From the NCBI GenBank assembly GCA_013335115.1, contig JAAXWQ010000003.1, forward strand, positions 186,001 through 250,000: 64,000 nt of DNA. Direction: 5' to 3'. Both the position numbers and the translations under genes were made by a program. Every line of letters begins with the position of its first letter. Position 1 is the stretch's first letter. Of this stretch, positions 1 through 64,000 are shown piece after piece. The DNA comes from Chlorobiaceae bacterium. GTDB taxonomy: Bacteria; Bacteroidota; Chlorobiia; Chlorobiales; Chlorobiaceae. The notes under the pieces were generated by a model, which worked only from the letters and a program-made list of their open reading frames with translations, ran no database searches and had not been told where the DNA came from.

Positions 1-30
1 CGGCAAAAAACTTGAAGACAGGGACAGCGC

Positions 31-1086
31 ATGAGGCTCGACATCGATATCGAAAAAAGGCTCGGCAGCTTCTCCCTGAAGATGAAGGCCTCCCTATCCG
101 GTGAGCGAATCGGCATCTTCGGTGCTTCCGGCAGCGGCAAGTCGACCCTCGTCCATATGATTGCCGGGCTTATGGACCCGGACTCGGGGGAACTCCACCT
201 TGACGGCACCTGCCTCTTCAGCAGCAGGCGGAACATCGGCCTGGCGCCGGAAAAACGCCGTATCGCCATCGTGTTCCAGCAGGCCATGCTCTTCCCGCAC
301 TTGGGGGTGAAGGCGAACCTGCTCTACGGCTACCGGCGTTGCCGACCCGAAAACCGCAAGATCAACCCTGAAAAGCTCATCGAGGTACTGAACCTTCAGC
401 ACCTTCTCGACCGTGGGGTGAACAACCTCTCGGGCGGTGAAAAACAACGCGTGGCCCTGGGACGGGCCGTGCTTGCCAACCCGCGCCTGCTGGTCATGGA
501 CGAACCCCTCTCGGCGCTCGACGACGCGTTGCGCTACCAGGTCATCCCCTACCTGAGGAGCGTCAGCGAAGAGTTCCGGATTCCGTACCTCTTCATCTCC
601 CATTCGGTCCCCGAGATGCAGCTCATGGCCGACCAGGTGCTCGACGTGGCTAACGGCTGCATCACCGGCATCTCTACCCCGGACGACCTCGCGCGCGCCG
701 GCATGGCCAGCAGCCCGAGGGGCTACCTGAATTTGCTGAACCTGGAGCGCGCCCACCTCCACGACCGCCTGTTCCATTATCCATGGGGTGGCGGCACCCT
801 GATTGTTTCAGACGGTAAAACCGGAGAGGGATCGCTGTTCGAGCTCGCCTCTCGCGACATCATCCTGTTCAGGAAAAACCCCGAAGCGATCAGCGCAAGG
901 AACATGCTCAAGTGCCGTGTCGGCGAGATGTTCGACTCCGATGGGCGGAAAGGGATCGTGCTGGAGTCGGGCGGGGAGCAACTCGTAGCGGAAATCGTCC
1001 AGTCCGCCGCCGTTGAACTCGGGATCACCCCCGGGTCGACCGTATTCGCCGCCATCAAGGCATCCGCCTTCCGCCGACTCGGCTGA
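31..1086 (+). CDS. modC: Molybdate ABC transporter ATP-binding protein ModC
   Basis: ATPase subunit that powers molybdate uptake through the inner-membrane ModB permease. The 351 residues show an ABC domain with Walker A GASGSGKST (31-39), signature LSGGEKQR (133-140) and Walker B LLVMDEP with catalytic Glu158. A C-terminal part of about 110 residues fits the regulatory TOBE/Mop-type domain that separates ModC from generic ABC ATPases. An AGGGA ribosome site lies six bases before the ATG. The permease and binding protein would lie upstream, outside the window. The next gene is a free-standing di-TOBE protein, which strengthens the molybdate assignment over sulfate, iron or putrescine transport. 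Tungstate specificity cannot be excluded. Confidence 0.9.
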   Translation: MRLDIDIEKRLGSFSLKMKASLSGERIGIFGASGSGKSTLVHMIAGLMDPDSGELHLDGTCLFSSRRNIGLAPEKRRIAIVFQQAMLFPHLGVKANLLYGYRRCRPENRKINPEKLIEVLNLQHLLDRGVNNLSGGEKQRVALGRAVLANPRLLVMDEPLSALDDALRYQVIPYLRSVSEEFRIPYLFISHSVPEMQLMADQVLDVANGCITGISTPDDLARAGMASSPRGYLNLLNLERAHLHDRLFHYPWGGGTLIVSDGKTGEGSLFELASRDIILFRKNPEAISARNMLKCRVGEMFDSDGRKGIVLESGGEQLVAEIVQSAAVELGITPGSTVFAAIKASAFRRLG

Positions 1087-1237
1087 GGAAGGCACCCGAC
1101 CGCCTGAACGCCCCATAAAAAACAAAAAAACCGACGATTCAAACGTTTAGGTAGGAACGATGGAATAATAGCGTCCTTTTTCATAAAATAACCCATCATG
1201 AAGTGGCCAGAACCGCAACACTAAAAGAACCAACACC

Positions 1238-1681
1238 ATGGACATCAGTGCACGCAACATTTTCAAGGGAACCGTTTCGTCGATCATAAAAGGGGCCGTC
1301 AACGCAGAAGTAGTCATCGATCTCGGCAACGACACCGCGATCGCATCGACGCTCACCATCGGCGCCGTCGAACGGCTCGGACTGAAAGAGGGCATGGCGG
1401 CCAGCGCCATCGTCAAGGCGAGTTCGGTCATCCTTGGAACCGGTTTGCTTGAGGCGAAGCTCAGCGCCCGCAACATCCTTCCCGGCAGGATCAGCCGAGT
1501 CATCGAGGGTCCGGTCAGCACCGAGGTGGACCTTGAGATCGGCGGCGGCAACACCCTTTCGGCCGTCATCACCCACGGCAGTTCTGCCCGCATGGGACTC
1601 ACCGCCGGCAACACCGCCTGCGCCATCTTCAAAGCCTCCAGCGTCATCATCGGCGTAGGGCTACTTGGGGGACGTTCCTGA
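1238..1681 (+). CDS. Di-TOBE molybdate-binding protein (molbindin-like)
   Basis: Small cytoplasmic oxyanion-binding protein. The 147 residues are two tandem TOBE/Mop repeats (about 2-68 and 72-140). Each opens with SARNI or SARNIL, has a GAV/GPV-x-x-EV strand, and closes with a KASSVI-type strand. Molbindins with this architecture (ModG type) bind and buffer molybdate or tungstate as oligomers. It lies about 150 bp after modC on the same strand and is followed by a terminator hairpin, so it ends the transport operon or forms its own unit. No HTH is present, so it is a store or sensor rather than a ModE repressor. Confidence 0.88.
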   Translation: MDISARNIFKGTVSSIIKGAVNAEVVIDLGNDTAIASTLTIGAVERLGLKEGMAASAIVKASSVILGTGLLEAKLSARNILPGRISRVIEGPVSTEVDLEIGGGNTLSAVITHGSSARMGLTAGNTACAIFKASSVIIGVGLLGGRS

Positions 1682-1697
1682 AAACATTAACTTACGT

Positions 1698-1733
1698 AAG
1701 GAAAGGCCGGCATCATGAAAACGGCCTTTCCTT
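1698..1733 (+). terminator. Rho-independent-type hairpin after the di-TOBE gene
   Basis: A 12-bp stem pairs AAGGAAAGGCCG (1698-1709) with its exact complement (1722-1733) across a 12-base loop. It begins 17 bases after the stop codon. The T-run is short, so it is a probable but not canonical terminator. Confidence 0.6.
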
Positions 1734-1823
1734 GATGCCGGGCATTGCTTCAAAATCCACCATCAATGCCTTACCTTACCTGAGGGAACCATCCCCGTCC
1801 AATCATCACCAATTCGCGACACC

Positions 1824-2561
1824 ATGGGCGTTTCAGGCAAGAAAGTGTGTTTCATGACCGGGGCTTCGGGCAAGCTCGGCAGGGAGATCGCCCTGGCGAT
1901 CGCCGGGCAGGGTTATTCCATCTTTTTCACCTGGAACTCGTCCGAGGAACAGGCGAACGAGGCCCTCGACCAGATCCGCTGGGTCAGCCCCGAATCGCAG
2001 ATGGCCCGTTGCGATGTCTCGAAGACCGGGGATATCTCGCAAGCGTTCCGAGTGTTCGGGCAGCATTTCGACCGCCTGGACCTTCTCGTGGCAAGTGCGT
2101 CGAACTTCTTCCGGACCGACCTGCTCGAGGTCACCGAAGAGCAGTGGCACAGCCTGGTCGACACGAACCTCAAGGGCACCTTTTTTACGATGCAGCAAGC
2201 AGCACGCATCATGCTCCGGCAGCCCTTCCTGTCGCGCATGATCACCATGACGGACGTCTCGGCCGGGCTCGTATGGCGCAATTTCGCCCCATACACGGTC
2301 TCGAAATCCGGAATCCAGCACCTGACCAGGATCTTCGCAAGGGAAACGGCCCCCCGCATCCTGGTGAATTCGATCGCGCCCGGGACCATCTCCGCCTATC
2401 CCGGACGCGATGATGAACCGGAATCCGGGCTGATCGAAAAGATCCCGTTGCAGCGGCTGGGCGACCCCATGGACATCGTCGGGGCCGTTAAATTCCTCAT
2501 GGAGAGCGAATACGTTACCGGCCAGGTGATCAACGTCGACGGTGGGCGCATGCTGTTCTGA
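1824..2561 (+). CDS. SDR oxidoreductase, pteridine-reductase-like
   Basis: Classical short-chain dehydrogenase of 245 residues. It has the nucleotide motif TGASGKLG near the N-terminus, the catalytic YTVSK (Y-x3-K), an upstream Ser in TMTDVSAG, and a C-terminal VTGQVINVDGG that is typical of FabG/FolM-like enzymes. The second glycine motif, GxxxxLG in place of GxxxGIG, and the LVASAS sequence where NNAG usually stands resemble pteridine reductases (FolM/PTR1 type), which reduce dihydro-pterins with NADPH. It follows the molybdate genes, so a role in pterin metabolism is plausible but inferred. An ordinary ketoreductase is the alternative. Confidence 0.7.
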   Translation: MGVSGKKVCFMTGASGKLGREIALAIAGQGYSIFFTWNSSEEQANEALDQIRWVSPESQMARCDVSKTGDISQAFRVFGQHFDRLDLLVASASNFFRTDLLEVTEEQWHSLVDTNLKGTFFTMQQAARIMLRQPFLSRMITMTDVSAGLVWRNFAPYTVSKSGIQHLTRIFARETAPRILVNSIAPGTISAYPGRDDEPESGLIEKIPLQRLGDPMDIVGAVKFLMESEYVTGQVINVDGGRMLF

Positions 2562-2661
2562 ACGTGACGAGCCACGAGTCACGGTTGATATTGCAGCGCC
2601 GTCCTTTAATTTTCCTATATTTACTTGATTACTGGCCCGTTCAACCTTACCTCATCACGTC

Positions 2662-2931
2662 ATGGAGCACGAGATACCGGTCACCATCATGGAGCAGGAG
2701 AAGCCTGAAACCAAACCGTCATCCCCACTGGAACTGCCGGATCAGATACGGGAGATTTCGGACATGGTCTCCTCAGCGTTCAACGAATTCAGGGAGAGCA
2801 AGGCGTATGACAAACTGCTCGAAGGCAGGGATAGCGTCCGGGAATACATCAGGCGGACCCCCCTTCCCTCCCTCGGCTATGCGCTCGGGGCCGGCGTGCT
2901 GTTAGGGTTCATCCTGAAGAGAAACCGGTAG
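2662..2931 (+). CDS. Small hypothetical membrane-anchored protein (YqjD/ElaB-like)
   Basis: An 89-residue protein with a charged, probably helical N-terminal two thirds and one C-terminal hydrophobic segment (about 68-84) ending in KRNR. This is the arrangement of DUF883/ElaB/YqjD inner-membrane ribosome-associated proteins, but no family signature is certain. A second in-frame ATG nine codons in (2689) is an alternative start. It is the first of three close genes coding for small envelope proteins (2662, 2944, 3317). Confidence 0.6.
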   Translation: MEHEIPVTIMEQEKPETKPSSPLELPDQIREISDMVSSAFNEFRESKAYDKLLEGRDSVREYIRRTPLPSLGYALGAGVLLGFILKRNR

Positions 2932-2943
2932 GCAAACACGCAC

Positions 2944-3333
2944 ATGACGAATATGGAACAGGAGAACGCTTCAGCCAAGGGGTCGAAAAGAGGCATCCCC
3001 GGGCTGATCGACAAAACCGTCTCATCTACCTATGAGGACCTGATGGCGATTATCGAGGCCAGGATGGAGCTCATCAAAATCGACCTTACCGAAAAAGTGG
3101 CCCTCGTCGGGGCGCTGTTGATCCTGCTGGTCATCTTCATGATCGGGACGGCTTACTTCATCACCTCCACCGCGTTGCTGGTCGGCGAACTCGTCGGCCA
3201 TCCCTTCATCGGCTATTTGGTCGTCAGCCTGTCTTTCCTTGCTGCATTCACCGTGCTCACCAAATTCAGGCCCGACCTGCTGAAAAACTTCATTCACAAA
3301 ATCCTCCTTTCCGCCAATGACTACCGCTCATGA
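2944..3333 (+). CDS. Phage-holin-superfamily / YqjE-like membrane protein
   Basis: 129 residues with a cytoplasmic amphipathic N-terminus (about 1-52) and two strong membrane segments (about 55-80 and 88-107), then a short basic tail. This matches the YqjE-type holin-superfamily III proteins (PF07332), which are chromosomal membrane proteins and not lysis proteins. It starts 12 bases after the preceding stop and overlaps the next gene by 17 bases, so the three genes are translationally linked. The function is unknown; E. coli yqjD-yqjE-yqjK is the nearest organisational analogue. Confidence 0.7.
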   Translation: MTNMEQENASAKGSKRGIPGLIDKTVSSTYEDLMAIIEARMELIKIDLTEKVALVGALLILLVIFMIGTAYFITSTALLVGELVGHPFIGYLVVSLSFLAAFTVLTKFRPDLLKNFIHKILLSANDYRS

Positions 3334-3715
3334 AAACCTCAAAAGCATCCAGTCGCGTATCGACGAGTTGGAACAGACCATCAGCGAGCGGGGGGAACAG
3401 ATCAGGACGAGGGCCCGGCACCTGAAAGATGAGATACAGGAAGAGCTGGCACCAGAAGAGCTGGTCAGGAAGCACCCGTTCAAGACGACGGGTGCCGCGT
3501 TGCTTGCCGGCCTCGTGATCGGCAGCTCCACCAGGTCGATCTTCTCTCCCCCGCGCCGCGTGGCCGTCACGGAAAGCCTGCCTGCCGTCCATCAGGGGCG
3601 TACCGCCATCGGGGCCGCCATCGGCGCCATCGGCGCCGAAGTGTTGCACGCCGGCAAGGACCTGGCGATCAGCTGGATCAGGAATTATATCGAGGAGAAG
3701 AAAAAACCTGCCTGA
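3317..3715 (+). CDS. Hypothetical protein with coiled coil and membrane segment
   Basis: 132 residues. The first 50 or so are a charged helix or coiled coil rich in Glu, Arg and Lys (KSIQSRIDELEQTISERG). A hydrophobic segment follows (about 53-68), then a second weakly hydrophobic Gly/Ala/Ile stretch (about 95-112) and a basic KKKPA tail. The N-terminal half plus HPFKTTGAALLAGLVIG recalls DUF883 proteins, which anchor through a C-terminal helix. The start overlaps the previous gene by 17 bases. Its stop codon sits in the stem of a small hairpin (3706-3726). I do not recognise a specific function; membrane or stress maintenance is a guess. Confidence 0.62.
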   Translation: MTTAHENLKSIQSRIDELEQTISERGEQIRTRARHLKDEIQEELAPEELVRKHPFKTTGAALLAGLVIGSSTRSIFSPPRRVAVTESLPAVHQGRTAIGAAIGAIGAEVLHAGKDLAISWIRNYIEEKKKPA

Positions 3716-3726
3716 GAAAGGCAGGT

Positions 3727-3866
3727 AATGATGAATTATGAATGCTGAATGCTGAATGAAGAGTTGAAAACCGCTAAATCTGTCTTCTTCATCATTCACA
3801 ACTCACCTCATAACTCATCCTTCAGCATTCAGCATTCATCCCTCAGCATTCATCATTCATCTCCCC
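3727..3866. repeat. Inverted clusters of TGAATGCTGAATG-type elements
   Basis: AT-rich DNA between two convergent genes. The left arm (about 3729-3758) carries tandem GAATGCTGAATG units. The right arm (about 3821-3866) carries the reverse-complement words CAGCATTCAGCATTCAT and CTCAGCATTCATCATTCAT. The arms can pair imperfectly around a centre of about 65 bases. Part of the same motif recurs before uvrB (30707-30737). The composition contrasts sharply with the GC-rich genes on both sides. It could serve as a bidirectional transcription barrier. Confidence 0.7.
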
Positions 3867-3871
3867 CCCTT

Positions 3872-4396
3872 CTACCAGTTCGACACCATCCTGTTGAAGA
3901 GTGCGTCGGCGGCCTGGTCCATCGCGTTGGCGATGGCTGCCTGCTGTGCGCTGTAATTGCCCACAGCATAATCTGAAAAGCCCACGAACGACTGCGAGAA
4001 GAGCACGGTGTTCTTGACCCGGTCCTCGAAATCGCCCTTGACCACGATCGTGATCCTGTTGGTGACGGCGCGTTCGGAGGTGCTGCCGAGTTGGCTCGGT
4101 TCGTCGGAATAGGAGAGGATGACGCCGGTCAGGACCGCATCGGCTCGGGTCGGGTCGGCCTCGATCGTCAGGCTGCTCTGGGCCTCAATCTTGTCGGTAA
4201 CCTTGCGGGTTATGATCTCACGGAACTGCGCAATGCCCGCCTGGGAGGCGTCGTCGAACAGCGGCACGGCCACCTTGCCGAGATGCGGAGGAATCGAGGC
4301 GCCGGAAAAGCTGTAGCAACCCTGGAGCGTAACGGATAGCATGCAGGTCAGCGCAAGCAGCAACACCCTTCCCGTTTTCCAGTTGATAGCCCGCAT
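3872..4396 (-). CDS. LptE-like outer-membrane lipoprotein
   Basis: A 174-residue exported lipoprotein with a basic start, a hydrophobic signal and lipobox LQGC with Cys27. After a YSFSGASIPPHL stretch comes a fold rich in alternating strands, with VAVPLFDD, a RADAVLTGVI strand and repeated I/V-rich strands. This is the pattern of the Bacteroidetes/Chlorobi LptE (LPS-assembly lipoprotein) family, which plugs the LptD barrel during lipopolysaccharide insertion. It is the last gene of the minus-strand run that includes the RuBisCO-like protein (14-base gap to the SDR), although it need not belong to that pathway. It ends close to a repeat cluster. Confidence 0.75.
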   Translation of the reverse strand: MRAINWKTGRVLLLALTCMLSVTLQGCYSFSGASIPPHLGKVAVPLFDDASQAGIAQFREIITRKVTDKIEAQSSLTIEADPTRADAVLTGVILSYSDEPSQLGSTSERAVTNRITIVVKGDFEDRVKNTVLFSQSFVGFSDYAVGNYSAQQAAIANAMDQAADALFNRMVSNW

Positions 4397-4410
4397 GGTT
4401 CCCGCCCGGT

Positions 4411-5241
4411 TCAGTAGGTTCGACGATCGATTCTGTTGAGCAGTTTACGAAAAGGATAGCTCAAAAGCATGAGCTTCTTCCGTTTTCCATCCAGCGCGGA
4501 CAGATAGAGGCCCGTCTTCCCGTCGCTCCACGCCGAAGCCATCTTCACGGCGTATCGGGCGGCACGGTCGGGCGACTGGGCGAAGATATCCTGGATGGTG
4601 TTGAAGGTATCGAGCTGGCGATTGAACTCGGGCGTCGGGTCGGCAGGGCTGACGATACCGGTCCTGACCAGGCCGGGATGGAGGAGCATCACCGAGATTC
4701 CGGAGCTGCGGTACTCTTCGGCCATGGCGAAGGTGAAGCGGGCGATGGCCGCCTTGGTGGAGCCGTAGGCCGAGATGTACGGGGTGTTCGAGCGCCTGTC
4801 GGTGCCGGAACCGGCGAGGTTGATGATCTTGCCCTTCCGCCCTGAGGCAAGGAAGTAGCGGACCGCCGCCCGGCTTCCGTAATAGGTCCCTTTGAGGTTG
4901 GTGTCGATGACCCGGCCCCAGGCCTCCGGGCTGCTGTCGCCGACGCTCTCGAAGGGGTCGGTGATGCCGGCGTTGTTGACGAAGCAGTCGATGGCGCCGA
5001 ACCTGGCGACCGATGCGTTGACCAGCCCCTCCATCTCCTCGTAGGACGAGGCGTCGCAAACGTAGCCGAACACCGATTCCGACGAGTCGGAAAAGCCGCG
5101 GACCGCAGCCTCGACGTTCTCCCGGCGACTGGAGGTGATGACGACCTGTGCCCCCTCACTGACGAATTCACGGGCTATGGCAAGGCCGATCCCCTTGGTC
5201 GATCCCGTAATGACGGCGACTTTCCGGTCAAGCTGCTTCAT
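4411..5241 (-). CDS. SDR oxidoreductase in the RuBisCO-like cluster
   Basis: 276 residues, classical SDR: TGSTKGIG cofactor loop at about 13-20, NNAG at about 90, catalytic YGSTK, and a preceding Ser in NLAGSG. The C-terminal 40 residues form a basic extension (KRKKLMLLSYPFRKLLNRIDRR) that could associate with a membrane or another protein. It starts 18 bases after the RuBisCO-like gene and lies 14 bases before the LptE-like gene, so it is co-transcribed. The substrate is unknown. The cluster suggests a hydroxy-ketone or sugar-derived carbonyl, which is inference. A BChl-related reductase is less likely, because no pigment-SDR signature is visible. Confidence 0.8.
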   Translation of the reverse strand: MKQLDRKVAVITGSTKGIGLAIAREFVSEGAQVVITSSRRENVEAAVRGFSDSSESVFGYVCDASSYEEMEGLVNASVARFGAIDCFVNNAGITDPFESVGDSSPEAWGRVIDTNLKGTYYGSRAAVRYFLASGRKGKIINLAGSGTDRRSNTPYISAYGSTKAAIARFTFAMAEEYRSSGISVMLLHPGLVRTGIVSPADPTPEFNRQLDTFNTIQDIFAQSPDRAARYAVKMASAWSDGKTGLYLSALDGKRKKLMLLSYPFRKLLNRIDRRTY

Positions 5242-5259
5242 TCGTCCGGTGTTTGCGTT

Positions 5260-6567
5260 TCACGCGCGCTTCGCGCCGGCCATCTGGTCCACCATGGCCT
5301 GAAGCTCCGGGCGCCCTTCGGCATACGACTCGATGGCAACGCCGCTCTCGATGGCTTCCCAAGCCTGCCGGATGCTCCGAGCACCCGCCTTCGGGCCCAT
5401 GGGGTGGCCGAAAACGCCACGCCCGGGCACGAAACCGAAATCGAAGTTACCGACCTTGCGGTAGACCGTCTCGAGCGTCAGGGCCGAATCGCTGCCACCC
5501 GGCACCGGAAGGCATGGCCGGATATGGCCCATCGGCCTGATGCACTCCTCGATGTTCTCCAGGACCTCCTCTTCAGGTGTCATCATCCTGTCACCGAAAC
5601 CGGGCATGATGACGGCGTCGAGCCCTGCAAGGCGCTGGAGCTTGGTCATCACCCTCGAGTGGATCCCGTATTTCTCCATCCTGCTGAAGGCGGCGATACA
5701 GGGGAAATGGCCGATCAGCGGCACCTGGGTATAGTTACTCAACATGCGGACGGCACTGAGGCCGACCGGCAGGGCGTTGATCAACAGGGCGTTGGCGCCG
5801 TTGCGCACCGCGACGTCGTGCTTCTCGATCAGGCTGTCGACCTCATCGGTAATGTTGGCAAGGTAGATCTTTGGCTCACCGGTCTCCTCTTCGGCATGGC
5901 GCCGCGCCGCGCCAAGGTGTGATGCACGGTCGGCCATGGCCGACCAGGTGACGTCGGCAAGCATCTCGTCGTCCTTGGCGATGTCGAGGCCTCCGAGCCA
6001 GCTCTGGTGGGCAATCTCAGCGAACTCTTCAGGGCTGAGGCCGATGTTCGGCTTGACGACGCCAAAGAAAATCGGGCGGTTGTGCGCGTTCAGGATCCTG
6101 CGCAGCCCTTCGATACCGAACTTCGGACCCTCGAAATCGGCAAGGTAGGAGTCAGGAAACCCGATATCCATCAGCTTCACCACCGGGACGCCGGGGGTGA
6201 AGAAGGTCCCCTCGCCACAGACGGCGGTAAGGAGGTTGGGGAGCTTCGGGCCGAAATTGCAGTGGGGATGGGCGATGGTCACCTGACAGGCATGGATCTT
6301 GCCGGTCTCGGCGTGCTTGACCGGGTAGCTGAGCTGTTTGAGTTCGGCGGTGACCTCCAGGCCAATCACCTTGGCCGCATGGATAGGGCGGAAATCTTCA
6401 TCCATGCCAACCCGCTTCCACTGGGCCGTCGACTGTTCACTGCAGAAATGGGCAAGTGCCGTCTCGATATCGCCGACGCATTCCAGGTAATAGTCGAGGA
6501 CCAGGTACTGCTCCATGTCGAGCGAAGCCCTGTCGGCAAAGAACCCTCTGATGTCTTCAGAATTCAT
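5260..6567 (-). CDS. RuBisCO-like protein (type IV RLP, Chlorobium type)
   Basis: 435 residues when started at the ATG at 6567, matching the length of the characterised Chlorobaculum tepidum RLP; an upstream TTG would add four residues. The large-subunit fold is plain. Motif [13 protein letters not shown] replaces canonical [20 protein letters not shown] keeps the carbamylated-lysine segment KDDE, and loop 6 reads [10 protein letters not shown] without the catalytic lysine. It therefore cannot fix CO2. In C. tepidum, loss of the RLP disturbs sulfur oxidation, photopigment content and oxidative-stress behaviour (established); the reaction catalysed is not settled. Neighbours are an LsrF-like enzyme upstream (89-bp gap with repeat copies) and an SDR downstream. 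Confidence 0.95.
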
Positions 6568-6658
6568 AAGAAAAATCAACCTCTGCAGTTTGTAAAATCG
6601 GGAGGCGTTACGTCCCGCCCCCCCTCCGAACCGTTAATCTTTTACAACCGATAATCGA

Positions 6659-6674
6659 CCATTATCCATTATCC
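6659..6674. repeat. Two CCATTAT heptamers at the end of the lsrF-like gene
   Basis: Two copies of CCATTAT (6659-6665, 6666-6672) plus CC. Read on the minus strand, the second copy supplies the TAA stop of the LsrF-like gene (6669-6671). It is the same unit as the 11-copy array at 12721-12797. Confidence 0.75.
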
Positions 6675-7550
6675 TTCGGCCTTGATCGAGTTGAAATACT
6701 CGAACGCCTCGGCCGGCGTGGCATTCTCGTGCACGATTTTGTTGACCGCCTTCATCATGGCGAGCGGGGCATCGCTCTGGAAGATGTTGCGGCCCATGTC
6801 GACACCGGCGGCGCCCTCCCGGATCGCGTTGTAGGACATGGTCAGCGCATCAAGCTCGGGCAGCTTCTTGCCGCCGGCCATCACGATCGGAACCGGGCAG
6901 GAGGCCACGACCGTCTCGAAATCCTCTTCGACGTAATAGGTCTTGACCACCTGGGCGCCGAGCTCGGCGCAGATGCGGGTGGCGAGGCGGAAGTACTTGG
7001 CGTCGCGCACCATGTCCTTGCCTACCGCAGTCACGGCCATGGTCGGGATGCCGTAGCGCAGGCCCATGTCGACCAACCTGGTCATGTTCCTGATCGAACG
7101 GGTCTCGTACTCCCCGCCGATGAATACCTGCAGCGTGATGCAGGCCACGTTCATGCGGATGGCGTCTTCGATGTCTACGGCAAGCTGCTCGTCGGAAAGC
7201 TCCTTCAGGATGCTCGGGCCGCCGCTGCACCGCATAACGACCGCCTTGTTGAGGGTCGGAGGCACGGTGGTGCGCAGGATGCCGCGGGTGAGCATGATGG
7301 CATCGGCATGCGGCATGAGCGGCACGATGTTCACGTCGGGGCGCTCAAGGCCGGTGGTCGGACCCTGGAAGTAGCCGTGGTCGATGGCGAACATGACCGT
7401 CCTGCCGGTCTCGGGTCTGAAGATGCGGGCCAGGCGGTTCTTCATGCCCCAGTCGAGGGAGTGGGCACCCTTCAGGTAGTAGCCGTAGTTGTTCACCGGA
7501 ATTTCGGTGTAATACTCTTTCGCCTGCTTGTCCTTATCGTATTCCGCCAT
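6669..7550 (-). CDS. LsrF-like class I aldolase / thiolase (DhnA family)
   Basis: 293 residues, close to E. coli LsrF along its whole length: shared segments include [15 protein letters not shown]-type (here [16 protein letters not shown]), [31 protein letters not shown] with the Schiff-base lysine, AGGKKLPE, and [11 protein letters not shown]. LsrF transfers an acetyl group from 3-hydroxy-5-phosphonooxypentane-2,4-dione to CoA when autoinducer-2 is degraded. No lsrK, lsrR or Lsr transporter gene is nearby, so an AI-2 role is doubtful; a related phosphorylated diketone or ketose in the RLP pathway is more likely (inference). An AGGAGG site lies eight bases before the ATG. Archaeal-type fructose-bisphosphate aldolase is a more distant alternative. 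Confidence 0.88.
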
Positions 7551-7600
7551 CGTCGTGACCTCCTGGTTGGATTTGTTGATTCAATAATTACCCTTTCCGT

Positions 7601-9721
7601 TCACCGCAGCGCGGCCGCGATATTGCCACCGTCGACCGTGGTCACCGACCCGGTCGTCCTGGCCTCCTGGGCAAGATGCACGAAGGCTGCGGCCACATCC
7701 TCGGCCGTCACTTCGAGTCCGAGCAGGTTGCCCGCCATGTACTCCTTTTCGCTGAGTCCGCGGGCCGACGAGCGCGCCTTGATCATTTCGGGCGTCAGCA
7801 GGCCGCTGCGGATCCGGTCGGCATTGACGCCGTTGGCCCGGATGCCGTCCCGTCCGTGATCGAGGGCATACTGCCGGAGCAGGAACAGGGTGGCCGCCTT
7901 GGGCAGGCCGTAGGGTCCGAAATCGGGGCCGGGGTTCACCGCCTGCTTCGAGACGTTGAACAGCAGCACACCGCCGGTTCCCTGCAGGCGCATGATGCGC
8001 ACGGCATTCTGGGCGATCGCCTGGTGGGAGAAGAAGTTGAGTTCGAAGCTTTTCCTGAGCAGTTCGTCGGAAACGTCGCCGATCCTGCCCTGCAGGGCGA
8101 CACCGACGTTGGACACGATGATGTCGAGACCGCCGAAGGCCCGGACGATACCGTCGAAAGCGCGGCGCACGGCGTCGCGGTCAGTCACGTCGCAGGGAAT
8201 CGCGAGCGTTCCGGGCCCGAGCTCCCCGGCTGCACGATCGAGGGCCGCCGGATCAAGGTCCATGATCGCAATCTGTGCGCCCCTGGATCGAAAAGCCTTC
8301 GCCGTGGCCAGGCCGATGGCTCCGGCTCCACCGGTCACGAGCGCCACCTTGCCGGCAAACTCGCCGCCGTTGTGGTTCTTCTTGACCTTGGCCTGCTCCA
8401 TATGCCAATACTCGATCTCGAACGCATCACGTTCAGAGATGGACCGGAAACTACCGACCGATTCCGCATCGAGCATCGCAAGCGCCGACTGTTCAGCGAT
8501 ATCCGCTGTCAGCTTCGCGTCGGCGACGCTCCTGCCCAGGCCGAAGAGGCCGAGGCCCGGCACCAGCACGACCCTCGGCATCGGGTCGATCATCCCGACC
8601 TGCATGCCGGTCTCCTGCTTGTTGCGTTCGAAGTAGGAACGATACTCTTCGACGTAGTCTTCGACGCACTCGCGCACTGAAACCCTGAACCCTTCGATAT
8701 CGGACGCATCGGGGGCAGGCAGCACCAGCGGACGGTTCTTGGTGCGGATGATGAAGTCGGGCGTCATGGCACCTTTGCGGACAATCGACTCCAGGTCGGC
8801 AGCGTTGACGAATTCGTCGAGCGCCTGCGACGACCTGAACTCAAGGATGAATCCTTCATAGTCCTTCTCGCCGGGGGTCTTCTCGAAGGAACAGGCGCCC
8901 CGGACGATCGGGGCTACATCGTCGAGGCTCGCCAGGCTCCCCGGAAGCAGGACCGACGGGAAGCTTTTCCTGGTTCCTGAAGCAATGTACTCCTCGATTC
9001 GGCTGACACCGTCGATCATCCGGTCGTAGGCCTCTTTCGCCGTATCGCCGAAGGTCACGAGCCCGTGGTTGTGCAACACCATCCCTTCGATCGAAGGGGC
9101 CGCGTCGTAGGCATTCACGGCGAGCCTTGCCAGTCCGAGCCCTGGCTGGATGTAGGGCACCATGCCGTATCCTTTCCCGAGCGCCTCACGGCAGAGGCGG
9201 TCCCCTTCAGCCTGGTTGCTAAGGGTCAAAAGGGCCAGGGAGTGGGTGTGGAAGATGTAACGGTGGGGCAGGAAGGCGTGCAGGAGCGTCTCGATGGAGG
9301 GGCTCAGCGAGCGGCTCACCATCTGGTCGGTCAGGGTGAAGAGGTTCTGGAACAGGAAGTTCTTGAACTCCCTGGTCGAAAAGCGCTTCACGTCGTCTTC
9401 GCTGTGCCGCTCACCGGAAGCGTACATGCGCTGGAGCCTCTGGAGTGGCTCGATCCGCACCGGCGTGAAGTCGTGCACGTCGACCGTGGCGAGGTTGACA
9501 CCGCTGGCCTTGATGAAGATGACGTTGGAGTGGTTACCGAGGAAATCGGTCAGCACGCTCTTTACCGAGGTATTCCCCCCGCCGTGCATGACCAGCCGGT
9601 CATCCCTGCCAAGCAACCTCGACGCGTAGACCAGGTCCACCAGCTCTGCCGGTGTATCGGCGGCATTGATCCTGCCTGCCGCCATCGAGTGCAATTCGGA
9701 GTCGTTCCAGAGATTCTGCAT
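7601..9721 (-). CDS. Bifunctional class II aldolase / short-chain dehydrogenase
   Basis: A 706-residue two-domain enzyme. Residues of about 20-400 are a class II (AraD/FucA/RhaD-type) aldolase with MHGGGNTSVK, metal-binding HTHS and LHNHGLVTFGD. Residues of about 455-706 are an SDR with TGGAGAIG, NVSKQ and catalytic YGLPK, ending VTTVDGG. Enzymes of this build (rhamnulose-1-phosphate aldolase/lactaldehyde dehydrogenase, YuxG type) cleave a deoxyketose-1-phosphate to DHAP and an aldehyde, then oxidise or reduce the product. No isomerase or kinase of rhamnose use is present, so the true sugar is open. It is the first long gene of the minus-strand cluster, 50 bp before the LsrF-like gene. Confidence 0.9.
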   Translation of the reverse strand: MQNLWNDSELHSMAAGRINAADTPAELVDLVYASRLLGRDDRLVMHGGGNTSVKSVLTDFLGNHSNVIFIKASGVNLATVDVHDFTPVRIEPLQRLQRMYASGERHSEDDVKRFSTREFKNFLFQNLFTLTDQMVSRSLSPSIETLLHAFLPHRYIFHTHSLALLTLSNQAEGDRLCREALGKGYGMVPYIQPGLGLARLAVNAYDAAPSIEGMVLHNHGLVTFGDTAKEAYDRMIDGVSRIEEYIASGTRKSFPSVLLPGSLASLDDVAPIVRGACSFEKTPGEKDYEGFILEFRSSQALDEFVNAADLESIVRKGAMTPDFIIRTKNRPLVLPAPDASDIEGFRVSVRECVEDYVEEYRSYFERNKQETGMQVGMIDPMPRVVLVPGLGLFGLGRSVADAKLTADIAEQSALAMLDAESVGSFRSISERDAFEIEYWHMEQAKVKKNHNGGEFAGKVALVTGGAGAIGLATAKAFRSRGAQIAIMDLDPAALDRAAGELGPGTLAIPCDVTDRDAVRRAFDGIVRAFGGLDIIVSNVGVALQGRIGDVSDELLRKSFELNFFSHQAIAQNAVRIMRLQGTGGVLLFNVSKQAVNPGPDFGPYGLPKAATLFLLRQYALDHGRDGIRANGVNADRIRSGLLTPEMIKARSSARGLSEKEYMAGNLLGLEVTAEDVAAAFVHLAQEARTTGSVTTVDGGNIAAALR

Positions 9722-9769
9722 AAGGTTGGGAGATCTTGTGGATACTTGCCTTTTCTTGCGAAACCTGCC

Positions 9770-9991
9770 TCAGGGCGCCCCGCCCTGCATCTTTTTTGCG
9801 TGACGGTTCCTGATAAGGAACCCTGACAGGTAGATCAGGATGAAACCCGGAACGACGATACCGAGGAAGAGTGCCTGGTGCTGCGGGGTCCTGAGCTGGC
9901 CGGAGGACCAGATCATCCACGCCAGCAAGGCCCAGGCGGGCCCGACTGCCAGGAAGGTCGCGTTCCAGAGGGTCTTGAAGCTATGGTTCAT
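9770..9991 (-). CDS. Small two-helix membrane protein of unknown function
   Basis: 73 residues with two hydrophobic helices (about 10-30 and 40-60) and a basic cytoplasmic end (RNRHAKKMQ). I recognise no domain. It lies 42 bp after bchV and 48 bp before the aldolase/SDR gene, all on the minus strand, so it may be co-transcribed with either. No clear ribosome site precedes the ATG. A membrane partner for pigment synthesis or a chlorosome-envelope protein is possible but unproven. Confidence 0.6.
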   Translation of the reverse strand: MNHSFKTLWNATFLAVGPAWALLAWMIWSSGQLRTPQHQALFLGIVVPGFILIYLSGFLIRNRHAKKMQGGAP

Positions 9992-10033
9992 AGTATGGTT
10001 GCCATGCGGTGCCGAGATCGGAAAGCCGAGGAG

Positions 10034-10507
10034 TCAGAGTTGCCCCTGCACCCGCAGTTTCTTCTCGTTGTTTTTTTCAAGAATGATACGGATCAGGTAC
10101 TGAAGGGCGTTGACCACATAGGTCATATAGGCGATGTACGCTTCAATGACGAGCACATGATCCGGGTAGCCCATCCAGGCCATGACGAAATAGAGCAGGT
10201 GGAAAAAAGCCGCCACCGTGCTGCCGACATCTTCCCAGAGGAATTCCGGTGAGTAGACCCACTTGTCGAAGATCTCCTTTTCGAAAAACATACCGGTGAT
10301 AAACAGGATCGCAAAAAAAAGCGTCTTGAACAGGATCGCAAGGCTTATCCAGAAAAAGTCGATGGCAACGATATGGTTGGCGTACAAGGTATTGAGCGTG
10401 ACGCCGACAAGGAAAATGATAAACTGTATCGGGGCGAGGATGACCTGGAGTTCCGTCCAGACCGATGCGTTTCGTTTCGCGAGCTGTTCTGGTGTATAAC
10501 GGGGCAT
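10034..10507 (-). CDS. bchV: 3-vinyl bacteriochlorophyllide hydratase BchV
   Basis: Membrane enzyme that hydrates the C-3 vinyl group of (bacterio)chlorophyllide to the 1-hydroxyethyl group needed for BChl c/d/e aggregation in chlorosomes. The 157 residues begin [20 protein letters not shown] and continue [14 protein letters not shown], the N-terminal signature of the BchF/BchV family, with four membrane segments and a FLWEDVGST motif between helices two and three. Green sulfur bacteria carry two paralogues; the copy next to bchQ in C. tepidum is bchV, and that neighbourhood is kept here. The start at 10507 has an AGAGGTC site directly upstream; an upstream in-frame ATG is ignored. BchF is the alternative name. 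Confidence 0.85.
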
Positions 10508-10804
10508 GACCTCTTTTTGATAGCTGCTGGCGTGATATGGAAAACAGCCGGATAGGCTTCGTAAAGCAGGGAATATAGTAAAATACATCTACCCGGGAAA
10601 CCCCCCTTCATTTGAAATTCAGGCTTTCCGGGAGCTCAGCGGGGTCTTTGTGCAGCGTTTGAGCATATAAATGTTTTGGTATGACGTACATGTTTTGTAG
10701 GTTTTACCTTCCGACAGGTTCCACGGAAGCACCCGGCCCACAGGAAAGGCACATGACCTTCCCCCGCGGCCGCTTTGATTCAGAACAACCCGGTTACGCA
10801 CCTG
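10508..10804. promoter_or_regulatory. Divergent bchV / bchQ intergenic region
   Basis: About 300 bases of mostly AT-rich DNA between two divergent pigment genes; it must hold both promoters. It contains several short T-rich words (for example around 10661-10710) but no box I can assign. No small open frame with coding character is seen. Shared control of the two genes is inferred from the arrangement. Confidence 0.5.
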
Positions 10805-12211
10805 ATGCAAGTCCCTGACCCAGAATCGACCAACCCCCTGAACATCCTGCTGGTCTCGCCGCAAGGCAAGATGGACGACGACAGCAACCAGAAACCCCTC
10901 TTCCATATGGCCCTTGGCGTGCTGGCAAGCATCACGCCGAAGCAGCACCGGATCGAGATGGTCGATGAGCACTTCCACGACGAAATCGATTACGACGGGA
11001 ACTACGACCTCGTCGGCATCACCTCGCGGACGCTCGAAGCGAGCAGGGCATACGAGATCGCCGACAAGTTCAGGAAACACGGCAAGACGGTCGTCATGGG
11101 CGGCCTGCACATCTCGTTCAACCCGGACGAGGCCGCCATGCATGCTGATTCGATCGTGGTGGGGGAAGCCGACAACCTGTGGGCAACCGTCCTCGACGAC
11201 GTGGCCAACGCCCGCCTGAAGCCCCGCTACGACGCGAAGGACTTCCCGCCCGTCAATACCATCGTGCCCATCGACTACGAACGCATCGCCGGTGCGGCAA
11301 AGCGGGGAAAGGTGGACGGCACCAAGTCGATCCCGATCTACGTCACCCGTGGGTGCCCGTTCAGCTGCTCCTTCTGCGTCACCCCGAACTTCACCGGCAA
11401 GAAGTACCGCTCGCAGAACCCCGAATCGCTGAAAGCACAGGTCGAAGCCGCCAGGAAGCACTTCTTCAAAGCCAACGGCAAGGGATCGAAGCCCTGGTTC
11501 ATGCTGACCGACGAAAACCTCGGCATCAACCGCAAGAAGCTCTGGGAATCCCTCGACCTCCTCAAGGAGTGCGACATCACCTTTAGCGTCTTCCTCAGCA
11601 TCAACTTCCTCGAAGACCCCCAGACTGTCAGGAAACTGGTGGACGCCGGATGCAACTTCGTGCTGGCCGGCCTCGAATCAATCAAGCAGAGCACCCTTGA
11701 AGCCTACAACAAGGGCCATGTCAACTCGGCCGAAAAGTATGCGAAGATCATCGGGGATTGCCGGCAGGCAGGTCTGAACATCCAGGGGAACTTCCTTTTC
11801 AACCCGGCTATCGACACCTTCGAGGACATCGACGAACTGGTGAGGTTCGTGGCGAAGAACCACATCTTCATGCCCATCTTCCAGATCATCACCCCCTACC
11901 CCGGCACCCAGATGTACCGCGACTACAAGGAGCAGGGGCTGATCACGGACGAGGACTGGGAGAAGTACAATGCCCTGCACCTGGTCATCAAGTCCGACCA
12001 TTACGAACCGCGGCTGTTCCAGTACAAGGTGTTGAAAAGCTACGTCAGCGTCTACTCGTGGCGGCATATCGCCGCGCGGGTCTGGCACAACCCCAGGAAG
12101 CTGATCAACCTGATCACCAGCCTCGCGTTCAGGAACCACCTGCAGAGCGAACTCAGGAATTTCGAACAAAAGCACTCAATGGCGCCCGCGATGCTAGCCG
12201 GCGTCAAATAG
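10805..12211 (+). CDS. bchQ: BChl C-8(2) methyltransferase BchQ (B12-binding radical SAM)
   Basis: Cobalamin-dependent radical SAM enzyme that adds methyl groups to the C-8 ethyl side chain of chlorosome bacteriochlorophylls, tuning their absorbance. The protein has an N-terminal B12-binding Rossmann domain (about 10-130), then the radical SAM core with C-x3-C-x2-C in [12 protein letters not shown] (Cys184, 188, 191 from the ATG), and a C-terminal helical part. BchR (C-12) and BchE share the architecture, but BchQ is the paralogue next to bchV in C. tepidum. I start at the ATG 10805 (468 aa). A TTG at 10775 would add ten residues; neither has a strong ribosome site. recX follows after 26 bp. 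Confidence 0.85.
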
Positions 12212-12237
12212 GGAACATATCCAACCACCATTAGCCG

Positions 12238-12702
12238 ATGACCGACAGGACACTCGAAGAGGCCGTCAGGAGCGCCATCAGGCTGCTGGCGTTACGCGCC
12301 CACGGCAGGGCGGAGATTTCGTCGAAACTGAAGAAAAAAGGCTTCGACCCGTCGATCATCGACGTCGCTCTGGCAAAGCTGGAATCGCTCGGGCTCATCG
12401 ACGACCGCAGCTTTGCGGCCAGCTTCGTAGAGAGCATGTCGAGGAGGAAGCCGGAAGGCAGGATGAAGGCGAGGGCCAGGCTGCTGCAGAAAGGCCTCGC
12501 CGAAGAGATGGTCGAAGAGATGCTTGCCGGGTACGACGCGGAAGCCATGTGCCGGGCCGCGGCAGAAAAAAAAATGCGGACCCTCACGGGACCGCCGGAA
12601 ACAAAACTGAAAAAACTGGAAACCTTCCTCCGTAACCGCGGCTTCGACTGGCAGACGATAAAAGAGACAATGGATAATGGACAATGGACAATGGAGAATT
12701 GA
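12238..12702 (+). CDS. recX: RecX-family regulator of RecA
   Basis: Small helical protein that binds RecA filaments and limits their activity. The 154 residues contain the three-helix RecX repeats: ALRAHGRAEISSKLKKKGF, a middle LGLIDDRSFAASFVES segment (the usual D-D-x-x-[FY] motif), and a third repeat ending LRNRGFDWQTI. The last dozen residues (TMDNGQWTMEN) come from the minus-strand form of an intergenic repeat that overlaps the stop codon, so the native protein probably once ended near residue 142. It lies 26 bp after bchQ and converges on pyrH. Confidence 0.88.
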   Translation: MTDRTLEEAVRSAIRLLALRAHGRAEISSKLKKKGFDPSIIDVALAKLESLGLIDDRSFAASFVESMSRRKPEGRMKARARLLQKGLAEEMVEEMLAGYDAEAMCRAAAEKKMRTLTGPPETKLKKLETFLRNRGFDWQTIKETMDNGQWTMEN

Positions 12703-12797
12703 AAGGCAAAAGACCTCTCCCCATTATCCATTATCCATTATCCATTATCCATTATCCATTATCCATTATCCATTATCCATTATCCATTATCCATTAT
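12667..12797. repeat. CCATTAT heptamer array with opposite-strand arm
   Basis: Eleven perfect CCATTAT copies fill 12721-12797 and stop one base before the pyrH stop codon. An arm of opposite orientation, GGATAATGGACAATGGACAATGG (given here only as related heptamers, about 12672-12694), lies inside the end of recX. The two arms can form a long hairpin between convergent genes, which may act as a terminator. A perfect tandem array of this kind is likely to vary in copy number between strains. Confidence 0.92.
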
Positions 12798-12798
12798 T

Positions 12799-13518
12799 CT
12801 ACTCCTCTCCCACATGCACCAGCGTGCCGATGGGTTCGCCCTGGAGCAGGTTGGTGAAGTTCCCTTTCACGTTCATGTCCATCACCACGATCGGCAGGGA
12901 GTTCTCCCGGCAGAGCGTGATGGCCGTCATGTCCATCACCCTGAGGTTCTTCCTGATAACATCGAAATAGGAGATGCGCGGGAAAAACTCCGCGTTCGGG
13001 TTCTTCTCAGGATCCGAATCATAGACGCCTCTGACCCTCGTGCCCTTGATGATGACATCCGCCTCAATCTCGATGGCGCGAAGCGAAGCTGCCGTATCGG
13101 TCGTAAAGTAGGGGTTGCCGGTGCCGGCGCCGAAAATGACGATACGCCCTTTTTCGAGATGACGCACCGCACGCCTCCGGATGAAAGGCTCGGCGATCTG
13201 CTCCATCTTGATTGCCGTAAGCAGGCGGGTATAGATCCCTTGCCGTTCAAGGGCATCCTGCAGCGCCATTGAGTTGATCACCGTGGCGAGCATGCCCATG
13301 TAATCGGCCTGCACACGGTCCATCGATGCGGCCGTAGCCGACAGCCCCCGGAAAATGTTCCCGCCCCCGACCACGAGCGCAATCTCGGCACCCAATTCGT
13401 GCGCCTTGCGGATCTCCTGGGCAAAAGCCTCGAGAACCGATGCATTGATGCCGTACCCATCCTCCCCGGCCAACGCCTCGCCGCTAATCTTGAGCAGGAT
13501 CCTCTTGTACCGTAACAT
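12799..13518 (-). CDS. pyrH: Uridylate kinase PyrH
   Basis: Phosphorylates UMP to UDP with ATP, an essential step of pyrimidine nucleotide synthesis. The 239 residues are the usual length and show the amino-acid-kinase fold: [14 protein letters not shown] at the N-terminus, [28 protein letters not shown], and [14 protein letters not shown]. It is separated from upstream tsf by a strong terminator and so is transcribed on its own, unlike the rpsB-tsf-pyrH-frr order of many bacteria; frr is 50 kb away at 63044. It ends against the heptamer array. Confidence 0.96.
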
Positions 13519-13570
13519 GGCTGTACTCCCGAGCTTGTTGACTGAATCCGATTCCGGTAATTAGCAAAAA

Positions 13571-13599
13571 AAAAGCCTCGTGACAACGAGGCTTTTTTT
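13571..13599. terminator. Bidirectional terminator between tsf and pyrH
   Basis: Stem GCCTCGT/ACGAGGC with loop GACA, flanked by A8-9 on the left and T7 on the right. It works for tsf (minus strand) by the complementary T-run. It lies four bases beyond the tsf stop codon. Confidence 0.9.
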
Positions 13600-13603
13600 G
13601 CGG

Positions 13604-14470
13604 TTACGCTCCCAACTGGTAACGAACGAAGGCCTTGACCTCGGCCTGCGTCTGGTTCTTCTTCCTGAACTCGTTCAGGACATCAGATACCCGTGCATTC
13701 TGGTCCTTGATAAAGACCTGCTCGGTAAGCACCACCTCCTGGTAATACTTGTCGATACGGCCATTGACGATCTTGTCGACAAACTGTTCGGCCTTACCCT
13801 GGGCAAGCGCCTGCTGGCGATAGATCTCGCGCTCCTTCTCGACGTAGTCGGCCGGCACCATCGAACGGTCGACGACGATCGGGGCGGAAGCAGCGACCTG
13901 CATGGCGAGGTCCTTGGCGAGTGACTTTGCCTCTTCAGGCTTGTCGGTCGACAGAGAAATAAGGGCGCCGAGCTGTGAGCCCGGGTGGATGTAGCTCTCC
14001 AGCACGCCGTCCGCAGCGTCCAGCATGGCCATGCGCTTCAGTTCGAGCTTCTCGCCAAGCTTGCCGGTCATCGACTTGAGGGTCTCTTCGACACTCTCGC
14101 CACCGTAGGCTTCGCCGAGCTTGATGGCAAGCAGCTGCTCCCTCGTTTCGCACTTTCGGGCAAGCGCGAGGTTGGCAAGCTCATTTGCAAATCCGGTGAA
14201 CACTTCGCCCCTGGCGACGAAATCGGTCTCGCAGTTCAGCTCGAGGATGACGCCCGACTTCTGGTCGTCGCTCATCCTGATGCAGATTGCACCCTCGCCG
14301 GCCTCACGGTCTGCGCGCTTGGCTGCCATGGCTGCCCCCTTCTTGCGAAGGTATTCGATCGCTTTCTGCATATCACCCCCGGTCTCTTCGAGGGCCTTCT
14401 TGCATTCCATCATGCCGACGCCGGTGGTATCCCTGAGGTCCTTGACGTCCTTGGCGGAAATCTGGCTCAT
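13604..14470 (-). CDS. tsf: Elongation factor Ts
   Basis: Guanine nucleotide exchange factor for EF-Tu. The 288 residues start [20 protein letters not shown] with the UBA-like N-terminal domain ([17 protein letters not shown]), then the conserved core [12 protein letters not shown] and the C-terminal dimerisation region (VALRGE-type motif absent, as is common). The start at 14470 is chosen because it opens the family's conserved N-terminus; an in-frame ATG 28 codons upstream gives non-conserved residues overlapping rpsB. It lies 80 bp after rpsB and forms an rpsB-tsf operon that ends in a terminator. Confidence 0.96.
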
Positions 14471-14550
14471 AAAACTATTGCTGATTATCGTGTTGCTGGG
14501 TGGTAGAGCGCAGCATCGGACAACGGGTGCCCGATGCTGTGCGGATTCGG

Positions 14551-15315
14551 TCAAACGGCCTCGGGAGCCTCGGTTGCCGCTTCAGCCTCTTCGGCGGCTT
14601 CATCCATCTGGGCGAGCACTTCCTGCTCGACCTGGAGGGCGCGGGCATTGATGATGGTGTCGGCGACAGCCTTGACCATGAGGTCGATCGAACGGATGGC
14701 ATCGTCGTTGGCCGGGATCACGTAATCCACTTCATCCGGGTCGCAGTTGGTGTCGACCATGGCGAAGATCGGAATACCAAGAGAACGGGCTTCCCTGATG
14801 GCGATATGTTCCTTCTTGATGTCGACGACGAACAGCGCTGCCGGCAGGCGGTTCATGGTCGCGATACCGCCGAGGATGCGCACGAGCTTGTCCTTTTCGC
14901 GGAGCAGCATGAGGCGCTCTTTCTTGGTGATCATATCGAAGGTGCCGTCCGACTCCATGCGGTCGATGGAGTTCATGCGGCGGATGCTCTGGCGGATCGT
15001 CGAGAAGTTGGTCAGCATGCCGCCGAGCCAGCGCTCGCAGACGTAAGGCATGCCGGCGCGCTCGGCCTGCTCGGAAATGATGATCTTGGCCTGCTTCTTG
15101 GTACCGACGAACATGATCTCCCTGCCGGTCGAAGCGATGGCTTCGAGCGCCTTGAGGGCCTCATCGGCGAGCACGAGGGTCTTCTTGAGGTCGATGATGT
15201 GGACGCCGTTCTTCTCCATGAAGATGTACGGCTTCATTTTCGGGCTCCAGCGGCGGGCAAGGTGGCCGAAGTGCACGCCGGCCTTGAGCATTTCTTCAAG
15301 CTGAAAGTGTGACAT
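14551..15315 (-). CDS. rpsB: 30S ribosomal protein uS2
   Basis: Ribosomal protein of the small-subunit head-body junction. The 254 residues start [18 protein letters not shown] and contain [31 protein letters not shown], and [15 protein letters not shown], all hallmark uS2 segments. The tail is rich in Glu and Ala. I use the ATG at 15315 because AGGA lies eight bases upstream; an ATG three codons earlier sits on the ribosome site. It heads the rpsB-tsf unit, 147 bp after rpsI, with a small hairpin in the leader. Confidence 0.97.
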
Positions 15316-15365
15316 GGTGGTCATCCTTTTGTTTTAGTTTTACCTCTACCCTGCAGAACACGGGA

Positions 15366-15386
15366 TCCGGCACATCAAGTGCCGGA
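15366..15386. promoter_or_regulatory. Hairpin in the rpsI-rpsB spacer
   Basis: Perfect eight-base stem TCCGGCAC/GTGCCGGA with a five-base loop, about 50 bases before the rpsB start. It has no T-run on the minus strand. TACCCTGC near 15347-15354 and GCAGGGTA near 15423-15430 could close a larger stem around it. It may be an rpsB leader control structure or an attenuator; no known motif was matched. Confidence 0.4.
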
Positions 15387-15462
15387 CACTGCCCGCGAAC
15401 CTCATCCGGTAGCCCGGAATGGCAGGGTATGCGAATTGTTGACTACAGAAAAAAAATAAAGA

Positions 15463-15852
15463 TCAGCGCTTCGAGAACTGGAAGGACTTACGGGCCTTTT
15501 TGCGGCCGTACTTCTTACGCTCGACCATACGGGGATCCCTGGTGAGGAGGCGATCCGTCCTGAGCGTGGCACGAATGGATTCGTCGAACTCGACCAGCGC
15601 CCGGGCAATGGCAAGGCAGACTGCGCCGGACTGGCCGGTGACACCGCCGCCACGAACATTGACCTTGATATCGAAATCATTCTGCTTCTCGGCAACGACC
15701 AGCGGCCTGAGGGCCTGGCTGCGCTTGTGCTCATCCTTGAAATACTCTTCGACCGGGATCTTGTTGACGACGATCCTGCCCTTTCCGGGCGACATGAAAA
15801 CCCTGGCAACCGAGGTCTTGCGGCGTCCGACGGTATCGATAACCTCTTTCAT
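15463..15852 (-). CDS. rpsI: 30S ribosomal protein uS9
   Basis: Small-subunit protein whose C-terminal tail reaches the P-site tRNA. The 129 residues start [18 protein letters not shown], contain [16 protein letters not shown] and [19 protein letters not shown], and end in the invariant [14 protein letters not shown]. The ATG at 15852 gives the usual length; another ATG two codons upstream is possible. It is the second gene of the rplM-rpsI pair (15-base gap), a pairing found in nearly all bacteria. Confidence 0.97.
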
Positions 15853-15867
15853 CAGCATTCGTTATAT

Positions 15868-16320
15868 TTATTGATTGACTTTCATTTCAACCGGGCACTG
15901 CGCGGTATGCGGGTGCTCTGCGCCGGAGTAGACCTTCAGCTTCCTGAAGAGCTGGCGACCGAGGTTGTTGTGCGGAAGCATGCCCCAGACGGCCTTTTCG
16001 ATGATCCTTTCCGGTTTGTTCTTGAGCAACTCCTTGACGCTGTCTATCCTGACGCCACCCGGATAGTGGGAGTGCGAGAAATAGGTCTTGTCGTCGCTTT
16101 TCTTGCCGGTGAGGGCGACTTTCGCCGCGTTGGTCACCACCACGAAGTCACCGGTATCGATATGCGGGGTGAACTGCGGCTTATGCTTGCCCCTCAATAC
16201 GATGGCGATCTGCGCAGCCATCCTGCCCAGCACCTGGTTCTCCGCGTCAATGACATACCATGCCCGTTCCACTTCGGCTGTCTTGGCCGAGTATGTTTTA
16301 AAACTTAACGTCTTGCTCAT
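15868..16320 (-). CDS. rplM: 50S ribosomal protein uL13
   Basis: Early-assembling large-subunit protein. 150 residues with the family segments [44 protein letters not shown], and [22 protein letters not shown] followed by AEHPHTAQ. It is the first gene of the rplM-rpsI operon and is divergent from der; the 168-bp AT-rich gap between them (16321-16488) should hold the operon promoter. Confidence 0.97.
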
Positions 16321-16488
16321 GCTTCACAATGGATTATCTGGTCTATACCGAAAAATAAGTCGAACAATGTAAATTATTTCGATTAATTCTACAAACTATT
16401 ATACCTTGTTCTTCCCTTGCAATGACATCTTGAGAAGATCAGCAACCCGGCCTGGATACGAAGCCTACGGCCGTTGACGTAGTTTGAC

Positions 16489-17802
16489 ATGAAACCCTTG
16501 ATCGCCCTCGTCGGCCGGCCGAACGTCGGCAAATCGACCCTCTTCAACCGCATCCTCCGCGAACGGAGCGCCATCGTCGACCCCACTCCCGGCGTCACGC
16601 GCGACCGGCATATCAGCCCCGGCGAATGGCAGGGCAAGCAGTTCCTGCTCATGGACACCGGCGGCTATGCCCTGGAGAACGACACGATCAGCACGGCCAT
16701 GCTCGAACAGACGATGCGCGCCATCCAGGACGCTGACGCCATCATCTTCATCGTCGACGCACGTTCGGGACTCACCTACGTCGACCTCGACATCACCAAG
16801 ATCCTGCAGCGGACCTTCAAGGACAAGAAGATCTTCTTCGCCGTCAATAAGGTCGACAACCCACAGATCGCCCTCGAAGCCCAGACCCTCGTCAGGAGCG
16901 GGTTCACCGAACCCTATTTCATTTCGGCAAGGGACGGCAGCGGCGTGGCCGACATGCTCGAGGAGGTGCTTGAAACCCTGCCCTGCCCCGAAGGCGAGGG
17001 TATCGAAGAGGACCATACTATCAAGCTTGCGGTACTCGGGCGCCCGAACGTCGGCAAATCGAGCATGGTCAACACCTTGCTCGGCACCGAGCGCCTGATC
17101 GTCTCGGATATCCCCGGCACGACGCGCGACGCCATCGACAGCGTCTTCAAGCGCAACCAGCAGGAGCTCACGCTCATCGACACGGCCGGACTGCGCAAGC
17201 GGACCAAGATCGATGCCGGCATCGAGTACTACAGCTCACTACGCACCGAACGGGCGATCGAACGCTGCCACGTGGCGCTGGTGCTACTCGATGCCCAGCT
17301 CGGCCTCGAAAGCCAGGACATGAAGATCATCAACATGGCGATCGAGCGCAAGAAGGGGGTGGTCATCCTGGTCAACAAGTGGGACCTCGTCGAAAAGGAC
17401 TCCAAGACCAGCAAACGCTTCACCGACAACCTGGAGCAGCAGCTCGGCAACCTCGGCTACATCCCTGTCGTCTTCACCTCCGCACTGACGAAGAAGAACT
17501 GCTACCGGGCCATCGACATAGCTGTCGAAGTCGCCCTGTACCGCCGCCAGAAATTCAGCACCAGCTCGCTGAACCGCTTCCTGCAGGAGACGATCGCCAT
17601 GAGGCACCCATCGACCAAGTCGGGCAAGGAGCTGAAGATCAAGTACATGACCCAGATCGAATCGGGCCACCCCGTCTTCGCCTTCTTCTGCAACGACCCC
17701 GAGCTGCTCGAAAACAACTTCAGGCGCTTCCTCGAAAAACGCATCCGCGAAAGCTTCCCGCTACAAGGCATACCGATCACCATGAAGTTCGTCAGGAAGT
17801 AG
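16489..17802 (+). CDS. der: Ribosome-assembly GTPase Der (EngA)
   Basis: Essential GTPase for 50S subunit maturation, the only family with two tandem G domains. In 437 residues, GRPNVGKST occurs near 9-17 and GRPNVGKSS near 183-191, each with DTAG/DTGG switch II, NKVD and NKWD specificity motifs, and a C-terminal KH-like domain (about 350-437). This is the normal length. It stands alone between rplM and the Mrp gene, and a large palindrome lies 73 bp after its stop. Confidence 0.97.
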
Positions 17803-17874
17803 CCTTCGGCGCGGCGGGAACCGAAAAGCCTGAAGGCCGATTCTTGTAACGGCCTTAATAAAATGATCAGTCTA

Positions 17875-17921
17875 ATCGGTCCAATCGGTCAGATCAGACT
17901 GATCTGACCGATTGGACCGAT
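17875..17921. repeat. 47-base near-perfect palindrome (GATCTGACCGAT family)
   Basis: Twenty-three bases on each side pair perfectly around the single base 17898. The right half contains GATCTGACCGAT (17901-17912), repeated exactly at 60526-60537 and in pieces at 19447-19476. It lies between der and the Mrp gene, has no T-run, and could be a structural terminator-like element or a mobile palindromic repeat. Confidence 0.85.
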
Positions 17922-17959
17922 CGAAGATGTAACACAAACCATCAACTCACCCCGATATT

Positions 17960-19075
17960 ATGCTCGTAAACGAATCGCAGATCCTGGCGGCGCTGGGCAC
18001 CGTCATGGAACCCGACCTTGGCAGCGACCTCGTCTCGCTCGGCATGATCAGCGACGTCGCCGTCGACCAGGCTGGCAACGTCTCGTTCACGGTCACGCTG
18101 ACCACGCCGGCCTGCCCGATGAAGGAGTCGATCAAACAGTCGTGCATCTCCGCAATCAGGGCTGGCGTTCCCGACGCCGGATCCATCGACGTGAAGATGG
18201 ACGCGAAGGTCACCTCGTCGTGCAGCCACCACGGCGGTCACGGTGGCCACCATGGACACGCTGGCCATGGTGGCCACGGCGCGCCCCAGCGCATCCAGCT
18301 CGACAAGGTCAGGAACATCATCGCGGTCGCCTCGGGCAAAGGCGGCGTCGGCAAATCCACGGTAGCGGTCAACCTGGCCGTAAGCCTCGCGGAGTCGGGC
18401 GCAAAGGTCGGCCTGATCGACGCGGACCTCTACGGCCCGAGCATACCGACCATGTTCGGACTGCAGGACGCAAGGCCCGAACTCGTCGAAGGCAAGCTCA
18501 TCCCGATCGAGCAGTACGGCGTCAAGCTCATGTCTATCGGATTCCTCGTCGACAGCGAAACCGCCCTGATCTGGAGAGGCCCCATGGCCTCCAGCGCCAT
18601 CCGCCAGCTCATCACCGACGTCGACTGGCAGGAGCTCGACTACCTCATCTTCGACCTGCCCCCCGGCACCGGCGACATCCAGCTCACGCTGGTCCAGGCC
18701 CTGCCGCTCACCGGCACGGTCATCGTAACCACCCCGCAGGACGTGGCCCTCGCCGACGTCGCCAAGGCGGTCACCATGTTCCGCAAGGTAGAGGTGCCGA
18801 TCCTCGGCGTCGTGGAGAACATGAGCTGGTACGAACTGCCGGACGGTACGAAGGACTATATCTTCGGCAAGCAGGGCGGCGAGAAGTTCGCGAAGTCGAA
18901 CGCACTTCCCTTCCTCGGCTCGATCCCGATCGGCGGCGCGGTCCGTGAAGGCGGCGACAGCGGCAAACCGGCCATCATCGGGAACCCGGAAGCCCCGACC
19001 TCGGTGGCTGCAAGGAAGGTAGCCGGCGAGATCGCCCGGCAGGTATCCATCCTGAATGCCTCCTGCGCCAACTGA
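17960..19075 (+). CDS. apbC: Mrp/ApbC Fe-S cluster carrier ATPase with His-rich linker
   Basis: P-loop ATPase that carries and delivers iron-sulfur clusters. Residues of about 5-85 form an MIP18/DUF59 domain. Then comes a linker of about 25 residues with alternating His and Gly (HHGGHGGHHGHAGHGGHG), followed by the Mrp ATPase domain with GKGGVGKST (deviant Walker A), DADLYGPSIPTMFG, and DLPPGTGDIQLT. The usual C-x-x-C of the Mrp C-terminus is not evident: one Cys stands near the very end (LNASCAN), so cluster binding may differ or use a partner. A NifU-type protein follows after about 110 bp. The His-rich linker is an unusual metal-binding feature. Confidence 0.92.
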   Translation: MLVNESQILAALGTVMEPDLGSDLVSLGMISDVAVDQAGNVSFTVTLTTPACPMKESIKQSCISAIRAGVPDAGSIDVKMDAKVTSSCSHHGGHGGHHGHAGHGGHGAPQRIQLDKVRNIIAVASGKGGVGKSTVAVNLAVSLAESGAKVGLIDADLYGPSIPTMFGLQDARPELVEGKLIPIEQYGVKLMSIGFLVDSETALIWRGPMASSAIRQLITDVDWQELDYLIFDLPPGTGDIQLTLVQALPLTGTVIVTTPQDVALADVAKAVTMFRKVEVPILGVVENMSWYELPDGTKDYIFGKQGGEKFAKSNALPFLGSIPIGGAVREGGDSGKPAIIGNPEAPTSVAARKVAGEIARQVSILNASCAN

Positions 19076-19185
19076 AGAGATGGAATCATCTTGTTTTTTT
19101 CGCGGGGGCGAGTGATATTAGGTCTGGCGCCTGAAACCCGGCGCCCCCATTTTTCACCCAACACAACGCACAACCAGGATTCATC

Positions 19186-19437
19186 ATGAAGGATTACCTG
19201 CCAAACAGCGACCCACTTTACGACAGAGTCATCAACGCGCTCGAAACCGTTCGTCCCTACCTGCAGGTCGACGGCGGCGACTGCCAGCTTGTCGGCATCA
19301 CCAAGGAGATGGTCGTGGACGTCAAACTCCTCGGTGCCTGCGGCTCCTGCCCCATGAGCACGCTCACCCTCCGCGCCGGCGTGGAACAGGCCATCAAGAA
19401 AGCCATCCCCGAAATCACCCGCGTCGAGCAGGCTTGA
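19186..19437 (+). CDS. NifU C-terminal-domain Fe-S scaffold protein
   Basis: 83-residue stand-alone NifU-C domain. The DGGDCQLVGI strand and the cluster-binding GACGSCPMST (C-x2-C) are present, followed by a helix LRAGVEQAIKKAIPEI. Such proteins hold a [4Fe-4S] or [2Fe-2S] cluster between two monomers and pass it to apo-proteins. It stands just downstream of the Mrp carrier, which fits a shared Fe-S supply role for a phototroph rich in Fe-S enzymes. It ends upstream of a strong bidirectional hairpin. Confidence 0.93.
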   Translation: MKDYLPNSDPLYDRVINALETVRPYLQVDGGDCQLVGITKEMVVDVKLLGACGSCPMSTLTLRAGVEQAIKKAIPEITRVEQA

Positions 19438-19446
19438 TTGAAAGAA

Positions 19447-19476
19447 TCTGGCGGATCTGACGGATCCGACCGATCG
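19447..19476. repeat. GATCTGAC / GACCGAT element
   Basis: Contains GGATCTGACGGATCCGACCG, built from the same words as the palindromes at 17875 and 60513. It lies immediately before the 19480-19527 hairpin. Confidence 0.6.
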
Positions 19477-19479
19477 TGA

Positions 19480-19527
19480 GCATAAAAGAGAGAAGGCTGC
19501 CGTTGGGCAGCCTTCTCTCTTTTATGC
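19480..19527. terminator. Long bidirectional terminator between nifU-like gene and ftsK
   Basis: A perfect 22-bp stem (19480-19501 with 19506-19527) and a four-base loop GTTG. The stem ends carry A-rich and T-rich tracts, so it works for both convergent genes. The ftsK stop codon is five bases away. Confidence 0.88.
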
Positions 19528-19532
19528 CGGTT

Positions 19533-22016
19533 TCAGTCGAGGTTCCGGAGCAGGAGCTCCAGCGAGTCCTCGTTCCTGATGAGCACCTCGCGGGGCTTGC
19601 TTCCGTCGCCGGCGCTCACGATGCCGCATTCGTAGAGCTGGTCCATCACCCTTCCGGCACGGCTGAAGCCGAGCCTGAGGCGCCGCTGCAAGAGCGAGAC
19701 GCTTGCCTGCTGGTGCATGACGACCAGCCTTGCAGCCTCTTCGAACATACTGTCGCGCCCGTCGCGGTCCTGTCCCGGGCCGGCAGTATCCCCTTTGCCG
19801 TTGCCGGCTTCGGGCAACGAGTAGTCGTCCTTCTGCTCGGGCTGCGAACCGATGAACGAAGTGATCGCCTCCACCTCTTCCGACGAGACATAGGGGCACT
19901 GGACACGGTCAGGCTTGGGCATCCTGGCCGACTGGAAGAGCATGTCGCCGTTGCCGAGCAACTGGTCGGCGCCCGAGACATCGAGGATCGTGCGCGAATC
20001 GACCTTGCTGGCCACCTGGAAGGCGATGCGCGACGGGAAATTCGCCTTGATGACGCCGGTGATGATGTCCACCGACGGGCGCTGCGTGGCTACGATCAGG
20101 TGGATGCCGACAGCCCTGGCCATCTGGGCGAGCCTGGCGATCGGCTCCTCGACTTCCCTGCCGGCGGTGATCATCAGGTCGGCAAGCTCATCGATGACAA
20201 CCACGAGGTAGAACATCGCCTCGCCGGGCATTTTCCGGTTGTATTCGCGGATGTTGCGCACGCCGCCCTTCTCAAGCATCTCGTACCGGTGCTCCATTTC
20301 GCGGACGACCGACTGCAGGGCTCCCGACGCCTTCTTGGGGTCGGTGATGATGATCTGGTCCTCAAGCCCCCTGATCTTGGGCAGGAAATGGTTCTTCAGC
20401 TTCTGGTACTGGGAGAGCTCGACCCGCTTGGGATCAATGAGCACGAACTTGACCTCATCCGGCCGCTTCGCGTAAAGCAGGCTCGTCAGGATCACGTTGA
20501 TCGCAACCGACTTGCCGGCCCCCGTCGCGCCGGCGATCAGCAGATGCGGCATCGTCGCCAAGTCTTCGACCAGCACCTCGTTCGAGATGGTCTTGCCGAG
20601 GGCGATCGGCAAGGCCATGGTGCTGTTCTTGAACTTCTCGACCTGGAGCACGGAACGCATCAGGACGTTCTTGGGCTTGATGTTCGGAATCTCCACGCCG
20701 ATGGCGTTCTTGCCCGGGATGGGGGCGATGATCCTGATGCCGCCCGAAGAGGAGGCGAGCGCCATGGCCAGGTCGTTCTCCAGCGTCTTGACCCTGCTGA
20801 TCTTCACGCTCGGGTCCAACTCAAGCTCAAACAGCGTCACGCGCGGGCCGACGGTCGTGGATATCTTCACCACCTCGATCTTGTAGATCTTCAGCTTCTC
20901 GAGGAGGCGGCTCTTGCTCTCGGCGAGATGCCGCTCGTCGTAGACCGCCTCGTCATCCCGCGGCACCTGAAGCAGGTCGATCGAGGGGAAACGATAAGGC
21001 ACCCAATCTTTCGTGCGGACCTTCATGCTGCGCTCGTCGAGATCGGCCTCCCGCTCGTGGATTCCCTGCGTAATGACCATCTCGGGACCGTCGTCGCCGG
21101 AGGCGGGAAAATCCGGCACGGATTCAGGCCCTTCGACAGGAACAACGGTCGGTGGCATCGGGGCATCAGCCTCCCACGGAGGAGCCGACGGACCGTCAAC
21201 GGGCACGGAGACCGCGACCGGTGCAGGAGCCTTCACCGGCTTGGCGGTCTCCTTCAAGGCGGCGGTCTTCGTCTTCTCCACGGCCTTCTCCCTCTCCCTG
21301 GACTCTTTTACCGCGTCGCGTTCGGATTTCCGTGAAGCCTTCAGCGCATCCTTCTCCGCGCGGAGCCTCGTCTTCTCGGCCTTGTATGCAGCCATGGACC
21401 GCGACACCTTGCCGAAGAAGGCAAACGTCGACGAGGCCGTCCGGGAGATCACCCCGCGCCCCGTGAGGAAGACGAGTGCCGCACCGAAGGTCAGGGAGAG
21501 CGCCCATGCGCCGGCAGGGCCGATCACCCGCGAAAGGAACTCGGCGACCATGCGCCCGATTGCACCGGACATGTTGTCGCTGAAGGAAGCCCAGGTCAGG
21601 CCGAAGACGATCGAAAGATCAAACGAGATCAGGAGGGCGAAAACCATGAACAGCCCTGCCGGCCCGAAGGGGCGACGGCGAAGCATCTTCCAGCCCAGCA
21701 CGAAGAAGGAGAAGATCGGGATGACTGACGGGTAGCCGAACAGGTCGTGGATGAAAAAGGCGGAGATCCTCGGCCCGAACAACCCGAAGGGATTGCTGAT
21801 CTGCAGAGCGACCGCCTTGGCGGCCGGACTGAAGACATCGTACCAGGCCAGCGTCGAGGTGTAGATCTCGAAACGTTCGGGATAGAACGGATAATAAAGC
21901 ACGGCGGCAGAGCCGAAAAGCGACAGCAGCATCAGGACGATGCCGCCCGCTTCCCTGACCAGGTTCTCCTTGCTGATGGCCTTGATGCCGCGAAGGATCT
22001 TTATAAAAGGCATCAT
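19533..22016 (-). CDS. ftsK: DNA translocase FtsK/SpoIIIE family
   Basis: Septum-anchored motor that pumps chromosome ends to each daughter cell and promotes dimer resolution. The 827 residues have four to five N-terminal membrane helices (about 25-190), a charged linker rich in Lys/Glu then Pro (about 205-310), and a motor domain with FtsK alpha/beta parts: GATGAGKSVAINV Walker A, VVIDELADLM Walker B, and ATQRPSVDIITGVIK. A C-terminal winged-helix gamma domain (SLLQRRLRLGFSRAGRVMDQL) reads KOPS-like DNA. It begins nine bases after gcvT and is likely co-transcribed with it. Confidence 0.95.
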   Translation of the reverse strand: MMPFIKILRGIKAISKENLVREAGGIVLMLLSLFGSAAVLYYPFYPERFEIYTSTLAWYDVFSPAAKAVALQISNPFGLFGPRISAFFIHDLFGYPSVIPIFSFFVLGWKMLRRRPFGPAGLFMVFALLISFDLSIVFGLTWASFSDNMSGAIGRMVAEFLSRVIGPAGAWALSLTFGAALVFLTGRGVISRTASSTFAFFGKVSRSMAAYKAEKTRLRAEKDALKASRKSERDAVKESREREKAVEKTKTAALKETAKPVKAPAPVAVSVPVDGPSAPPWEADAPMPPTVVPVEGPESVPDFPASGDDGPEMVITQGIHEREADLDERSMKVRTKDWVPYRFPSIDLLQVPRDDEAVYDERHLAESKSRLLEKLKIYKIEVVKISTTVGPRVTLFELELDPSVKISRVKTLENDLAMALASSSGGIRIIAPIPGKNAIGVEIPNIKPKNVLMRSVLQVEKFKNSTMALPIALGKTISNEVLVEDLATMPHLLIAGATGAGKSVAINVILTSLLYAKRPDEVKFVLIDPKRVELSQYQKLKNHFLPKIRGLEDQIIITDPKKASGALQSVVREMEHRYEMLEKGGVRNIREYNRKMPGEAMFYLVVVIDELADLMITAGREVEEPIARLAQMARAVGIHLIVATQRPSVDIITGVIKANFPSRIAFQVASKVDSRTILDVSGADQLLGNGDMLFQSARMPKPDRVQCPYVSSEEVEAITSFIGSQPEQKDDYSLPEAGNGKGDTAGPGQDRDGRDSMFEEAARLVVMHQQASVSLLQRRLRLGFSRAGRVMDQLYECGIVSAGDGSKPREVLIRNEDSLELLLRNLD

Positions 22017-22025
22017 GCTGGCGTA

Positions 22026-23123
22026 TCAGGCTCTTTCGACATGGACGAACGGCAAGGGCCTGACCGAAGCCGACTGCAGCACCCCACGGATCTCGACGAA
22101 CAGCCGGGTTCCGACGGCCGTGTACTCGAAGAGCACGCTCGCCGTGCCGATCGGCTCCTGGAGCGTAGGCGACATGGTACCGCTGCAGACCCGGCCGATC
22201 TCCTGGTGGTCGCTGTTGAAGACCTTGAAGCCCTGGCGGGGGATGGCGCGACCTTCCATGGCAAAACCGACAAGGCCGTTCCTGGGATCGATCTCGACCT
22301 GCTGGCAGGCCTGCTTGCCGATGAAGTTGTGCTTGCCCATCTTGACGACCCACTTCAGGCGCGCCTCAAGCGGGTTGACGTCGCGCTCGATCTCGTGCCC
22401 GTAGAGCGAGTAGCCCATTTCGAGCCGGAGCGTATCGCGGGCGCCAAGGCCGATCGGCTGGATGCCGTCCTGCCGTCCCGCCTCTGCCAGCGCAGACCAG
22501 AGCGGCAGCGCCTGCTCGTTCGGCAGGCAGATTTCGACCCCCGCTTCGCCAGTGTAGCCGGTGCGGGCAACCATGATCTCCGAACCCTCGAAGGCGATGG
22601 TGGCGAAATGGAACGAACCGAGGCTGCGCAGTCCTTCGCCCGGGAAGACCCGATCGAGGATATCCATGGATTTCGGCCCCTGCAGGGCAATCAGCGACAG
22701 TTCGGAGGTACGGTCCTCGAGCGTCACGCCATCGAACTCGCGGAGGTGTCCGGCGATCCACTCGTAATCCTTTGCACAATTGCTCGCGTTGACGATCAGG
22801 AAAAAGGTGTCGGCGCTGATCCTGTAGACGATCAGGTCGTCGACGATTCCCCCGTCGGGGTAGAGCATGAGCGTGTACTGCGCCTGGCCGTCGACAATCC
22901 TGGAGAGGTCGTTGGTGGTCAGGTACTGCAGGAACTCCAGTGCCCTCGCGCCCCTGACGGAGAAGTTGCCCATGTGGGAGACATCGAAAAGTCCTGCGGC
23001 TTCACGCACCGCCCGGTGCTCGGCGATGATGCCGGCATACTGCACGGGCATCAGGAATCCGCCGAAATCGATGATTTTGGCTCCGGCTTGCTCATGCCAG
23101 GAATACAGCGCTGTTTTTTTCAT
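22026..23123 (-). CDS. gcvT: Glycine cleavage system T protein (aminomethyltransferase)
   Basis: Transfers the methylene group from aminomethyl-lipoyl H protein to tetrahydrofolate, releasing ammonia. 365 residues of usual length. Folate-binding segments such as DVSHMGNFSVRG, RTGYTGEAGVEICLPN, and LGARDTLRLEMGYSLYGHE are present. The other glycine cleavage genes are not adjacent. The upstream region (23124-23282) was inspected for a glycine riboswitch and none is seen. ftsK follows after nine bases. Confidence 0.96.
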   Translation of the reverse strand: MKKTALYSWHEQAGAKIIDFGGFLMPVQYAGIIAEHRAVREAAGLFDVSHMGNFSVRGARALEFLQYLTTNDLSRIVDGQAQYTLMLYPDGGIVDDLIVYRISADTFFLIVNASNCAKDYEWIAGHLREFDGVTLEDRTSELSLIALQGPKSMDILDRVFPGEGLRSLGSFHFATIAFEGSEIMVARTGYTGEAGVEICLPNEQALPLWSALAEAGRQDGIQPIGLGARDTLRLEMGYSLYGHEIERDVNPLEARLKWVVKMGKHNFIGKQACQQVEIDPRNGLVGFAMEGRAIPRQGFKVFNSDHQEIGRVCSGTMSPTLQEPIGTASVLFEYTAVGTRLFVEIRGVLQSASVRPLPFVHVERA

Positions 23124-23282
23124 TGAAACTCTCTGCTGAGGCGTTGTGTACAGATGGAAACTGATTTGTAAAAAAACATTTCAGGGTAAACAATCAAAGC
23201 AGTTTATGCAACTGCACGATAAAGGGTTACGGCCCAGGCGCCAGTGCGCGTAATCCCGGCCCGCCGTGTCCGCCCGATATGG

Positions 23283-23930
23283 CTAATCGCGGGCATTACC
23301 GATAATCATCACGTCAGGAAGTTCGTTGCGGTCGTCTCCGCTTCTCTGAAAATTGCTCCGCAACAGCTCTCCGCAACGATTCACGGCAGCAAGGATCGAC
23401 GCCCCCTGGCTGCCGTCCCTGATCCCTTGCGTGATCATGGCAACGATACCGTTCCAGGCATCCCGGCCGACCTTCGCATCGATGCCCGTATCGGCAAGCA
23501 CCCTGACGCTGCGTTCGAACAGGGAAATGTAGATGAGGATGCCGGTACGCTCCCGGGTTTCATGCACCTTCCTGCGGTAAAACGACGCGATGGCAGCCTC
23601 CCCGACCGCTTCAGCCATCTCCCTCCGGCTAACGAACAGGCGTTTCAGGCGGGGAATGCGCCTGAAAGCTTCATTCGCCGCGATGAACAATGGCACGAAC
23701 AGCGACAGGAACAGCCAGAGGCTCTCGCTGTGGAGTAGCAGGGACCCGACGACCGAAAGCGCCAGGGCGACGGCTACGCTACCACCCAAAGCCGCCGCAG
23801 GGTAGTCGCTGCTCGACCCGACGGCCATAACCACGATCTCGCCCGACGTCGAGGCCTCCATCTCCCGGACCCTCTTCTCGATAGCCAGGCGCTCGGCGGC
23901 AGTCAGGAACTTCTGGATGTTATGCTTCAT
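23283..23930 (-). CDS. TPM-domain (TLP18.3/Psb32-like) protein
   Basis: 215 residues from the ATG at 23930. An N-terminal TPM-like domain begins NIQKFLTAAERLAIEKRV and has the STSGEIVV strand. Two membrane helices follow (about 47-90), then ARIAERTGILIYISLFERSVRVLAD-type core residues and a conserved soluble domain with IDAKVGRDAWNGIVAMI. This is the YgcG/DUF477 family, related to plant photosystem II repair protein TLP18.3; the bacterial role is uncertain. Longer in-frame starts run into the Gly-rich end of the neighbouring gene and are rejected. It is the last gene of lemA-TPM-TPM. Confidence 0.82.
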   Translation of the reverse strand: MKHNIQKFLTAAERLAIEKRVREMEASTSGEIVVMAVGSSSDYPAAALGGSVAVALALSVVGSLLLHSESLWLFLSLFVPLFIAANEAFRRIPRLKRLFVSRREMAEAVGEAAIASFYRRKVHETRERTGILIYISLFERSVRVLADTGIDAKVGRDAWNGIVAMITQGIRDGSQGASILAAVNRCGELLRSNFQRSGDDRNELPDVMIIGNARD

Positions 23931-23964
23931 ATCCTGTGATTCCGGAAATTGATGATCCGAGCCC

Positions 23965-24723
23965 TTACCAGTCGCCGGAAGCTCCACCGCCACCGAACCC
24001 GCCGCCGCCGCCGAAACCGCCCCCGTCTGAACCGCCGAACCCGCCACCCGCAGAAAAGCCGCCGGAGCCTGGCCCACCGAAGATGAACGGGCCACCATGG
24101 CGATGACCGGAGGTGATTCGAAGGTAGATAAACAGCACGATCAGTATGATGAAAACCAACGGTATCGATGGACGACCGCCGTTACGCGCCCCCTTTTTAC
24201 CGGGTACCGGCGCCGTGAACTCCCCCTTGGCCGACGCCACGAGTGCATCGGCGGCCCCGATGAAGCCCGGGTCGAAATCACCTTTCGCAAAGGCAGGCTT
24301 GATGATATCGGCGATGATCCGGCCGGACTGGAGGTCGGTCACGCGTCCCTCGAGCCCGTATCCAACCTCGATCCGGACTTTACGATCCCCCTTCGAGACG
24401 ATGAGCAGGATACCGTTGTCACGCGCCTTGTCACCCAGCTTCCAGGCCTCGGCCACCCTGATCGAATACTCCTCGATCGGCTCCCCTCCAAGGGATTGGA
24501 CCGTCAGGATGGCAATCTGTGTCGACTCTTCAGCCTCAAGGGCGGCAAATTTCCGTTCAATCTCCCCGCGTGCGGCGGGCGAAATCATGCCGGCGTAGTC
24601 GTTCACCCTTGCGCTCAGCGCCGGCACCGGTGGGAACGCGGCCTTGACGGGCGTCGCCGCAAGCAGGGCCAGCAGCAGCATGAACGCCTGCACGAGCCAA
24701 CCGGAAACCGCTCGGCGATTCAT
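23965..24723 (-). CDS. YgcG-type TPM-domain membrane protein with Gly-rich tail
   Basis: 252 residues: N-terminal signal peptide (about 1-28, ending TPVKAAF), periplasmic TPM domain (about 35-160) with the family's ESTQIAILTVQSLGGEPIEEY, DNGILLIVSKGDRKVRIEVGYGLEG and a closing membrane helix at about 188-203, and a glycine-rich tail of GGGFGG repeats. This is the standard YgcG architecture. It lies 11 bases after lemA and 34 before the second TPM gene. The family is linked to envelope stress and phospholipid or photosystem maintenance in different organisms; function here is unknown. Confidence 0.9.
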   Translation of the reverse strand: MNRRAVSGWLVQAFMLLLALLAATPVKAAFPPVPALSARVNDYAGMISPAARGEIERKFAALEAEESTQIAILTVQSLGGEPIEEYSIRVAEAWKLGDKARDNGILLIVSKGDRKVRIEVGYGLEGRVTDLQSGRIIADIIKPAFAKGDFDPGFIGAADALVASAKGEFTAPVPGKKGARNGGRPSIPLVFIILIVLFIYLRITSGHRHGGPFIFGGPGSGGFSAGGGFGGSDGGGFGGGGGFGGGGASGDW

Positions 24724-24734
24724 CGACGGAGTGC

Positions 24735-25322
24735 TCAGAATTTCACCTGGGGCACGGCCCGGGCAGCATCGTCAGCCTTGAAGTACTCCTTGGGCTTGAG
24801 CTTGAGCAGCACACCGTTAGTCATCGAGTTCGGGAACTGGCGTAGAGAGTAGTTGAACACCTCGACCGACTCGTTGTACCGCTGGCGGGAGACGCTGATC
24901 CGGTTCTCGGTGCCTTCGAGCTGCACCTGCAGGTCGCGGAAGTTCTGGGTAGCCTTCAGCTCGGGGTAGCGCTCGACGGCAACCAGCAGCCTTGAAAGTG
25001 AAGATGAAAGCTGCCCCTGGGCCGACTGGAACTTCGACATCGCCGCCGGATCGCTCAGCATCTGCGGGGTAAGCTGGATAGAGGTCGCCTTGGCCCGTGC
25101 TTCGATGACCGCGGTAAGGGTCTCCTTCTCGAAATTGGCCGCCCCCCTGACCGTGGCCACGAGGTTGGGCACCAGGTCGGAACGGCGCTGGAGCTGCGAC
25201 TCGAGGTCGCCCCAGGCACGGTTGACCGCCTCCTCGTTCTGCTGCATGGTGTTGTATCCACACCCGTTGAGCATGACAAGTGCGATCAGGAAAGGAAAAA
25301 CTCTTGCGATGTATCGGATCAT
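24735..25322 (-). CDS. LemA family lipoprotein
   Basis: 195 residues with a lipobox LNGC, then the LemA core: [52 protein letters not shown], and [24 protein letters not shown]. LemA proteins are helical, envelope-anchored and poorly understood. The start at 25322 is fixed by GAGGAG nine bases upstream; longer frames run into the next promoter. It opens a three-gene operon with two TPM-domain proteins, a pairing seen in many phyla. Confidence 0.93.
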
Positions 25323-25503
25323 TCGTGGCTCCTCGATGGTTGTGTACGATGCTACGGAAAAATATAACATTCGCGACCACCCCCTCAAACATTCATCCAG
25401 GAGATATGAAGCGGTGGGTAGCGAATATGCACATCATGAGGTAACTTCCGGTTATGGTGACGGAAGCGCCCGGCCGCCATTCCACCCCCAAACCCCCGAC
25501 CAT

Positions 25504-26328
25504 ATGCGCAAAACCTACACACTCGTCGTGCTCTGCATCTGCATGGGCGCAACTCCGCTGTACGCTTCGTTCGAGCCCGTCCCCACCGATCCGAGGAGCA
25601 TCGCCATGTCGGGATCGCTGGCCGCCGTCCCTGGCGACGCCTTCACCATGCGCTACAACCCCGCCGCCCCATCGTTGTCGAAAGGAGTCACCATCGCCGC
25701 AGCAGAATCCATCCCCTATGGTGACAGCATGCTCACGACCGTTTCGGGGGCCGCCAACTGGTCCGCGCTCCCGTTCGACCGTGACGGCGCCGTTTACGCT
25801 TCAGTGAGTCGGTTCGCCCCGGACGGGTACCGGGAGCTGACGGTTTCGGCAGGCTATGCCAGGAGGCTCTCCCCTTCGATCCATGTGGGCGTTTCCGCGT
25901 CACGGATGTCGATCGGCGTCACCGGCATGCCCGACCGCAACGCCACGGGGATCAACGCGGGAATCATGGCAGAGTTCGGTTCCGGCCTCATACTCGGTGC
26001 CGGCAGCTTCAACATCAACTCCCCGAAGATCGGGGCGGACAACCCCCTGCCCAGGACGACACTCGCCGGCCTGTCCTACCGGTTCGAAAACGGGAACCTC
26101 CTGACGGCCAATGCCCAGGGCGACCCCGACCGGCCCGGGCGCCTGCTCGCCGCGGGAGAGTTCTGGCTCATGCCGTCGGTCGTCATGATGATGGGCACGG
26201 GCACCAACCCGTCGGTCGTGTCGGCAGGCGCCGGCATCGGTATCGGCCCCGGAAGGATCACCGCAGCCGTCAGCCGCAACATCGACCTCGGCACAACCGC
26301 CGCCTTCGGCATCGAATTGGTACGGTAA
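25504..26328 (+). CDS. PorV/PorQ-like outer-membrane beta-barrel protein
   Basis: 274 residues with a signal peptide (MRKTYTLVVLCICMGATPLYA) and a barrel-like pattern of alternating strands. The start of the mature protein, DPRSIAMSGSLAAVPGDAF and RYNPAAPS, is the FadL/PorV/UPF0164 hallmark (usually ARAxGMGGAxxAxxxDAxAxxxNPA). Later strands have Gly-rich turns, and the C-terminus is an aromatic/basic strand (FGIELVR). Whether it serves type IX secretion or solute transport is unknown. It is divergent from the lemA operon; a longer in-frame frame exists upstream but lacks coding character. Confidence 0.7.
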   Translation: MRKTYTLVVLCICMGATPLYASFEPVPTDPRSIAMSGSLAAVPGDAFTMRYNPAAPSLSKGVTIAAAESIPYGDSMLTTVSGAANWSALPFDRDGAVYASVSRFAPDGYRELTVSAGYARRLSPSIHVGVSASRMSIGVTGMPDRNATGINAGIMAEFGSGLILGAGSFNINSPKIGADNPLPRTTLAGLSYRFENGNLLTANAQGDPDRPGRLLAAGEFWLMPSVVMMMGTGTNPSVVSAGAGIGIGPGRITAAVSRNIDLGTTAAFGIELVR

Positions 26329-26349
26329 AAAGAACCAAGGGGACACTCT

Positions 26350-28545
26350 TCAGCTCAAGAGGCGTTCGACGGTGAAGACCCCCTGCACCTTGCGGAGCTT
26401 GTCCATCAGGGTGGTGAGCTTGTCGGTGTTCTTGACGAAGACCATCAGGTTGCAGAAGAAGATGCCGTCTTTCGCGTTCAGGGCGATGCTCCGGATGTCG
26501 GTATCGAACTTGGAGATGACGCCGGTGATCTGGTTGGTCATGCCGATCTTGTCCTCCCCGACGACGCGGATGCCCGCGAGGAAGTTCGACTCGAGCTTCC
26601 GGTTCCAGGCCACCGCGACGATCCGCTCGCTCTTGATCAGGTTCTCGTTGGTGACGTTGACACAGTTCTTGCGGTGGATCTTGACGGAGCCCTCGGTGGT
26701 GACGAAGCCGATGATGTCGTCGCCGGGCACCGGGTTGCAGCACTTGGCGTAGGCGTAGGCGATGTTGCTGAGCCCCGAGATGACCACCTCGTCCTTGTGG
26801 TCGGAAGGGCGCTCCTGCACCTGGCGGGCGATCTCTGCGAAATCCTGGGCCGGCGTCTTGGCATGGGCGGCCTTTTCGGCGGCTTCAGCGGCCTTCTGCG
26901 GCTTGGTGATGCTCTCCATCACCTCCTCGCTGCTGATCTGCTGGTTGGCGAGTGCGCTGAAGAGGTCCGACGGCGTCTTGATGCCGTGGCCACGTATCGA
27001 GCGGATGGCGTCGTTTTCGGTGAAAAGCTTCTTGGTGCCTGAAAGCATCTTCTCCCAGATGCCGCGCCCCTTCTCGATCTCCAGTCGGCGCTCCTCGTTG
27101 ATGGCTGTGCGGATCTTCATCTTCGCCCGGTGGGTCACCACCATCTTGAGCCAGTCGGACTTGGGCTTCTGGTTCTTCGAGGTGATCACCTCGCAGCGGT
27201 CGCCCGACTTGAGCTCGGCGTTCAGGCGCACGATCTTGCCGTTCACCTTGGCGCCGATGCAGCCGTTCCCGATCTCGGTGTGGATGGCGTAGGCGAAGTC
27301 GATCGGCGTGGCGCCGGCCGGCAGGATCTTCATGTCGCCCTTCGGGGTGAACACGTAGATCTCGTCGTGGTAAAGGTTGAGCTTGAACCCCTCCATGAAG
27401 GCGGCGGCGGTGTCGGCGTCCTTGATCAGCTCCCGCGCCCACTTCAGGAACGAGTCGACGGCCGCGTCGTTCCTGGAGATCTTTTCCTTGTAGCGCCAGT
27501 GGGCCGCGACGCCGAGCTCGGCGAATTCGTGCATCCTCCGGGTCCTGATCTGCAGCTCGATCACGTACCCCTTCGGGCCGATGATGGCCGAATGGAGCGA
27601 CTGGTACCCGTTGTGCTTCGGGATGGAGATGTAGTCCTTGAAGTGGCGCGGGATCGGCGGGTACTTCTGGGTGATGTAACCGTAGACTGCGAAGCAGTCG
27701 GAGATCTTGTCGGTATCGATGATGACGCGGATGCCGTAAAGGTCGTGGATGTCCTCGAACTCCTTGTTCTTCTGCCGCATCTTGTTGTAGATCGAGAAGA
27801 GGTGCTTGGCGCGCCCCTGCACTTCGACCTTGAACCCCTGCTTTTCGAGGTCGTTCCGGATCGGTCCGATCATCTTGTCCATGTAGGCGATGCGGTCGTT
27901 CCTGCTGAGGCGTACCCTCTTGAGCAGGTAGTCGTACATCTCCGGGTCGATGTAGCGGAGCGCAAGGTTCTCCAGGTCGACCTTCATCTTGCCGAGGCCG
28001 AAGCGGTGGGCCAACGGAGCGTAGATGTCGCGCGTTTCGAGGGCCATCTTCACGCGGCGATGCTCGGGAAGCGAATCAAGGGTCCGCATGTTATGCAGGC
28101 GGTCACAAAACTTGATCAGGATCACCCTGATGTCCTTGACCATTGAAAGCAGCATCTTCCTGAATCCCTCGGCCTCGGTGGTCTCCCGGTTGGTCATGAT
28201 CTCGGAGATCTTGGTCAGCCCCTCGACGATTTCAGCCACCTCGGTGCCGAGTTCGGCGGCGATGTCCTCGTAGGTGTAGCCGCTGTCCTCGATCACGTCA
28301 TGGAGCAGTGCCGCCGCGACCGACACGCCGTCGAGCGGCAGTTCGGTGACCAGCAGCTTGGCGACCTCTACGGGATGGTAAAAGAAAGGTTCACCCGATG
28401 CGCGCTTCTCCCCTTCGTGCGCCCGGTAGCACATGAAGAAGGCTCGCTGGATGAGCGACTCGTCGTAGTTCTTGAGGTTCGCCCTGCAGAGGCGAAGGAT
28501 CTCGTGAAGCTTCTCGTAATGCTCCTGTTCTATCTGGGCCAGCAT
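26350..28545 (-). CDS. Bifunctional (p)ppGpp synthetase/hydrolase (RelA/SpoT)
   Basis: Long RSH protein of 731 residues that makes and degrades the alarmone ppGpp. It has an N-terminal HD hydrolase domain with HDVIEDSGYTYEDI (about 85-98), a synthetase domain (YGIRVIIDTDKISD and HFKDYISIPKHNGYQSLHSA), a TGS domain (about 400-460, IYVFTPKGDMKILPAGATPI), a zinc-finger-like region around AYAKCCNPVPGD, and a C-terminal ACT domain. The HD metal ligands are intact. The synthetase motif reads HFKD, near the basic RxKD of bifunctional enzymes rather than the acidic ExDD of RelA. It is the only long RSH in the window. Confidence 0.95.
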   Translation of the reverse strand: MLAQIEQEHYEKLHEILRLCRANLKNYDESLIQRAFFMCYRAHEGEKRASGEPFFYHPVEVAKLLVTELPLDGVSVAAALLHDVIEDSGYTYEDIAAELGTEVAEIVEGLTKISEIMTNRETTEAEGFRKMLLSMVKDIRVILIKFCDRLHNMRTLDSLPEHRRVKMALETRDIYAPLAHRFGLGKMKVDLENLALRYIDPEMYDYLLKRVRLSRNDRIAYMDKMIGPIRNDLEKQGFKVEVQGRAKHLFSIYNKMRQKNKEFEDIHDLYGIRVIIDTDKISDCFAVYGYITQKYPPIPRHFKDYISIPKHNGYQSLHSAIIGPKGYVIELQIRTRRMHEFAELGVAAHWRYKEKISRNDAAVDSFLKWARELIKDADTAAAFMEGFKLNLYHDEIYVFTPKGDMKILPAGATPIDFAYAIHTEIGNGCIGAKVNGKIVRLNAELKSGDRCEVITSKNQKPKSDWLKMVVTHRAKMKIRTAINEERRLEIEKGRGIWEKMLSGTKKLFTENDAIRSIRGHGIKTPSDLFSALANQQISSEEVMESITKPQKAAEAAEKAAHAKTPAQDFAEIARQVQERPSDHKDEVVISGLSNIAYAYAKCCNPVPGDDIIGFVTTEGSVKIHRKNCVNVTNENLIKSERIVAVAWNRKLESNFLAGIRVVGEDKIGMTNQITGVISKFDTDIRSIALNAKDGIFFCNLMVFVKNTDKLTTLMDKLRKVQGVFTVERLLS

Positions 28546-28650
28546 GGGCGTCGGGTACTCCGTTGCTTGTATGTTGACGAGGCGCGCTGCCGCGAGTCAC
28601 GTAATATGCTTTCCTTTATATATGAAATCGCCGGCAATGGACAATGCCCG

Positions 28651-30702
28651 TCACCCGGGATACTGCGTGATCTTCTCCTGCAGCATGACGATTTCGTCAC
28701 GCAGATACGCCGCTTTTTCGTAATCGGTCTCTTCAGCGGCGACCTGCATCTCGGAGCTCAGTTCTGCGACCATCTCCATCACCTCGTCACGGCTCATCCG
28801 GTTGAGCAGGCCCTGCAGCTCCAGCTCGGGCCGTTTCCGCAAGCCGAGGCGCTTGCGCCGGTACCGCTCCTCGGCATCAGCCACACTGGTGGTGTTCAGC
28901 ACCTCGTCGACCGACTTGATGATCGAACGGGGCTCTATGCCATGCTTCAGGTTGTACTCCTCCTGGACGGCCCGACGACGGGAGCTCTCGTCGAGCACCT
29001 GACGCATCGAGTCGGTGATTTTGTCGGCATAGAACAGAACCATGCCATCGACATTGCGCGCAGCCCTGCCGGCGATCTGCATGAGCGAGCGGGCATCGCG
29101 CAGGAACCCCTGCTTGTCGGCGTCGAGGATGGCCACGAGCGCCACCTCGGGCAGGTCCAGACCTTCGCGAAGCAGGTTGACCCCCACGAGCACGTCGATA
29201 TCGCCCGCCCGCAGCTCCCTGAGGATCTGCATGCGTTCGAGGCTCTTGATCTCCGAATGCAGGTACTGCGACCGTAGCCCCACCTTTCTGAACCAGGAGT
29301 GCAGGTCTTCGGACATGCGCTTGGTCAGGGTCATGACCAGCGACTTCTGCCCCTTGGCCATGCAGGCGCGGATGCGCGCAAGCAGGTGGTCGATCTGGCC
29401 GGTGATCGGGTGCACCTCGATGGGCGGGTCGAGCAGCCCCGTCGGGCGCACCAGCTGCTCGACAACCACGCCGCCCGACCGGGCAAGCTCATACTCCCCC
29501 GGCGTGGCGCTGACGCAGATGATCTGCGGTACCAGCTCCCCGAACTCCTCGAACCGCAGGGGACGGTTGTCCATAGCGGAGGGAAGGCGGAATCCGTGTT
29601 CGACGAGCACGGTCTTGCGCGAGCGGTCACCGCCATACATGCCGCGGATCTGCGGCAGGGTCACGTGCGATTCGTCGACGACGACCAGGTAATCGTCCGG
29701 GAAGTAGTCGAGCAGGCACCAGGGGCGCTCACCCGGCTGACGACCGGCGATATGGCGGGCATAGTTCTCGATTCCCGAACAGTAGCCGAGCTCCCTGATC
29801 ATCTCCAGGTCGTAACGGGTGCGCTCCTCGAGTCGCTGCGCCTCAACCAGCTTCTCCTCCTCCCGAAGCATGTTCAGCCGCCCGGCCAGCTCGTTCTCGA
29901 TGTCGAGCATCGCCCGCTCCAGCTTCGCCTCGTCGGCCACGAACTGCCGGGCAGGATAGATGAAGGCGTACTCGTCCGCTCCGATGACTTCACCGCTCTT
30001 CGGATCAAAGGTCTGCAGGCTGTCGACCTCGCTACCGAAGAATTCGACCCTCATGGCAAGCTCCTCATGGCCGGGGATCAGGTCGATCACGTCCCCGCGC
30101 ACCCGGAAGCGGCCGGGCGAAAGGTCAACGTCGTCCCTGAAGTAGTGCAGCGCCACGAGCTTCTGCAGGAATTCGTCACGGTCCATCTCCATGCCTCGCC
30201 GCAATTCGACGACCTGCGAGAGCCAGTCTTCCGGCGAACCGAGGCCGTAGATGCAGCTCACGGAGCTGACCACGATCACGTCGTTCCGCCCGCTGAGCAG
30301 CGAGCTGGTGGCCCTCAGCCGAAGCCGTTCGATCTCGTCGTTGATCTTGAGGTCCTTGGCGATATACTTGTCCAGCGAAGGGATGTAGGCTTCCGGCTGG
30401 TAGAAGTCGTAGTAACTGATGAAGTACTCGACCGCGTTGTCCGGGAAGAACTGGCAGAGCTCACCGTAGAGCTGCGCGGCCAGCGTCTTGTTATGGCTGA
30501 GCACCAGCGTCGGACGGTTGACGGCCGCGATGACGTTCGAGGCCGTGAACGTCTTCCCCGAGCCGGTGACGCCGAGCAGGGTCTGCCAGCGGTCGCCCCT
30601 CAGCACCCCCTCCGTCAGGGACCGGATAGCCTCAGGCTGGTCTCCGGTGGGACTGTAAGGGCTGACCAGCCTGAACTCTCCACCTGCTCTGTTACGCTGC
30701 AT
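28651..30702 (-). CDS. uvrB: UvrABC system protein B
   Basis: Damage-verifying helicase-like subunit of nucleotide excision repair. The 683 residues show Walker A GVTGSGKT (about 44-51), the beta-hairpin region ([18 protein letters not shown]), DESHVTLPQ, helicase motif [26 protein letters not shown], and a C-terminal UVR domain (about 640-675) for binding UvrC. Full length. It ends 105 bp before the RelA/SpoT gene; its start abuts a repeat cluster (30707-30737). Confidence 0.97.
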
Positions 30703-30706
30703 AAAA

Positions 30707-30737
30707 AATGATGAGTGCTGAATGATAAATGATGATG
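30707..30737. repeat. TGCTGAATGAT-type repeat before uvrB
   Basis: AT-rich run with ATGATGAGTGCTGAATGAT followed by AAATGATGATG. It shares the word GCTGAATG with the elements at 3727-3866. It begins five bases upstream of the uvrB start codon, so it occupies the position of the uvrB ribosome site. Confidence 0.55.
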
Positions 30738-30932
30738 TCCGAGTGTGGTCGGCAAAAGTCGTAACAAGAACGAATAAGCCCTGCTGTTAGTTCTTGACCC
30801 GGTCGCTGCAGCAGAGCCGGAGCAAGGTTTTCGGGAGCTTTTTTCCTGCCGGTTTGCAGGAATTTTCGTAATGTACGATTTTGGGCACCCGAATACACCG
30901 CGACGACGACTTATCGACCATGACGACGACCC

Positions 30933-33878
30933 ATGACCCGACCTCCTCTGAAACCGGCTGCCAGGACGGGAGCACTGCTTGCCTTCGGACTCCTGCTGCT
31001 TCACCTCATCTCCTGTAAATCAATGACGACCGAACAACAGCACTACCCATACACCACCGTCCCCGGCGACTCGTTGCACACGAGGATCTACAAGCTCGGC
31101 AACGGCCTGACCGTCTACATGAGCCCCAACAGCGACGAGCCGAGGATCTACACCTCCATCGCCGTCAGGGCGGGCAGCAAGAACGACCCCGCCGAAACCA
31201 CCGGCCTGGCCCACTACCTCGAGCACATGCTCTTCAAGGGCACCGACTCGATCGGCTCGCTCGATTATGAAAAGGAGCACGTCGAGCTGGAGAAGATCAT
31301 CGACCTGTACGAGAAGTACCGCACGACGAGCGATCCCGAAAAAAGGGCGGCCATCTACCGCGACATCGACAGCATCTCGAACGTAGCCGCGCAGTATACC
31401 GTGCCGAACGAGTACGACAAGCTGCTCAACTCCATCGGCGCCCACGGAACGAACGCCTACACCTGGGTCGAGCAGACGGTCTACATCAACGACATCCCCT
31501 CGAATGAGCTGGAGCGCTGGCTTTCCATCGAGGCCGAGCGGTTCCGCAACCCGGTCATGCGCCTGTTCCATACCGAGCTCGAGACGGTCTACGAAGAGAA
31601 GAACATGACGATGGACAGCGACAGCCGCAAGCTGTGGGAAGAGCTGTTCGGCGGGCTCTTCAGGAAGCACACCTACGGCACGCAAACCACCATCGGCAAG
31701 GCTGAGCACCTCAAGAAGCCGTCGATCCGGAACGTCATGGACTACTACCGCAGGTACTACGTGCCAAACAACATGGCCATCTGCATCGCCGGGGACTTCG
31801 ACCCGGACGCGGCCATCAGGCTGATCGACCACAAGTTCTCCGCCCTGGAACCGACGGCGGTGCCGGAGTTCCATCCCCCCGTCGAGCGGCCCGTCACCAA
31901 ACCGGTGGTCAGGACCGTGACCGGCCCCGAGGCCGAAGAGCTGGTACTCGGGTTCAGGTTCGGCGGGGCCGCTTCGCCCGATGCCGACCTGCTGACCATC
32001 GCCGACAAGATCCTCTTCAACCAGACCGCAGGCCTGATCGACCTGAACCTCAACCAGCGGCAGTTGGTGCTGGACGCCGGCTCGATGCTGGTCCTGATGA
32101 AAGACTACTCGGCCCATATCCTGAGCGCGAAACCGCGGGAGGGCCAGAGCCTCGACCAGGTCAGGGAGCTCCTGCTCGAACAGCTCGAACAGTTGAAGGA
32201 GGGCAAGTTCCCCGACTGGCTGATCGGAGCCGTCATCAACGACATCAGGCTCGAAGAGATCAAGCTCTACGAGACCAACCGCGGCCGCTCTGAAGCCTTT
32301 GTCGACACTTTCGTCTGGGGCATGGATTGGGACCGGCACGTCAGCCGCCTGGGCCGCCTCGAAAAGATCACGAAAGAGCAGGTCGTGGAGTTCGCCAGGA
32401 AGCACTACGGCAACAACTACGTGGCTGTCTACAAGAAACACGGCAAGCGCAAAAGCGAAGCGAAGATCCAGAAACCTGCGATCACCCCGATCAAGGTGAA
32501 CCGCGACCGCTCATCCTCATTCGCCGAAGAGCTGCTTTCGCGCAAGGCCGCAGAGGTGAAGCCGTCGTTCGTCGATTTCCGCAAGGATATCGGCTACCAT
32601 GACGTCACCCCCGACATCCGCCTCCATTACGTGCCGAACCGGGAGAACGACCTCTACAGCCTCTATTTCATCTTCGATACGGGCCTGAACCAGGACCGCA
32701 AGATCGACACCGCCCTGGACTACCTCTCCTACCTCGGCACCTCCAGGCTGACGCCTGCCGCACTGAACCAGGAGTTCTACAAGCTCGGAGCCTCCTTCTC
32801 GGTCTTCACCTCCGAAGACTACGTCTACCTGAAGCTCACCGGCCTGAAGCAGGACTTCCCCAGGGCGCTCGGCCTCCTCGACGAGCTGCTCGGCGACGCG
32901 AAGCCCGACCCGGAAGCGCTCGAAAAGCTCAAGGAGGGCATCCGCAAGGAGCGTGCCGACGATAAGCTCTCAAAGCGAAGGATCCTGTTCGAGGCGATGG
33001 TCAATTACGGCAAGTACGGCCCGAAATCGCCGTTCACCAACGTGCTGAGCGACCGTGAATTGGAGCGTCTCACCCCGCAGGAACTGCTGGAGGAGATCAG
33101 GCACCTCATGGGATACCGCCACCGCGTCCTCTACTACGGCCCGGAGAAACCTGATGCCCTGCTCGGTGAACTGAGGGGAATGAAGCATTTCGACCGCACG
33201 TTCAGCCCCGTCGCGACGGCGAACCCCTTCAAGGAGCTGGAAACCGACCGGAACCGGGTCTACGTGGTCGACTACGACATGAACCAGGCGGAGATCATCC
33301 TCCTGTCGAAAGGTGACGCGTACGACGCCTCAAGCGTCCCGCTCATCACGCTCTTCAACGAATATTACGGCGGCGGCATGTCGTCGGTGGTGTTCCAGGA
33401 GATGCGCGAAGCCAAGGCCCTTGCCTATTCGGTCTTCTCGGTCTATCGCCTGCCGAAGGAGAAGAGCCGCCACAGCTACGTGTTCAGCTACATCGGCACC
33501 CAGGCGGACAAGCTGCCCGAAGCGCTCGAAGGATTCGACGGGCTGATGCGCAAGCTGCCGGAGTCCCCGGAGCTGTTCACCTCGGCCAAGGCCGGCATCG
33601 AGCAGAAGATCCGGACCGAACGGCTCACCCGGAGCGAGATCCTCTTCGCCTGGGAGGAGGCCACGAGGCTCGGCCTCGACCACGACATCAGGAAGGAGGT
33701 CTTCGAGAAGACCCCTGCACTCGAGTTCAGTGACATCGAACGATTCCATGCGACGAAGTTCGGGAACCGCAACCAGGTAATGCTCGTCCTGGGTAAAACG
33801 AAGGATATCGACCTCGAGACCCTCAGGAAGCACGGAGAGGTCACCTTCCTCACCCTCGACGAGATCTTCGGCTACTGA
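30933..33878 (+). CDS. M16-family zinc metallopeptidase lipoprotein
   Basis: Exported 981-residue peptidase with a lipoprotein signal (lipobox LISC, Cys28). Two M16 modules follow. The first has the inverted zinc motif HYLEH (H94, E97, H98) and a downstream Glu. The second (from about 500) lacks the zinc motif and is the usual inactive partner half. It resembles pitrilysin/PqqL-type periplasmic peptidases that degrade oligopeptides; the natural substrate is unknown. It lies upstream of the LptF/G gene but the 73-bp gap makes co-transcription uncertain. It starts 230 bp from uvrB, divergently. Confidence 0.92.
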
Positions 33879-33951
33879 AGATGGGCATGGGCGGCACCAG
33901 AGGACGGCATCCGGCGCATAAAAGCCGGCGCATACCGGCAGGGAGGGCGCG

Positions 33952-35025
33952 ATGAAGATCGTTGACCGCTACATCTCCAGGGATTTCCTGGTCACCTTCA
34001 TATTCTCGTCGGCCAGCTTCGTGTCGCTGTTCACCCTGATCCACATGGTGGACAACCTGGACGACTTCTACAAGCATCATGTCCCCGGCTGGCGGATCGT
34101 CATGTTCTACCTCAGCAGCCTCCCGGAGACCCTCCTGGTCACTACCCCGCTGAGCGTGCTGCTCGCCTCGCTGTTCGTCACCGGGAAACTCTCGATGCAG
34201 AGCGAGCTCCCCGCACTGAAATCAGCCGGCCTCAGCCTCGGCCGCCTGCTCAGGCCGTTCCTGCTCGTCGCCTCCTGCATCACCCTGTTCAATTTCGCGA
34301 ACTCCTGCTGGATCGTCCCCTCCATGTATGACTGGGCGAGAGGCTTCGAGAAGCGTTACCTGAGGAACGAAAGCCGTGAAGACGACATCGTGCACATCCG
34401 CGAGTCGAACGACAGGATCCTGACTGTCGGCCATATCGGCGCCGACCTGGAGAGCGCCTGGTCGGTCTCCCTCGAGGAGTTCAAGGGGCATCGCCTGGTA
34501 TCGAGGATCGACGCCGACTCCCTCAGGGTCACCCCCTCAGGCGGGAAGTGGCGCTTCTACCATGCCCGGCACCGCTCGTTCACCGACAACGGGGAGACCC
34601 TTACCGTACATGACGGTGCTGAACCCGTCGATATCCGCCTGTCGCCAGACACCTTCAGGATGCTCAACGCCGACCCCGACCAGATGAGCGTCTGGCAGCT
34701 CTACCGCTTCATCCGCCACCAGGAGGATGCCGGCATTTCCGGGCTCGATCGGGCAAGGGTCAAACTCCATACCAAAATCGCCCTCCCCTTCGCCGGAGTG
34801 ATCATCATCATGATCGGTGTGCCGCTCTCGACCAGGAAAAAACGGAGCGGCCTGGCGCTCGAAGCCACCATCAGCCTGCTGGTGGGATTCCTCTACCTCG
34901 GCATGCAGAAAACACTGACCGGCATCGGCTACAGCGGCTTCATCAACCCCGCGCTGGCGGCATGGCTGCCGAACATCATCTTCATGGCTGCCGGTGCGGC
35001 CATCTACCGGACGGCAAACGACTGA
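33952..35025 (+). CDS. LptF/LptG-family lipopolysaccharide export permease (YjgP/YjgQ)
   Basis: Inner-membrane permease that works with the ATPase LptB to extract LPS. The 357 residues have three N-terminal membrane helices (about 10-125), a periplasmic beta-jellyroll domain (about 130-260, with HIREQNDRI-type strands, here HIRESNDRILTVGH) and three C-terminal helices. The characteristic start KIVDRYISRDFLVTF and the PLSTRKKRSG loop are present. Start GATGAAG is preceded by GGAGGGCGCG. It ends four bases before the SAM hydrolase gene, so the two are co-transcribed. Confidence 0.9.
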   Translation: MKIVDRYISRDFLVTFIFSSASFVSLFTLIHMVDNLDDFYKHHVPGWRIVMFYLSSLPETLLVTTPLSVLLASLFVTGKLSMQSELPALKSAGLSLGRLLRPFLLVASCITLFNFANSCWIVPSMYDWARGFEKRYLRNESREDDIVHIRESNDRILTVGHIGADLESAWSVSLEEFKGHRLVSRIDADSLRVTPSGGKWRFYHARHRSFTDNGETLTVHDGAEPVDIRLSPDTFRMLNADPDQMSVWQLYRFIRHQEDAGISGLDRARVKLHTKIALPFAGVIIIMIGVPLSTRKKRSGLALEATISLLVGFLYLGMQKTLTGIGYSGFINPALAAWLPNIIFMAAGAAIYRTAND

Positions 35026-35029
35026 CCTC

Positions 35030-35839
35030 ATGGAGGAGCAGCCAATCATCGTCCTCCTGACCGATTTCGGCACCGGCGACGCCTTCGTCGGCGTCATGAA
35101 AGGAGTAATCGCCTCGATCTGCCGGCAGTCGAGGGTCATCGACCTGACCCACGCCGTCCGGGCTCAGGATATCACCGAAGCGGCATTCCACCTCGAAAGC
35201 GCCCTGCCCTACTTCCCCGACGGCACGATCTTCGTCTGCGTCGTCGATCCTGGCGTCGGCACCTCCCGGCGCCCCATCGCCGTCGAAGCAGGGCCGTTCC
35301 GGTTCCTCGCTCCCGACAACGGCCTGCTCACCCCCATTTTCGAACGCTGGCCAGACGCCCGGTGCAGGGTCCTCGACGACGCCCGGCACCACCTGCCCTC
35401 GCCAAGCAGCACCTTCCACGGCCGCGACATCTTCTCCCCTGTTGCGGCACACCTTGCGACAGGCATGGCCTTCGACACCCTTGGCACCACTGCACCCCCG
35501 GAATCATGCACCCGGATCGAACGCTTCACCAACAGACCCCTCGAGCGGAAAAAAGGCTGGACTGGCCGGGTGGTTACGATCGACCGCTTCGGCAACGTCG
35601 TCACTTCGTTCTGCGCGACAACGCTCGACGGCGGCGACGCATGGTGCGTCTCGGCGGGAAGTTCGGGCTGCCTCCCCATCGTGAAGGCCTATGGCGACGT
35701 TGATGACGGCATGCCCCTCGCCTACGTCGGCAGCAGCGGCATGATCGAGATTGCCGTACGCAACGGCGACGCATCAAGGGAACTGGGCATCGACCGGCAA
35801 ACCCCCATCCGCCTGGTTGCCTTACGTCGACCGGAGTGA
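35030..35839 (+). CDS. S-adenosyl-L-methionine hydrolase (adenosine-forming; DUF62)
   Basis: Family related to fluorinase and chlorinase, which in most bacteria uses water to split SAM to adenosine and methionine. The 269 residues contain LLTDFGTGDAFVGVMKG (SAM-binding Asp), DPGVGTSRRPI and HGRDIFSPVAAHL, with the C-terminal beta-barrel. The FHGRD segment fits the family's conserved RDxF-type residues. The family includes no proven transporter link, so the position after the LPS permease is probably incidental. The start at 35030 follows the LptF/G stop after four bases; longer in-frame starts lie inside that gene. Confidence 0.9.
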   Translation: MEEQPIIVLLTDFGTGDAFVGVMKGVIASICRQSRVIDLTHAVRAQDITEAAFHLESALPYFPDGTIFVCVVDPGVGTSRRPIAVEAGPFRFLAPDNGLLTPIFERWPDARCRVLDDARHHLPSPSSTFHGRDIFSPVAAHLATGMAFDTLGTTAPPESCTRIERFTNRPLERKKGWTGRVVTIDRFGNVVTSFCATTLDGGDAWCVSAGSSGCLPIVKAYGDVDDGMPLAYVGSSGMIEIAVRNGDASRELGIDRQTPIRLVALRRPE

Positions 35840-35979
35840 AGCTTTTCCTGAAATCCTGAAGGATTCAGCGCTTGAAGCATCCGGAAACGTCGTCAATACC
35901 AAGAGTACCTGATGAAGCATCCGGGGAACCCCGGGAGCATCGACACGTGAAGCACAACACAAGAAAACAAGGGATTCCC

Positions 35980-36882
35980 ATGAAAAAACAGATTCTCCTG
36001 GCAATCGGCGTCGCCGGGATGCTCGGAGCGCAACCCGTAGCAAATGCCGTTGCCGATATCCGGATCGGCATCAACATTCCCGGCGGGCCCGGATTTATTT
36101 TCGAAAGCCGACCCGATTTCATCTATCTGGGCGACTACGGCTTCTCGGTCTCCTATGGCGGCGCGCATGACGTCATCTATTTCGACAATGCCTACTTCAT
36201 TTTCCGAGACGGCTACTGGTACCGTGCCTGGGACTACCGTGGACCATGGGGACGCATCGACTATTACGAACTCCCGATGCCGATCAGGAGGCATGGGTGG
36301 AATGAGATCAGGCGTTATCGCGACATCGAGTACCGCAGGCACGACCGAAGGTATTGGGACGACCGCTTCAGGCGCGACCGGGAAGGCCGGGGCGGCACTG
36401 AAGAGCGTCGCAGGAGCGATGAGCGGCGTGGGCCGGACAACGGCCCCGGGTTCGACGACCGGAGGGCTCCCGACAATCGCCGTGGACCGGGCGCCCCGCC
36501 TCCTCCTCCGCCGCCACCACCAGCCCGTGAGCAGCGCGAGCCTTCCGGTCCGCAGATCATGAGGGAAATGTTCGGCCAGCCGCCGTCAGGGCCGCGCAGG
36601 CAAGCCGAACCGTCCGCACCCGAACGACGGCCTTCAACACCGGCTGGGCAACCCGGCCATGGAAGGCCACAGGAACCCGTAGCACCGGCTGCACCGCCAG
36701 CCCCCCCGGCGCCATCGGCCCAGCCTGGCCCGCAAAGGCCGTCGGACCAGCAGCGGATGCGGGACAAGCGGGACGACCTCGAGCGTCGTGACGATCGGGG
36801 AAATCGTGACGATCGGGGAAATCGCGACGATCGGGGAAATCGCGACGATCGCGACCGCAGGCCCGGCCCCGACGGCAGGTAA
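35980..36882 (+). CDS. Exported Arg/Pro-rich protein with degenerate repeats
   Basis: 300 residues with a clear signal peptide (KKQILLAIGVAGMLGAQPVANA). A short folded N-terminal domain (about 24-115) holds aromatic strands such as FRDGYWYRAWDYRGPWG. The rest is disordered, rich in Arg, Asp, Pro and Ala, with a run of eight or more prolines near residue 175 and DDRGNRDDRG-type repeats at the end encoded by 18-bp DNA repeats. I recognise no enzyme. It may be an envelope or extracellular surface protein. A longer open frame upstream (from 35872) lacks a signal peptide at its start and is rejected. Confidence 0.7.
   Translation: MKKQILLAIGVAGMLGAQPVANAVADIRIGINIPGGPGFIFESRPDFIYLGDYGFSVSYGGAHDVIYFDNAYFIFRDGYWYRAWDYRGPWGRIDYYELPMPIRRHGWNEIRRYRDIEYRRHDRRYWDDRFRRDREGRGGTEERRRSDERRGPDNGPGFDDRRAPDNRRGPGAPPPPPPPPPAREQREPSGPQIMREMFGQPPSGPRRQAEPSAPERRPSTPAGQPGHGRPQEPVAPAAPPAPPAPSAQPGPQRPSDQQRMRDKRDDLERRDDRGNRDDRGNRDDRGNRDDRDRRPGPDGR
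36787..36850 (+). repeat. 18-bp tandem repeats within the coding end of an exported protein
   Basis: Three full copies of an 18-base unit (CGTGACGATCGGGGAAAT and two near-identical) and a partial fourth, keeping the reading frame and giving repeated RDDRGN residues. Copy-number change here would alter only tail length. Confidence 0.85.
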
Positions 36883-36910
36883 GCAAACCTGGTCCGGGTC
36901 CGTTAAAATG

Positions 36911-36946
36911 CAAAGGCCGCTCTCCCATGAAGAAGAGCGGCCTTTG
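36911..36946. terminator. Hairpin between convergent exported-protein and sigma-factor genes
   Basis: 13-bp stem CAAAGGCCGCTCT/AGAGCGGCCTTTG with a 10-base loop. It lies between convergent genes (stop codons at 36882 and 36975) and serves both strands. T-runs are short. Confidence 0.7.
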
Positions 36947-36974
36947 TCGTACCTGGGCTGGATATCGGTTCCGG

Positions 36975-37874
36975 TCAGCTGCCGATATACTCCTTCAATA
37001 CCTTGTTGTAGGCCGACTGGCGAAGGCGGCGGATAGCCTTCTCCTTGATCTGTCGCACACGCTCGCGGGTCAGTTTGAACTTCTCGCCGATCTCTTCGAG
37101 GGTCAGCGGATTGTCCATGCCGATACCGAAGTAGGAGCGGATGACGTCAGCTTCCCTCGGAGCCAGCACCGACAGCGAACGCTCGACCTCGAGGGTCAGC
37201 GAGTCGCGGTTCAGGCCATGGTCCGGCATGTGGCCATCGTTCTGCAACACGTCGAGCAGGCGGTTGTCATCACCCTGCGCAAACGGGGCGTCGACCGAAA
37301 CGTGGCGGCCGGCGATCTTCAGGGTATCGGCCACATCCTGTGAATCCATGTCGAGCAGGTTGGCGAGCTCCTTGGTGTTCGGGTCGCGCTCGAACTCCTG
37401 TTCGAGCTGGCTGTAGGCCTTGCTGATCTTGTTGAGGGTACCGACCCTGTTGAGCGGCAGGCGGACGATCCTCGACTGCTCGGCCAGGGCCTGCAGGATG
37501 GACTGCCGGATCCACCATACGGCGTAGGAGATGAACTTGAATCCTCGGGTCTCGTCGAAACGCTTCGCTGCCTTGATCAGGCCGAGGTTGCCTTCGTTGA
37601 TCAGGTCGCCGAGGGTAAGCCCCTGGTTCTGGTACTGCTTTGCCACGGAAACGACGAACCGGAGGTTTCCCTTGATCAGTTTGTCGAGGGCGCGCTTGGC
37701 ACGCTTGTATTCGGGGGTGTCGAGCGGCATGTCATAGCCTTCCTTGATCGCCATGGTCAGCTTCACTTCATCATCCGCCGTGAGCAGATCGTATTTACCG
37801 ATCTCCTGGAGGTAACGATCGAGAGAAAGGCTCTCCCTGTTGGTTATTTGCTTACTTATTTTCAATTGCCTCAT
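36975..37874 (-). CDS. rpoD: Primary RNA polymerase sigma factor (RpoD/SigA)
   Basis: 299-residue group 1 sigma-70. The start [21 protein letters not shown] and [15 protein letters not shown] match Bacteroidetes/Chlorobi RpoD; region 1.1 is missing, which is normal for these phyla. Region 2 ([36 protein letters not shown]), region 3, and region 4 HTH ([28 protein letters not shown]) are complete. As the only sigma-70 of its size here it is read as the housekeeping factor. GAGGACC precedes the start by a few bases. The long leader (37875-38027) holds a hairpin at 37929-37951. Confidence 0.93.
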
Positions 37875-37928
37875 TGATTGGTCCTCTTTCGAACTTCACG
37901 ATACTTGCAGGAGTAGGGCACTGCTCAT

Positions 37929-37951
37929 CCTTCCGGAGATGTTCCGGAAGG
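37929..37951 (-). promoter_or_regulatory. Hairpin in the rpoD leader
   Basis: Perfect nine-base stem CCTTCCGGA/TCCGGAAGG with loop GATGT, about 55 bases before the rpoD start. No T-run follows on the minus strand, so it is not a terminator. A regulatory or processing role is speculative. Confidence 0.4.
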
Positions 37952-38027
37952 TAACCTGCGGGCATACGGCTTCAAGCTGGGAATATCCGAAAAAAAACTG
38001 ATTTTTCAGAGTGATTTAATTTGCACG

Positions 38028-40739
38028 TTACTGCGAAAGCACTTTCAGGTTCTCCTGCAGCTTTGAAGACAGCGAACGTGCTTCTTCCATTTTTTCATGT
38101 TCTTTTGCCACGACATCTGCCGGGGCGTTGGCCAGGAAGGCCTGGTTCGAGAGCTTTTTCTCGAGCGATGCGATGTATCCGGACACCTTCGAAATCTCCT
38201 TCTGCAGGCGATCCTTCTCCTTCTCGAACGATATCAACCCTTCGAGGCATATAAAAAGTTCGTTACCGTCCACCACCGATCCGGCCGATTGGGCAGGCCG
38301 TTCGGCATCCCTCGACAGGGCGACATCGCACCTTGACAGTGCCGGGAAGATCCTGGCAGACGACGACAGTGCACGCTCCGCATCGTCCGAAGCGACCCTG
38401 ACGACCGCTTCCGCGCGCAGGTCGTGTGGCACGTTGAAGGCGGAGCGAAGGCTGCGGATCTCGGAAACGATGTTGCGCACCAGGTCGAAGGGAGCAGCGT
38501 CCACGGAGCTCCACGAAGGGTCGGCCTGCGGCATGACCGTCAGCGCGATGCTCTCTTCCGTACTGCGGGGCACGATGGCATGCCAGACCTCGTCGGTAAT
38601 GAACGGCATCACCGGGTGGAGGGTCTGGAGCGCCCCCTCGAGCACGCGGACCGCGAGGCAGACCGCGCTCCGGGCCTCTTCGGGCGAAACCTCGCCGGAC
38701 AGCTCGCTCTTCAGCGCCTCCAGGTACCAGTCGCAGTAGTCGCCCCAGAAGAACTCGTGGGCGATCTTCACCAGGTCGTTGACCTTGAATCGGGCCATGG
38801 CATCGTGGTAGCGCTCGAGCATGGCGTTGTAGCGGGCCATGAGCCAGCGCCCCGAGTCCGAAAGGGAGCTGCGCTCCGGCACGAAGGCGGCATAGGCTTC
38901 CGCGAACTCCCCGAGGGAGGCGAAGTGCCGGTCGCGCTGCATGAAAACGAAGCGCGATGCGTTCCAGACCTTGGTAGCGAAGTTCCGGCCGAGCTCGCAC
39001 TTCTCCTCGCCGAACATCACGTCCTGGCCGAGCGGGGCGATGTAGACGATGGTAAACCGCAGGGCATCGGTGCCGTAGGCCTCGATCACCTTGAGCGGAT
39101 CGGGCGAGTTGCCGAGGGACTTGGAGAGCTTGCGCCCCTTCATGTCCCTGATGATGCTGGTAAAGTAGACGTCGCGGAACGGCACGTCGCCCCGGAAGTG
39201 CATGCCGGCCATGATCATCCGGGCTACCCAGAAGAAAATGATGTCAGGCCCGGTCACCAGGGTGTCGGTCGGATAGAAGGAGCGGAGATCCTCGTTGTCG
39301 CTGTGCAGCCCGGTCCAGCCGAGCGTCGTCAGCGGCCAAAGCCACGACGAGAACCAGGTGTCGAGCACATCCTCGTCCTGCACCAGCTTGTCGGTGCCGG
39401 CAAGGTGGCACGCCTCGTCATAGGAGGAGGCGACCCAGACATTGCCCTTTTCGTCGTACCATGCCGGGATGCGGTGCCCCCACCAGAGCTGGCGGGAGAT
39501 GCACCAGTCCTGGATGTTTTCCATCCAGTGGCGGTAGGTATTGATCCAGTGCTCGGGATGGAAGCGGATCTCGCCGTCGTTCACCGCCTTGAGGGCGGGT
39601 TCCGCCAGCGGCTTCATCTTGACGAACCACTGCTCGGAGAGGTAGGGCTCGACGACCACGTCGGCACGCTCGGAATAGCCGACGTTGTGCTCGTACTCCT
39701 CAACCTTCACCAGGTGACCGAGCTCCTGCAGGTCGTCGATGATCTTCTTGCGCGCATCGAAGCGGTCCATGCCACCGTAGCCGCAATCGTCGGTCATCCG
39801 GCCGTCCTTGCCGACCACGGAGAAGGCGGGCAGGTTGTGCCGCCTGGCCACCTCGTAGTCGTTCGGGTCGTGGGCCGGGGTGATCTTCAGGGCGCCGGTA
39901 CCGAATTCGATGTCCACGTAATCATCGGCGATGACCGGCACATGGCGTCCCGCGACCGGCACGACGACCAGTTCGCCGACCAGGTCAGCGTAACGAGGAT
40001 CGTTCGGGTTGACCGCGATGGCCACGTCGGCCAGGATGGTCTCCGGGCGGACCGTGGCAATGGTGATCGAACGCGACGGGTCCTTGGCCAGCGGGTAGCT
40101 GACATAGACGAGCTGGTCGCGGCGGGACTTCATGATGACCTCCTCGTCGGACAGCGCGGTCTGCGACACCGGGCACCAGTTGATGATGCGTGTGCCGCGG
40201 TAGACCAGCCCCTCGCGGTAGAGGGCGACGAAGGAGTTGACGACCGCCTCTGAGGCACGATCGTCCATGGTGAACAGGTTGCGGCGCCAGTCGCAGGAGA
40301 TGCCGAGCTTGCGCAGCTGCTTCAGGATAAGCCCGCCGTACTCGTCGCGCCACTCCCAGACCTTCGAGAGGAAATCCTTCCGTCCCAGGTCATGCCGGGT
40401 GACGCCCTCGCCGCGAAGCCTGCGCTCCACCACCGTCTGCGTGGCGATGCCGGCATGGTCGGTGCCGGGAAGCCACAGCGCCTCCTTGCCGTTCATGCGG
40501 GCGTAGCGGATGAAGATGTCCTGCAGCGTGTGGTTCAGCACGTGGCCGAGCGTGAGGCTGCCGGTCACGTTCGGCGGCGGCATCAGCACGGTATAGGGGG
40601 TGCGCCCTTCCCCGCGGACCCGCGAGCCCTCGGCATGAAATGAGCCGAGCGCCTCCCAGTGGGCACTGCGCCAGCGCTCCTCGACGACTTGGGGATTATA
40701 GGTTTTCTCGAGTTGCTGCGCGTTGGTCTGGTCGCTCAT
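38028..40739 (-). CDS. valS: Valyl-tRNA synthetase
   Basis: Class I aminoacyl-tRNA synthetase of 903 residues. HIGH-type motif in [20 protein letters not shown] (about 56-75), editing domain in the middle, KMSKS-type [14 protein letters not shown] (about 560-573), anticodon-binding helices, and a C-terminal coiled coil (about 820-903) typical of ValRS. Full length. It stands between rpoD (terminal gap 153 bp) and clpP, both on the minus strand. A weak hairpin with a T-run (about 37988-38012) could end its transcript. Confidence 0.97.
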
Positions 40740-40787
40740 GGGTGATACTGCATGTTTCCTGTTATCCTGCCGTTCGGGAAGGTCCGG

Positions 40788-41465
40788 TCAGTCGACCTTG
40801 GCCGGGGCCGGACGTTTTTCGAAGATCTGGTCGATGATCCCATACTCCTTCGCCTCGGTCGCGTTCATCCAGCGGTCACGCTCGGAGTCCTCGCGGACCT
40901 TCTGCACATCCTGTCCGGTGTGCTTGGCCAGCATCTCTTCGAGCAGTCGGCGGATCTTCTCGATCTCGCGGGCCTGGATGAGGATGTCGGTCTCCTGGCC
41001 CTGCGCCCCGCCGGAGGGCTGGTGGATCATGATGCGGGAGTGCGGCAGCGAAGCCCGCTTGCCGGCCGTGCCGCTCGCGAGCAGGAAGGCGCCCATGCTG
41101 GCGGCCATGCCCACGCAGACGGTCGCGATGTCCGGGCGGATGTACTGCATCGTGTCGTAGATGCCGAGGCCGGCCGACACGCTCCCGCCGGGCGAGTTGA
41201 CATAGATGTAGATGTCGCGCTCAGGATCCTCGGACTCGAGGAAGATGAGCTGCGCCATGATCAGCCCGGCCACATGCTCGTCGATGCCGGAGCCGAGAAA
41301 GATGATGCGCTCGCGCAGGAGGCGCGAGAAGATGTCGAACGCACGTTCGCCGCGGCCCGAGGTCTCGATGACCATCGGCACGAGCTGGCTCTGGATGCCC
41401 TGTTCGATCGCCCCGGAGTAGAGCTTCTTCGCGTGATGTTCGAAACCGAAATTGATATTTGCCAT
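40788..41465 (-). CDS. clpP: ATP-dependent Clp protease proteolytic subunit
   Basis: Serine peptidase chamber for Clp ATPases. From the ATG at 41465, 225 residues with catalytic Ser123 in GMAASMGAF, His148 in [13 protein letters not shown], the handle [20 protein letters not shown], and the C-terminal YGIIDQIF. A longer frame (start 41534) adds only arginine-rich residues without family similarity. The N-terminus lacks the common processing prefix, so little or no propeptide is likely. No clpX follows; the ATPase partner lies elsewhere. Confidence 0.95.
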
Positions 41466-41643
41466 GATCCGGAAACCGTTTGGATTGTTTAACCCCGAGA
41501 GCCGGAGCCGCCGGGAGAGCCTGAAAATCAACACCTAAAATACAGAGTGTGAACAAGAAATCCAGAAATCCGGTTCCTCTTTCCCTAAATTAATTTACAC
41601 CGGAGCCGGATTCGCCCGTATCCCCCCATAAGAGGATATTTAT

Positions 41644-41651
41644 TATCTTTG
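41644..41651 (+). promoter_or_regulatory. Candidate Bacteroidetes-type -7 element before thyX
   Basis: TATCTTTG fits the TAnnTTTG -7 consensus known from Bacteroidetes, 32 bases before the thyX ATG in an AT-rich gap. The sigma factor in this window is of the same short type. No convincing -33 TTTG is seen at the expected spacing, so the call is tentative. Confidence 0.3.
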
Positions 41652-41683
41652 ACGTTTCACCACCATAATCAAATCCGCCGGCC

Positions 41684-42334
41684 ATGCAGGTACGACTCGT
41701 CTCCGTCACCAACCCGCTCATCGAAATAGAGGGAAGGCAGCTCACGCCCGAAGGACTCGTCGCTTATTGCGCCCGGGTATCGAGCCCGCACCAGGAGACT
41801 CCCGACTACGAAAAGCTGCTCTCGTACTGCATCAGGAACAAGCACTGGAGCGTCTTCGAGATGGTCGACATGACCGTGGAGATCGTGACCTCGCGCGCCA
41901 TTTCGCCACAGATTTTACGTCATAAATCCTTCTGCTTCCAGGAATTTTCCATGAGGTATGCCAAGGCGCAGTCGATCGAGAAGTACCTCCCCCGGCGGCA
42001 GGACGACAAGAACAGGCAGAATTCGCTGGACGACCTCGATGCCGAGACCGTGAAATGGTTCGACGAGGCACAGGAGAAGGTCGCCGCATCAGGCATGGAG
42101 TTCTACGAGGCGGCGCTGGAGAAAGGAATAGCCAAAGAGTGTGCCAGGGTCCTTCTGCCCCTCGGCACGCAGACCAGGCTCTACATGAAAGGTTCGGTAC
42201 GGAGCTGGATCCACTACCTTGAAGTGCGCACCGACCCGAGCACCCAGAAGGAGCACCGGGACATCGCCGACGCGGTCCGGAAAATCTTCACGGAACAGTT
42301 TCCGGTGACGAGCCGGGCACTGGGGTGGGGGTAA
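41684..42334 (+). CDS. thyX: Flavin-dependent thymidylate synthase ThyX
   Basis: Methylates dUMP to dTMP using methylenetetrahydrofolate and FADH2. 216 residues with the ThyX signature at 79-91, [13 protein letters not shown] (consensus RHR-x7-S-x-R; the third residue is Lys instead of Arg). The conserved tail [22 protein letters not shown] and [16 protein letters not shown] are present. No thyA is in the window. ThyX is frequent in anaerobes and Chlorobi. It sits alone between clpP (divergent) and accD (convergent, nine-base gap). Confidence 0.95.
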
Positions 42335-42343
42335 ACGTCTCTT

Positions 42344-43183
<840 letters not shown>

Positions 43184-43301
43184 TTGCTATATTACGACTA
43201 AAGAGTTTACATTGCCCTCAAGATATGAACTCGGGACGAGAAGTCAAAAACAGCTTCCCGTCCATGCTTCGGCGAAACGCCAACGCAAACCGCACCAACC
43301 G

Positions 43302-46052
43302 TTGTCAAGACCTGCCCACCGCATACTCCTTGCCATGCTGCTGGCGATATCGTGCTTCGCCCCGTCGCCCGTCCGGGCAGCGCCTGCCGTGACGGTGGTC
43401 TGGCCCGACACCCTCGCCATTCCCGCCAGGCGTTATACGATCCTCCCGGCCATGCGTCCGGCACGCAAGACCGTCGGCCTCGCACTGTCGGGCGGCGGCG
43501 CGAACGGATTCGCCCAGATCGGCGTGCTGAAAGCGCTCGAAGAGGAGGCCGTCCCCGTTGATTTCATCGCCGGCACCAGCATCGGATCCCTTGTCGGCGG
43601 ACTCTACAGCGCAGGCTACACGGCTGCAGAGCTCGAATCGATCGCCGAAGCCCTGCCCCTGAAGAACATCGTCTCCCTCGACAACGATTCGCCAAGGACC
43701 GGCAGCTACCTGGAGCAAAAAAGCGTCAGGGACCGGGCATCGATCGCCATCAGGTTCGATGGGTTCAAGCTGGTACTGCCGAAATCCCTGAGTTCGGCCC
43801 AGTCCCTGACCAGGACCATCGACCTGCTCATCCTGAACGCGCCATACCACACGACGCACGAATTCTCCGACCTCCCCGTTTCGTTCAGGGCCGTCACCAC
43901 CGACCTCGTTTCCGGACGCCGGGTGACGCTGACCTCGGGTCCGCTCTCTGAAGCCATGCGCGCCAGCAGCACCATCCCGGTCATCTACCAGCCCATCGAA
44001 CGCAACGGTCTCAAGCTCGCCGACGGGGGGCTCGTCGCCAACCTGCCGGTCGACGAACTCGACATGGCCGGTGCTGAATACAAGGTCGCCGTCGATACGC
44101 ACGGCAAGATGTACAAGGATGGCGACGACCTCGACATCCCGTGGAAAGCCGCCGACCAGGCGATGACCATCCTCACGCAGGTGCAGTACCCGGTCCAGCT
44201 CGACCAGGCCGACATGGTCATCACCCCGGACCTCAACGACCACAAAGCCACCGACATTTCAGACATCCGGAACCTCATCGACCTCGGCTACGCCAAAGGC
44301 AGGCTGCTCGCCTCGACCATCAACCGGAACATACAGCTCATACACGCCAACGACACCGACATCCGACGCTTTGCAAAGACCATTCAGGGAATCGGGGAGG
44401 GACCGGAATCCATCGAGCAGCTGAGGACGGCAAGGGGCATCATCCGGAATTCGACGCACCTGAAGGCAGCCCTGCGCGAACTGCTCTCCACCGACCTTTT
44501 CACGACTGCCCATGCCGAAATCGATCCGAAGCAGCGCTCGGTCGTCTTCTTCCTCACGCCGCTTCCCCGGATCGAACGGGTCGAAATATCCGGCGGACCG
44601 ACCGACGCCGTCAGCGAAGAGGAGCTGAAGGATGCCTTCAAGTCCATCACCGGCACGATGTACACCAACGCCATGGGGACGAAGTCGATGGAAAAGCTGG
44701 TCAGGCTTTACAGGAACAAGGGCTACAGCCTGGTGGGTATCGACGGGACCTCGATCGACGGCGGCAGGCTACGCATCAGGCTCACCTCCGGTCTGATCGA
44801 TTCGATCAGCATAACGCAGGACAGGAAGCTGACGAAAGATACTCCGATCAGGCGCGAGCTGGAGGTCGACACCTCAACGGCGTTCAGTCTGGACATGGTG
44901 AAAAGATCAGTCGACAACCTCTACGGCACCGGGGTGTTCAACCGGGTTTCCGTGAGTACGGAATCACCTGTGCCCGAAAAGGGGAAGCAGGCCAGCCGCA
45001 TGAACATCCGCCTTGATGAAAAACCGGCCACCGTCCTTCGCCTCGGGCTCAGGTACGACGAAACCTCGAACGCGCAGATGCTGCTCGACTTACGGAACGA
45101 AAACCTCAACGGGTCGGCAAACTCCATCGGCGGCTGGGCGAAGACAAGCCAGGACAACAACCGCGTCAATTTCGAGTATGGCGTCCCAAGGATCGGCAGG
45201 ACTCCCCTGACGCTCTACACGAAAGCATTTTACGACCAGAGGGACTTCGAAACCCGCCAGAAGCTCCTGAATCCGTCACCGGGCCAGTTGCCGCAACCCC
45301 TGGGAATCCAACGATTCGGCGTCACGGCGGCGTTCGGCACGCAAATCAGGACCAACGGAAGGCTCATCGGGGATGTAACCCTGCAGAACGCACAGTCATA
45401 TGCGCGCAAGGGAGGAACGGCTGCCATCGCCACGGAAAAGGTCTCGCTGGCGTCCGTAGGTGCGCAGTTCAACCTCGACACGAGGGACAACTCCTTCCTG
45501 CCGTCGGACGGCAGGTATACAAACATCAGGTACACCTCGGCATACAGGGTCGACGAGGAGGATCTCGGCTATTGGCAGCTAGCCGGCTCCCATGAAGAGA
45601 ACTTCAGCATCTCCGGCAGCACCACCCTGCAGGTTTCCGCCATCGGAGGCATCAGCAGCCCGACAATCCCCTTCAGCGAAAGGTTCTTCCTCGGCGGCAT
45701 GGGCAACAATTACAGCTACCGGTTCATCGGGCTGAAGGAGAACGACCTCATCGGCAACAACATCGCCGTGGCAGGGGCCATGCTGCGTTACAAATCACCC
45801 GTCCAGATCATTTTCCCGACCTCGTTCATCGGGGCCTACAACATCGGCAATGTCTGGCAGGTACGGCAGAGGATGTCGGTCAAGGAGCTGGTCCAGGGCA
45901 TCGGTGCAGGATTGGTCTGGGAAACACCGCTGGGCCCGGCACGCCTGACCGCGTCGAAAGCGTTCGCCTTCGAATCGAACGAAGTGAAAGACCAGGCCGA
46001 ACTCGATTTTTCCAGGCTGATCATCTATTTCAGCCTGGGCCATGACTTCTGA
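43302..46052 (+). CDS. Patatin-like phospholipase fused to POTRA/BamA-type barrel (type Vd-like)
   Basis: Surface protein with three parts. A signal peptide is followed by a patatin domain (about 55-360) with oxyanion GGGANG (64-69), nucleophile Ser93 in GTSIG, and catalytic Asp in DGG (about 241). Then come two or three POTRA-like repeats (about 380-600; [12 protein letters not shown] and [12 protein letters not shown]), and a C-terminal BamA-type beta-barrel (about 610-916) ending in the aromatic YFSLGHDF. This is the arrangement of type Vd (PlpD-like) autotransporters. The start is uncertain. I use TTG 43302, which gives a perfect signal peptide; ATG 43335 and TTG 43212 are alternatives. 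Confidence 0.85.
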
Positions 46053-46105
46053 TTGCAACCGCGGCCCGCTACCGGGTACGGGCCAAACCCTTGATCCACT
46101 CCAGA

Positions 46106-46882
46106 GTGACCTCACGCAGTAAACCGAACATACTCGTCTGCAACGACGACGGCATCGAAGGGCCGGGAATCCACGCCCTTGCCGCATCCATGAAAAAGAT
46201 CGGCAACGTCACGGTGGTGGCCCCGGCCGAACCACACAGCGGCATGAGCCACGCCATGACCCTCGGCGAACCGCTTCGGATCAGGGAGTACTCGAGGAAC
46301 AACCGGTTCTTCGGCCATACCGTGTCGGGCACCCCGGTCGATTGTGTCAAGGTTGCCCTGAGCCATATCCTCAAGAAAAAGCCGGACCTGATCGTCTCGG
46401 GGATCAACTACGGGAGCAACACCGCCATGAACACCCTCTACTCGGGCACGGTCGCCGCGGCCCTGGAAGGGGTGCTGCAGGGAATCCCGTCGCTCGCCTT
46501 CTCGCTGACGACCTACGTTGACGCCGACTTCACCTACGCGGCAAAGTTCGCCAGGACGCTGGCCAGGGAGGTGCTGGTCCGGGGGTTGCCGCCGGACACG
46601 ATCCTCTCGTCCAACATCCCGAACCTGCCGGAACAGGAGATACGAGGCGTCCTGGTCACCTCGCAGGGGAAGTCCAGGTGGGAGGAGGCGGCCATCGAGC
46701 GCAACGACATGTACGGCAACCCCTACTACTGGCTCAGCGGCACCCTGCAGCTGCATGACCATGACCTTAGCAGCGACGAGTATGCGGTGCGCCACCATTA
46801 CGTAGCCGTCACCCCCCTCTCATGCGACTTCACCGCGCACGGATTCAGGGCCGAGCTGCTGAACTGGCCATTAAACAAGTGA
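46106..46882 (+). CDS. surE: 5'/3'-nucleotidase SurE
   Basis: Metal-dependent nucleotidase acting on nucleoside monophosphates, also called survival protein E. 258 residues from GTG 46106, with [15 protein letters not shown] (metal-binding Asp pair), [54 protein letters not shown], and the conserved C-terminal part. A TTG five codons upstream is also possible. It lies 53 bp after the barrel gene and four bases before bshC, so it is translated with it. Stress-period nucleotide salvage is the family's general role. Confidence 0.93.
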
Positions 46883-46886
46883 CCCC

Positions 46887-48578
46887 GTGAACACCTTCCT
46901 CATCGACTATCAGCGGATACAGACGCCAAAAAGGGGATTTTCCCGCCTGTTCTGCGATTATACCTCCGAAGGCGAAGCGCGCTCGAAGCTCGTCTCGGCC
47001 TGCTTCCACCTCGACTACCGCAAAGACGCGGACTACTACCGCCACCTCGGGATCCTCGCATCCAGGAACTTCAGGCGCAAAGAGCTGACGGCGCTCCTCT
47101 TGCGGCAGAACCGCATGTTCGGCTGCACGGAACGCCATCTCCGGGAGATCGAAAAGCTCAACTCCCCTCGATGCATGGCCATCGTCACCGGCCAGCAGAC
47201 CGGATTGTTCACCGGCCCCCTCTACACCGTCTACAAGGCGCTGAGTGCCGTCGTCATGGCGGAAAAGCAGAAAGAGCTGTTTCCCGAATACGATTTCGTG
47301 CCGATCTTCTGGCTGGAAAGCGAAGACCACGACCTTGACGAAGCCTCGTCGACACTCCTCTTCTCCGGCAACGGACTCGTGAAGGTGGCTGCTGAAGCCG
47401 CCCACCGCCTGCCGGACCAGATGGTGGGGCCGACGCCGCTCGGCAGGAACATCGGCGAAACCGTCCGGCAGTTCCTCGAACTGCTGCCCGAATCCGATTT
47501 CAAACCAGGGATTGCCGAGCTGATCAGCTCCTGCTACGAACCCGACGCGACCTTTGAAAGCGCCTTTGCCCGGACCTTGATGAAGCTCTTCCGGGACCAT
47601 CCGCTCATCCTGCTCTCGACGAACGATCCGGAATTCAAGCGGCTTGCCGGCCCGGTGTTCTGCCGTGAGATCGAAACCTGCCCGGCGTCGTCCTACGACG
47701 TGGTCGAGCAAAGCTCGGTGCTCGAATCGATGGGCTACCCGGCGCAATCCAAGCCGCGTCCGGTGAACGCGTTCTACCTCAACCAGCTCGGGCAGCGCCA
47801 GAAGATCGAACAGCCGGTGCAAGACAGCTTCGTCATCCTGCCCGACCGCCAGAAATACTCGCGCCACCAGCTCATTGAAATCTGCCAGGACCATCCCGAA
47901 CGCTTCAGCCCGAACGTCATCCTGCGCCCCATCGTCCAGGATACCGTCCTGCCGACGTTCGCATATATCGCCGGACCGGGAGAGATCAGCTACCTCGCCC
48001 AGTACCGCAAGGCGTACGAACACTTCGGGCTCACCATGCCCTTCGTCATGCCAAGAGGCAGCTTCACGCTGGTTGAACCGAAGGTGACGCGCACCATGGA
48101 CAAGGTGCTCAAGGTGACCGGCAGGCCGAGCTTCTCGAGGAAACAGGTCTACGAAGCCGCATTCCAGGACCTCCAGCAGCTTCGCAAATCGATGGTATCG
48201 GGTGCCGAAAACCACGACATCGACATCCTGTTCGACCAGGCCGGGGCTGAAGTCGCCAGGGCCCTGTCGGCGCTCGAGCCGACGCTGGTCAAGATGGACC
48301 CGACACTCCAGCCGGTCCTCATGGCATCGTCGGGGCAGATCACGAAAATCATCGAGGGGATCCGGGAGAAAACCTATCGCGCCGGAAGGCGAAAGCACGA
48401 TGAACTGCTGCAGCAACTCGACCGGGCCGAGCTCAACCTCTTCCCTGAAGGCAAGCCCCAGGAGAGGGTCGTCAACATCTTCCACTACCTCAACAAATAC
48501 GGCCCAAGCCTCATCGACGACCTTATAAAGGTGCTGCAAGGCTACTCAGCCGAAGCCCACCTCATCGTGGAACTCTGA
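46887..48578 (+). CDS. bshC: Bacillithiol biosynthesis cysteine-adding enzyme BshC
   Basis: Adds cysteine to glucosaminyl-malate to finish bacillithiol, a low-molecular-weight thiol. The 563 residues have the family signature [20 protein letters not shown] (about 99-118), [14 protein letters not shown], and a C-terminal coiled coil (about 430-505). It starts with GTG directly after surE. Green sulfur bacteria make bacillithiol and an N-methylated form (known from C. tepidum), which fits a sulfide-oxidising lifestyle. The bshA and bshB steps are not in the window. A strong hairpin follows its stop codon after 39 bases. Confidence 0.93.
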
Positions 48579-48617
48579 AGAGAAGAGGCCGAGCTGGAGC
48601 CCGGCGCTCCCGGGTGG

Positions 48618-48663
48618 GGTTAAAAGAAGAAGAGCGCCCAGAGGCGCTCTTCTTCTTTTAACC
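48618..48663. terminator. Perfect 21-bp bidirectional terminator between bshC and ccsA
   Basis: Left arm 48618-48638, loop CAGA, right arm 48643-48663, all paired. The ccsA stop codon (48658-48660) lies inside the right arm. The TTTTAA/TTAAAA ends give T-runs both ways. Confidence 0.88.
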
Positions 48664-49455
48664 AGAATAGGTGTGCACGCTGTTCTGGGCCGAGGGAAGG
48701 TAGTTGACGCCGAACCAGCAGACCAGCAGCACCACGAAGGCCAGGCCGAGGTACCACTGCAGCACGGTGACATCGGTCTTGCGAGCCACGAGGTGAAGGT
48801 AAGCCAGGTAGGCCAGCCAGGAGATGAATGCCCAGGTCTCTTTCGGGTCCCAGGTCCAGTAGTGGCCCCATGCCTCCTTGGCCCAGAGGGCGCCGAAGAC
48901 CAGACCGAAAGTGAGAAGCACAAAACCGAGCAGCGCGAGGTAATGCGACATCGACTCGGAGACCTTCGAGCTCCGGGAGCGGAACTTCAGCCAGAGGTTG
49001 TGCCCGCCGGCCACGGAAGATGCGGCGAGTAGCACATAGGCCACGAGATAGACCACCACGTGCGGCACGAACCACACGCTCTGCAGCGCCGGCATGAGCG
49101 CTTTCTGGAACACGTCCGGGTTCATGACGTTGATACCGAGGAACAGTGTCGCCAGGCCCATGCAGTAATACTTGAGCCAGCCGATCTTCCACCGGTACTC
49201 CACCAGGTACCCGACGACCGGGATCAGGGTTGCGTACCACAGGCGGGTCTCCCCGAGGGTCCTGAGCGGCGGCCGTTCCAGGGCGATCCAGTATGAGGCG
49301 AGGAACCAGGCGAGCAGCGCCGTGCCGCCGATCATCAGCATCCAGGATGCCGTGGCGGCGAGTCCGGATTTTTTCGCAGGTATCTGCAGCAGGCTGCCAA
49401 AGCCCCAGCAGGCGGCGGTGGTCACGGCGATGGCCGGAAATTCAACCAGGGTCAT
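48658..49455 (-). CDS. ccsA: Cytochrome c biogenesis haem handling protein CcsA/ResC
   Basis: Membrane half of the system II haem ligase. The 265 residues have about eight membrane helices and the conserved WWD-type haem-binding motif WGHYWTWDPKETWAFISW (about 205-222), with His residues in HVVVYL and YLAYLHL as likely axial ligands. It overlaps resB by four bases (ATGA), so translation is coupled. Its stop codon sits within a terminator hairpin. System II is the standard cytochrome c pathway in Chlorobi. Confidence 0.94.
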   Translation of the reverse strand: MTLVEFPAIAVTTAACWGFGSLLQIPAKKSGLAATASWMLMIGGTALLAWFLASYWIALERPPLRTLGETRLWYATLIPVVGYLVEYRWKIGWLKYYCMGLATLFLGINVMNPDVFQKALMPALQSVWFVPHVVVYLVAYVLLAASSVAGGHNLWLKFRSRSSKVSESMSHYLALLGFVLLTFGLVFGALWAKEAWGHYWTWDPKETWAFISWLAYLAYLHLVARKTDVTVLQWYLGLAFVVLLVCWFGVNYLPSAQNSVHTYSG

Positions 49456-50699
49456 GCCGCCTCCATTTTTTTAATGCCTTTCCAGAAAAAGAGCAGGTTG
49501 CCCGCCATGATCATGAAGAATCCGAGGTAGACCGCCGGAAGCCAGGGGTCGTTGACCGCCTCGACGAGGCTCATGGTCGACCAGCGGCCTGCCTTTTCAT
49601 CATACCCCATCTGATAGAGCTTCCATCCGAGGACATCGACGGGCTTGTTCACCTCGAGCACGCCCGGACGGTGCCCGCCCGATTCCGAACGGATCATGAC
49701 GCTCGACCTGAAAGCCTTGGGCGCCCCGGGGGCGATAACGATAAAATAGTTGCCGACAGGGATATACTGCGGCTTGATATCGGGGCCGCCGCCGTTGATC
49801 CATTGCTCGACCGGCGCTCGACCGGGTTCTTCGACGCGCACTTTCGCGAAAGGAACCCCTTTCATGCCTTTCGAAGGGAGGGGATTGCCCGCCTTGTCGG
49901 GCAGGGCATCGGGCCGGAAATCGGTGACCGTAGCGGTGGCGATGCCCGGCCAGACCGCACGGGCGCCCTTACGCACCTCAGGGACCGCCCCGGCCTTCTC
50001 GGCGACGACCTGGTCGGTCGCCGGGTCGTAAAGCGCGAACTGCGGGACGTATTCGTCGATCTCGAACTCCTTCAGGTAGATGGAAAACGGGATGCGGACA
50101 GGGTGCTCGGTCGGCATCTCATAAGCTACGTCGCTCTCCTTGCCTTCGTACAGCGGAATGACCAGGCGCCGCAGGTCGGACGTACCGGCAAGGCCACAGG
50201 CCAGCGCTATCCAGAATCCCCCATGGAACAGCATGAACTGGAGGTTCGAAAGCCTGAAGGGCACTATTTTCCAGAGCAGCGACAAGCCGAGGTTGAAGAG
50301 GAAAAGCAGGATGACGAAGGCGAAGGGCCAGCCCGAAAAAATCCCGTTGAGCCGAAGGGTGGCGACCAGGGAGCCTGCGGGAAGGGGATCCTGGGGAAGC
50401 ACCCCGCCGAAAAGCGACAACAATGCGAGGCCAATGATCAGGCTCAGGCCTACGGGAATCCCACCCAGCCAACTGACGACGGGGTGCTCCCTGAAACCGA
50501 ACCCGAAGGCCGCGATTGCCGAGGCGAACGCCGCAAGGAACAGCCCGTTGGCCGGCCAGCGGGGAATGGTGATGCCGCTTCCGGAGGTCAGCAGCTCGAT
50601 GGCGAATCCGGCGATGATGGCCGCCAGGGTGAACAATGCCGCAGCGCCGAAACCTTCGGGCGGTGACGACGGCATCTGGGGAGGTTTACTGCTTTGCAT
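49452..50699 (-). CDS. resB: Cytochrome c biogenesis protein ResB/Ccs1
   Basis: Partner of CcsA in system II, presenting the apocytochrome Cys-x2-Cys-His for haem ligation. 415 residues. Membrane helices lie at about 20-45, 50-75, 77-100, 115-140 and 385-405, around a long periplasmic domain with LFHGGFWIALACGLAG, SDLRRLVIPLYEG, NPLPSKGMKGVPFAKVRV and the C-terminal VNDPWLPAVYLGFFMIMAGNLLFFWKG. The start at 50699 is used because it stands five bases after the regulator's stop; an earlier ATG (50741) overlaps that gene. It follows the HTH regulator in one operon. Confidence 0.9.
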   Translation of the reverse strand: MQSSKPPQMPSSPPEGFGAAALFTLAAIIAGFAIELLTSGSGITIPRWPANGLFLAAFASAIAAFGFGFREHPVVSWLGGIPVGLSLIIGLALLSLFGGVLPQDPLPAGSLVATLRLNGIFSGWPFAFVILLFLFNLGLSLLWKIVPFRLSNLQFMLFHGGFWIALACGLAGTSDLRRLVIPLYEGKESDVAYEMPTEHPVRIPFSIYLKEFEIDEYVPQFALYDPATDQVVAEKAGAVPEVRKGARAVWPGIATATVTDFRPDALPDKAGNPLPSKGMKGVPFAKVRVEEPGRAPVEQWINGGGPDIKPQYIPVGNYFIVIAPGAPKAFRSSVMIRSESGGHRPGVLEVNKPVDVLGWKLYQMGYDEKAGRWSTMSLVEAVNDPWLPAVYLGFFMIMAGNLLFFWKGIKKMEAA

Positions 50700-50703
50700 G
50701 GTC

Positions 50704-51033
50704 TCAGGTTGATTTTTCGCAGGAACCGATGACGTCGACATCGTCCTTCTTCAGGATCTGGCAGCACTTGCAGACGATGGCGTGCAACTCGCTGACGGCA
50801 GCTCCGGCAACGATCTTCTCCGTGGCGTTCTTGATCTCGTGCCGGTAATCACGGCTTTTGATGTTCTGCTGGCCCCGTTTCTTGTGCAGGTACTGGGAAA
50901 CCGCCGCTGGCGTGACGCCCAGCAGCATCGCCGCTTTTGACTGCGTCATGCCGGTCTTGACCAGTTCCTTGGCAAGGTCGGCCCTGATCTGGGGCAGGTA
51001 ATACCATACAGCTTTTTCACAGGGAAAAATCAT
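50704..51033 (-). CDS. Cys-rich HTH transcriptional regulator heading the ccs operon
   Basis: A 109-residue protein. A helix-turn-helix of XRE type (about 20-55; MTQSKAAMLLGVTPAAVSQYLHKKRG) precedes a basic helix and a C-terminal metal- or redox-like cluster: Cys-x-Cys-Cys (VCKCCQ) near 90 and a further Cys near 105, plus Cys5 at the N-terminus. Compact HTH proteins with such Cys sets occur in archaea and anaerobes and bind metal or Fe-S, but no exact family was assigned. It is separated from resB by four bases and divergent from a haem-binding protein gene, so control of cytochrome c maturation by redox or metal state is inferred. Confidence 0.75.
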   Translation of the reverse strand: MIFPCEKAVWYYLPQIRADLAKELVKTGMTQSKAAMLLGVTPAAVSQYLHKKRGQQNIKSRDYRHEIKNATEKIVAGAAVSELHAIVCKCCQILKKDDVDVIGSCEKST

Positions 51034-51226
51034 CAGTCAAAACAAATAAATTGAGAGGGATACAACTTCACTTCAGGGCTTCCGCAGGGTGACGGATATG
51101 GATGCACATGCAATACAGTAGCATAATCAGCAAAACTGGCGAAATCATCGGTCCCGATGCCGTGATTCGACTTAATTATATAAATTTCCTCCACAATGTC
51201 ACCATGCAAGCCCCGACAAAAACAGC

Positions 51227-51691
51227 ATGAACCCCAAGTCCAGTAACGTTGCCGGATGGTTTGTCCTCGGGCTGATGCTCTGCCAGTTCGTGCCGCTCGG
51301 CAGGTCCGTCGACCCGGCCCCGAGCAGATGGGGTGCGATCCCGCTTCCGGAACGCCGGGTACTGGAGGCAAGATGCGGACAGTGCCACTCCAACAATACC
51401 CGCTGGCCGAACAGCGCCTTCGTCGCCCCGCTCTCGTGGTTTGTTGTCCACGAAGTGCGTAAAGCACGGCTGTCAGTGAACCTCCAGGACGCTGCCAGTG
51501 CAAAAAAGGTCATCCACCTGCTGATAGAATCGGGCAGGGCACCTGGCCATGCGTCCATCCCCGGCTTCGTGAACCCGGAGCTGACGCCGGATGAGCGCAA
51601 ACTGCTGCTCGACTGGTCTTCGACTCGGGAACAAGAACCTCGGGGCGACGTTAAAAATTCAGCGCCTGACCCCCGGGACAGAACCCCCTGA
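51227..51691 (+). CDS. Exported haem-binding domain protein (single CxxCH)
   Basis: 154 residues with an N-terminal hydrophobic signal or anchor (about 9-27) and the Haem_bd-type domain (PF14376): RCGQCHSNNTRWPNSAFVAP, with Cys50, Cys53 and His54, then LSWFVVHEVRKARLSVN. The motif needs the CcsA/ResB machinery for covalent haem, which is encoded just across a 193-bp divergent gap. Usual family lengths are 130-170. It probably carries electrons or senses redox state in the periplasm. The C-terminal 30 residues are polar and disordered. Confidence 0.85.
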   Translation: MNPKSSNVAGWFVLGLMLCQFVPLGRSVDPAPSRWGAIPLPERRVLEARCGQCHSNNTRWPNSAFVAPLSWFVVHEVRKARLSVNLQDAASAKKVIHLLIESGRAPGHASIPGFVNPELTPDERKLLLDWSSTREQEPRGDVKNSAPDPRDRTP

Positions 51692-51796
51692 CAAGCCATG
51701 ACCTTGAAGGCCCCTCATCCGCCGGCGGTTGGAGCGGCAGCCCGGAAGCGTGCCCTGCCGTTCCGTGTGGAATCGAATCGGGCCGTCCATATCGTC

Positions 51797-52360
51797 TCAG
51801 ATTTCGAGGAAGTTCCTGATCAGTTTGTGCCCTTCGGAGGTCATGATGGATTCAGGATGGAACTGCACGCCGTAGAAGCCGAGTCCTGGTGCATCCATGC
51901 CCATGATGACGCCATCTTCGGTCCATGCCCGCACCGTCAGGGATGACGGCAGGGATTCCTGCTCGACGACCAGGGAGTGGTACCTCGTGGCCGGAAACGG
52001 GTTTTCAAGGCCCCGGAAGACCCCGTGCCCGTCATGGTGGACCATCGAAACCTTGCCATGCATGAGCTTTTCCGCCCGAATGACGTTGCCGCCGAGCGCT
52101 TCGCCGATGGCCTGATGGCCGAGGCAGACACCGAACAGCGGAATCCGTCCCTTGGCGGCATTGATGAGCGGCACGGAAATGCCGGCGTCATGAGGCGTGC
52201 CCGGCCCGGGCGAGATCACGATCTTTTCGGGAACGAGGCCGATTGCCTGCTCCACGGTCAGCTCGTCGTTGCGGTAGACCACCGTCTCGGCCCCGAGCTC
52301 ACCGATATACTGCACGAGGTTGTAGGTGAATGAATCGTAATTGTCGATAACGAGTATCAT
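51797..52360 (-). CDS. trpG: Anthranilate/aminodeoxychorismate synthase glutaminase subunit
   Basis: Supplies ammonia from glutamine for tryptophan (TrpG) or folate (PabA) synthesis. 187 residues with catalytic Cys79 in FGVCLGHQ, GPGTPHDAG and the His168/Glu170 pair in FHPES. TrpG and PabA cannot be told apart by sequence; many Chlorobi use one subunit for both. The start at 52360 matches the family (MILVIDNYDSFTYN); in-frame sequence upstream is another gene's shadow. It follows the nucleotidyltransferase gene after 23 bases, apparently the last gene of that operon. Confidence 0.92.
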   Translation of the reverse strand: MILVIDNYDSFTYNLVQYIGELGAETVVYRNDELTVEQAIGLVPEKIVISPGPGTPHDAGISVPLINAAKGRIPLFGVCLGHQAIGEALGGNVIRAEKLMHGKVSMVHHDGHGVFRGLENPFPATRYHSLVVEQESLPSSLTVRAWTEDGVIMGMDAPGLGFYGVQFHPESIMTSEGHKLIRNFLEI

Positions 52361-52383
52361 GCAGATAGCGTACCGGGATAAGG

Positions 52384-53637
52384 TTACATGGTTGCGCCCG
52401 GAAACGGCTCGAGCGACGCGGCCCTCCGGAACATGGCTTCGTAAGCCGGGCTCATGGCAATGCGGCGGCGCTCCATCACCCGGCGAGCGGTTTCGAGCGC
52501 GTTGTCGACCCTGCAGGCTTCGAACACCGGATGGCCGTTGCCCCAGGAAAACGACGGGACAAACTTCGGGGGCATGCCGGCACCGAAAATGTTGGCCGAA
52601 GTACCCACGACCGTTCCGGTATTGAACAGCGAGCCGATCGCGCATTTCGAGTGCTCCCCCATCAGGAGGCCGAGGAACTGGAGCCCGGTCTGCATCTGGC
52701 GGCCGCCGACCGTCAGGCCGACCTTGCTGTAGTTGTTCTTCAGGTCGGAGGTGTTGGTCGCCGCGCCAAGGTTGCACCAGGCTGAAATATAGGAGTGGCC
52801 GAGGAAACCGTCGTGCTGCTTGTTGGCGAAAGGCTCGATGAGCGAATCCTCGATCTCGCCGCCGGCCTTCGCCGCCGCACCGACGAACACGTTGCTATAT
52901 ATTTTTGCGCCGATCTTCGCCCGGGATCCCGGGGCGAGCACGACATTCTGCATCAGCACCGACTGGGGCTCGACGACGGCCCCCTCCCCGATATGGATGA
53001 ATCCGTCCGTGGCATCGAGCACGGCACCGGCCATGACCGTCGCCCCCTTGCTGATTGAAATGGCTTCGGGGTTGACCAGGACGGCGGACGGATGGAGTGC
53101 TCCCTCGTGCCGGCCAAGCGCGAAAAGTGCCCGATCACGCTGCATCAGCAAGGGATGCAGGGCAACCGGGTCCCAGAGGTTCCCGATCATGAGGAACCCG
53201 GATCCTTCGGAGCAGGACATCGACCCGGCAAGCGCCAACCCGTCGATAACATCAGGAAGCGGCTTCCCCCCTTGCGGAAGGTCCGCTGCCCGCAACCGGC
53301 AGGCGACCAGGCTCCCGTCCAGGATTAGGGCATGACCCGGTTGCAGCAGGTCGCCGAACGCGAGGCCGATTACCCGTTCATCGCAAACGAGGCGTCCGTT
53401 GAGCAGCAGAATATCTTCTTCAAAGAGTGTATTGACCGTCGAATCGCGGTTCATCTCGCTGAACCACGGGGCAATATGGCTGCGAAGGTGCCAGGTCAGG
53501 CCGACCCGTCCCGATGCAGCCGCCATGAACCGCTCCTGCAATGACATGGCGCCGGAATAGAGGCCGTAAACCGGTTTCAGGCCGACAAGCGGCAGGAACC
53601 GGCTGACCTGCTCATCTTCGAAAACGATAACCTGCAT
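52384..53637 (-). CDS. GlmU-like sugar nucleotidyltransferase/acyltransferase (Bacteroidetes-type)
   Basis: 417 residues. The N-terminal part (about 1-200) begins QVIVFEDEQVSRFLPLVGLKP and lacks the full pyrophosphorylase GxGTRM motif. The C-terminal part has a left-handed parallel beta-helix of hexapeptide repeats (I-G-x-G-A-V, G-A-x-V). This matches the Bacteroidetes/Chlorobi 'alternative GlmU' group that is annotated as putative sugar nucleotidyltransferase. The substrate is unproven; UDP-GlcNAc synthesis is the inferred role. The gene precedes trpG and follows the lipid kinase after 31 bases. Confidence 0.72.
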   Translation of the reverse strand: MQVIVFEDEQVSRFLPLVGLKPVYGLYSGAMSLQERFMAAASGRVGLTWHLRSHIAPWFSEMNRDSTVNTLFEEDILLLNGRLVCDERVIGLAFGDLLQPGHALILDGSLVACRLRAADLPQGGKPLPDVIDGLALAGSMSCSEGSGFLMIGNLWDPVALHPLLMQRDRALFALGRHEGALHPSAVLVNPEAISISKGATVMAGAVLDATDGFIHIGEGAVVEPQSVLMQNVVLAPGSRAKIGAKIYSNVFVGAAAKAGGEIEDSLIEPFANKQHDGFLGHSYISAWCNLGAATNTSDLKNNYSKVGLTVGGRQMQTGLQFLGLLMGEHSKCAIGSLFNTGTVVGTSANIFGAGMPPKFVPSFSWGNGHPVFEACRVDNALETARRVMERRRIAMSPAYEAMFRRAASLEPFPGATM

Positions 53638-53668
53638 ACAACACGTCGATTCATGGAGCAAAGCTCCG

Positions 53669-54583
53669 CTATGGATCACAAAGCATTTCAACCGCATGCG
53701 GCACGGCGGAAATCCCCATCTCACCGCTCACATGCCTGAAAACCTCGCCGTCCATATGCATCGCGTCGCCCTCGGGCATGAACACACGGAGGGAAGATGC
53801 CTTGCAGTACAGGACGTCGGGTTCGTCGATCTGGGTACCCTTCAGGTACTTGAGCACATAACCGGGAAAGCGCCACTTCGGGATCGCCTTGAGGATGCAC
53901 ACATCAAGCAGGCCATCGGAAAGATCGGCGTGGGGCGCGATCCGGAACTTCCCACCCTCAACGGCCCCGTTCGAAACCGAAAAGGAGAAAACCGGTTCCC
54001 GCAATTCAATCTTGCCATCGGGGGTTTCAATGTCAATATGCATATTTACCGGTGCATAACCTAAAAGCACGCTGACCAGTGCATAGGCATAGGAGAGCTC
54101 CCCCCGGAACCATGTCGTCGCCTGCACCGTGCGGGCTATCCTCCCCGTAAAGCCGATGCCGATGGAATTGACGAAATACCTCGACCGGCCATCATCGAAC
54201 CGCACGTTGCCGAGATCGACCATTCGGCTCGATGAGGCCGCAATGCCGCCGAGCACCTCTTCGGTAGCCCTTTTTACAGGATGCAGCGACTTCAGGAAAT
54301 CGTTGGCCGACCCGACGGGATAGATGCCGACCCTGACCGGCATGCCGACGACCGCATTGACGATTTCGTTGAGGGTGCCGTCACCGCCGCAGGCGATAAG
54401 CGTCGAACTGCCGGAGGCGGCGCTGCGGGCGAGTTCCCCGGCATGGCCGGCGAACCTTGAAACCTTGATCGATGCGTTGGGGAACGCCTCCAGTGACTGC
54501 TCGAGCATGCCGGCCTTCCCCGCCGCCCGCCCCTTGTCGGCGGCCGGGTTGAAAATGAAGGTGAAGCTATCCTGCCGAGCCAT
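53669..54583 (-). CDS. Diacylglycerol/sphingosine kinase-family lipid kinase (YegS-like)
   Basis: Phosphorylates a lipid hydroxyl from ATP. The 304 residues show the DAGK_cat pattern: FNPAADKGRA at the N-terminus, GGDGTLNEIVN (66-76), GVYPVGSANDFLKSL-type sequence (here GIYPVGSANDFLKSL), and the C-terminal beta-domain with MPEGDAMHMDGE. It overlaps the phosphatase gene upstream by 17 bases, so the two are coupled. The start at 54583 is taken because the family begins here; an earlier ATG adds only linker residues within the phosphatase gene. Substrate unknown. Confidence 0.88.
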   Translation of the reverse strand: MARQDSFTFIFNPAADKGRAAGKAGMLEQSLEAFPNASIKVSRFAGHAGELARSAASGSSTLIACGGDGTLNEIVNAVVGMPVRVGIYPVGSANDFLKSLHPVKRATEEVLGGIAASSSRMVDLGNVRFDDGRSRYFVNSIGIGFTGRIARTVQATTWFRGELSYAYALVSVLLGYAPVNMHIDIETPDGKIELREPVFSFSVSNGAVEGGKFRIAPHADLSDGLLDVCILKAIPKWRFPGYVLKYLKGTQIDEPDVLYCKASSLRVFMPEGDAMHMDGEVFRHVSGEMGISAVPHAVEMLCDP

Positions 54584-55115
54584 GGTTCCTTTCGTGTTTG
54601 GGTTGAAGGATGACCTCTCCCGGTGTCGACGAGTCAACGAGGCCATGCAAGGCAATCAGAGAGTCGAGGATGCCCTCGACGCAACCGGCCAGCAAGGCGA
54701 ATGTGCTGTTGAAGGTCGATTCGGTCCCGTAATAGGGATCTTCGATCTCCATGCCGACACCCGAACCGGCAAATTCGGCCACCAGGTGCACCCGGGGCCC
54801 GATTCCGCCCTCCAACGCCCCGGCCACATCCTGCCAGTTCCCATGATCCATGACGAAGATATGGTCGAAGCTGGAGATATCGAGGTCATGGATACACCTG
54901 GCCCTGATTCCCGAAATATCGACCCCGGAACGGGCGGCCGCGCGCACAGCCCTCGGATTGGGAGGTGAGCCTGCCTGATAGCACACCGTCCCTGCCGATC
55001 CGACTTCGAAATGCCGGCCTACTCCCCGGAGATCCGCAAGGTGGCTGAACGCCCCTTCGGCCATCGGTGAACGGCAGATGTTCTCATAACAGACAAAAAT
55101 AATCCTGACCGGCAT
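54567..55115 (-). CDS. Low-molecular-weight protein tyrosine phosphatase
   Basis: 182 residues, about 25 longer than usual at the C-terminus. The P-loop FVCYENICRSP has catalytic Cys9 and Arg15, and IEDPYYG near 125 holds the acid Asp. The extra tail (GEVILQPKHERNHGSAG) is polar and overlaps the lipid kinase start. Such phosphatases often regulate exopolysaccharide tyrosine kinases, or act as arsenate reductases; no kinase or ars gene is near. It opens a four-gene operon running to trpG. The AT-rich gap 55116-55293 divides it from a divergent regulator. Confidence 0.88.
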   Translation of the reverse strand: MPVRIIFVCYENICRSPMAEGAFSHLADLRGVGRHFEVGSAGTVCYQAGSPPNPRAVRAAARSGVDISGIRARCIHDLDISSFDHIFVMDHGNWQDVAGALEGGIGPRVHLVAEFAGSGVGMEIEDPYYGTESTFNSTFALLAGCVEGILDSLIALHGLVDSSTPGEVILQPKHERNHGSAG

Positions 55116-55293
55116 ACTGGGTTAATAAAATAATTAACGCAAAAAAGTACCACTTATGGTGTAAAAGCGAAATTACAGTGAAATAAATATACGCTCGATA
55201 GGTAAAGTATATTTTTTTTATAAAATCTTTATCTGATATTATTGATAAGAAGAGGCAAAACCAGAGTTCCCCCCATGACAACCCTACATTGCC

Positions 55294-56523
55294 ATGCATC
55301 AATGTCCGGTAACCGGCTTACCGATCACCGAAAGAAGCCAATGGAGTTTTGATAGCCCGAAAGGAGACTATACAAAAAAATTCACGCTGATCGGCAAAGA
55401 CATCATCCACGTCGAAAAAAGCGCCAATCACGGCATTGTCCTCGAGCACCTCGACCAGGCGACACTTTCGGTACTGGTAAAGGAAGAGAAGCTTTCCGGC
55501 AAGCCGTTGCACATCCTGATCGACTGCACGAACATTGCCGGCTTCAACTACGCATACAAGAAGGAATTCACCAACATCATCTTCAACTGGAACCCCGATT
55601 TCAAGATCGTCGTGTTCTATAACATCGATCCCGAGATCAGGCTCCAGCTCGAAATGCTCCGCTCCATAGCCCCCCATGGCCTCACCTTCGTGATGAGCGA
55701 CACCTATGAAGAGGCCATCTCCGGCATCATGGCCTTCAAATCGGGAAAAACGCCCGAAGTCGACGGCCGGGAAACACGCGGGGGCCAGGACCCGCTCATC
55801 AGGGCAGAGTTCCTGTCGACCCTGGCCAGGATGGCATGGCTGAAGATGTTTGACCAGCAGATCTATCTTCCACCTGAAACCCACGTATCCTGGCTGTTCT
55901 TCAAGGCACTCGAAGCCATACAGGGCGACTTCAAGGCCATGGAACTCGAACATGAAACGATACTGGATCGGGCTGTCGACGACTGCCGGCACCAACTTGC
56001 CCAGAAAACAACAGCACTGAACGCCCAGATAGAGCTCAACCGGAAAAACGCACAGCAGTTCCGGGAAGAACGGCTTGCGCTGGCATCAAGGGTTTCGACC
56101 CATGATTTCGAATCGACCAGGATTTCGATGGCCAATGCGGAGAAGACATCGGCCCTGAAGAACTTGTGTGAACTGATCGCCGACCTTGATGCCGATCCTC
56201 AAATCAAGCAGAAGCTCACGAGCTACTGCCTCAACCTCGTGGAAACCGGCCAGAAAGAGCAACAGCTCAACACCGAACTCACCGAAGCGGATACGGCATT
56301 CATTTCGATGCTGCAGAAAAAACATCCGAACCTGAATCAGCGCGAACTGAGAATCTGCCTTCTGATAAAACTCGACTACAACTCCCGCGACATTTCACGC
56401 ATGATGGGCCTGTCAGTCAGGGGGATAGAGAGCACCAGGTATCGACTCCACCGTAAAATAGGTATCGACAAACATCGCTCAATGAAAACCTATCTGACAA
56501 ACCTGCCGATAGCCAACTACTGA
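55294..56523 (+). CDS. LuxR-type regulator with unknown sensor domain, copy 1
   Basis: A 409-residue protein with three parts. The N-terminal domain (about 1-165) opens CPVTGLPITERSQW and has a mixed alpha/beta pattern (LIDCTNIAGFNYAYKKEF, FKIVVFYNIDPEIR) recalling STAS-like folds. A charged coiled coil follows (about 215-325), and a C-terminal LuxR/GerE-like HTH has NQRELRICLLIKLDYNSRDI and GIESTRYRLHRKIGIDKHRS. There is no receiver domain and no membrane segment, so it should be a cytoplasmic sensor-regulator. A close paralogue lies 316 bp downstream. No known family was assigned; the ligand and targets are unknown. Confidence 0.75.
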   Translation: MHQCPVTGLPITERSQWSFDSPKGDYTKKFTLIGKDIIHVEKSANHGIVLEHLDQATLSVLVKEEKLSGKPLHILIDCTNIAGFNYAYKKEFTNIIFNWNPDFKIVVFYNIDPEIRLQLEMLRSIAPHGLTFVMSDTYEEAISGIMAFKSGKTPEVDGRETRGGQDPLIRAEFLSTLARMAWLKMFDQQIYLPPETHVSWLFFKALEAIQGDFKAMELEHETILDRAVDDCRHQLAQKTTALNAQIELNRKNAQQFREERLALASRVSTHDFESTRISMANAEKTSALKNLCELIADLDADPQIKQKLTSYCLNLVETGQKEQQLNTELTEADTAFISMLQKKHPNLNQRELRICLLIKLDYNSRDISRMMGLSVRGIESTRYRLHRKIGIDKHRSMKTYLTNLPIANY

Positions 56524-56839
56524 CAAACAGGCAACCCTGATTCCGGTCTGCAATTCCAGGGCTATTCCGGCCATGGAAACGTGTTCGGCGGTGAAGCCAG
56601 GCCAACAATACGTCAATTGTCACAAAATATAACAGCAATATTACGCCAATTCAGTAATAAACAGCAAAAACAAGCACCAAACGCCAAAAAACCCCGACAA
56701 CACACACAATATGGAAGTGAATTTGTTTAGGATAAATAACGATGAATCTTTATCATGACTCAACACCTGCATCATTACGTCTAAGAACACTTCATGACAG
56801 GTGCACTTTATACCGTAACAACGATATACTTCACCACAC
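56524..56839. other. AT-rich spacer between the tandem regulator genes
   Basis: 316 bases of low-GC sequence. No open frame of coding character, no RNA and no hairpin of note was found on either strand. The most A+T-rich part (56616-56760) contains direct runs such as ACAAAATATAACAGCAATATTACG. It probably holds the promoter of the second regulator gene; GC drops well below both genes, hinting at acquired or regulatory DNA. Confidence 0.5.
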
Positions 56840-58060
56840 ATGAAAACCTGCCCAACGTCCGGCCTGCCGGTCACCGCCAAACCTCACTGGAAATCCGAAC
56901 ATCCCGGATACACCAAGCACCTTGAACTGATAGGAAACGATATCCTGCACGCATACGTCGAAGCAACCCAGCCGGTGACCCTCGATACCATGAGCAACGA
57001 AGTGGTTAAAACCATTATCAAGGAAAGCGGGCTGCAAGACACGATGCTTTACTCGATCTGGGACATGAAGAACGTCGTCGACATATCCTATAATTACAAG
57101 CAGGGAATCAATGACCTGATCTACCACCAGGGACCAAGGTTCGTGGCCGTCGTGTTCTTCAATATCGAACCAGCCTGCAGGATAATCCTTGAAACCTTTG
57201 CGGCCATTGTGCCGAACGACATGACCGTGCTGCTCAGGGAGGACTACGGGGATGCCATCCGGACCATCACTGATTTCAAGTCAGGGAAAGGGGAAGAGGC
57301 CCGGCATACCGGGCAGGGAACCAATAGTGATTCCATCCTGAAAAATGAATTCCTTGCTGCCGTCGCCAGGATTTCATGGCTGAACATGCTCAACCAGCAA
57401 ATCCCCCTGCCTCCGGCAGAAAGCCCGTACTACCCTTACTTCAAAGCTATCGCACACTTGCAGGAAGACCTGAAGGCGCGCGAAGCGCTTCAGGAAAAGG
57501 ATTTGCAGCACCTGAAGGGGGACAGCGAGCAGCGCCTGACCCAGAAAATCATCCTCCTGAACGCCCAGGTCGAACTCAACAGGAAGGAACAGCAACAGTT
57601 CGCACAGGAAAAAGCTGCGCTGAAATCGAGGATCTCGGCACAGGAGATGGAGCTGACCAGGATCTCGACGGCCGTCGGTGAAAAGAGCGCAGCCCTGCAC
57701 CTGCTCTGCGACCAGATCAAGGGCCTGGACATCGAACAGCACTCCAAGCACCGGATGATCGAGCAGTGCCAGGGAATGCTTGAGACCGAACTGACCGAAA
57801 AAAGGCTCAAGACGGAGTTGACGACCGGTGACTCCGAGTTCCTTTCGAAGCTGCAGAAGAGGCATCCCAACCTCAACCAGCGTGAGCTTCGTGTCGGCTT
57901 GATGGTAAAGCTGAATTACGACACCAGGGAGATCGCCCGCTCAATCGGCATCTCGACCCGCGGTATGGAGAGCATCCGCTACCGGATGCACAAAAAGCTG
58001 AAACTCGACAAGCACAAGTCGATCAAGACCTACCTCTCCGAGCTCGCCGAAGAGCGCTGA
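56840..58060 (+). CDS. LuxR-type regulator with unknown sensor domain, copy 2
   Basis: 406-residue paralogue of the gene at 55294, collinear over its full length. The N-terminus reads CPTSGLPVTAKPHW, the middle has MLYSIWDMKNVVDISYNYKQG and FVAVVFFNIEPACRI, and there is a long coiled coil (about 220-330). The C-terminal HTH has NQRELRVGLMVKLNYDTREIARSIG and GMESIRYRMHKKLKLDKHKSIK. Two paralogues in tandem suggest a duplication followed by divergence, or a heteromeric pair. It is close to a convergent aldehyde dehydrogenase gene. Confidence 0.75.
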   Translation: MKTCPTSGLPVTAKPHWKSEHPGYTKHLELIGNDILHAYVEATQPVTLDTMSNEVVKTIIKESGLQDTMLYSIWDMKNVVDISYNYKQGINDLIYHQGPRFVAVVFFNIEPACRIILETFAAIVPNDMTVLLREDYGDAIRTITDFKSGKGEEARHTGQGTNSDSILKNEFLAAVARISWLNMLNQQIPLPPAESPYYPYFKAIAHLQEDLKAREALQEKDLQHLKGDSEQRLTQKIILLNAQVELNRKEQQQFAQEKAALKSRISAQEMELTRISTAVGEKSAALHLLCDQIKGLDIEQHSKHRMIEQCQGMLETELTEKRLKTELTTGDSEFLSKLQKRHPNLNQRELRVGLMVKLNYDTREIARSIGISTRGMESIRYRMHKKLKLDKHKSIKTYLSELAEER

Positions 58061-58089
58061 AGCAGGGAGCGACGGGCTCCCCCCCCCGA

Positions 58090-59463
58090 TCAGGCGATGT
58101 ACATGGTCCTGATGTTGACGAACTCGCGGATACCGTGGTGCGACAGCTCCCGGCCATAGCCGGAGAGCTTCACGCCCCCGAACGGCAGGCGAGGATCGGA
58201 CCTGACCATCGAGTTGACGAAGCAACTGCCCGTTTCCAGCCGGTCGGCAATGGACATGGCACGGTCATGGTCTCGAGAAAAAACCGCGGAACCAAGGCCG
58301 TAATCGCTGTCGTTGGCGACTTCGACGGCCTCCTCGTCGTCCCGCACCCCGATCACCGTCGCCACCGGCCCGAAAATCTCCTCTTCCCAGGCGACCATGC
58401 CTTTCCTGACCTCCCCAAGCACCGTCGGCGGGTAGAAGTACCCCGGCCCATCCGGGAGCACCCCGCCGCAAAGCAGTTTCGCACCGGCGCTGACGCTCCG
58501 CTCAACTTGCGAGTGAACCAGGTCGCGCAGATCGGCGCGCGCGATCGGGCCTACATCCACCCCATCGGAGAACGGGTCGCCTACGACTGCTGACCGCATC
58601 TTGTGCACCAGCATCTCCGTAAACTCCTCGATAACTGCAGAATGGACGACGAAACGCTTGGCCGCGATGCAGCTCTGGCCGCTGTTGAGCAGCCGGCCGG
58701 CCACGCAGGCATCCACAGCCTGGCGGAGGTCGGCATCGTCAAGCACGATATAGGGATCGCTCCCGCCGAGTTCGAGCACGCTCCGCTTGATGGCATGGCC
58801 AGCCTTGGACGCCACCGCGCGACCCGCGCCGGTACTTCCTGTCACGGAGACCGCACGGATCGCCGGGTGGTCGATCATGAAGCCGGTCATGCGATCCACA
58901 TCGTCGGGCGCCACATGGACCGCACGGTAGAGATGGCCGGGAAAGCCCGCCTCAGCGAACAGCCTCTCGATGGCAATCGAGCATCCGGTGACGTTCGGCG
59001 CGTGCTTGACAATAACGCCATTTCCCGCCATGATGGCCGGCGCGGCAAAACGCAATACCTGCCAATAGGGAAAGTTCCAGGGCATCACACCGAGGACGAC
59101 ACCGAGCGGCTCGAACCGCACCACCCCTTTCGCGCCGTCGATATCGCTCATTTCTGGCTGCAGGAAGGACTCCGAGTTGTCGGCGAACCAGTCGCACACC
59201 CAGGCGCACTTGTCCACCTCAGCCAAGGCCTGGCCCAGTGGCTTGCCCATTTCAAGGCTCATGAGCCGCGCATGCCCTGCCCGCTGCTCCCGCAGGTGCG
59301 AAGCGAGGCGTTTCATAAGCCGGGAGCGCTCCCCCATTCCCGTCAGTCTCCATCGGCGGGCATCGGAATCCGCAAGGCGAAGGACCCTGTCGATCTTCCC
59401 TGAAAGCATGGCGGCATATTCGGCAAGAGGTTCCCCAGTGGCCGGATTGATGGTAACGATCAT
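58090..59463 (-). CDS. NAD(P)-dependent succinate-semialdehyde/aldehyde dehydrogenase
   Basis: 457 residues, ALDH superfamily. The catalytic Cys is in NSGQSCIAAKR, the Glu is in LELGGSDPYIVL, and cofactor binding lies around TGSTGAGRAVA. The closing part reads GCFVNSMVRSDPRLPFGGVKLSGYGRE. It looks like the short GabD/Sad (YneI) group that oxidises succinate semialdehyde to succinate. In a bacterium with a reductive TCA cycle it may only detoxify aldehydes. It stands alone, convergent with the regulator gene after 29 bp. Confidence 0.9.
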   Translation of the reverse strand: MIVTINPATGEPLAEYAAMLSGKIDRVLRLADSDARRWRLTGMGERSRLMKRLASHLREQRAGHARLMSLEMGKPLGQALAEVDKCAWVCDWFADNSESFLQPEMSDIDGAKGVVRFEPLGVVLGVMPWNFPYWQVLRFAAPAIMAGNGVIVKHAPNVTGCSIAIERLFAEAGFPGHLYRAVHVAPDDVDRMTGFMIDHPAIRAVSVTGSTGAGRAVASKAGHAIKRSVLELGGSDPYIVLDDADLRQAVDACVAGRLLNSGQSCIAAKRFVVHSAVIEEFTEMLVHKMRSAVVGDPFSDGVDVGPIARADLRDLVHSQVERSVSAGAKLLCGGVLPDGPGYFYPPTVLGEVRKGMVAWEEEIFGPVATVIGVRDDEEAVEVANDSDYGLGSAVFSRDHDRAMSIADRLETGSCFVNSMVRSDPRLPFGGVKLSGYGRELSHHGIREFVNIRTMYIA

Positions 59464-59509
59464 ATCGGTTTATGCTATGGTTGGCAGAATATGCTGATTG
59501 CCCCGGGCT

Positions 59510-60451
59510 TCACGCATTCGATTCCAGCGACTCGAAAAGGGCAAGGTAGCTTTCATAACGCTCGGGATCGATCGCGCCGGACTCAACCGCCCCGATAACC
59601 GCACAGCACGGCTCCACGGTATGGGTGCACGACGAGAAGCTGCACTCAGGCATGAACCGAAGGAACTCCGTAAAATAGAACCGGAGGTTCTCACGGGTAA
59701 TGCCGGAGAGGTTGAACTCGCGGATACCGGGAGTGTCGATGACGTAGCCCCCATCAGCCAGGCGAAGCATGGTCGTGCTGCTGGTCGTATGCACACCCTT
59801 GCCCGTCCGGTAGCTGATCCTGGCCGTCTTCAGCTCCTTCCTTCCAAGCAGCAGGTTGATCAGTGTCGACTTGCCCACGCCGGAATGGCCGCTGAACGCC
59901 GACACCTTGCCGTCGAGATGCGCCTTCAGCTCATCGAGGCCGCTCCGGCGCGCAGCGCTGACGCAGCAGATTGCGCATCCGAGTGCACGGTAGGTCGCCA
60001 GTGCCTCATCGAGCCGCCCGGGTTCCGCGAGGTCGGTCTTGTTGACCACGATCAGCACGGGCAAATGCTCCGATTCGGCGAACGCGAGGTAGCGGTCGAT
60101 AAGGCGCCGGTTCAGCGGAGGGTCATCGGCCGAGGAAACCACCACAAGCTGGTCGATGTTGCCCGCGATGACCTGCTCCTGCTCCTTGCTCCGGTTGCGG
60201 CGGATGTCCCGACGGCGCACCAGGGCGCTGGTGCGCCGGGCGACCCGGTCGATCACCCCTTCCGCCATCTCCGTTCCCGAGGCCTTGGGCCTGAACGTGA
60301 CCCGGTCGCCGACGGCAACAAGGCTCTCCCCCTCGTTTTCGCTCACGGTCCCGGGTACGGTCCTGCACCTCACCTGGAGGCCGTCGTCACACTCGACGAT
60401 GTACGAAGCACCACCCGTACGTATGACCACCCCCGATAACAGCTCTTTCAT
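59510..60451 (-). CDS. rsgA: Small ribosomal subunit biogenesis GTPase RsgA
   Basis: Circularly permuted GTPase that checks 30S maturation. 313 residues with an N-terminal OB fold, GTPase motifs in permuted order (VVNKTDL before GHSGVGKSTLINLL, then DTPGIREF) and a C-terminal zinc motif CSFSSCTHTVEPCCAV. The start at 60451 is the family start; longer in-frame sequence upstream comes from a repeat element. It is 105 bp after recG and on the same strand. Confidence 0.95.
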   Translation of the reverse strand: MKELLSGVVIRTGGASYIVECDDGLQVRCRTVPGTVSENEGESLVAVGDRVTFRPKASGTEMAEGVIDRVARRTSALVRRRDIRRNRSKEQEQVIAGNIDQLVVVSSADDPPLNRRLIDRYLAFAESEHLPVLIVVNKTDLAEPGRLDEALATYRALGCAICCVSAARRSGLDELKAHLDGKVSAFSGHSGVGKSTLINLLLGRKELKTARISYRTGKGVHTTSSTTMLRLADGGYVIDTPGIREFNLSGITRENLRFYFTEFLRFMPECSFSSCTHTVEPCCAVIGAVESGAIDPERYESYLALFESLESNA

Positions 60452-60512
60452 GTATGCCGTAGGTTGTGTTGCGGCATCGGTACTCTCTTGGTTTAGTTTA
60501 TTGGACTTACTG

Positions 60513-60542
60513 GACGGATCAGTCGGATCTGACCGATCCGTC
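60513..60542. repeat. Palindromic GATCTGACCGAT element between recG and rsgA
   Basis: GACGGATC (60513-60520) pairs with GATCCGTC (60535-60542), with an inner GTC/GAC pair and a six-base centre. It contains the exact 12-mer GATCTGACCGAT (60526-60537) found in the 17875-17921 palindrome. Spacer between genes on one strand. Confidence 0.75.
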
Positions 60543-60555
60543 GGATTCCCCTGGA

Positions 60556-62664
60556 TCACCCCACATCAGCCAGTTCAACCCGCTTCCTGAACCGGCCGAA
60601 GTAATAGTCACGGATCATTGCATGGGCAGGTTGTTCGAGCCTGCTGTCGCGCCTGACCAGGTCAAATGCGGCATCCCGCGCCGAGTGCATGATCACCCCG
60701 TCGACAAGGAGGTCGGCGATTCGCAAGCCGCTCACCGTGCCCGACTGCTCACGGCCGAGCATGTTGCCCGCACCCCGGATCTTCAGGTCGATCTCGGAAA
60801 GGCGGAACCCGTCGTTGGAGGAGGCGACAGCCTGCAGGCGCTCCCTCGCATCTCCCGAAAAGCTTGAATATACGAGAAAACAGGAGGACCTGTGCAGGCC
60901 TCGGCCCACACGGCCCCTGAGCTGGTGGAGCTGGGAGATGCCGAACCGCTCCGCATGTTCGACCACCATCACGGTCGCGTTGGGGACATCGACCCCGACC
61001 TCGATCACGGTCGTCCCCACCAGGATGTCAATCCCGCCCTGGCGGAACTGCTCCATGACAGACTCCTTGTCGGCCGCAGGAAGCTGGCCGTGGATCAGCC
61101 CGAGCCGCAGGTCAGGGAAGATCCCCGCCCCGAGCCGCACATAGCTCTCGGTCGCTGCCTTCAGGTCCATCTTTTCGGACTCCTCGACCAGGGGGTAGAC
61201 GATGTAGCCCTGCCGCCCCTGCCCGACCTCCTCCCGCAGCAGCCCGTAAAGCTTCGACTTGTCCGCTTCACAGCAAAGGTGCGTGCGGACCGGGCTCCGG
61301 CCTGCCGGCATCTCGGCGATCACCGACACGTCGAGGTCCCCGTACACGCCCATCGTGAGGGTCCTCGGAATCGGGGTGGCGGTCATCAGGAGGACGTGCG
61401 GGTTGCCGGCCTTCTCCTGCAGGGCCTTGCGCTGCAGCACACCGAACCGGTGCTGTTCGTCGATGATGGCGAGCCCCAGCCGCCTGAACCGCACCTCCCC
61501 TTCGATGATCGCGTGGGTACCGACCACGATATCGACCTCACCGCTCCCGATCCCCTCGAGCATCGCCTGGCGCTCCTTTTTGCCCTGCTTGCCGGTCAAC
61601 AGGCCGATCTTCAGGCCAAGGGGCTCCATCGACCGCCTCATTGCCATGAAATGCTGGAAGGCAAGAATCTCCGTCGGAGCCATGAACGCCGACTGTACGC
61701 CGTTGTCCGCGGCCAGGGCCATGGCAAATTGCGCCACCAGGGTCTTGCCCGATCCGACGTCCCCCTGCAGGAGGCGGTTCATCTGGCGCCCGCTCCTGAG
61801 GTCGTGGTAGATCTCCCTGACGGCCTGCTTCTGCGCGCCGGTCATCTCGAAGGAGAGTCCCTGGTGCAGGTTTGCGGTCATCCGGCCCGAGTGCTCGAAA
61901 CGCACGGCGGCGGGTCCGCGGCGCTCCTCGCTCCGCCGGAGTGCGAAGAAGAGCTGATGGAAGAAAAGTTCGCTCCACTTCATCCGGTAACGGGCCCGTT
62001 CGAGGCTCTCGACCGAATCCGGGAAATGGATCTGGCGATACGCCTCCCCGATCGGCATAAGGCCGGAAGACTCGAGCATCTCCGCGTCAAGGTGCTCCTC
62101 GAAGCCAGGGGCAAGCTCCCGGAACGCCCGGTGCACGATCGCCCGGAAGGCGCCGGAATTGACACCGGCCTGCTTCATCACCTCGCTGGTCGGATAGATC
62201 GGAATGATCACCCCGGTCCGGAACAGCTCGTCGTCACCGGGTCCATCACCTCCCGCCCGGTCGAGCCGGTCGTATTCGGGATGCTGCATGCCCGGCCTCT
62301 GCCCGAAATAGCTGACCTTGCCGTGCACGGCCACCATGTCGCCCTCCGCGATGCTCCTGGAAAAGTAGTGGACACCGCGGAACCAGGTCAGTTCGAGCAG
62401 CCCCGAACCATCGGACACCGTCGCCTTGAACCGTGACCGTCCACGGCCGCCGTTTTCGAGGCGCGCCCCTGAAATCGTGCCAACAACCGTCACGGTCTCG
62501 CCATCGACCAGCCCCCCGATCTTCCCGGTCCTCGTCCGGTCGAGGTAACGACGCGGAAAGCAGTCGAAAAGGTCCTCCACCGTCCGGATGCCAGCCTCGG
62601 CCAGGACCGCAGCCCGTTTGGGGCCGACCCCCTTGATGCCCTGGATTGATGAAAAGGCCGCCAT
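60556..62664 (-). CDS. recG: ATP-dependent DNA helicase RecG
   Basis: Branch-migration helicase that reverses stalled replication forks. 702 residues. An N-terminal HhH-type [19 protein letters not shown] opens the wedge region with its OB fold (about 55-180). Then come Walker A GDVGSGKT, motif [13 protein letters not shown], and helicase C motifs [20 protein letters not shown] and [12 protein letters not shown], closing with the TRG region. It begins the recG-rsgA run. The divergent rpmE gene starts 118 bp away. Confidence 0.96.
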
Positions 62665-62782
62665 GCTAAAAAGTCCGCGGATAATGGCCCAAGGCCGAAT
62701 CCGCTCTTGTTTATTTAAGGAAAAAGCAGTTTATTTGGGGTCAATTGTTTATTGTCCAACTGACAACGTAATTCCCAAGGTC

Positions 62783-63007
62783 ATGAAACCAGAGATCCAC
62801 CCGAAGTATACGAAAGTTACGGCCATCTGCGCGAACTGCGGCGCCAGCTTCGAAACCAGGTCCACCAGGAACACCATCAAGGTCGACATCTGCAGCAAAT
62901 GCCACCCGTACTACACCGGCAAGCAGATGCTTATCGATACTGCCGGCCGTGTCGAACGCTTCAACAAGCGCTTCGCGAAGCCCGCGGTCAAAACGACCGC
63001 ACAGTAA
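62783..63007 (+). CDS. rpmE: 50S ribosomal protein bL31
   Basis: 74-residue zinc-type bL31. It starts [20 protein letters not shown], with cysteine pairs C-x2-C near residues 18-21 and 38-41 (ICSKCHPYY), so it is the zinc-binding form. The start at 62783 is preceded by AAGGTC; frames beginning upstream run through the recG promoter. It precedes frr by 36 bp and both are likely one transcript. Confidence 0.96.
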
Positions 63008-63043
63008 GCACCCCGTCCGCGAATCAAACCAACTGATACCGTT

Positions 63044-63604
63044 ATGACTGTCAGGGACGTTATCCAGAAATTCGAGCCGAGGATGAAGAAGACCATCGAG
63101 GCCTTCCAGCACGAGATCGCCTCGATCAGGACCGGCAAGGCGACTACCGCACTGCTGGACCGCGTCAAGGTCGAAGCCTACGGCCAGCAGATGCCGCTCA
63201 AACAGGTCGGCAACGTCGGCGTGCTCGATGTCCACACCCTCTCCGTCCAGGTTTGGGACAAATCCATGGTGTCGGCCGCCGAAAAGGCGATCCGTGACGC
63301 CAACCTCGGGCTCAACCCCTCCGCCGACGGCCAGCTCATCCGCGTCAGCATCCCGCCGCTCACCGAAGAGCGACGCAAGGAGTACGTGAAGCTCACCAAG
63401 AAGTTCGGCGAGGACTCGAAGGTTTCCCTGCGCAACCTCCGCCGCGACCTCATCCACGAAGTCGAAAAGCTGGAGAAGGACAAGCAGATCAACGAGGACG
63501 ACAAGAACCGCGGCAAGAAGGAAGCCGACGACCTCCTGCACAAATTCGAGAAGCAGGTCGTCGACCTGATCACCCAGAAGGAAAAAGAGATCATGGAGGT
63601 CTGA
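63044..63604 (+). CDS. frr: Ribosome recycling factor
   Basis: Splits post-termination ribosomes together with EF-G. 186 residues with the standard segments IASIRTGKATTALLDRV, VEAYGQQMPLKQVG, WDKSMVSAAEKAIRDANLGLNPSADG, IRVSIPPLTEERRKEYVK and KVSLRNLRRDLIHEVEKL. In many bacteria it follows pyrH; here it follows rpmE instead. A good terminator comes 24 bases after the stop. Confidence 0.97.
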   Translation: MTVRDVIQKFEPRMKKTIEAFQHEIASIRTGKATTALLDRVKVEAYGQQMPLKQVGNVGVLDVHTLSVQVWDKSMVSAAEKAIRDANLGLNPSADGQLIRVSIPPLTEERRKEYVKLTKKFGEDSKVSLRNLRRDLIHEVEKLEKDKQINEDDKNRGKKEADDLLHKFEKQVVDLITQKEKEIMEV

Positions 63605-63628
63605 AGCCTCCCCAACTCAAGATCATGG

Positions 63629-63653
63629 AAAAGCCGGGAACCCCCCGGCTTTT
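63629..63653 (+). terminator. Rho-independent terminator of rpmE-frr
   Basis: Ten-base stem AAAAGCCGGG/CCCGGCTTTT with a five-base loop and a following T-run. It lies 24 bases past the frr stop. Confidence 0.9.
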
Positions 63654-63817
63654 TTCGTTACCGAAAGAAGCTCCTCATGCAAAAGGTGGCAAATTATGCA
63701 ATATTTCGGTATAACTTGAATTTTCGCGGTCGAACTCGGGGACGTTGTTGATTAAAACAAATAGTGAACAAAAACAGGTTACCCATCAGTGATTAACAAT
63801 TAAAAGCGCTCCATGCT

Positions 63818-64000
63818 TTAATTTTTTTTCAGCATATGGCTGACGGCACTCGTCGTTACCCCGAGTTGACGCGCAGTCCCAGCCAGTGACACCCCATACT
63901 CCCAAACCGCCTTTCTCGCCAATGCTTTTCTCAGCAAGGGAAGTTCGCCGCTTCGGCTCCCCGATTGCAGAAACGCTACCGATAATCCCGCATCAGCGCA
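63818..64000 (-). CDS. C-terminal end of a probable REP-associated tyrosine transposase (partial)
   Basis: The minus-strand frame is open from the window edge to a TAA at 63818-63820 and encodes about 60 residues. The end is a clear HTH: GSRSGELPLLRKALARKAVW, then EYGVSLAGTARQLGVTTSAV and SHMLKKN. This order (GSR, basic helix, then a DNA-binding helix pair) matches the C-terminal domain of RAYT/TnpA_REP Y1 transposases. The catalytic HUH domain would lie beyond 64000. A generic HTH-bearing regulator is the alternative. The flanking 160 bases (63654-63817) are AT-rich and contain nothing else I can name. Confidence 0.65.
   Translation of the reverse strand, partial: CADAGLSVAFLQSGSRSGELPLLRKALARKAVWEYGVSLAGTARQLGVTTSAVSHMLKKN

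Follow-up and report, generated by a model that had tools for sequence, protein, structure and literature searches.

What does a short Cys-rich protein, encoded between a cytochrome c maturation unit and a divergent haem-protein gene, control in green sulfur bacteria, and which signal could it read? The window (the whole stretch of 64,000 nucleotides that was analysed) carries on its minus strand a 109-aa putative helix-turn-helix (HTH) regulator (50704..51033), recognised from its ORF, sequence and alignments, followed by resB and ccsA (48658..49455, minus). The longest resB ORF spans 49452-50741 of the minus strand; the gene is probably shorter (49452..50699) because the ATG at 50699, four bases past the HTH stop, matches the starts of orthologous resB genes. 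ResB scores 36.6 bits against Pfam PF05140 (cut-off 24.6) and has zero NCBIfam matches, while CcsA scores 105.8 bits against PF01578 (cut-off 29.9) and 135.2, under the cut-off of 187.6, against the NCBIfam CcsB model TIGR03144. The two neighbours thus carry ResB and cytochrome c assembly domains, as in System II cytochrome c biogenesis. Upstream, the HTH gene shares an intergenic region of 193 bp (51034..51226) with a divergent gene (51227..51691, plus), whose product has an N-terminal hydrophobic stretch and a CGQCH haem motif (codons at 51374-51388) and belongs to the Haem_bd family with 49.9 bits against PF14376 (cut-off 27). ORFs, domain score and gap agree with a sequence-only reading of this DNA, which had placed a haem-protein gene opposite the HTH gene at this distance.

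Other features of the same genome deserve mention. A gene named by eye bshC (bacillithiol synthesis; 46887-48578, plus) lies downstream of ccsA and convergent to it. Two adjoining ORFs of the plus strand (55294-56523 and 56840-58060) encode similar proteins of ~400 aa each. Inspected by eye, both have a C-P-x-T/S-G-L-P motif close to the amino terminus and resemble an HTH at the other end; the pair looks like a putative regulator gene duplicated in tandem. The genome has no strong second copy of the HTH gene, the next-best match having an E-value of 0.0097. It encodes a second, better-scoring Haem_bd protein (G000:C7:146330-146698, 121.7 bits), and two such proteins per genome are found in most Chlorobiaceae genomes searched.

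The HTH protein scores under the cut-offs of all Pfam and NCBIfam families. Its match to HTH_3 (PF01381) reaches 20 bits for a Pfam cut-off of 23, a threshold passed by L057 (23.7) and L104 (24.8) among the six archaeal homologues scanned. The HTH assignment made earlier from the sequence is supported. The other weak matches in the two databases are to HTH domains of Cro/XRE and other kinds. No Rrf2 domain appears among them up to an E-value of 0.1, and a regulator of the Rrf2 or IscR type was rejected on this ground. Sequence searches of solved structures do not find a close relative; a profile search hits the lambda repressor-like structure 28tn (E 7e-4). The AlphaFold model is all-helical (mean pLDDT 76.9, pTM 0.69), with helices at residues 6-26, 31-38, 42-50, 61-75 and 80-103. 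Of the 402 Foldseek matches to this model, none has an E-value of 0.001 or lower, and the best hits, all with E > 0.4, are mainly HTH proteins. The archaeal family of the protein is one that we take to be COG2522, whose HTH presumably also begins archaeal ThiR. Neither this HTH family nor a regulator of such kind for ccs genes is described in the literature searched by titles and abstract openings, which is weak evidence of absence. From these comparisons, the window protein is best assigned as a Cys-rich Cro/XRE-like regulator placed outside the curated families at their cut-offs.

The tail of the protein reads C88-K-C90-C91 (codons at 50761..50772, minus) and includes a distal Cys104. A further residue, Cys5, in the amino-terminal M-I-F-P-C-E (codon at 51019..51021, minus), was overlooked in the sequence-only reading and is conserved like the C-x-C-C cluster. 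A sequence search yielded 55 relatives: Chlorobiota contribute 51 (L005-L055), archaea four (L056-L059). Among the 52 bacterial copies that include the window, Cys5 is present in 52 and C-x-C-C in all 51 that contig ends leave whole, counts drawn from a fetch that favours Cys-bearing copies since its search patterns were derived from the query and some included Cys. A second set of 34 loci (30 genomes), taken by profile searches among the best-scoring copies, has C-x-C-C in 34/34 and Cys5 in 34/34, with an amino-terminal P-C-E-K in 33 and P-C-E-N in L076. Cys5 and C-x-C-C are also found in the five nearest archaeal homologues. P4, C5, E6, C88, C90 and C91 are among the invariant columns of a 17-row alignment including archaeal rows, and they stay invariant or nearly so in a 55-row alignment to which the nanoarchaeal L059, devoid of the Cys set, was added. 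Within the tail, C-x-C-C is strictly kept but Cys104 is not: an extra Cys past the cluster occurs in 48 of the 51 copies at varying positions. Poor conservation of the Cys in orthologues, which would have refuted the sequence-only reading, is not seen for the core set Cys5 and Cys88/90/91. This set may plausibly bind an Fe-S cluster or a metal.

The profile search detects the HTH gene in 84 of 86 Chlorobiaceae genomes; together with Cys5 in all 52 bacterial copies read, this argues that it is not a chance ORF. At E 1e-8, all 84 matches obtained in the 394 genomes searched of the phylum belong to Chlorobiaceae and none to the 308 other genomes. The sister families (12 genomes) yield a single weak match (E 7e-4) with a stop inside. 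Apart from Chlorobiaceae, the closest relatives found are archaeal, in records that are metagenome-derived. The phylum of L059 has matches in 171 of 279 genomes at E 1e-12. That of the Altiarchaeota-type relatives has matches in 9 of 29 at E 0.001, one of which (L100 in G107) goes through a transposase-like protein. A midpoint-rooted tree was built from 119 columns and 48 rows: 8 bacterial sequences, the 15 archaeal ones with Cys5, plus 25 out of the 77 archaeal ones that lack it. The Chlorobiaceae form a clade (100/100) that is sister to the archaeal L095 with values of 98/79, just below the support mark, and nests inside the archaeal C-x-C-C group, the wider groups having 98/87 and 100/98. 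Judging from alignment and tree, the Chlorobiaceae protein shares ancestry within an archaeal PCE-HTH-CxCC group and has its Cys set. Since Altiarchaeota-type homologues enclose the Chlorobiaceae clade in the tree, the simplest reading is a transfer of the gene from archaea to the Chlorobiaceae ancestor. The tree suggests this direction, which we infer from 119 columns with midpoint rooting.

The covariation of the Cys residues was followed in 92 aligned archaeal sequences, namely the best-ranked 80 matches of the phylum of L059 and 12 from the Altiarchaeota-type phylum. Each of the 15 sequences that carry Cys5 also has Cys88 and Cys91, whereas a single one of the 77 lacking Cys5 does (L099, the sole exception to the rule; Fisher p 2e-16 with relatedness of the sequences ignored). 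These counts do not represent independent events and may reflect a single change, because the 25 tree rows without Cys5 form one clade. Position 5 is Gln in 76 of the 77 sequences that have no Cys5, and many have Gln88. Cys90 is restricted to the five C-x-C-C members. The wider archaeal homologues have CxxC or CxxH tails and fall in types PCE/CxxC and PQE/CxxH. In the structural model of the window protein, Cys5 lies just ahead of helix 1 and Cys88/90/91 within the last helix; the co-occurrence pattern is what one would expect if residue 5 touched this carboxyl-terminal helix. One archaeal genome (G126) has five copies of the wider family (L098 and L101-L104), two of them less than 2.7 kb apart on contig C66.

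Gene order was covered for the five archaeal C-x-C-C members. All five are divergent from their upstream neighbour, whose cys/met names are based on matches to broad families (PALP, Abhydrolase_1, Cys_Met_Meta_PP, Hexapep) and on gene grouping. The neighbour is cysK in L056 and L110, accompanied by cysE in the latter. In L058 it is metY, part of a metY-metX-cysK-cysE cluster in which cysK, metX and cysE are named by eye only. L057 and L111 face CDGSH-type genes, with scores for a Pfam cut-off of 29.5 of 26.9 in L057, where the contig stops inside the gene, and of 129.8 in L111.

In Chlorobiaceae, the divergent partner is the haem gene, found by tblastn in 43 of 51 loci; an ORF with a CxxCH motif lies opposite the HTH gene in 42 of the 51, L053 having been missed by the ORF filter. 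Among the eight loci without a divergent haem gene, one (L036) is truncated at a contig end and the other seven lack the gene (7/50 assessable). The HTH-haem gap measures 44-69 bp, from longest-ORF starts, in 24 of the 26 loci with a CxxCH ORF among L021-L055, and 16 bp in L035 and L039. With so short a gap, a shared regulatory region is nearly forced. Seven loci (L022, L026, L027, L029, L033, L043 and L046) keep the HTH gene with neither a divergent haem gene nor resB-ccsA adjoining it; as both are missing alongside, the regulator must serve another use there.

Conservation of the intergenic region is highest next to the haem gene start. An AT-rich block just 5' of this start (51170..51203), a candidate promoter or operator, has GGTGACATTGT-like and GGAAATTTATATAATTAA-like segments common to the window and partly kept in five near relatives. 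Some Chlorobaculum-type relatives have in the same intergenic region a GTTAAC-N3-GTTAAC repeat that could be an operator in their loci; the window's genome has no such site. A scan of the 21 genomes of the genus finds seven distinct sites in five genomes. Four are intergenic at this locus (two overlapping in G009, one in G014 and one in G017) and three are elsewhere. Genome-wide the reversed control pattern is just as frequent, with 7 sites in 7 genomes. We take it as a lead and not as evidence since the pattern was picked from the same loci.

The small HTH gene divergent from one redox or sulfur gene and the four invariant Cys make a local autoregulated sensor the simplest reading. The protein probably switches the haem gene in response to iron-sulfur, metal or redox cues. 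We privilege, with confidence a little short of even, the hypothesis of a local autoregulated regulator with a putative four-Cys metal or Fe-S site, its target being the redox or sulfur gene on the other side of the intergenic region. Against it stand the seven loci devoid of a divergent haem gene, the lack of independence of the Cys5/88/91 counts with their exception L099, the sub-threshold HTH_3 match, the weak Foldseek hits and the outcome of the operator scan.

Two other roles of the Cys set can explain its conservation. The residues could form a cofactor-free thiol switch, in which disulfides or persulfides produced under oxidants or sulfide alter DNA binding. Chlorobiaceae oxidise sulfide, and genes of cysteine or methionine synthesis face three of the five archaeal C-x-C-C homologues, both of which favour such a switch. 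A precedent exists in MsrR, an XRE protein described as sensing through a thiol and controlling its own divergent region (PMC7532634). However, MsrR relies on one Cys where four are invariant here, and many of the wider archaeal homologues have CxxC and CxxH tails resembling metal sites. We prefer an Fe-S or metal site to a bare thiol switch because the neighbours are sulfur and Fe-S genes in archaea and a haem gene in bacteria, and because Chlorobiaceae are anaerobes; the switch appears rather unlikely. The same CxxC/CxxH tails would also suit a structural zinc, held by the Cys set to fold the carboxyl-terminal helix of a regulator that answers another cue or its own level only. Where positions 5 and 88 do not hold Cys, Gln often occupies both, as a structural contact predicts. 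The presence of redox or sulfur genes next to the regulator in both domains of life goes against a purely structural role, which we hold to be unlikely.

The sequence-only reading had proposed instead a dedicated regulator of cytochrome c maturation, with resB-ccsA as main target. Of 50 Chlorobiaceae loci, 22 have resB downstream of the HTH gene and the other 28 a convergent bshC, one more locus being cut; ccsA is also visible in 18 of the 22 resB loci, and the remainder end too early. In 20 of these 22 loci an in-frame resB ATG lies 3-24 bases past the HTH stop, and in L007 and L012 the nearest one overlaps the end of the HTH gene. Linkage was called from the best HTH match of each genome when ccsA was within 2.5 kb on the same strand. 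It is found in 23 of 84 genomes overall and in 19 of the 21 of the window's genus, the two others having ccsA elsewhere: in G008 both genes lie close to where contigs end, and the ccsA contig of G017 also bears a partial second match to the HTH. In the sister genus ccsA is linked in 4 of 63 genomes, elsewhere in 53, a count that contig breaks can inflate, and has no match in 6; resB-ccsA is located in another place in the three regions inspected. The HTH gene thus heads resB-ccsA, as had been claimed, in the window's genus but in few genomes of its sister, and the divergent haem gene is a better-kept partner than resB-ccsA. The tight operon of one genus supports a part in cytochrome c maturation, but its rarity in the sister genus and the different neighbours of the archaeal homologues make a regulator dedicated to this process very improbable.

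The favoured local autoregulated regulator would operate as follows. A small Cro/XRE-like DNA-binding protein of archaeal family would bring Cys5, Cys88, Cys90 and Cys91 together in a single metal or Fe-S site joining the start of helix 1 to the carboxyl-terminal helix. Its putative dimer would bind the intergenic DNA that its gene shares with the divergent haem gene and, if it behaves like other XRE regulators encoded divergently, would most likely repress both sides. The DNA would be released once the cofactor is lost or altered, be it through oxygen, scarcity of iron, or thiols that are oxidised or modified by sulfur. Such release would also raise expression of resB-ccsA in the window's genus, where these genes are predicted to attach haem to proteins of the c type, the divergent haem protein among them; in most of the sister genus, the haem gene would be the sole neighbour left for the regulator. 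A broader scenario, which we put forward tentatively, is that of a regulator family built on the Cro/XRE fold and bearing four Cys in an Fe-S or persulfide site, born in archaea, transferred to the Chlorobiaceae ancestor and rewired there to a haem protein and, in one genus, also to the haem-attachment machinery. If so, the archaeal members may guard sulfur-assimilation or CDGSH Fe-S genes, and the Cro/XRE fold would have a Cys-ligated Fe-S sensor. Green sulfur bacteria are strict anaerobes in which, to our knowledge, the control of cytochromes and iron-sulfur proteins is poorly mapped. A near-universal Chlorobiaceae regulator with invariant Cys and archaeal kin near sulfur or CDGSH-type genes is a testable candidate for a sensor of oxygen, iron or sulfide.

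Among known systems, NsrR is of the Rrf2 type, unlike the window protein, which has no Rrf2 match in Pfam or NCBIfam. The two would resemble each other as small DNA-binding proteins with few Cys ligands for a cluster (PMC5411485). Xtr of Clostridioides difficile belongs to the XRE family and activates a 4Fe-4S protein gene (PMC13260099). Its description names homologues in Listeria and Enterococcus and gives, for the knockout, a gene of 740 bp; on this published account, Xtr was set apart from the window regulator by its larger gene and by these homologues (PMC13260099). A further likeness, by description, is to the XRE-type MsrR of Corynebacterium glutamicum, which is divergent from its target, represses both sides and senses oxidation; its report attributes this to disulfide dimerisation through a single Cys62, compared with the four invariant Cys of the similarly divergent, XRE-like window regulator (PMC7532634). 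The archaeal relatives share with the window protein a P-C/Q-E start, the HTH core and a Cys-rich tail, and their wider types differ from it by an additional CxxH/CxxC site. The five C-x-C-C members also have the divergent gene order of Chlorobiaceae, with cysK, metX/metY, cysE or CDGSH-type genes as neighbours instead of a haem-protein gene. This comparison would illustrate a regulator crossing domains with its target changed and its putative sensing site and divergent layout kept.

Follow-up and report, generated by a model that had tools for sequence, protein, structure and literature searches.

What kind of input controls two neighbouring LuxR-type regulators that carry neither a receiver nor an autoinducer-binding domain? 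The pair lies on the forward strand of the window (the whole 64,000-nucleotide stretch of Chlorobiaceae DNA analysed here) and consists of gene A (55294..56523), which encodes a 409-residue protein with a STAS-like domain, a long helix and a LuxR-type helix-turn-helix (HTH), and its 406-residue paralogue gene B (56840..58060), both open reading frames with an ATG start. That the two are collinear paralogues, as the original prediction held, is confirmed by BLASTP (42% identity and 61% positives over 404 residues, E=1e-112), and both open with the predicted CPxxGLPxT start, read as CPVTGLPIT in A (55294..55329, +) and CPTSGLPVT in B (56840..56875, +). The predicted FNIxPxxR motif likewise occurs in each, as FYNIDPEIR in A and FFNIEPACR in B. 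The genes have the same orientation and are 316 bp apart; given this gap and a promoter-like block before B, they are probably transcribed separately. Pfam and NCBIfam searches of A and B return no receiver, kinase or autoinducer-binding domain and Pfam no Reg_prop or Y_Y_Y input domain; no receiver with a phospho-Asp was matched, the response-regulator models aligning by their HTH parts only. Since the highest 19-residue Kyte-Doolittle means are 0.83 in A and 1.43 in B, neither protein has a membrane helix, so that the predicted absence of receiver, kinase and membrane segment holds. The nearest named contigs by similarity belong to Chlorobaculum sp. 24CR, other Chlorobi MAGs and Chlorobium ferrooxidans. 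Elsewhere in the window, the reverse strand at 50704-51033 encodes a small HTH_3-type protein of 109 residues with a CKCC motif close to the C-terminus; its neighbours include ResB-like and haem-binding genes.

We find that the N-terminal region of both proteins is a strongly diverged STAS domain, as judged from a predicted structure and an independent profile comparison. It spans residues 24-148 of B (56909..57283, +), where AlphaFold, Foldseek and hhalign place it, and residues ~24-150 of A (55363..55743, +), where it follows from alignment, the model of the paralogue and profile comparison. The AlphaFold model of B residues 1-155, built from eight homologues and predicted rather than experimental, has a pLDDT of 88 and a pTM of 0.84. 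Its leading Foldseek matches in the PDB are STAS/SpoIIAA-like (2q3l, at E 6e-4, 2ook, 1tid, 4hyl, 1th8 and 1h4z), with tocopherol-transfer and Sec14 proteins, which have a related fold, lower in the list; the TM values of 0.48-0.65 are significant, not strong. In accordance, an hhalign comparison of the domain, as a profile of 55 sequences, with 19 STAS domains of related genomes gives E 1.8e-4 and a score of 28.8, a value that none of 60 column-shuffled controls reached (11.3 +/- 2.0) and that lies about 9 SD above them, at a probability of 48%, again significant and not strong. Against 21 SpoIIAA-like (PF11964) sequences the E-value is 0.014, and against a smaller set 0.026-0.028. A sequence search of the PDB with the domain gave no match. 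Weak and scattered Pfam matches to EH and ARC6 were rejected, and DUF7793 appeared in one member at E 0.065, while a search of the family with it matched nowhere, controls included. The domain thus shares with STAS (PF01740) and SpoIIAA-like domains (PF11964, former DUF3478) the order of the fold, besides the Foldseek and hhalign similarity, yet it is missed by both Pfam models (STAS matched none of 55 members and the SpoIIAA-like model was likewise silent), lacks a conserved phospho-serine, carries an extra N-terminal CPxxGLP/hairpin extension, and is fused to a coil and an HTH, whereas known STAS domains stand alone or on a transporter. The alpha/beta region had been called STAS-like, and rightly so. 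It had also been called an undescribed sensor, which is true of the sequence family, for which neither Pfam nor NCBIfam offers a credible name, and untrue of the fold, which the model assigns to STAS; the clear match to a characterised family that would count against the prediction accordingly exists at the level of the fold and not at that of the sequence family.

C-terminal to this domain, the full-length model of B has a 97-residue helix (residues 198-294; 57431..57721, +), a second helix at residues 300-323 and then the HTH; alignment to this model places the long helix of A at residues 200-296 (55891..56181, +). Heptad periodicity reaches significance in residues 240-294 alone and only as a family average (p=0.0005), corresponding to 57557-57721 (+) in B and ~56017-56181 (+) in A, and in the single-sequence test it is significant in neither protein. 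The long coiled coil of the original prediction therefore survives as a long helix, whose heptads are confined to its last part; this part is exactly what relatives without a sensor have kept. The HTH itself occupies residues 330-406 of A (56281..56511, +) and 328-404 of B (57821..58051, +). Pfam and NCBIfam see a LuxR/GerE HTH in the two proteins weakly (Pfam E 0.014-0.038, below the gathering score), GerE was matched in 19 of 21 members scanned (best E 3e-4), and Foldseek matches the fold, a tetrahelical GerE-type HTH, to the DNA-binding domains of VraR, LiaR, NarL and ComA at TM (target) 0.7-0.83, and also to GerE, in line with the Bacteroidota-style LuxR-type HTH that was predicted. Because the DNA-recognition residues R374, E377, R380 and R382 (B numbering) are invariant in 116 of 116 full-length proteins, A and B probably read the same DNA sites. 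The HTH fold and GerE similarity are common to NarL/FixJ (LuxR-type) regulators such as VraR, LiaR, GerE and NarL, from which A and B differ in having neither of the receiver and autoinducer-binding domains. As a module, the coil-HTH half is common among Bacteroidota: its best matches outside the family include proteins of 915-994 residues (E about 1e-21 to 3e-23), and two of three such relatives scanned carry Reg_prop and Y_Y_Y domains. These one-component regulators take their input through a propeller and Y_Y_Y, whereas in the A/B family the input is a STAS domain and membrane helices are absent.

How widespread is this combination? We compared 86 Chlorobiaceae genomes, 21 Chlorobaculum-like (own genus) and 65 Chlorobium-type (sister genus). 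The N-terminal domain is present in 78 and the coil-HTH half in all 86, several genomes carrying 2-5 copies of the latter. All 12 genomes from sister families lacked the domain, and profile searches of 309 and ~230 further Bacteroidota genomes produced no credible match; matches in the phylum outside Chlorobiaceae, at E 0.004-0.5, were rejected as chance, most lying in stop-riddled frames. A tblastn search of plasmids, made with 60 residues of the N-terminal region to look for relatives beyond the phylum, matched nothing. Throughout the family the genes occupy one syntenic locus, pabA - NTP_transf_4 - DAGK - LMWP - [A, B] - ALDH - RsgA - RecG. The pair thus represents a real and well-conserved family of regulators, specific to this lineage, whose input domain is a diverged STAS. 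Conservation is uneven along the proteins: within one genome A and B are 28% identical in the N-terminal domain, 43% in the coil and 67% in the HTH, and the corresponding values for B across genomes are 65%, 77% and 94%. B is the more conserved member of the pair.

Many sister-genus genomes also encode proteins of ~170 residues that comprise residues ~240-406 only, often exactly at the position of B, adjoining ALDH (L123, L129, L131, L133-L137, L139-L151, L153, L154, L157 and L159-L164); such sensorless derivatives at the position of the second gene are a new observation of this analysis. In a tree of the C-terminal part they fall inside the B-related clade on short branches, and are therefore well conserved and slow-evolving. 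Their start codon corresponds to an internal Met that 42 of the 76 full-length proteins of the sister genus contain. Ahead of 14 sensorless genes, the immediately adjacent DNA aligns in register with full-length coil-coding sequence and looks like a decayed version of it (two alignments at E < 0.01, the others weaker; shuffled controls E 2.5 or worse). A fifteenth match, in G062, was set aside, because there a contig end interrupts a full-length gene. The shared Met and the in-register upstream resemblance support an origin of the sensorless genes by 5' truncation of a full-length gene; initiation at the internal Met within full-length genes is a conjecture. A further sensorless paralogue lies away from the conserved locus in Chlorobium ferrooxidans (L006:5971-6441).

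The region upstream of gene B contains a conserved block (56745-56842) with a -10-like hexamer, TATCAT (56751..56756, +; TAT(A/C/T)AT across the 21 own-genus genomes), and, between it and the gene, a 40-bp inverted repeat, CACCTG...CAGGTG (56764..56803, +). Box and repeat precede B in nearly all 21 of these genomes; the exact repeat motif was not found in the sister genus, nor does the region upstream of gene A have such an element. A search of the genome allowing up to 3 mismatches finds the repeat in a single copy, so it yields no list of targets. Rfam has no match to the element, and sigma70 and terminator scans stay at chance level. The CACC just before the ATG of B could pair with the same AGGTG of the repeat. 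The main hairpin shows one double change, not above the shuffled expectation, and the alternative hairpin near the start codon four double-changed cells, reached by 21 of 500 shuffles. The repeat is possibly an autoregulatory operator or a hairpin in the 5' UTR of the transcript, between which the covariation is too weak to decide.

How would the STAS domain act? A classical partner switch, in which a STAS Ser/Thr is the target of an anti-sigma/anti-anti-sigma kinase and its phosphorylation toggles the HTH, would suit the fold, and canonical STAS proteins with DSSG motifs are encoded in the same genomes. The DSSG-type phospho-serine marks the anti-sigma-antagonist subgroup, not every STAS domain. 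In the family the aligned column, B residue 85 in a register that rests on a single hhalign alignment, is not such a phosphorylatable serine but varies among the 116 full-length proteins (S 28, N 21, R 14, Q 11) and is followed by an almost invariant Tyr86-Lys87 in place of Gly-Leu. A SpoIIAA-type phospho-switch is for these reasons unlikely, and, since the scan of neighbouring genes recognised none for a protein kinase, we regard the complete kinase-driven switch as quite improbable. The idea that Cys4 and the CPxxGLP start form a redox or metal sensor is the least credible of those considered. It draws on the retention of CP in nearly all Chlorobaculum-like copies (38 of 40: 17/19 for A and 21/21 for B), and is opposed by its presence in only 16 of 76 full-length sister-genus copies and absence from the other 60, by its replacement in two A copies, and by the single Cys of the motif. 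As only some members have this start, the ligand role suggested for Cys4 cannot apply to the family in general. Since the phospho-serine is not conserved and Cys4 is missing from most Chlorobium-type members, the STAS domain probably works by binding a ligand or a partner protein.

Does the domain receive a signal at all? It might serve for oligomerisation or docking, regulation then following from the amounts of A, B and sensorless proteins; in favour of this, its sequence drifts fast beside a nearly fixed HTH, and it is dispensable in the eight genomes that lack any N-terminal domain and keep coil-HTH forms only, seven of them at least 97% complete. W17, I35, Y86, K87, N108 and Y136 are nonetheless 94-99% conserved over 116 copies, which suggests a preserved surface or pocket, and we hold a purely structural role to be unlikely. 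Gene A, in turn, could be a decaying duplicate beside a B that alone is functional: it evolves faster, two own-genus genomes have B only, and in G049 the A-position copy (L093:4973-6231) is split in two overlapping frames, likely a frameshifted pseudogene. Against such decay, A stands beside B with intact frames in 19 of 21 genomes and its HTH is 82% conserved, so that this, too, appears very improbable.

With the STAS fold, the paralogy, the family-wide synteny, the near-invariant HTH and the sensorless derivatives established by computation, we favour, at a probability of about 0.6, the reading that A and B are cytoplasmic regulators of transcription, in which a STAS input is followed by a helix with a terminal coiled coil and by an HTH of the NarL/FixJ type, and which share sites, answer different inputs and act as homodimers, possibly also as heterodimers. 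The coil would make the dimers, the STAS domain would operate by binding a partner protein or small ligand and not as a SpoIIAA serine-phosphorylation switch, and this binding would alter the seating of the HTHs on DNA. Action on the same or overlapping sites in answer to different inputs is what we would expect from identical recognition residues joined to such dissimilar input domains. Heterodimerisation or competition between A and B is plausible in view of the shared coil, the invariant recognition residues and the sensorless relatives; the sensorless coil-HTH protein at the B position in the sister genus could be a signal-independent partner or a competitor for the same sites. More tentatively, and with more doubt than belief, the whole lineage may possess a switch in which sensor-bearing and sensorless forms share a DNA code and meet in mixed dimers or competition, the sensorless form having arisen by loss of the 5' half and the internal Met perhaps giving an isoform.

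The family combines known parts and is neither a new kind of regulator nor a new fold. A literature search on STAS-LuxR or Chlorobium LuxR regulators returned nothing relevant within the papers searched, and how green sulfur bacteria regulate their genes is, to our knowledge, little understood. Given that the family is kept in 86 of 86 Chlorobiaceae genomes, at one conserved locus and with nearly unchanged DNA-reading residues, it makes a good candidate core regulator of the phototrophic Chlorobiaceae. It provides an example of a STAS domain fused to a LuxR-type HTH and of evolution toward sensorless forms, in which the idea that truncation of a gene creates dominant-negative or constitutive partners could be tested.
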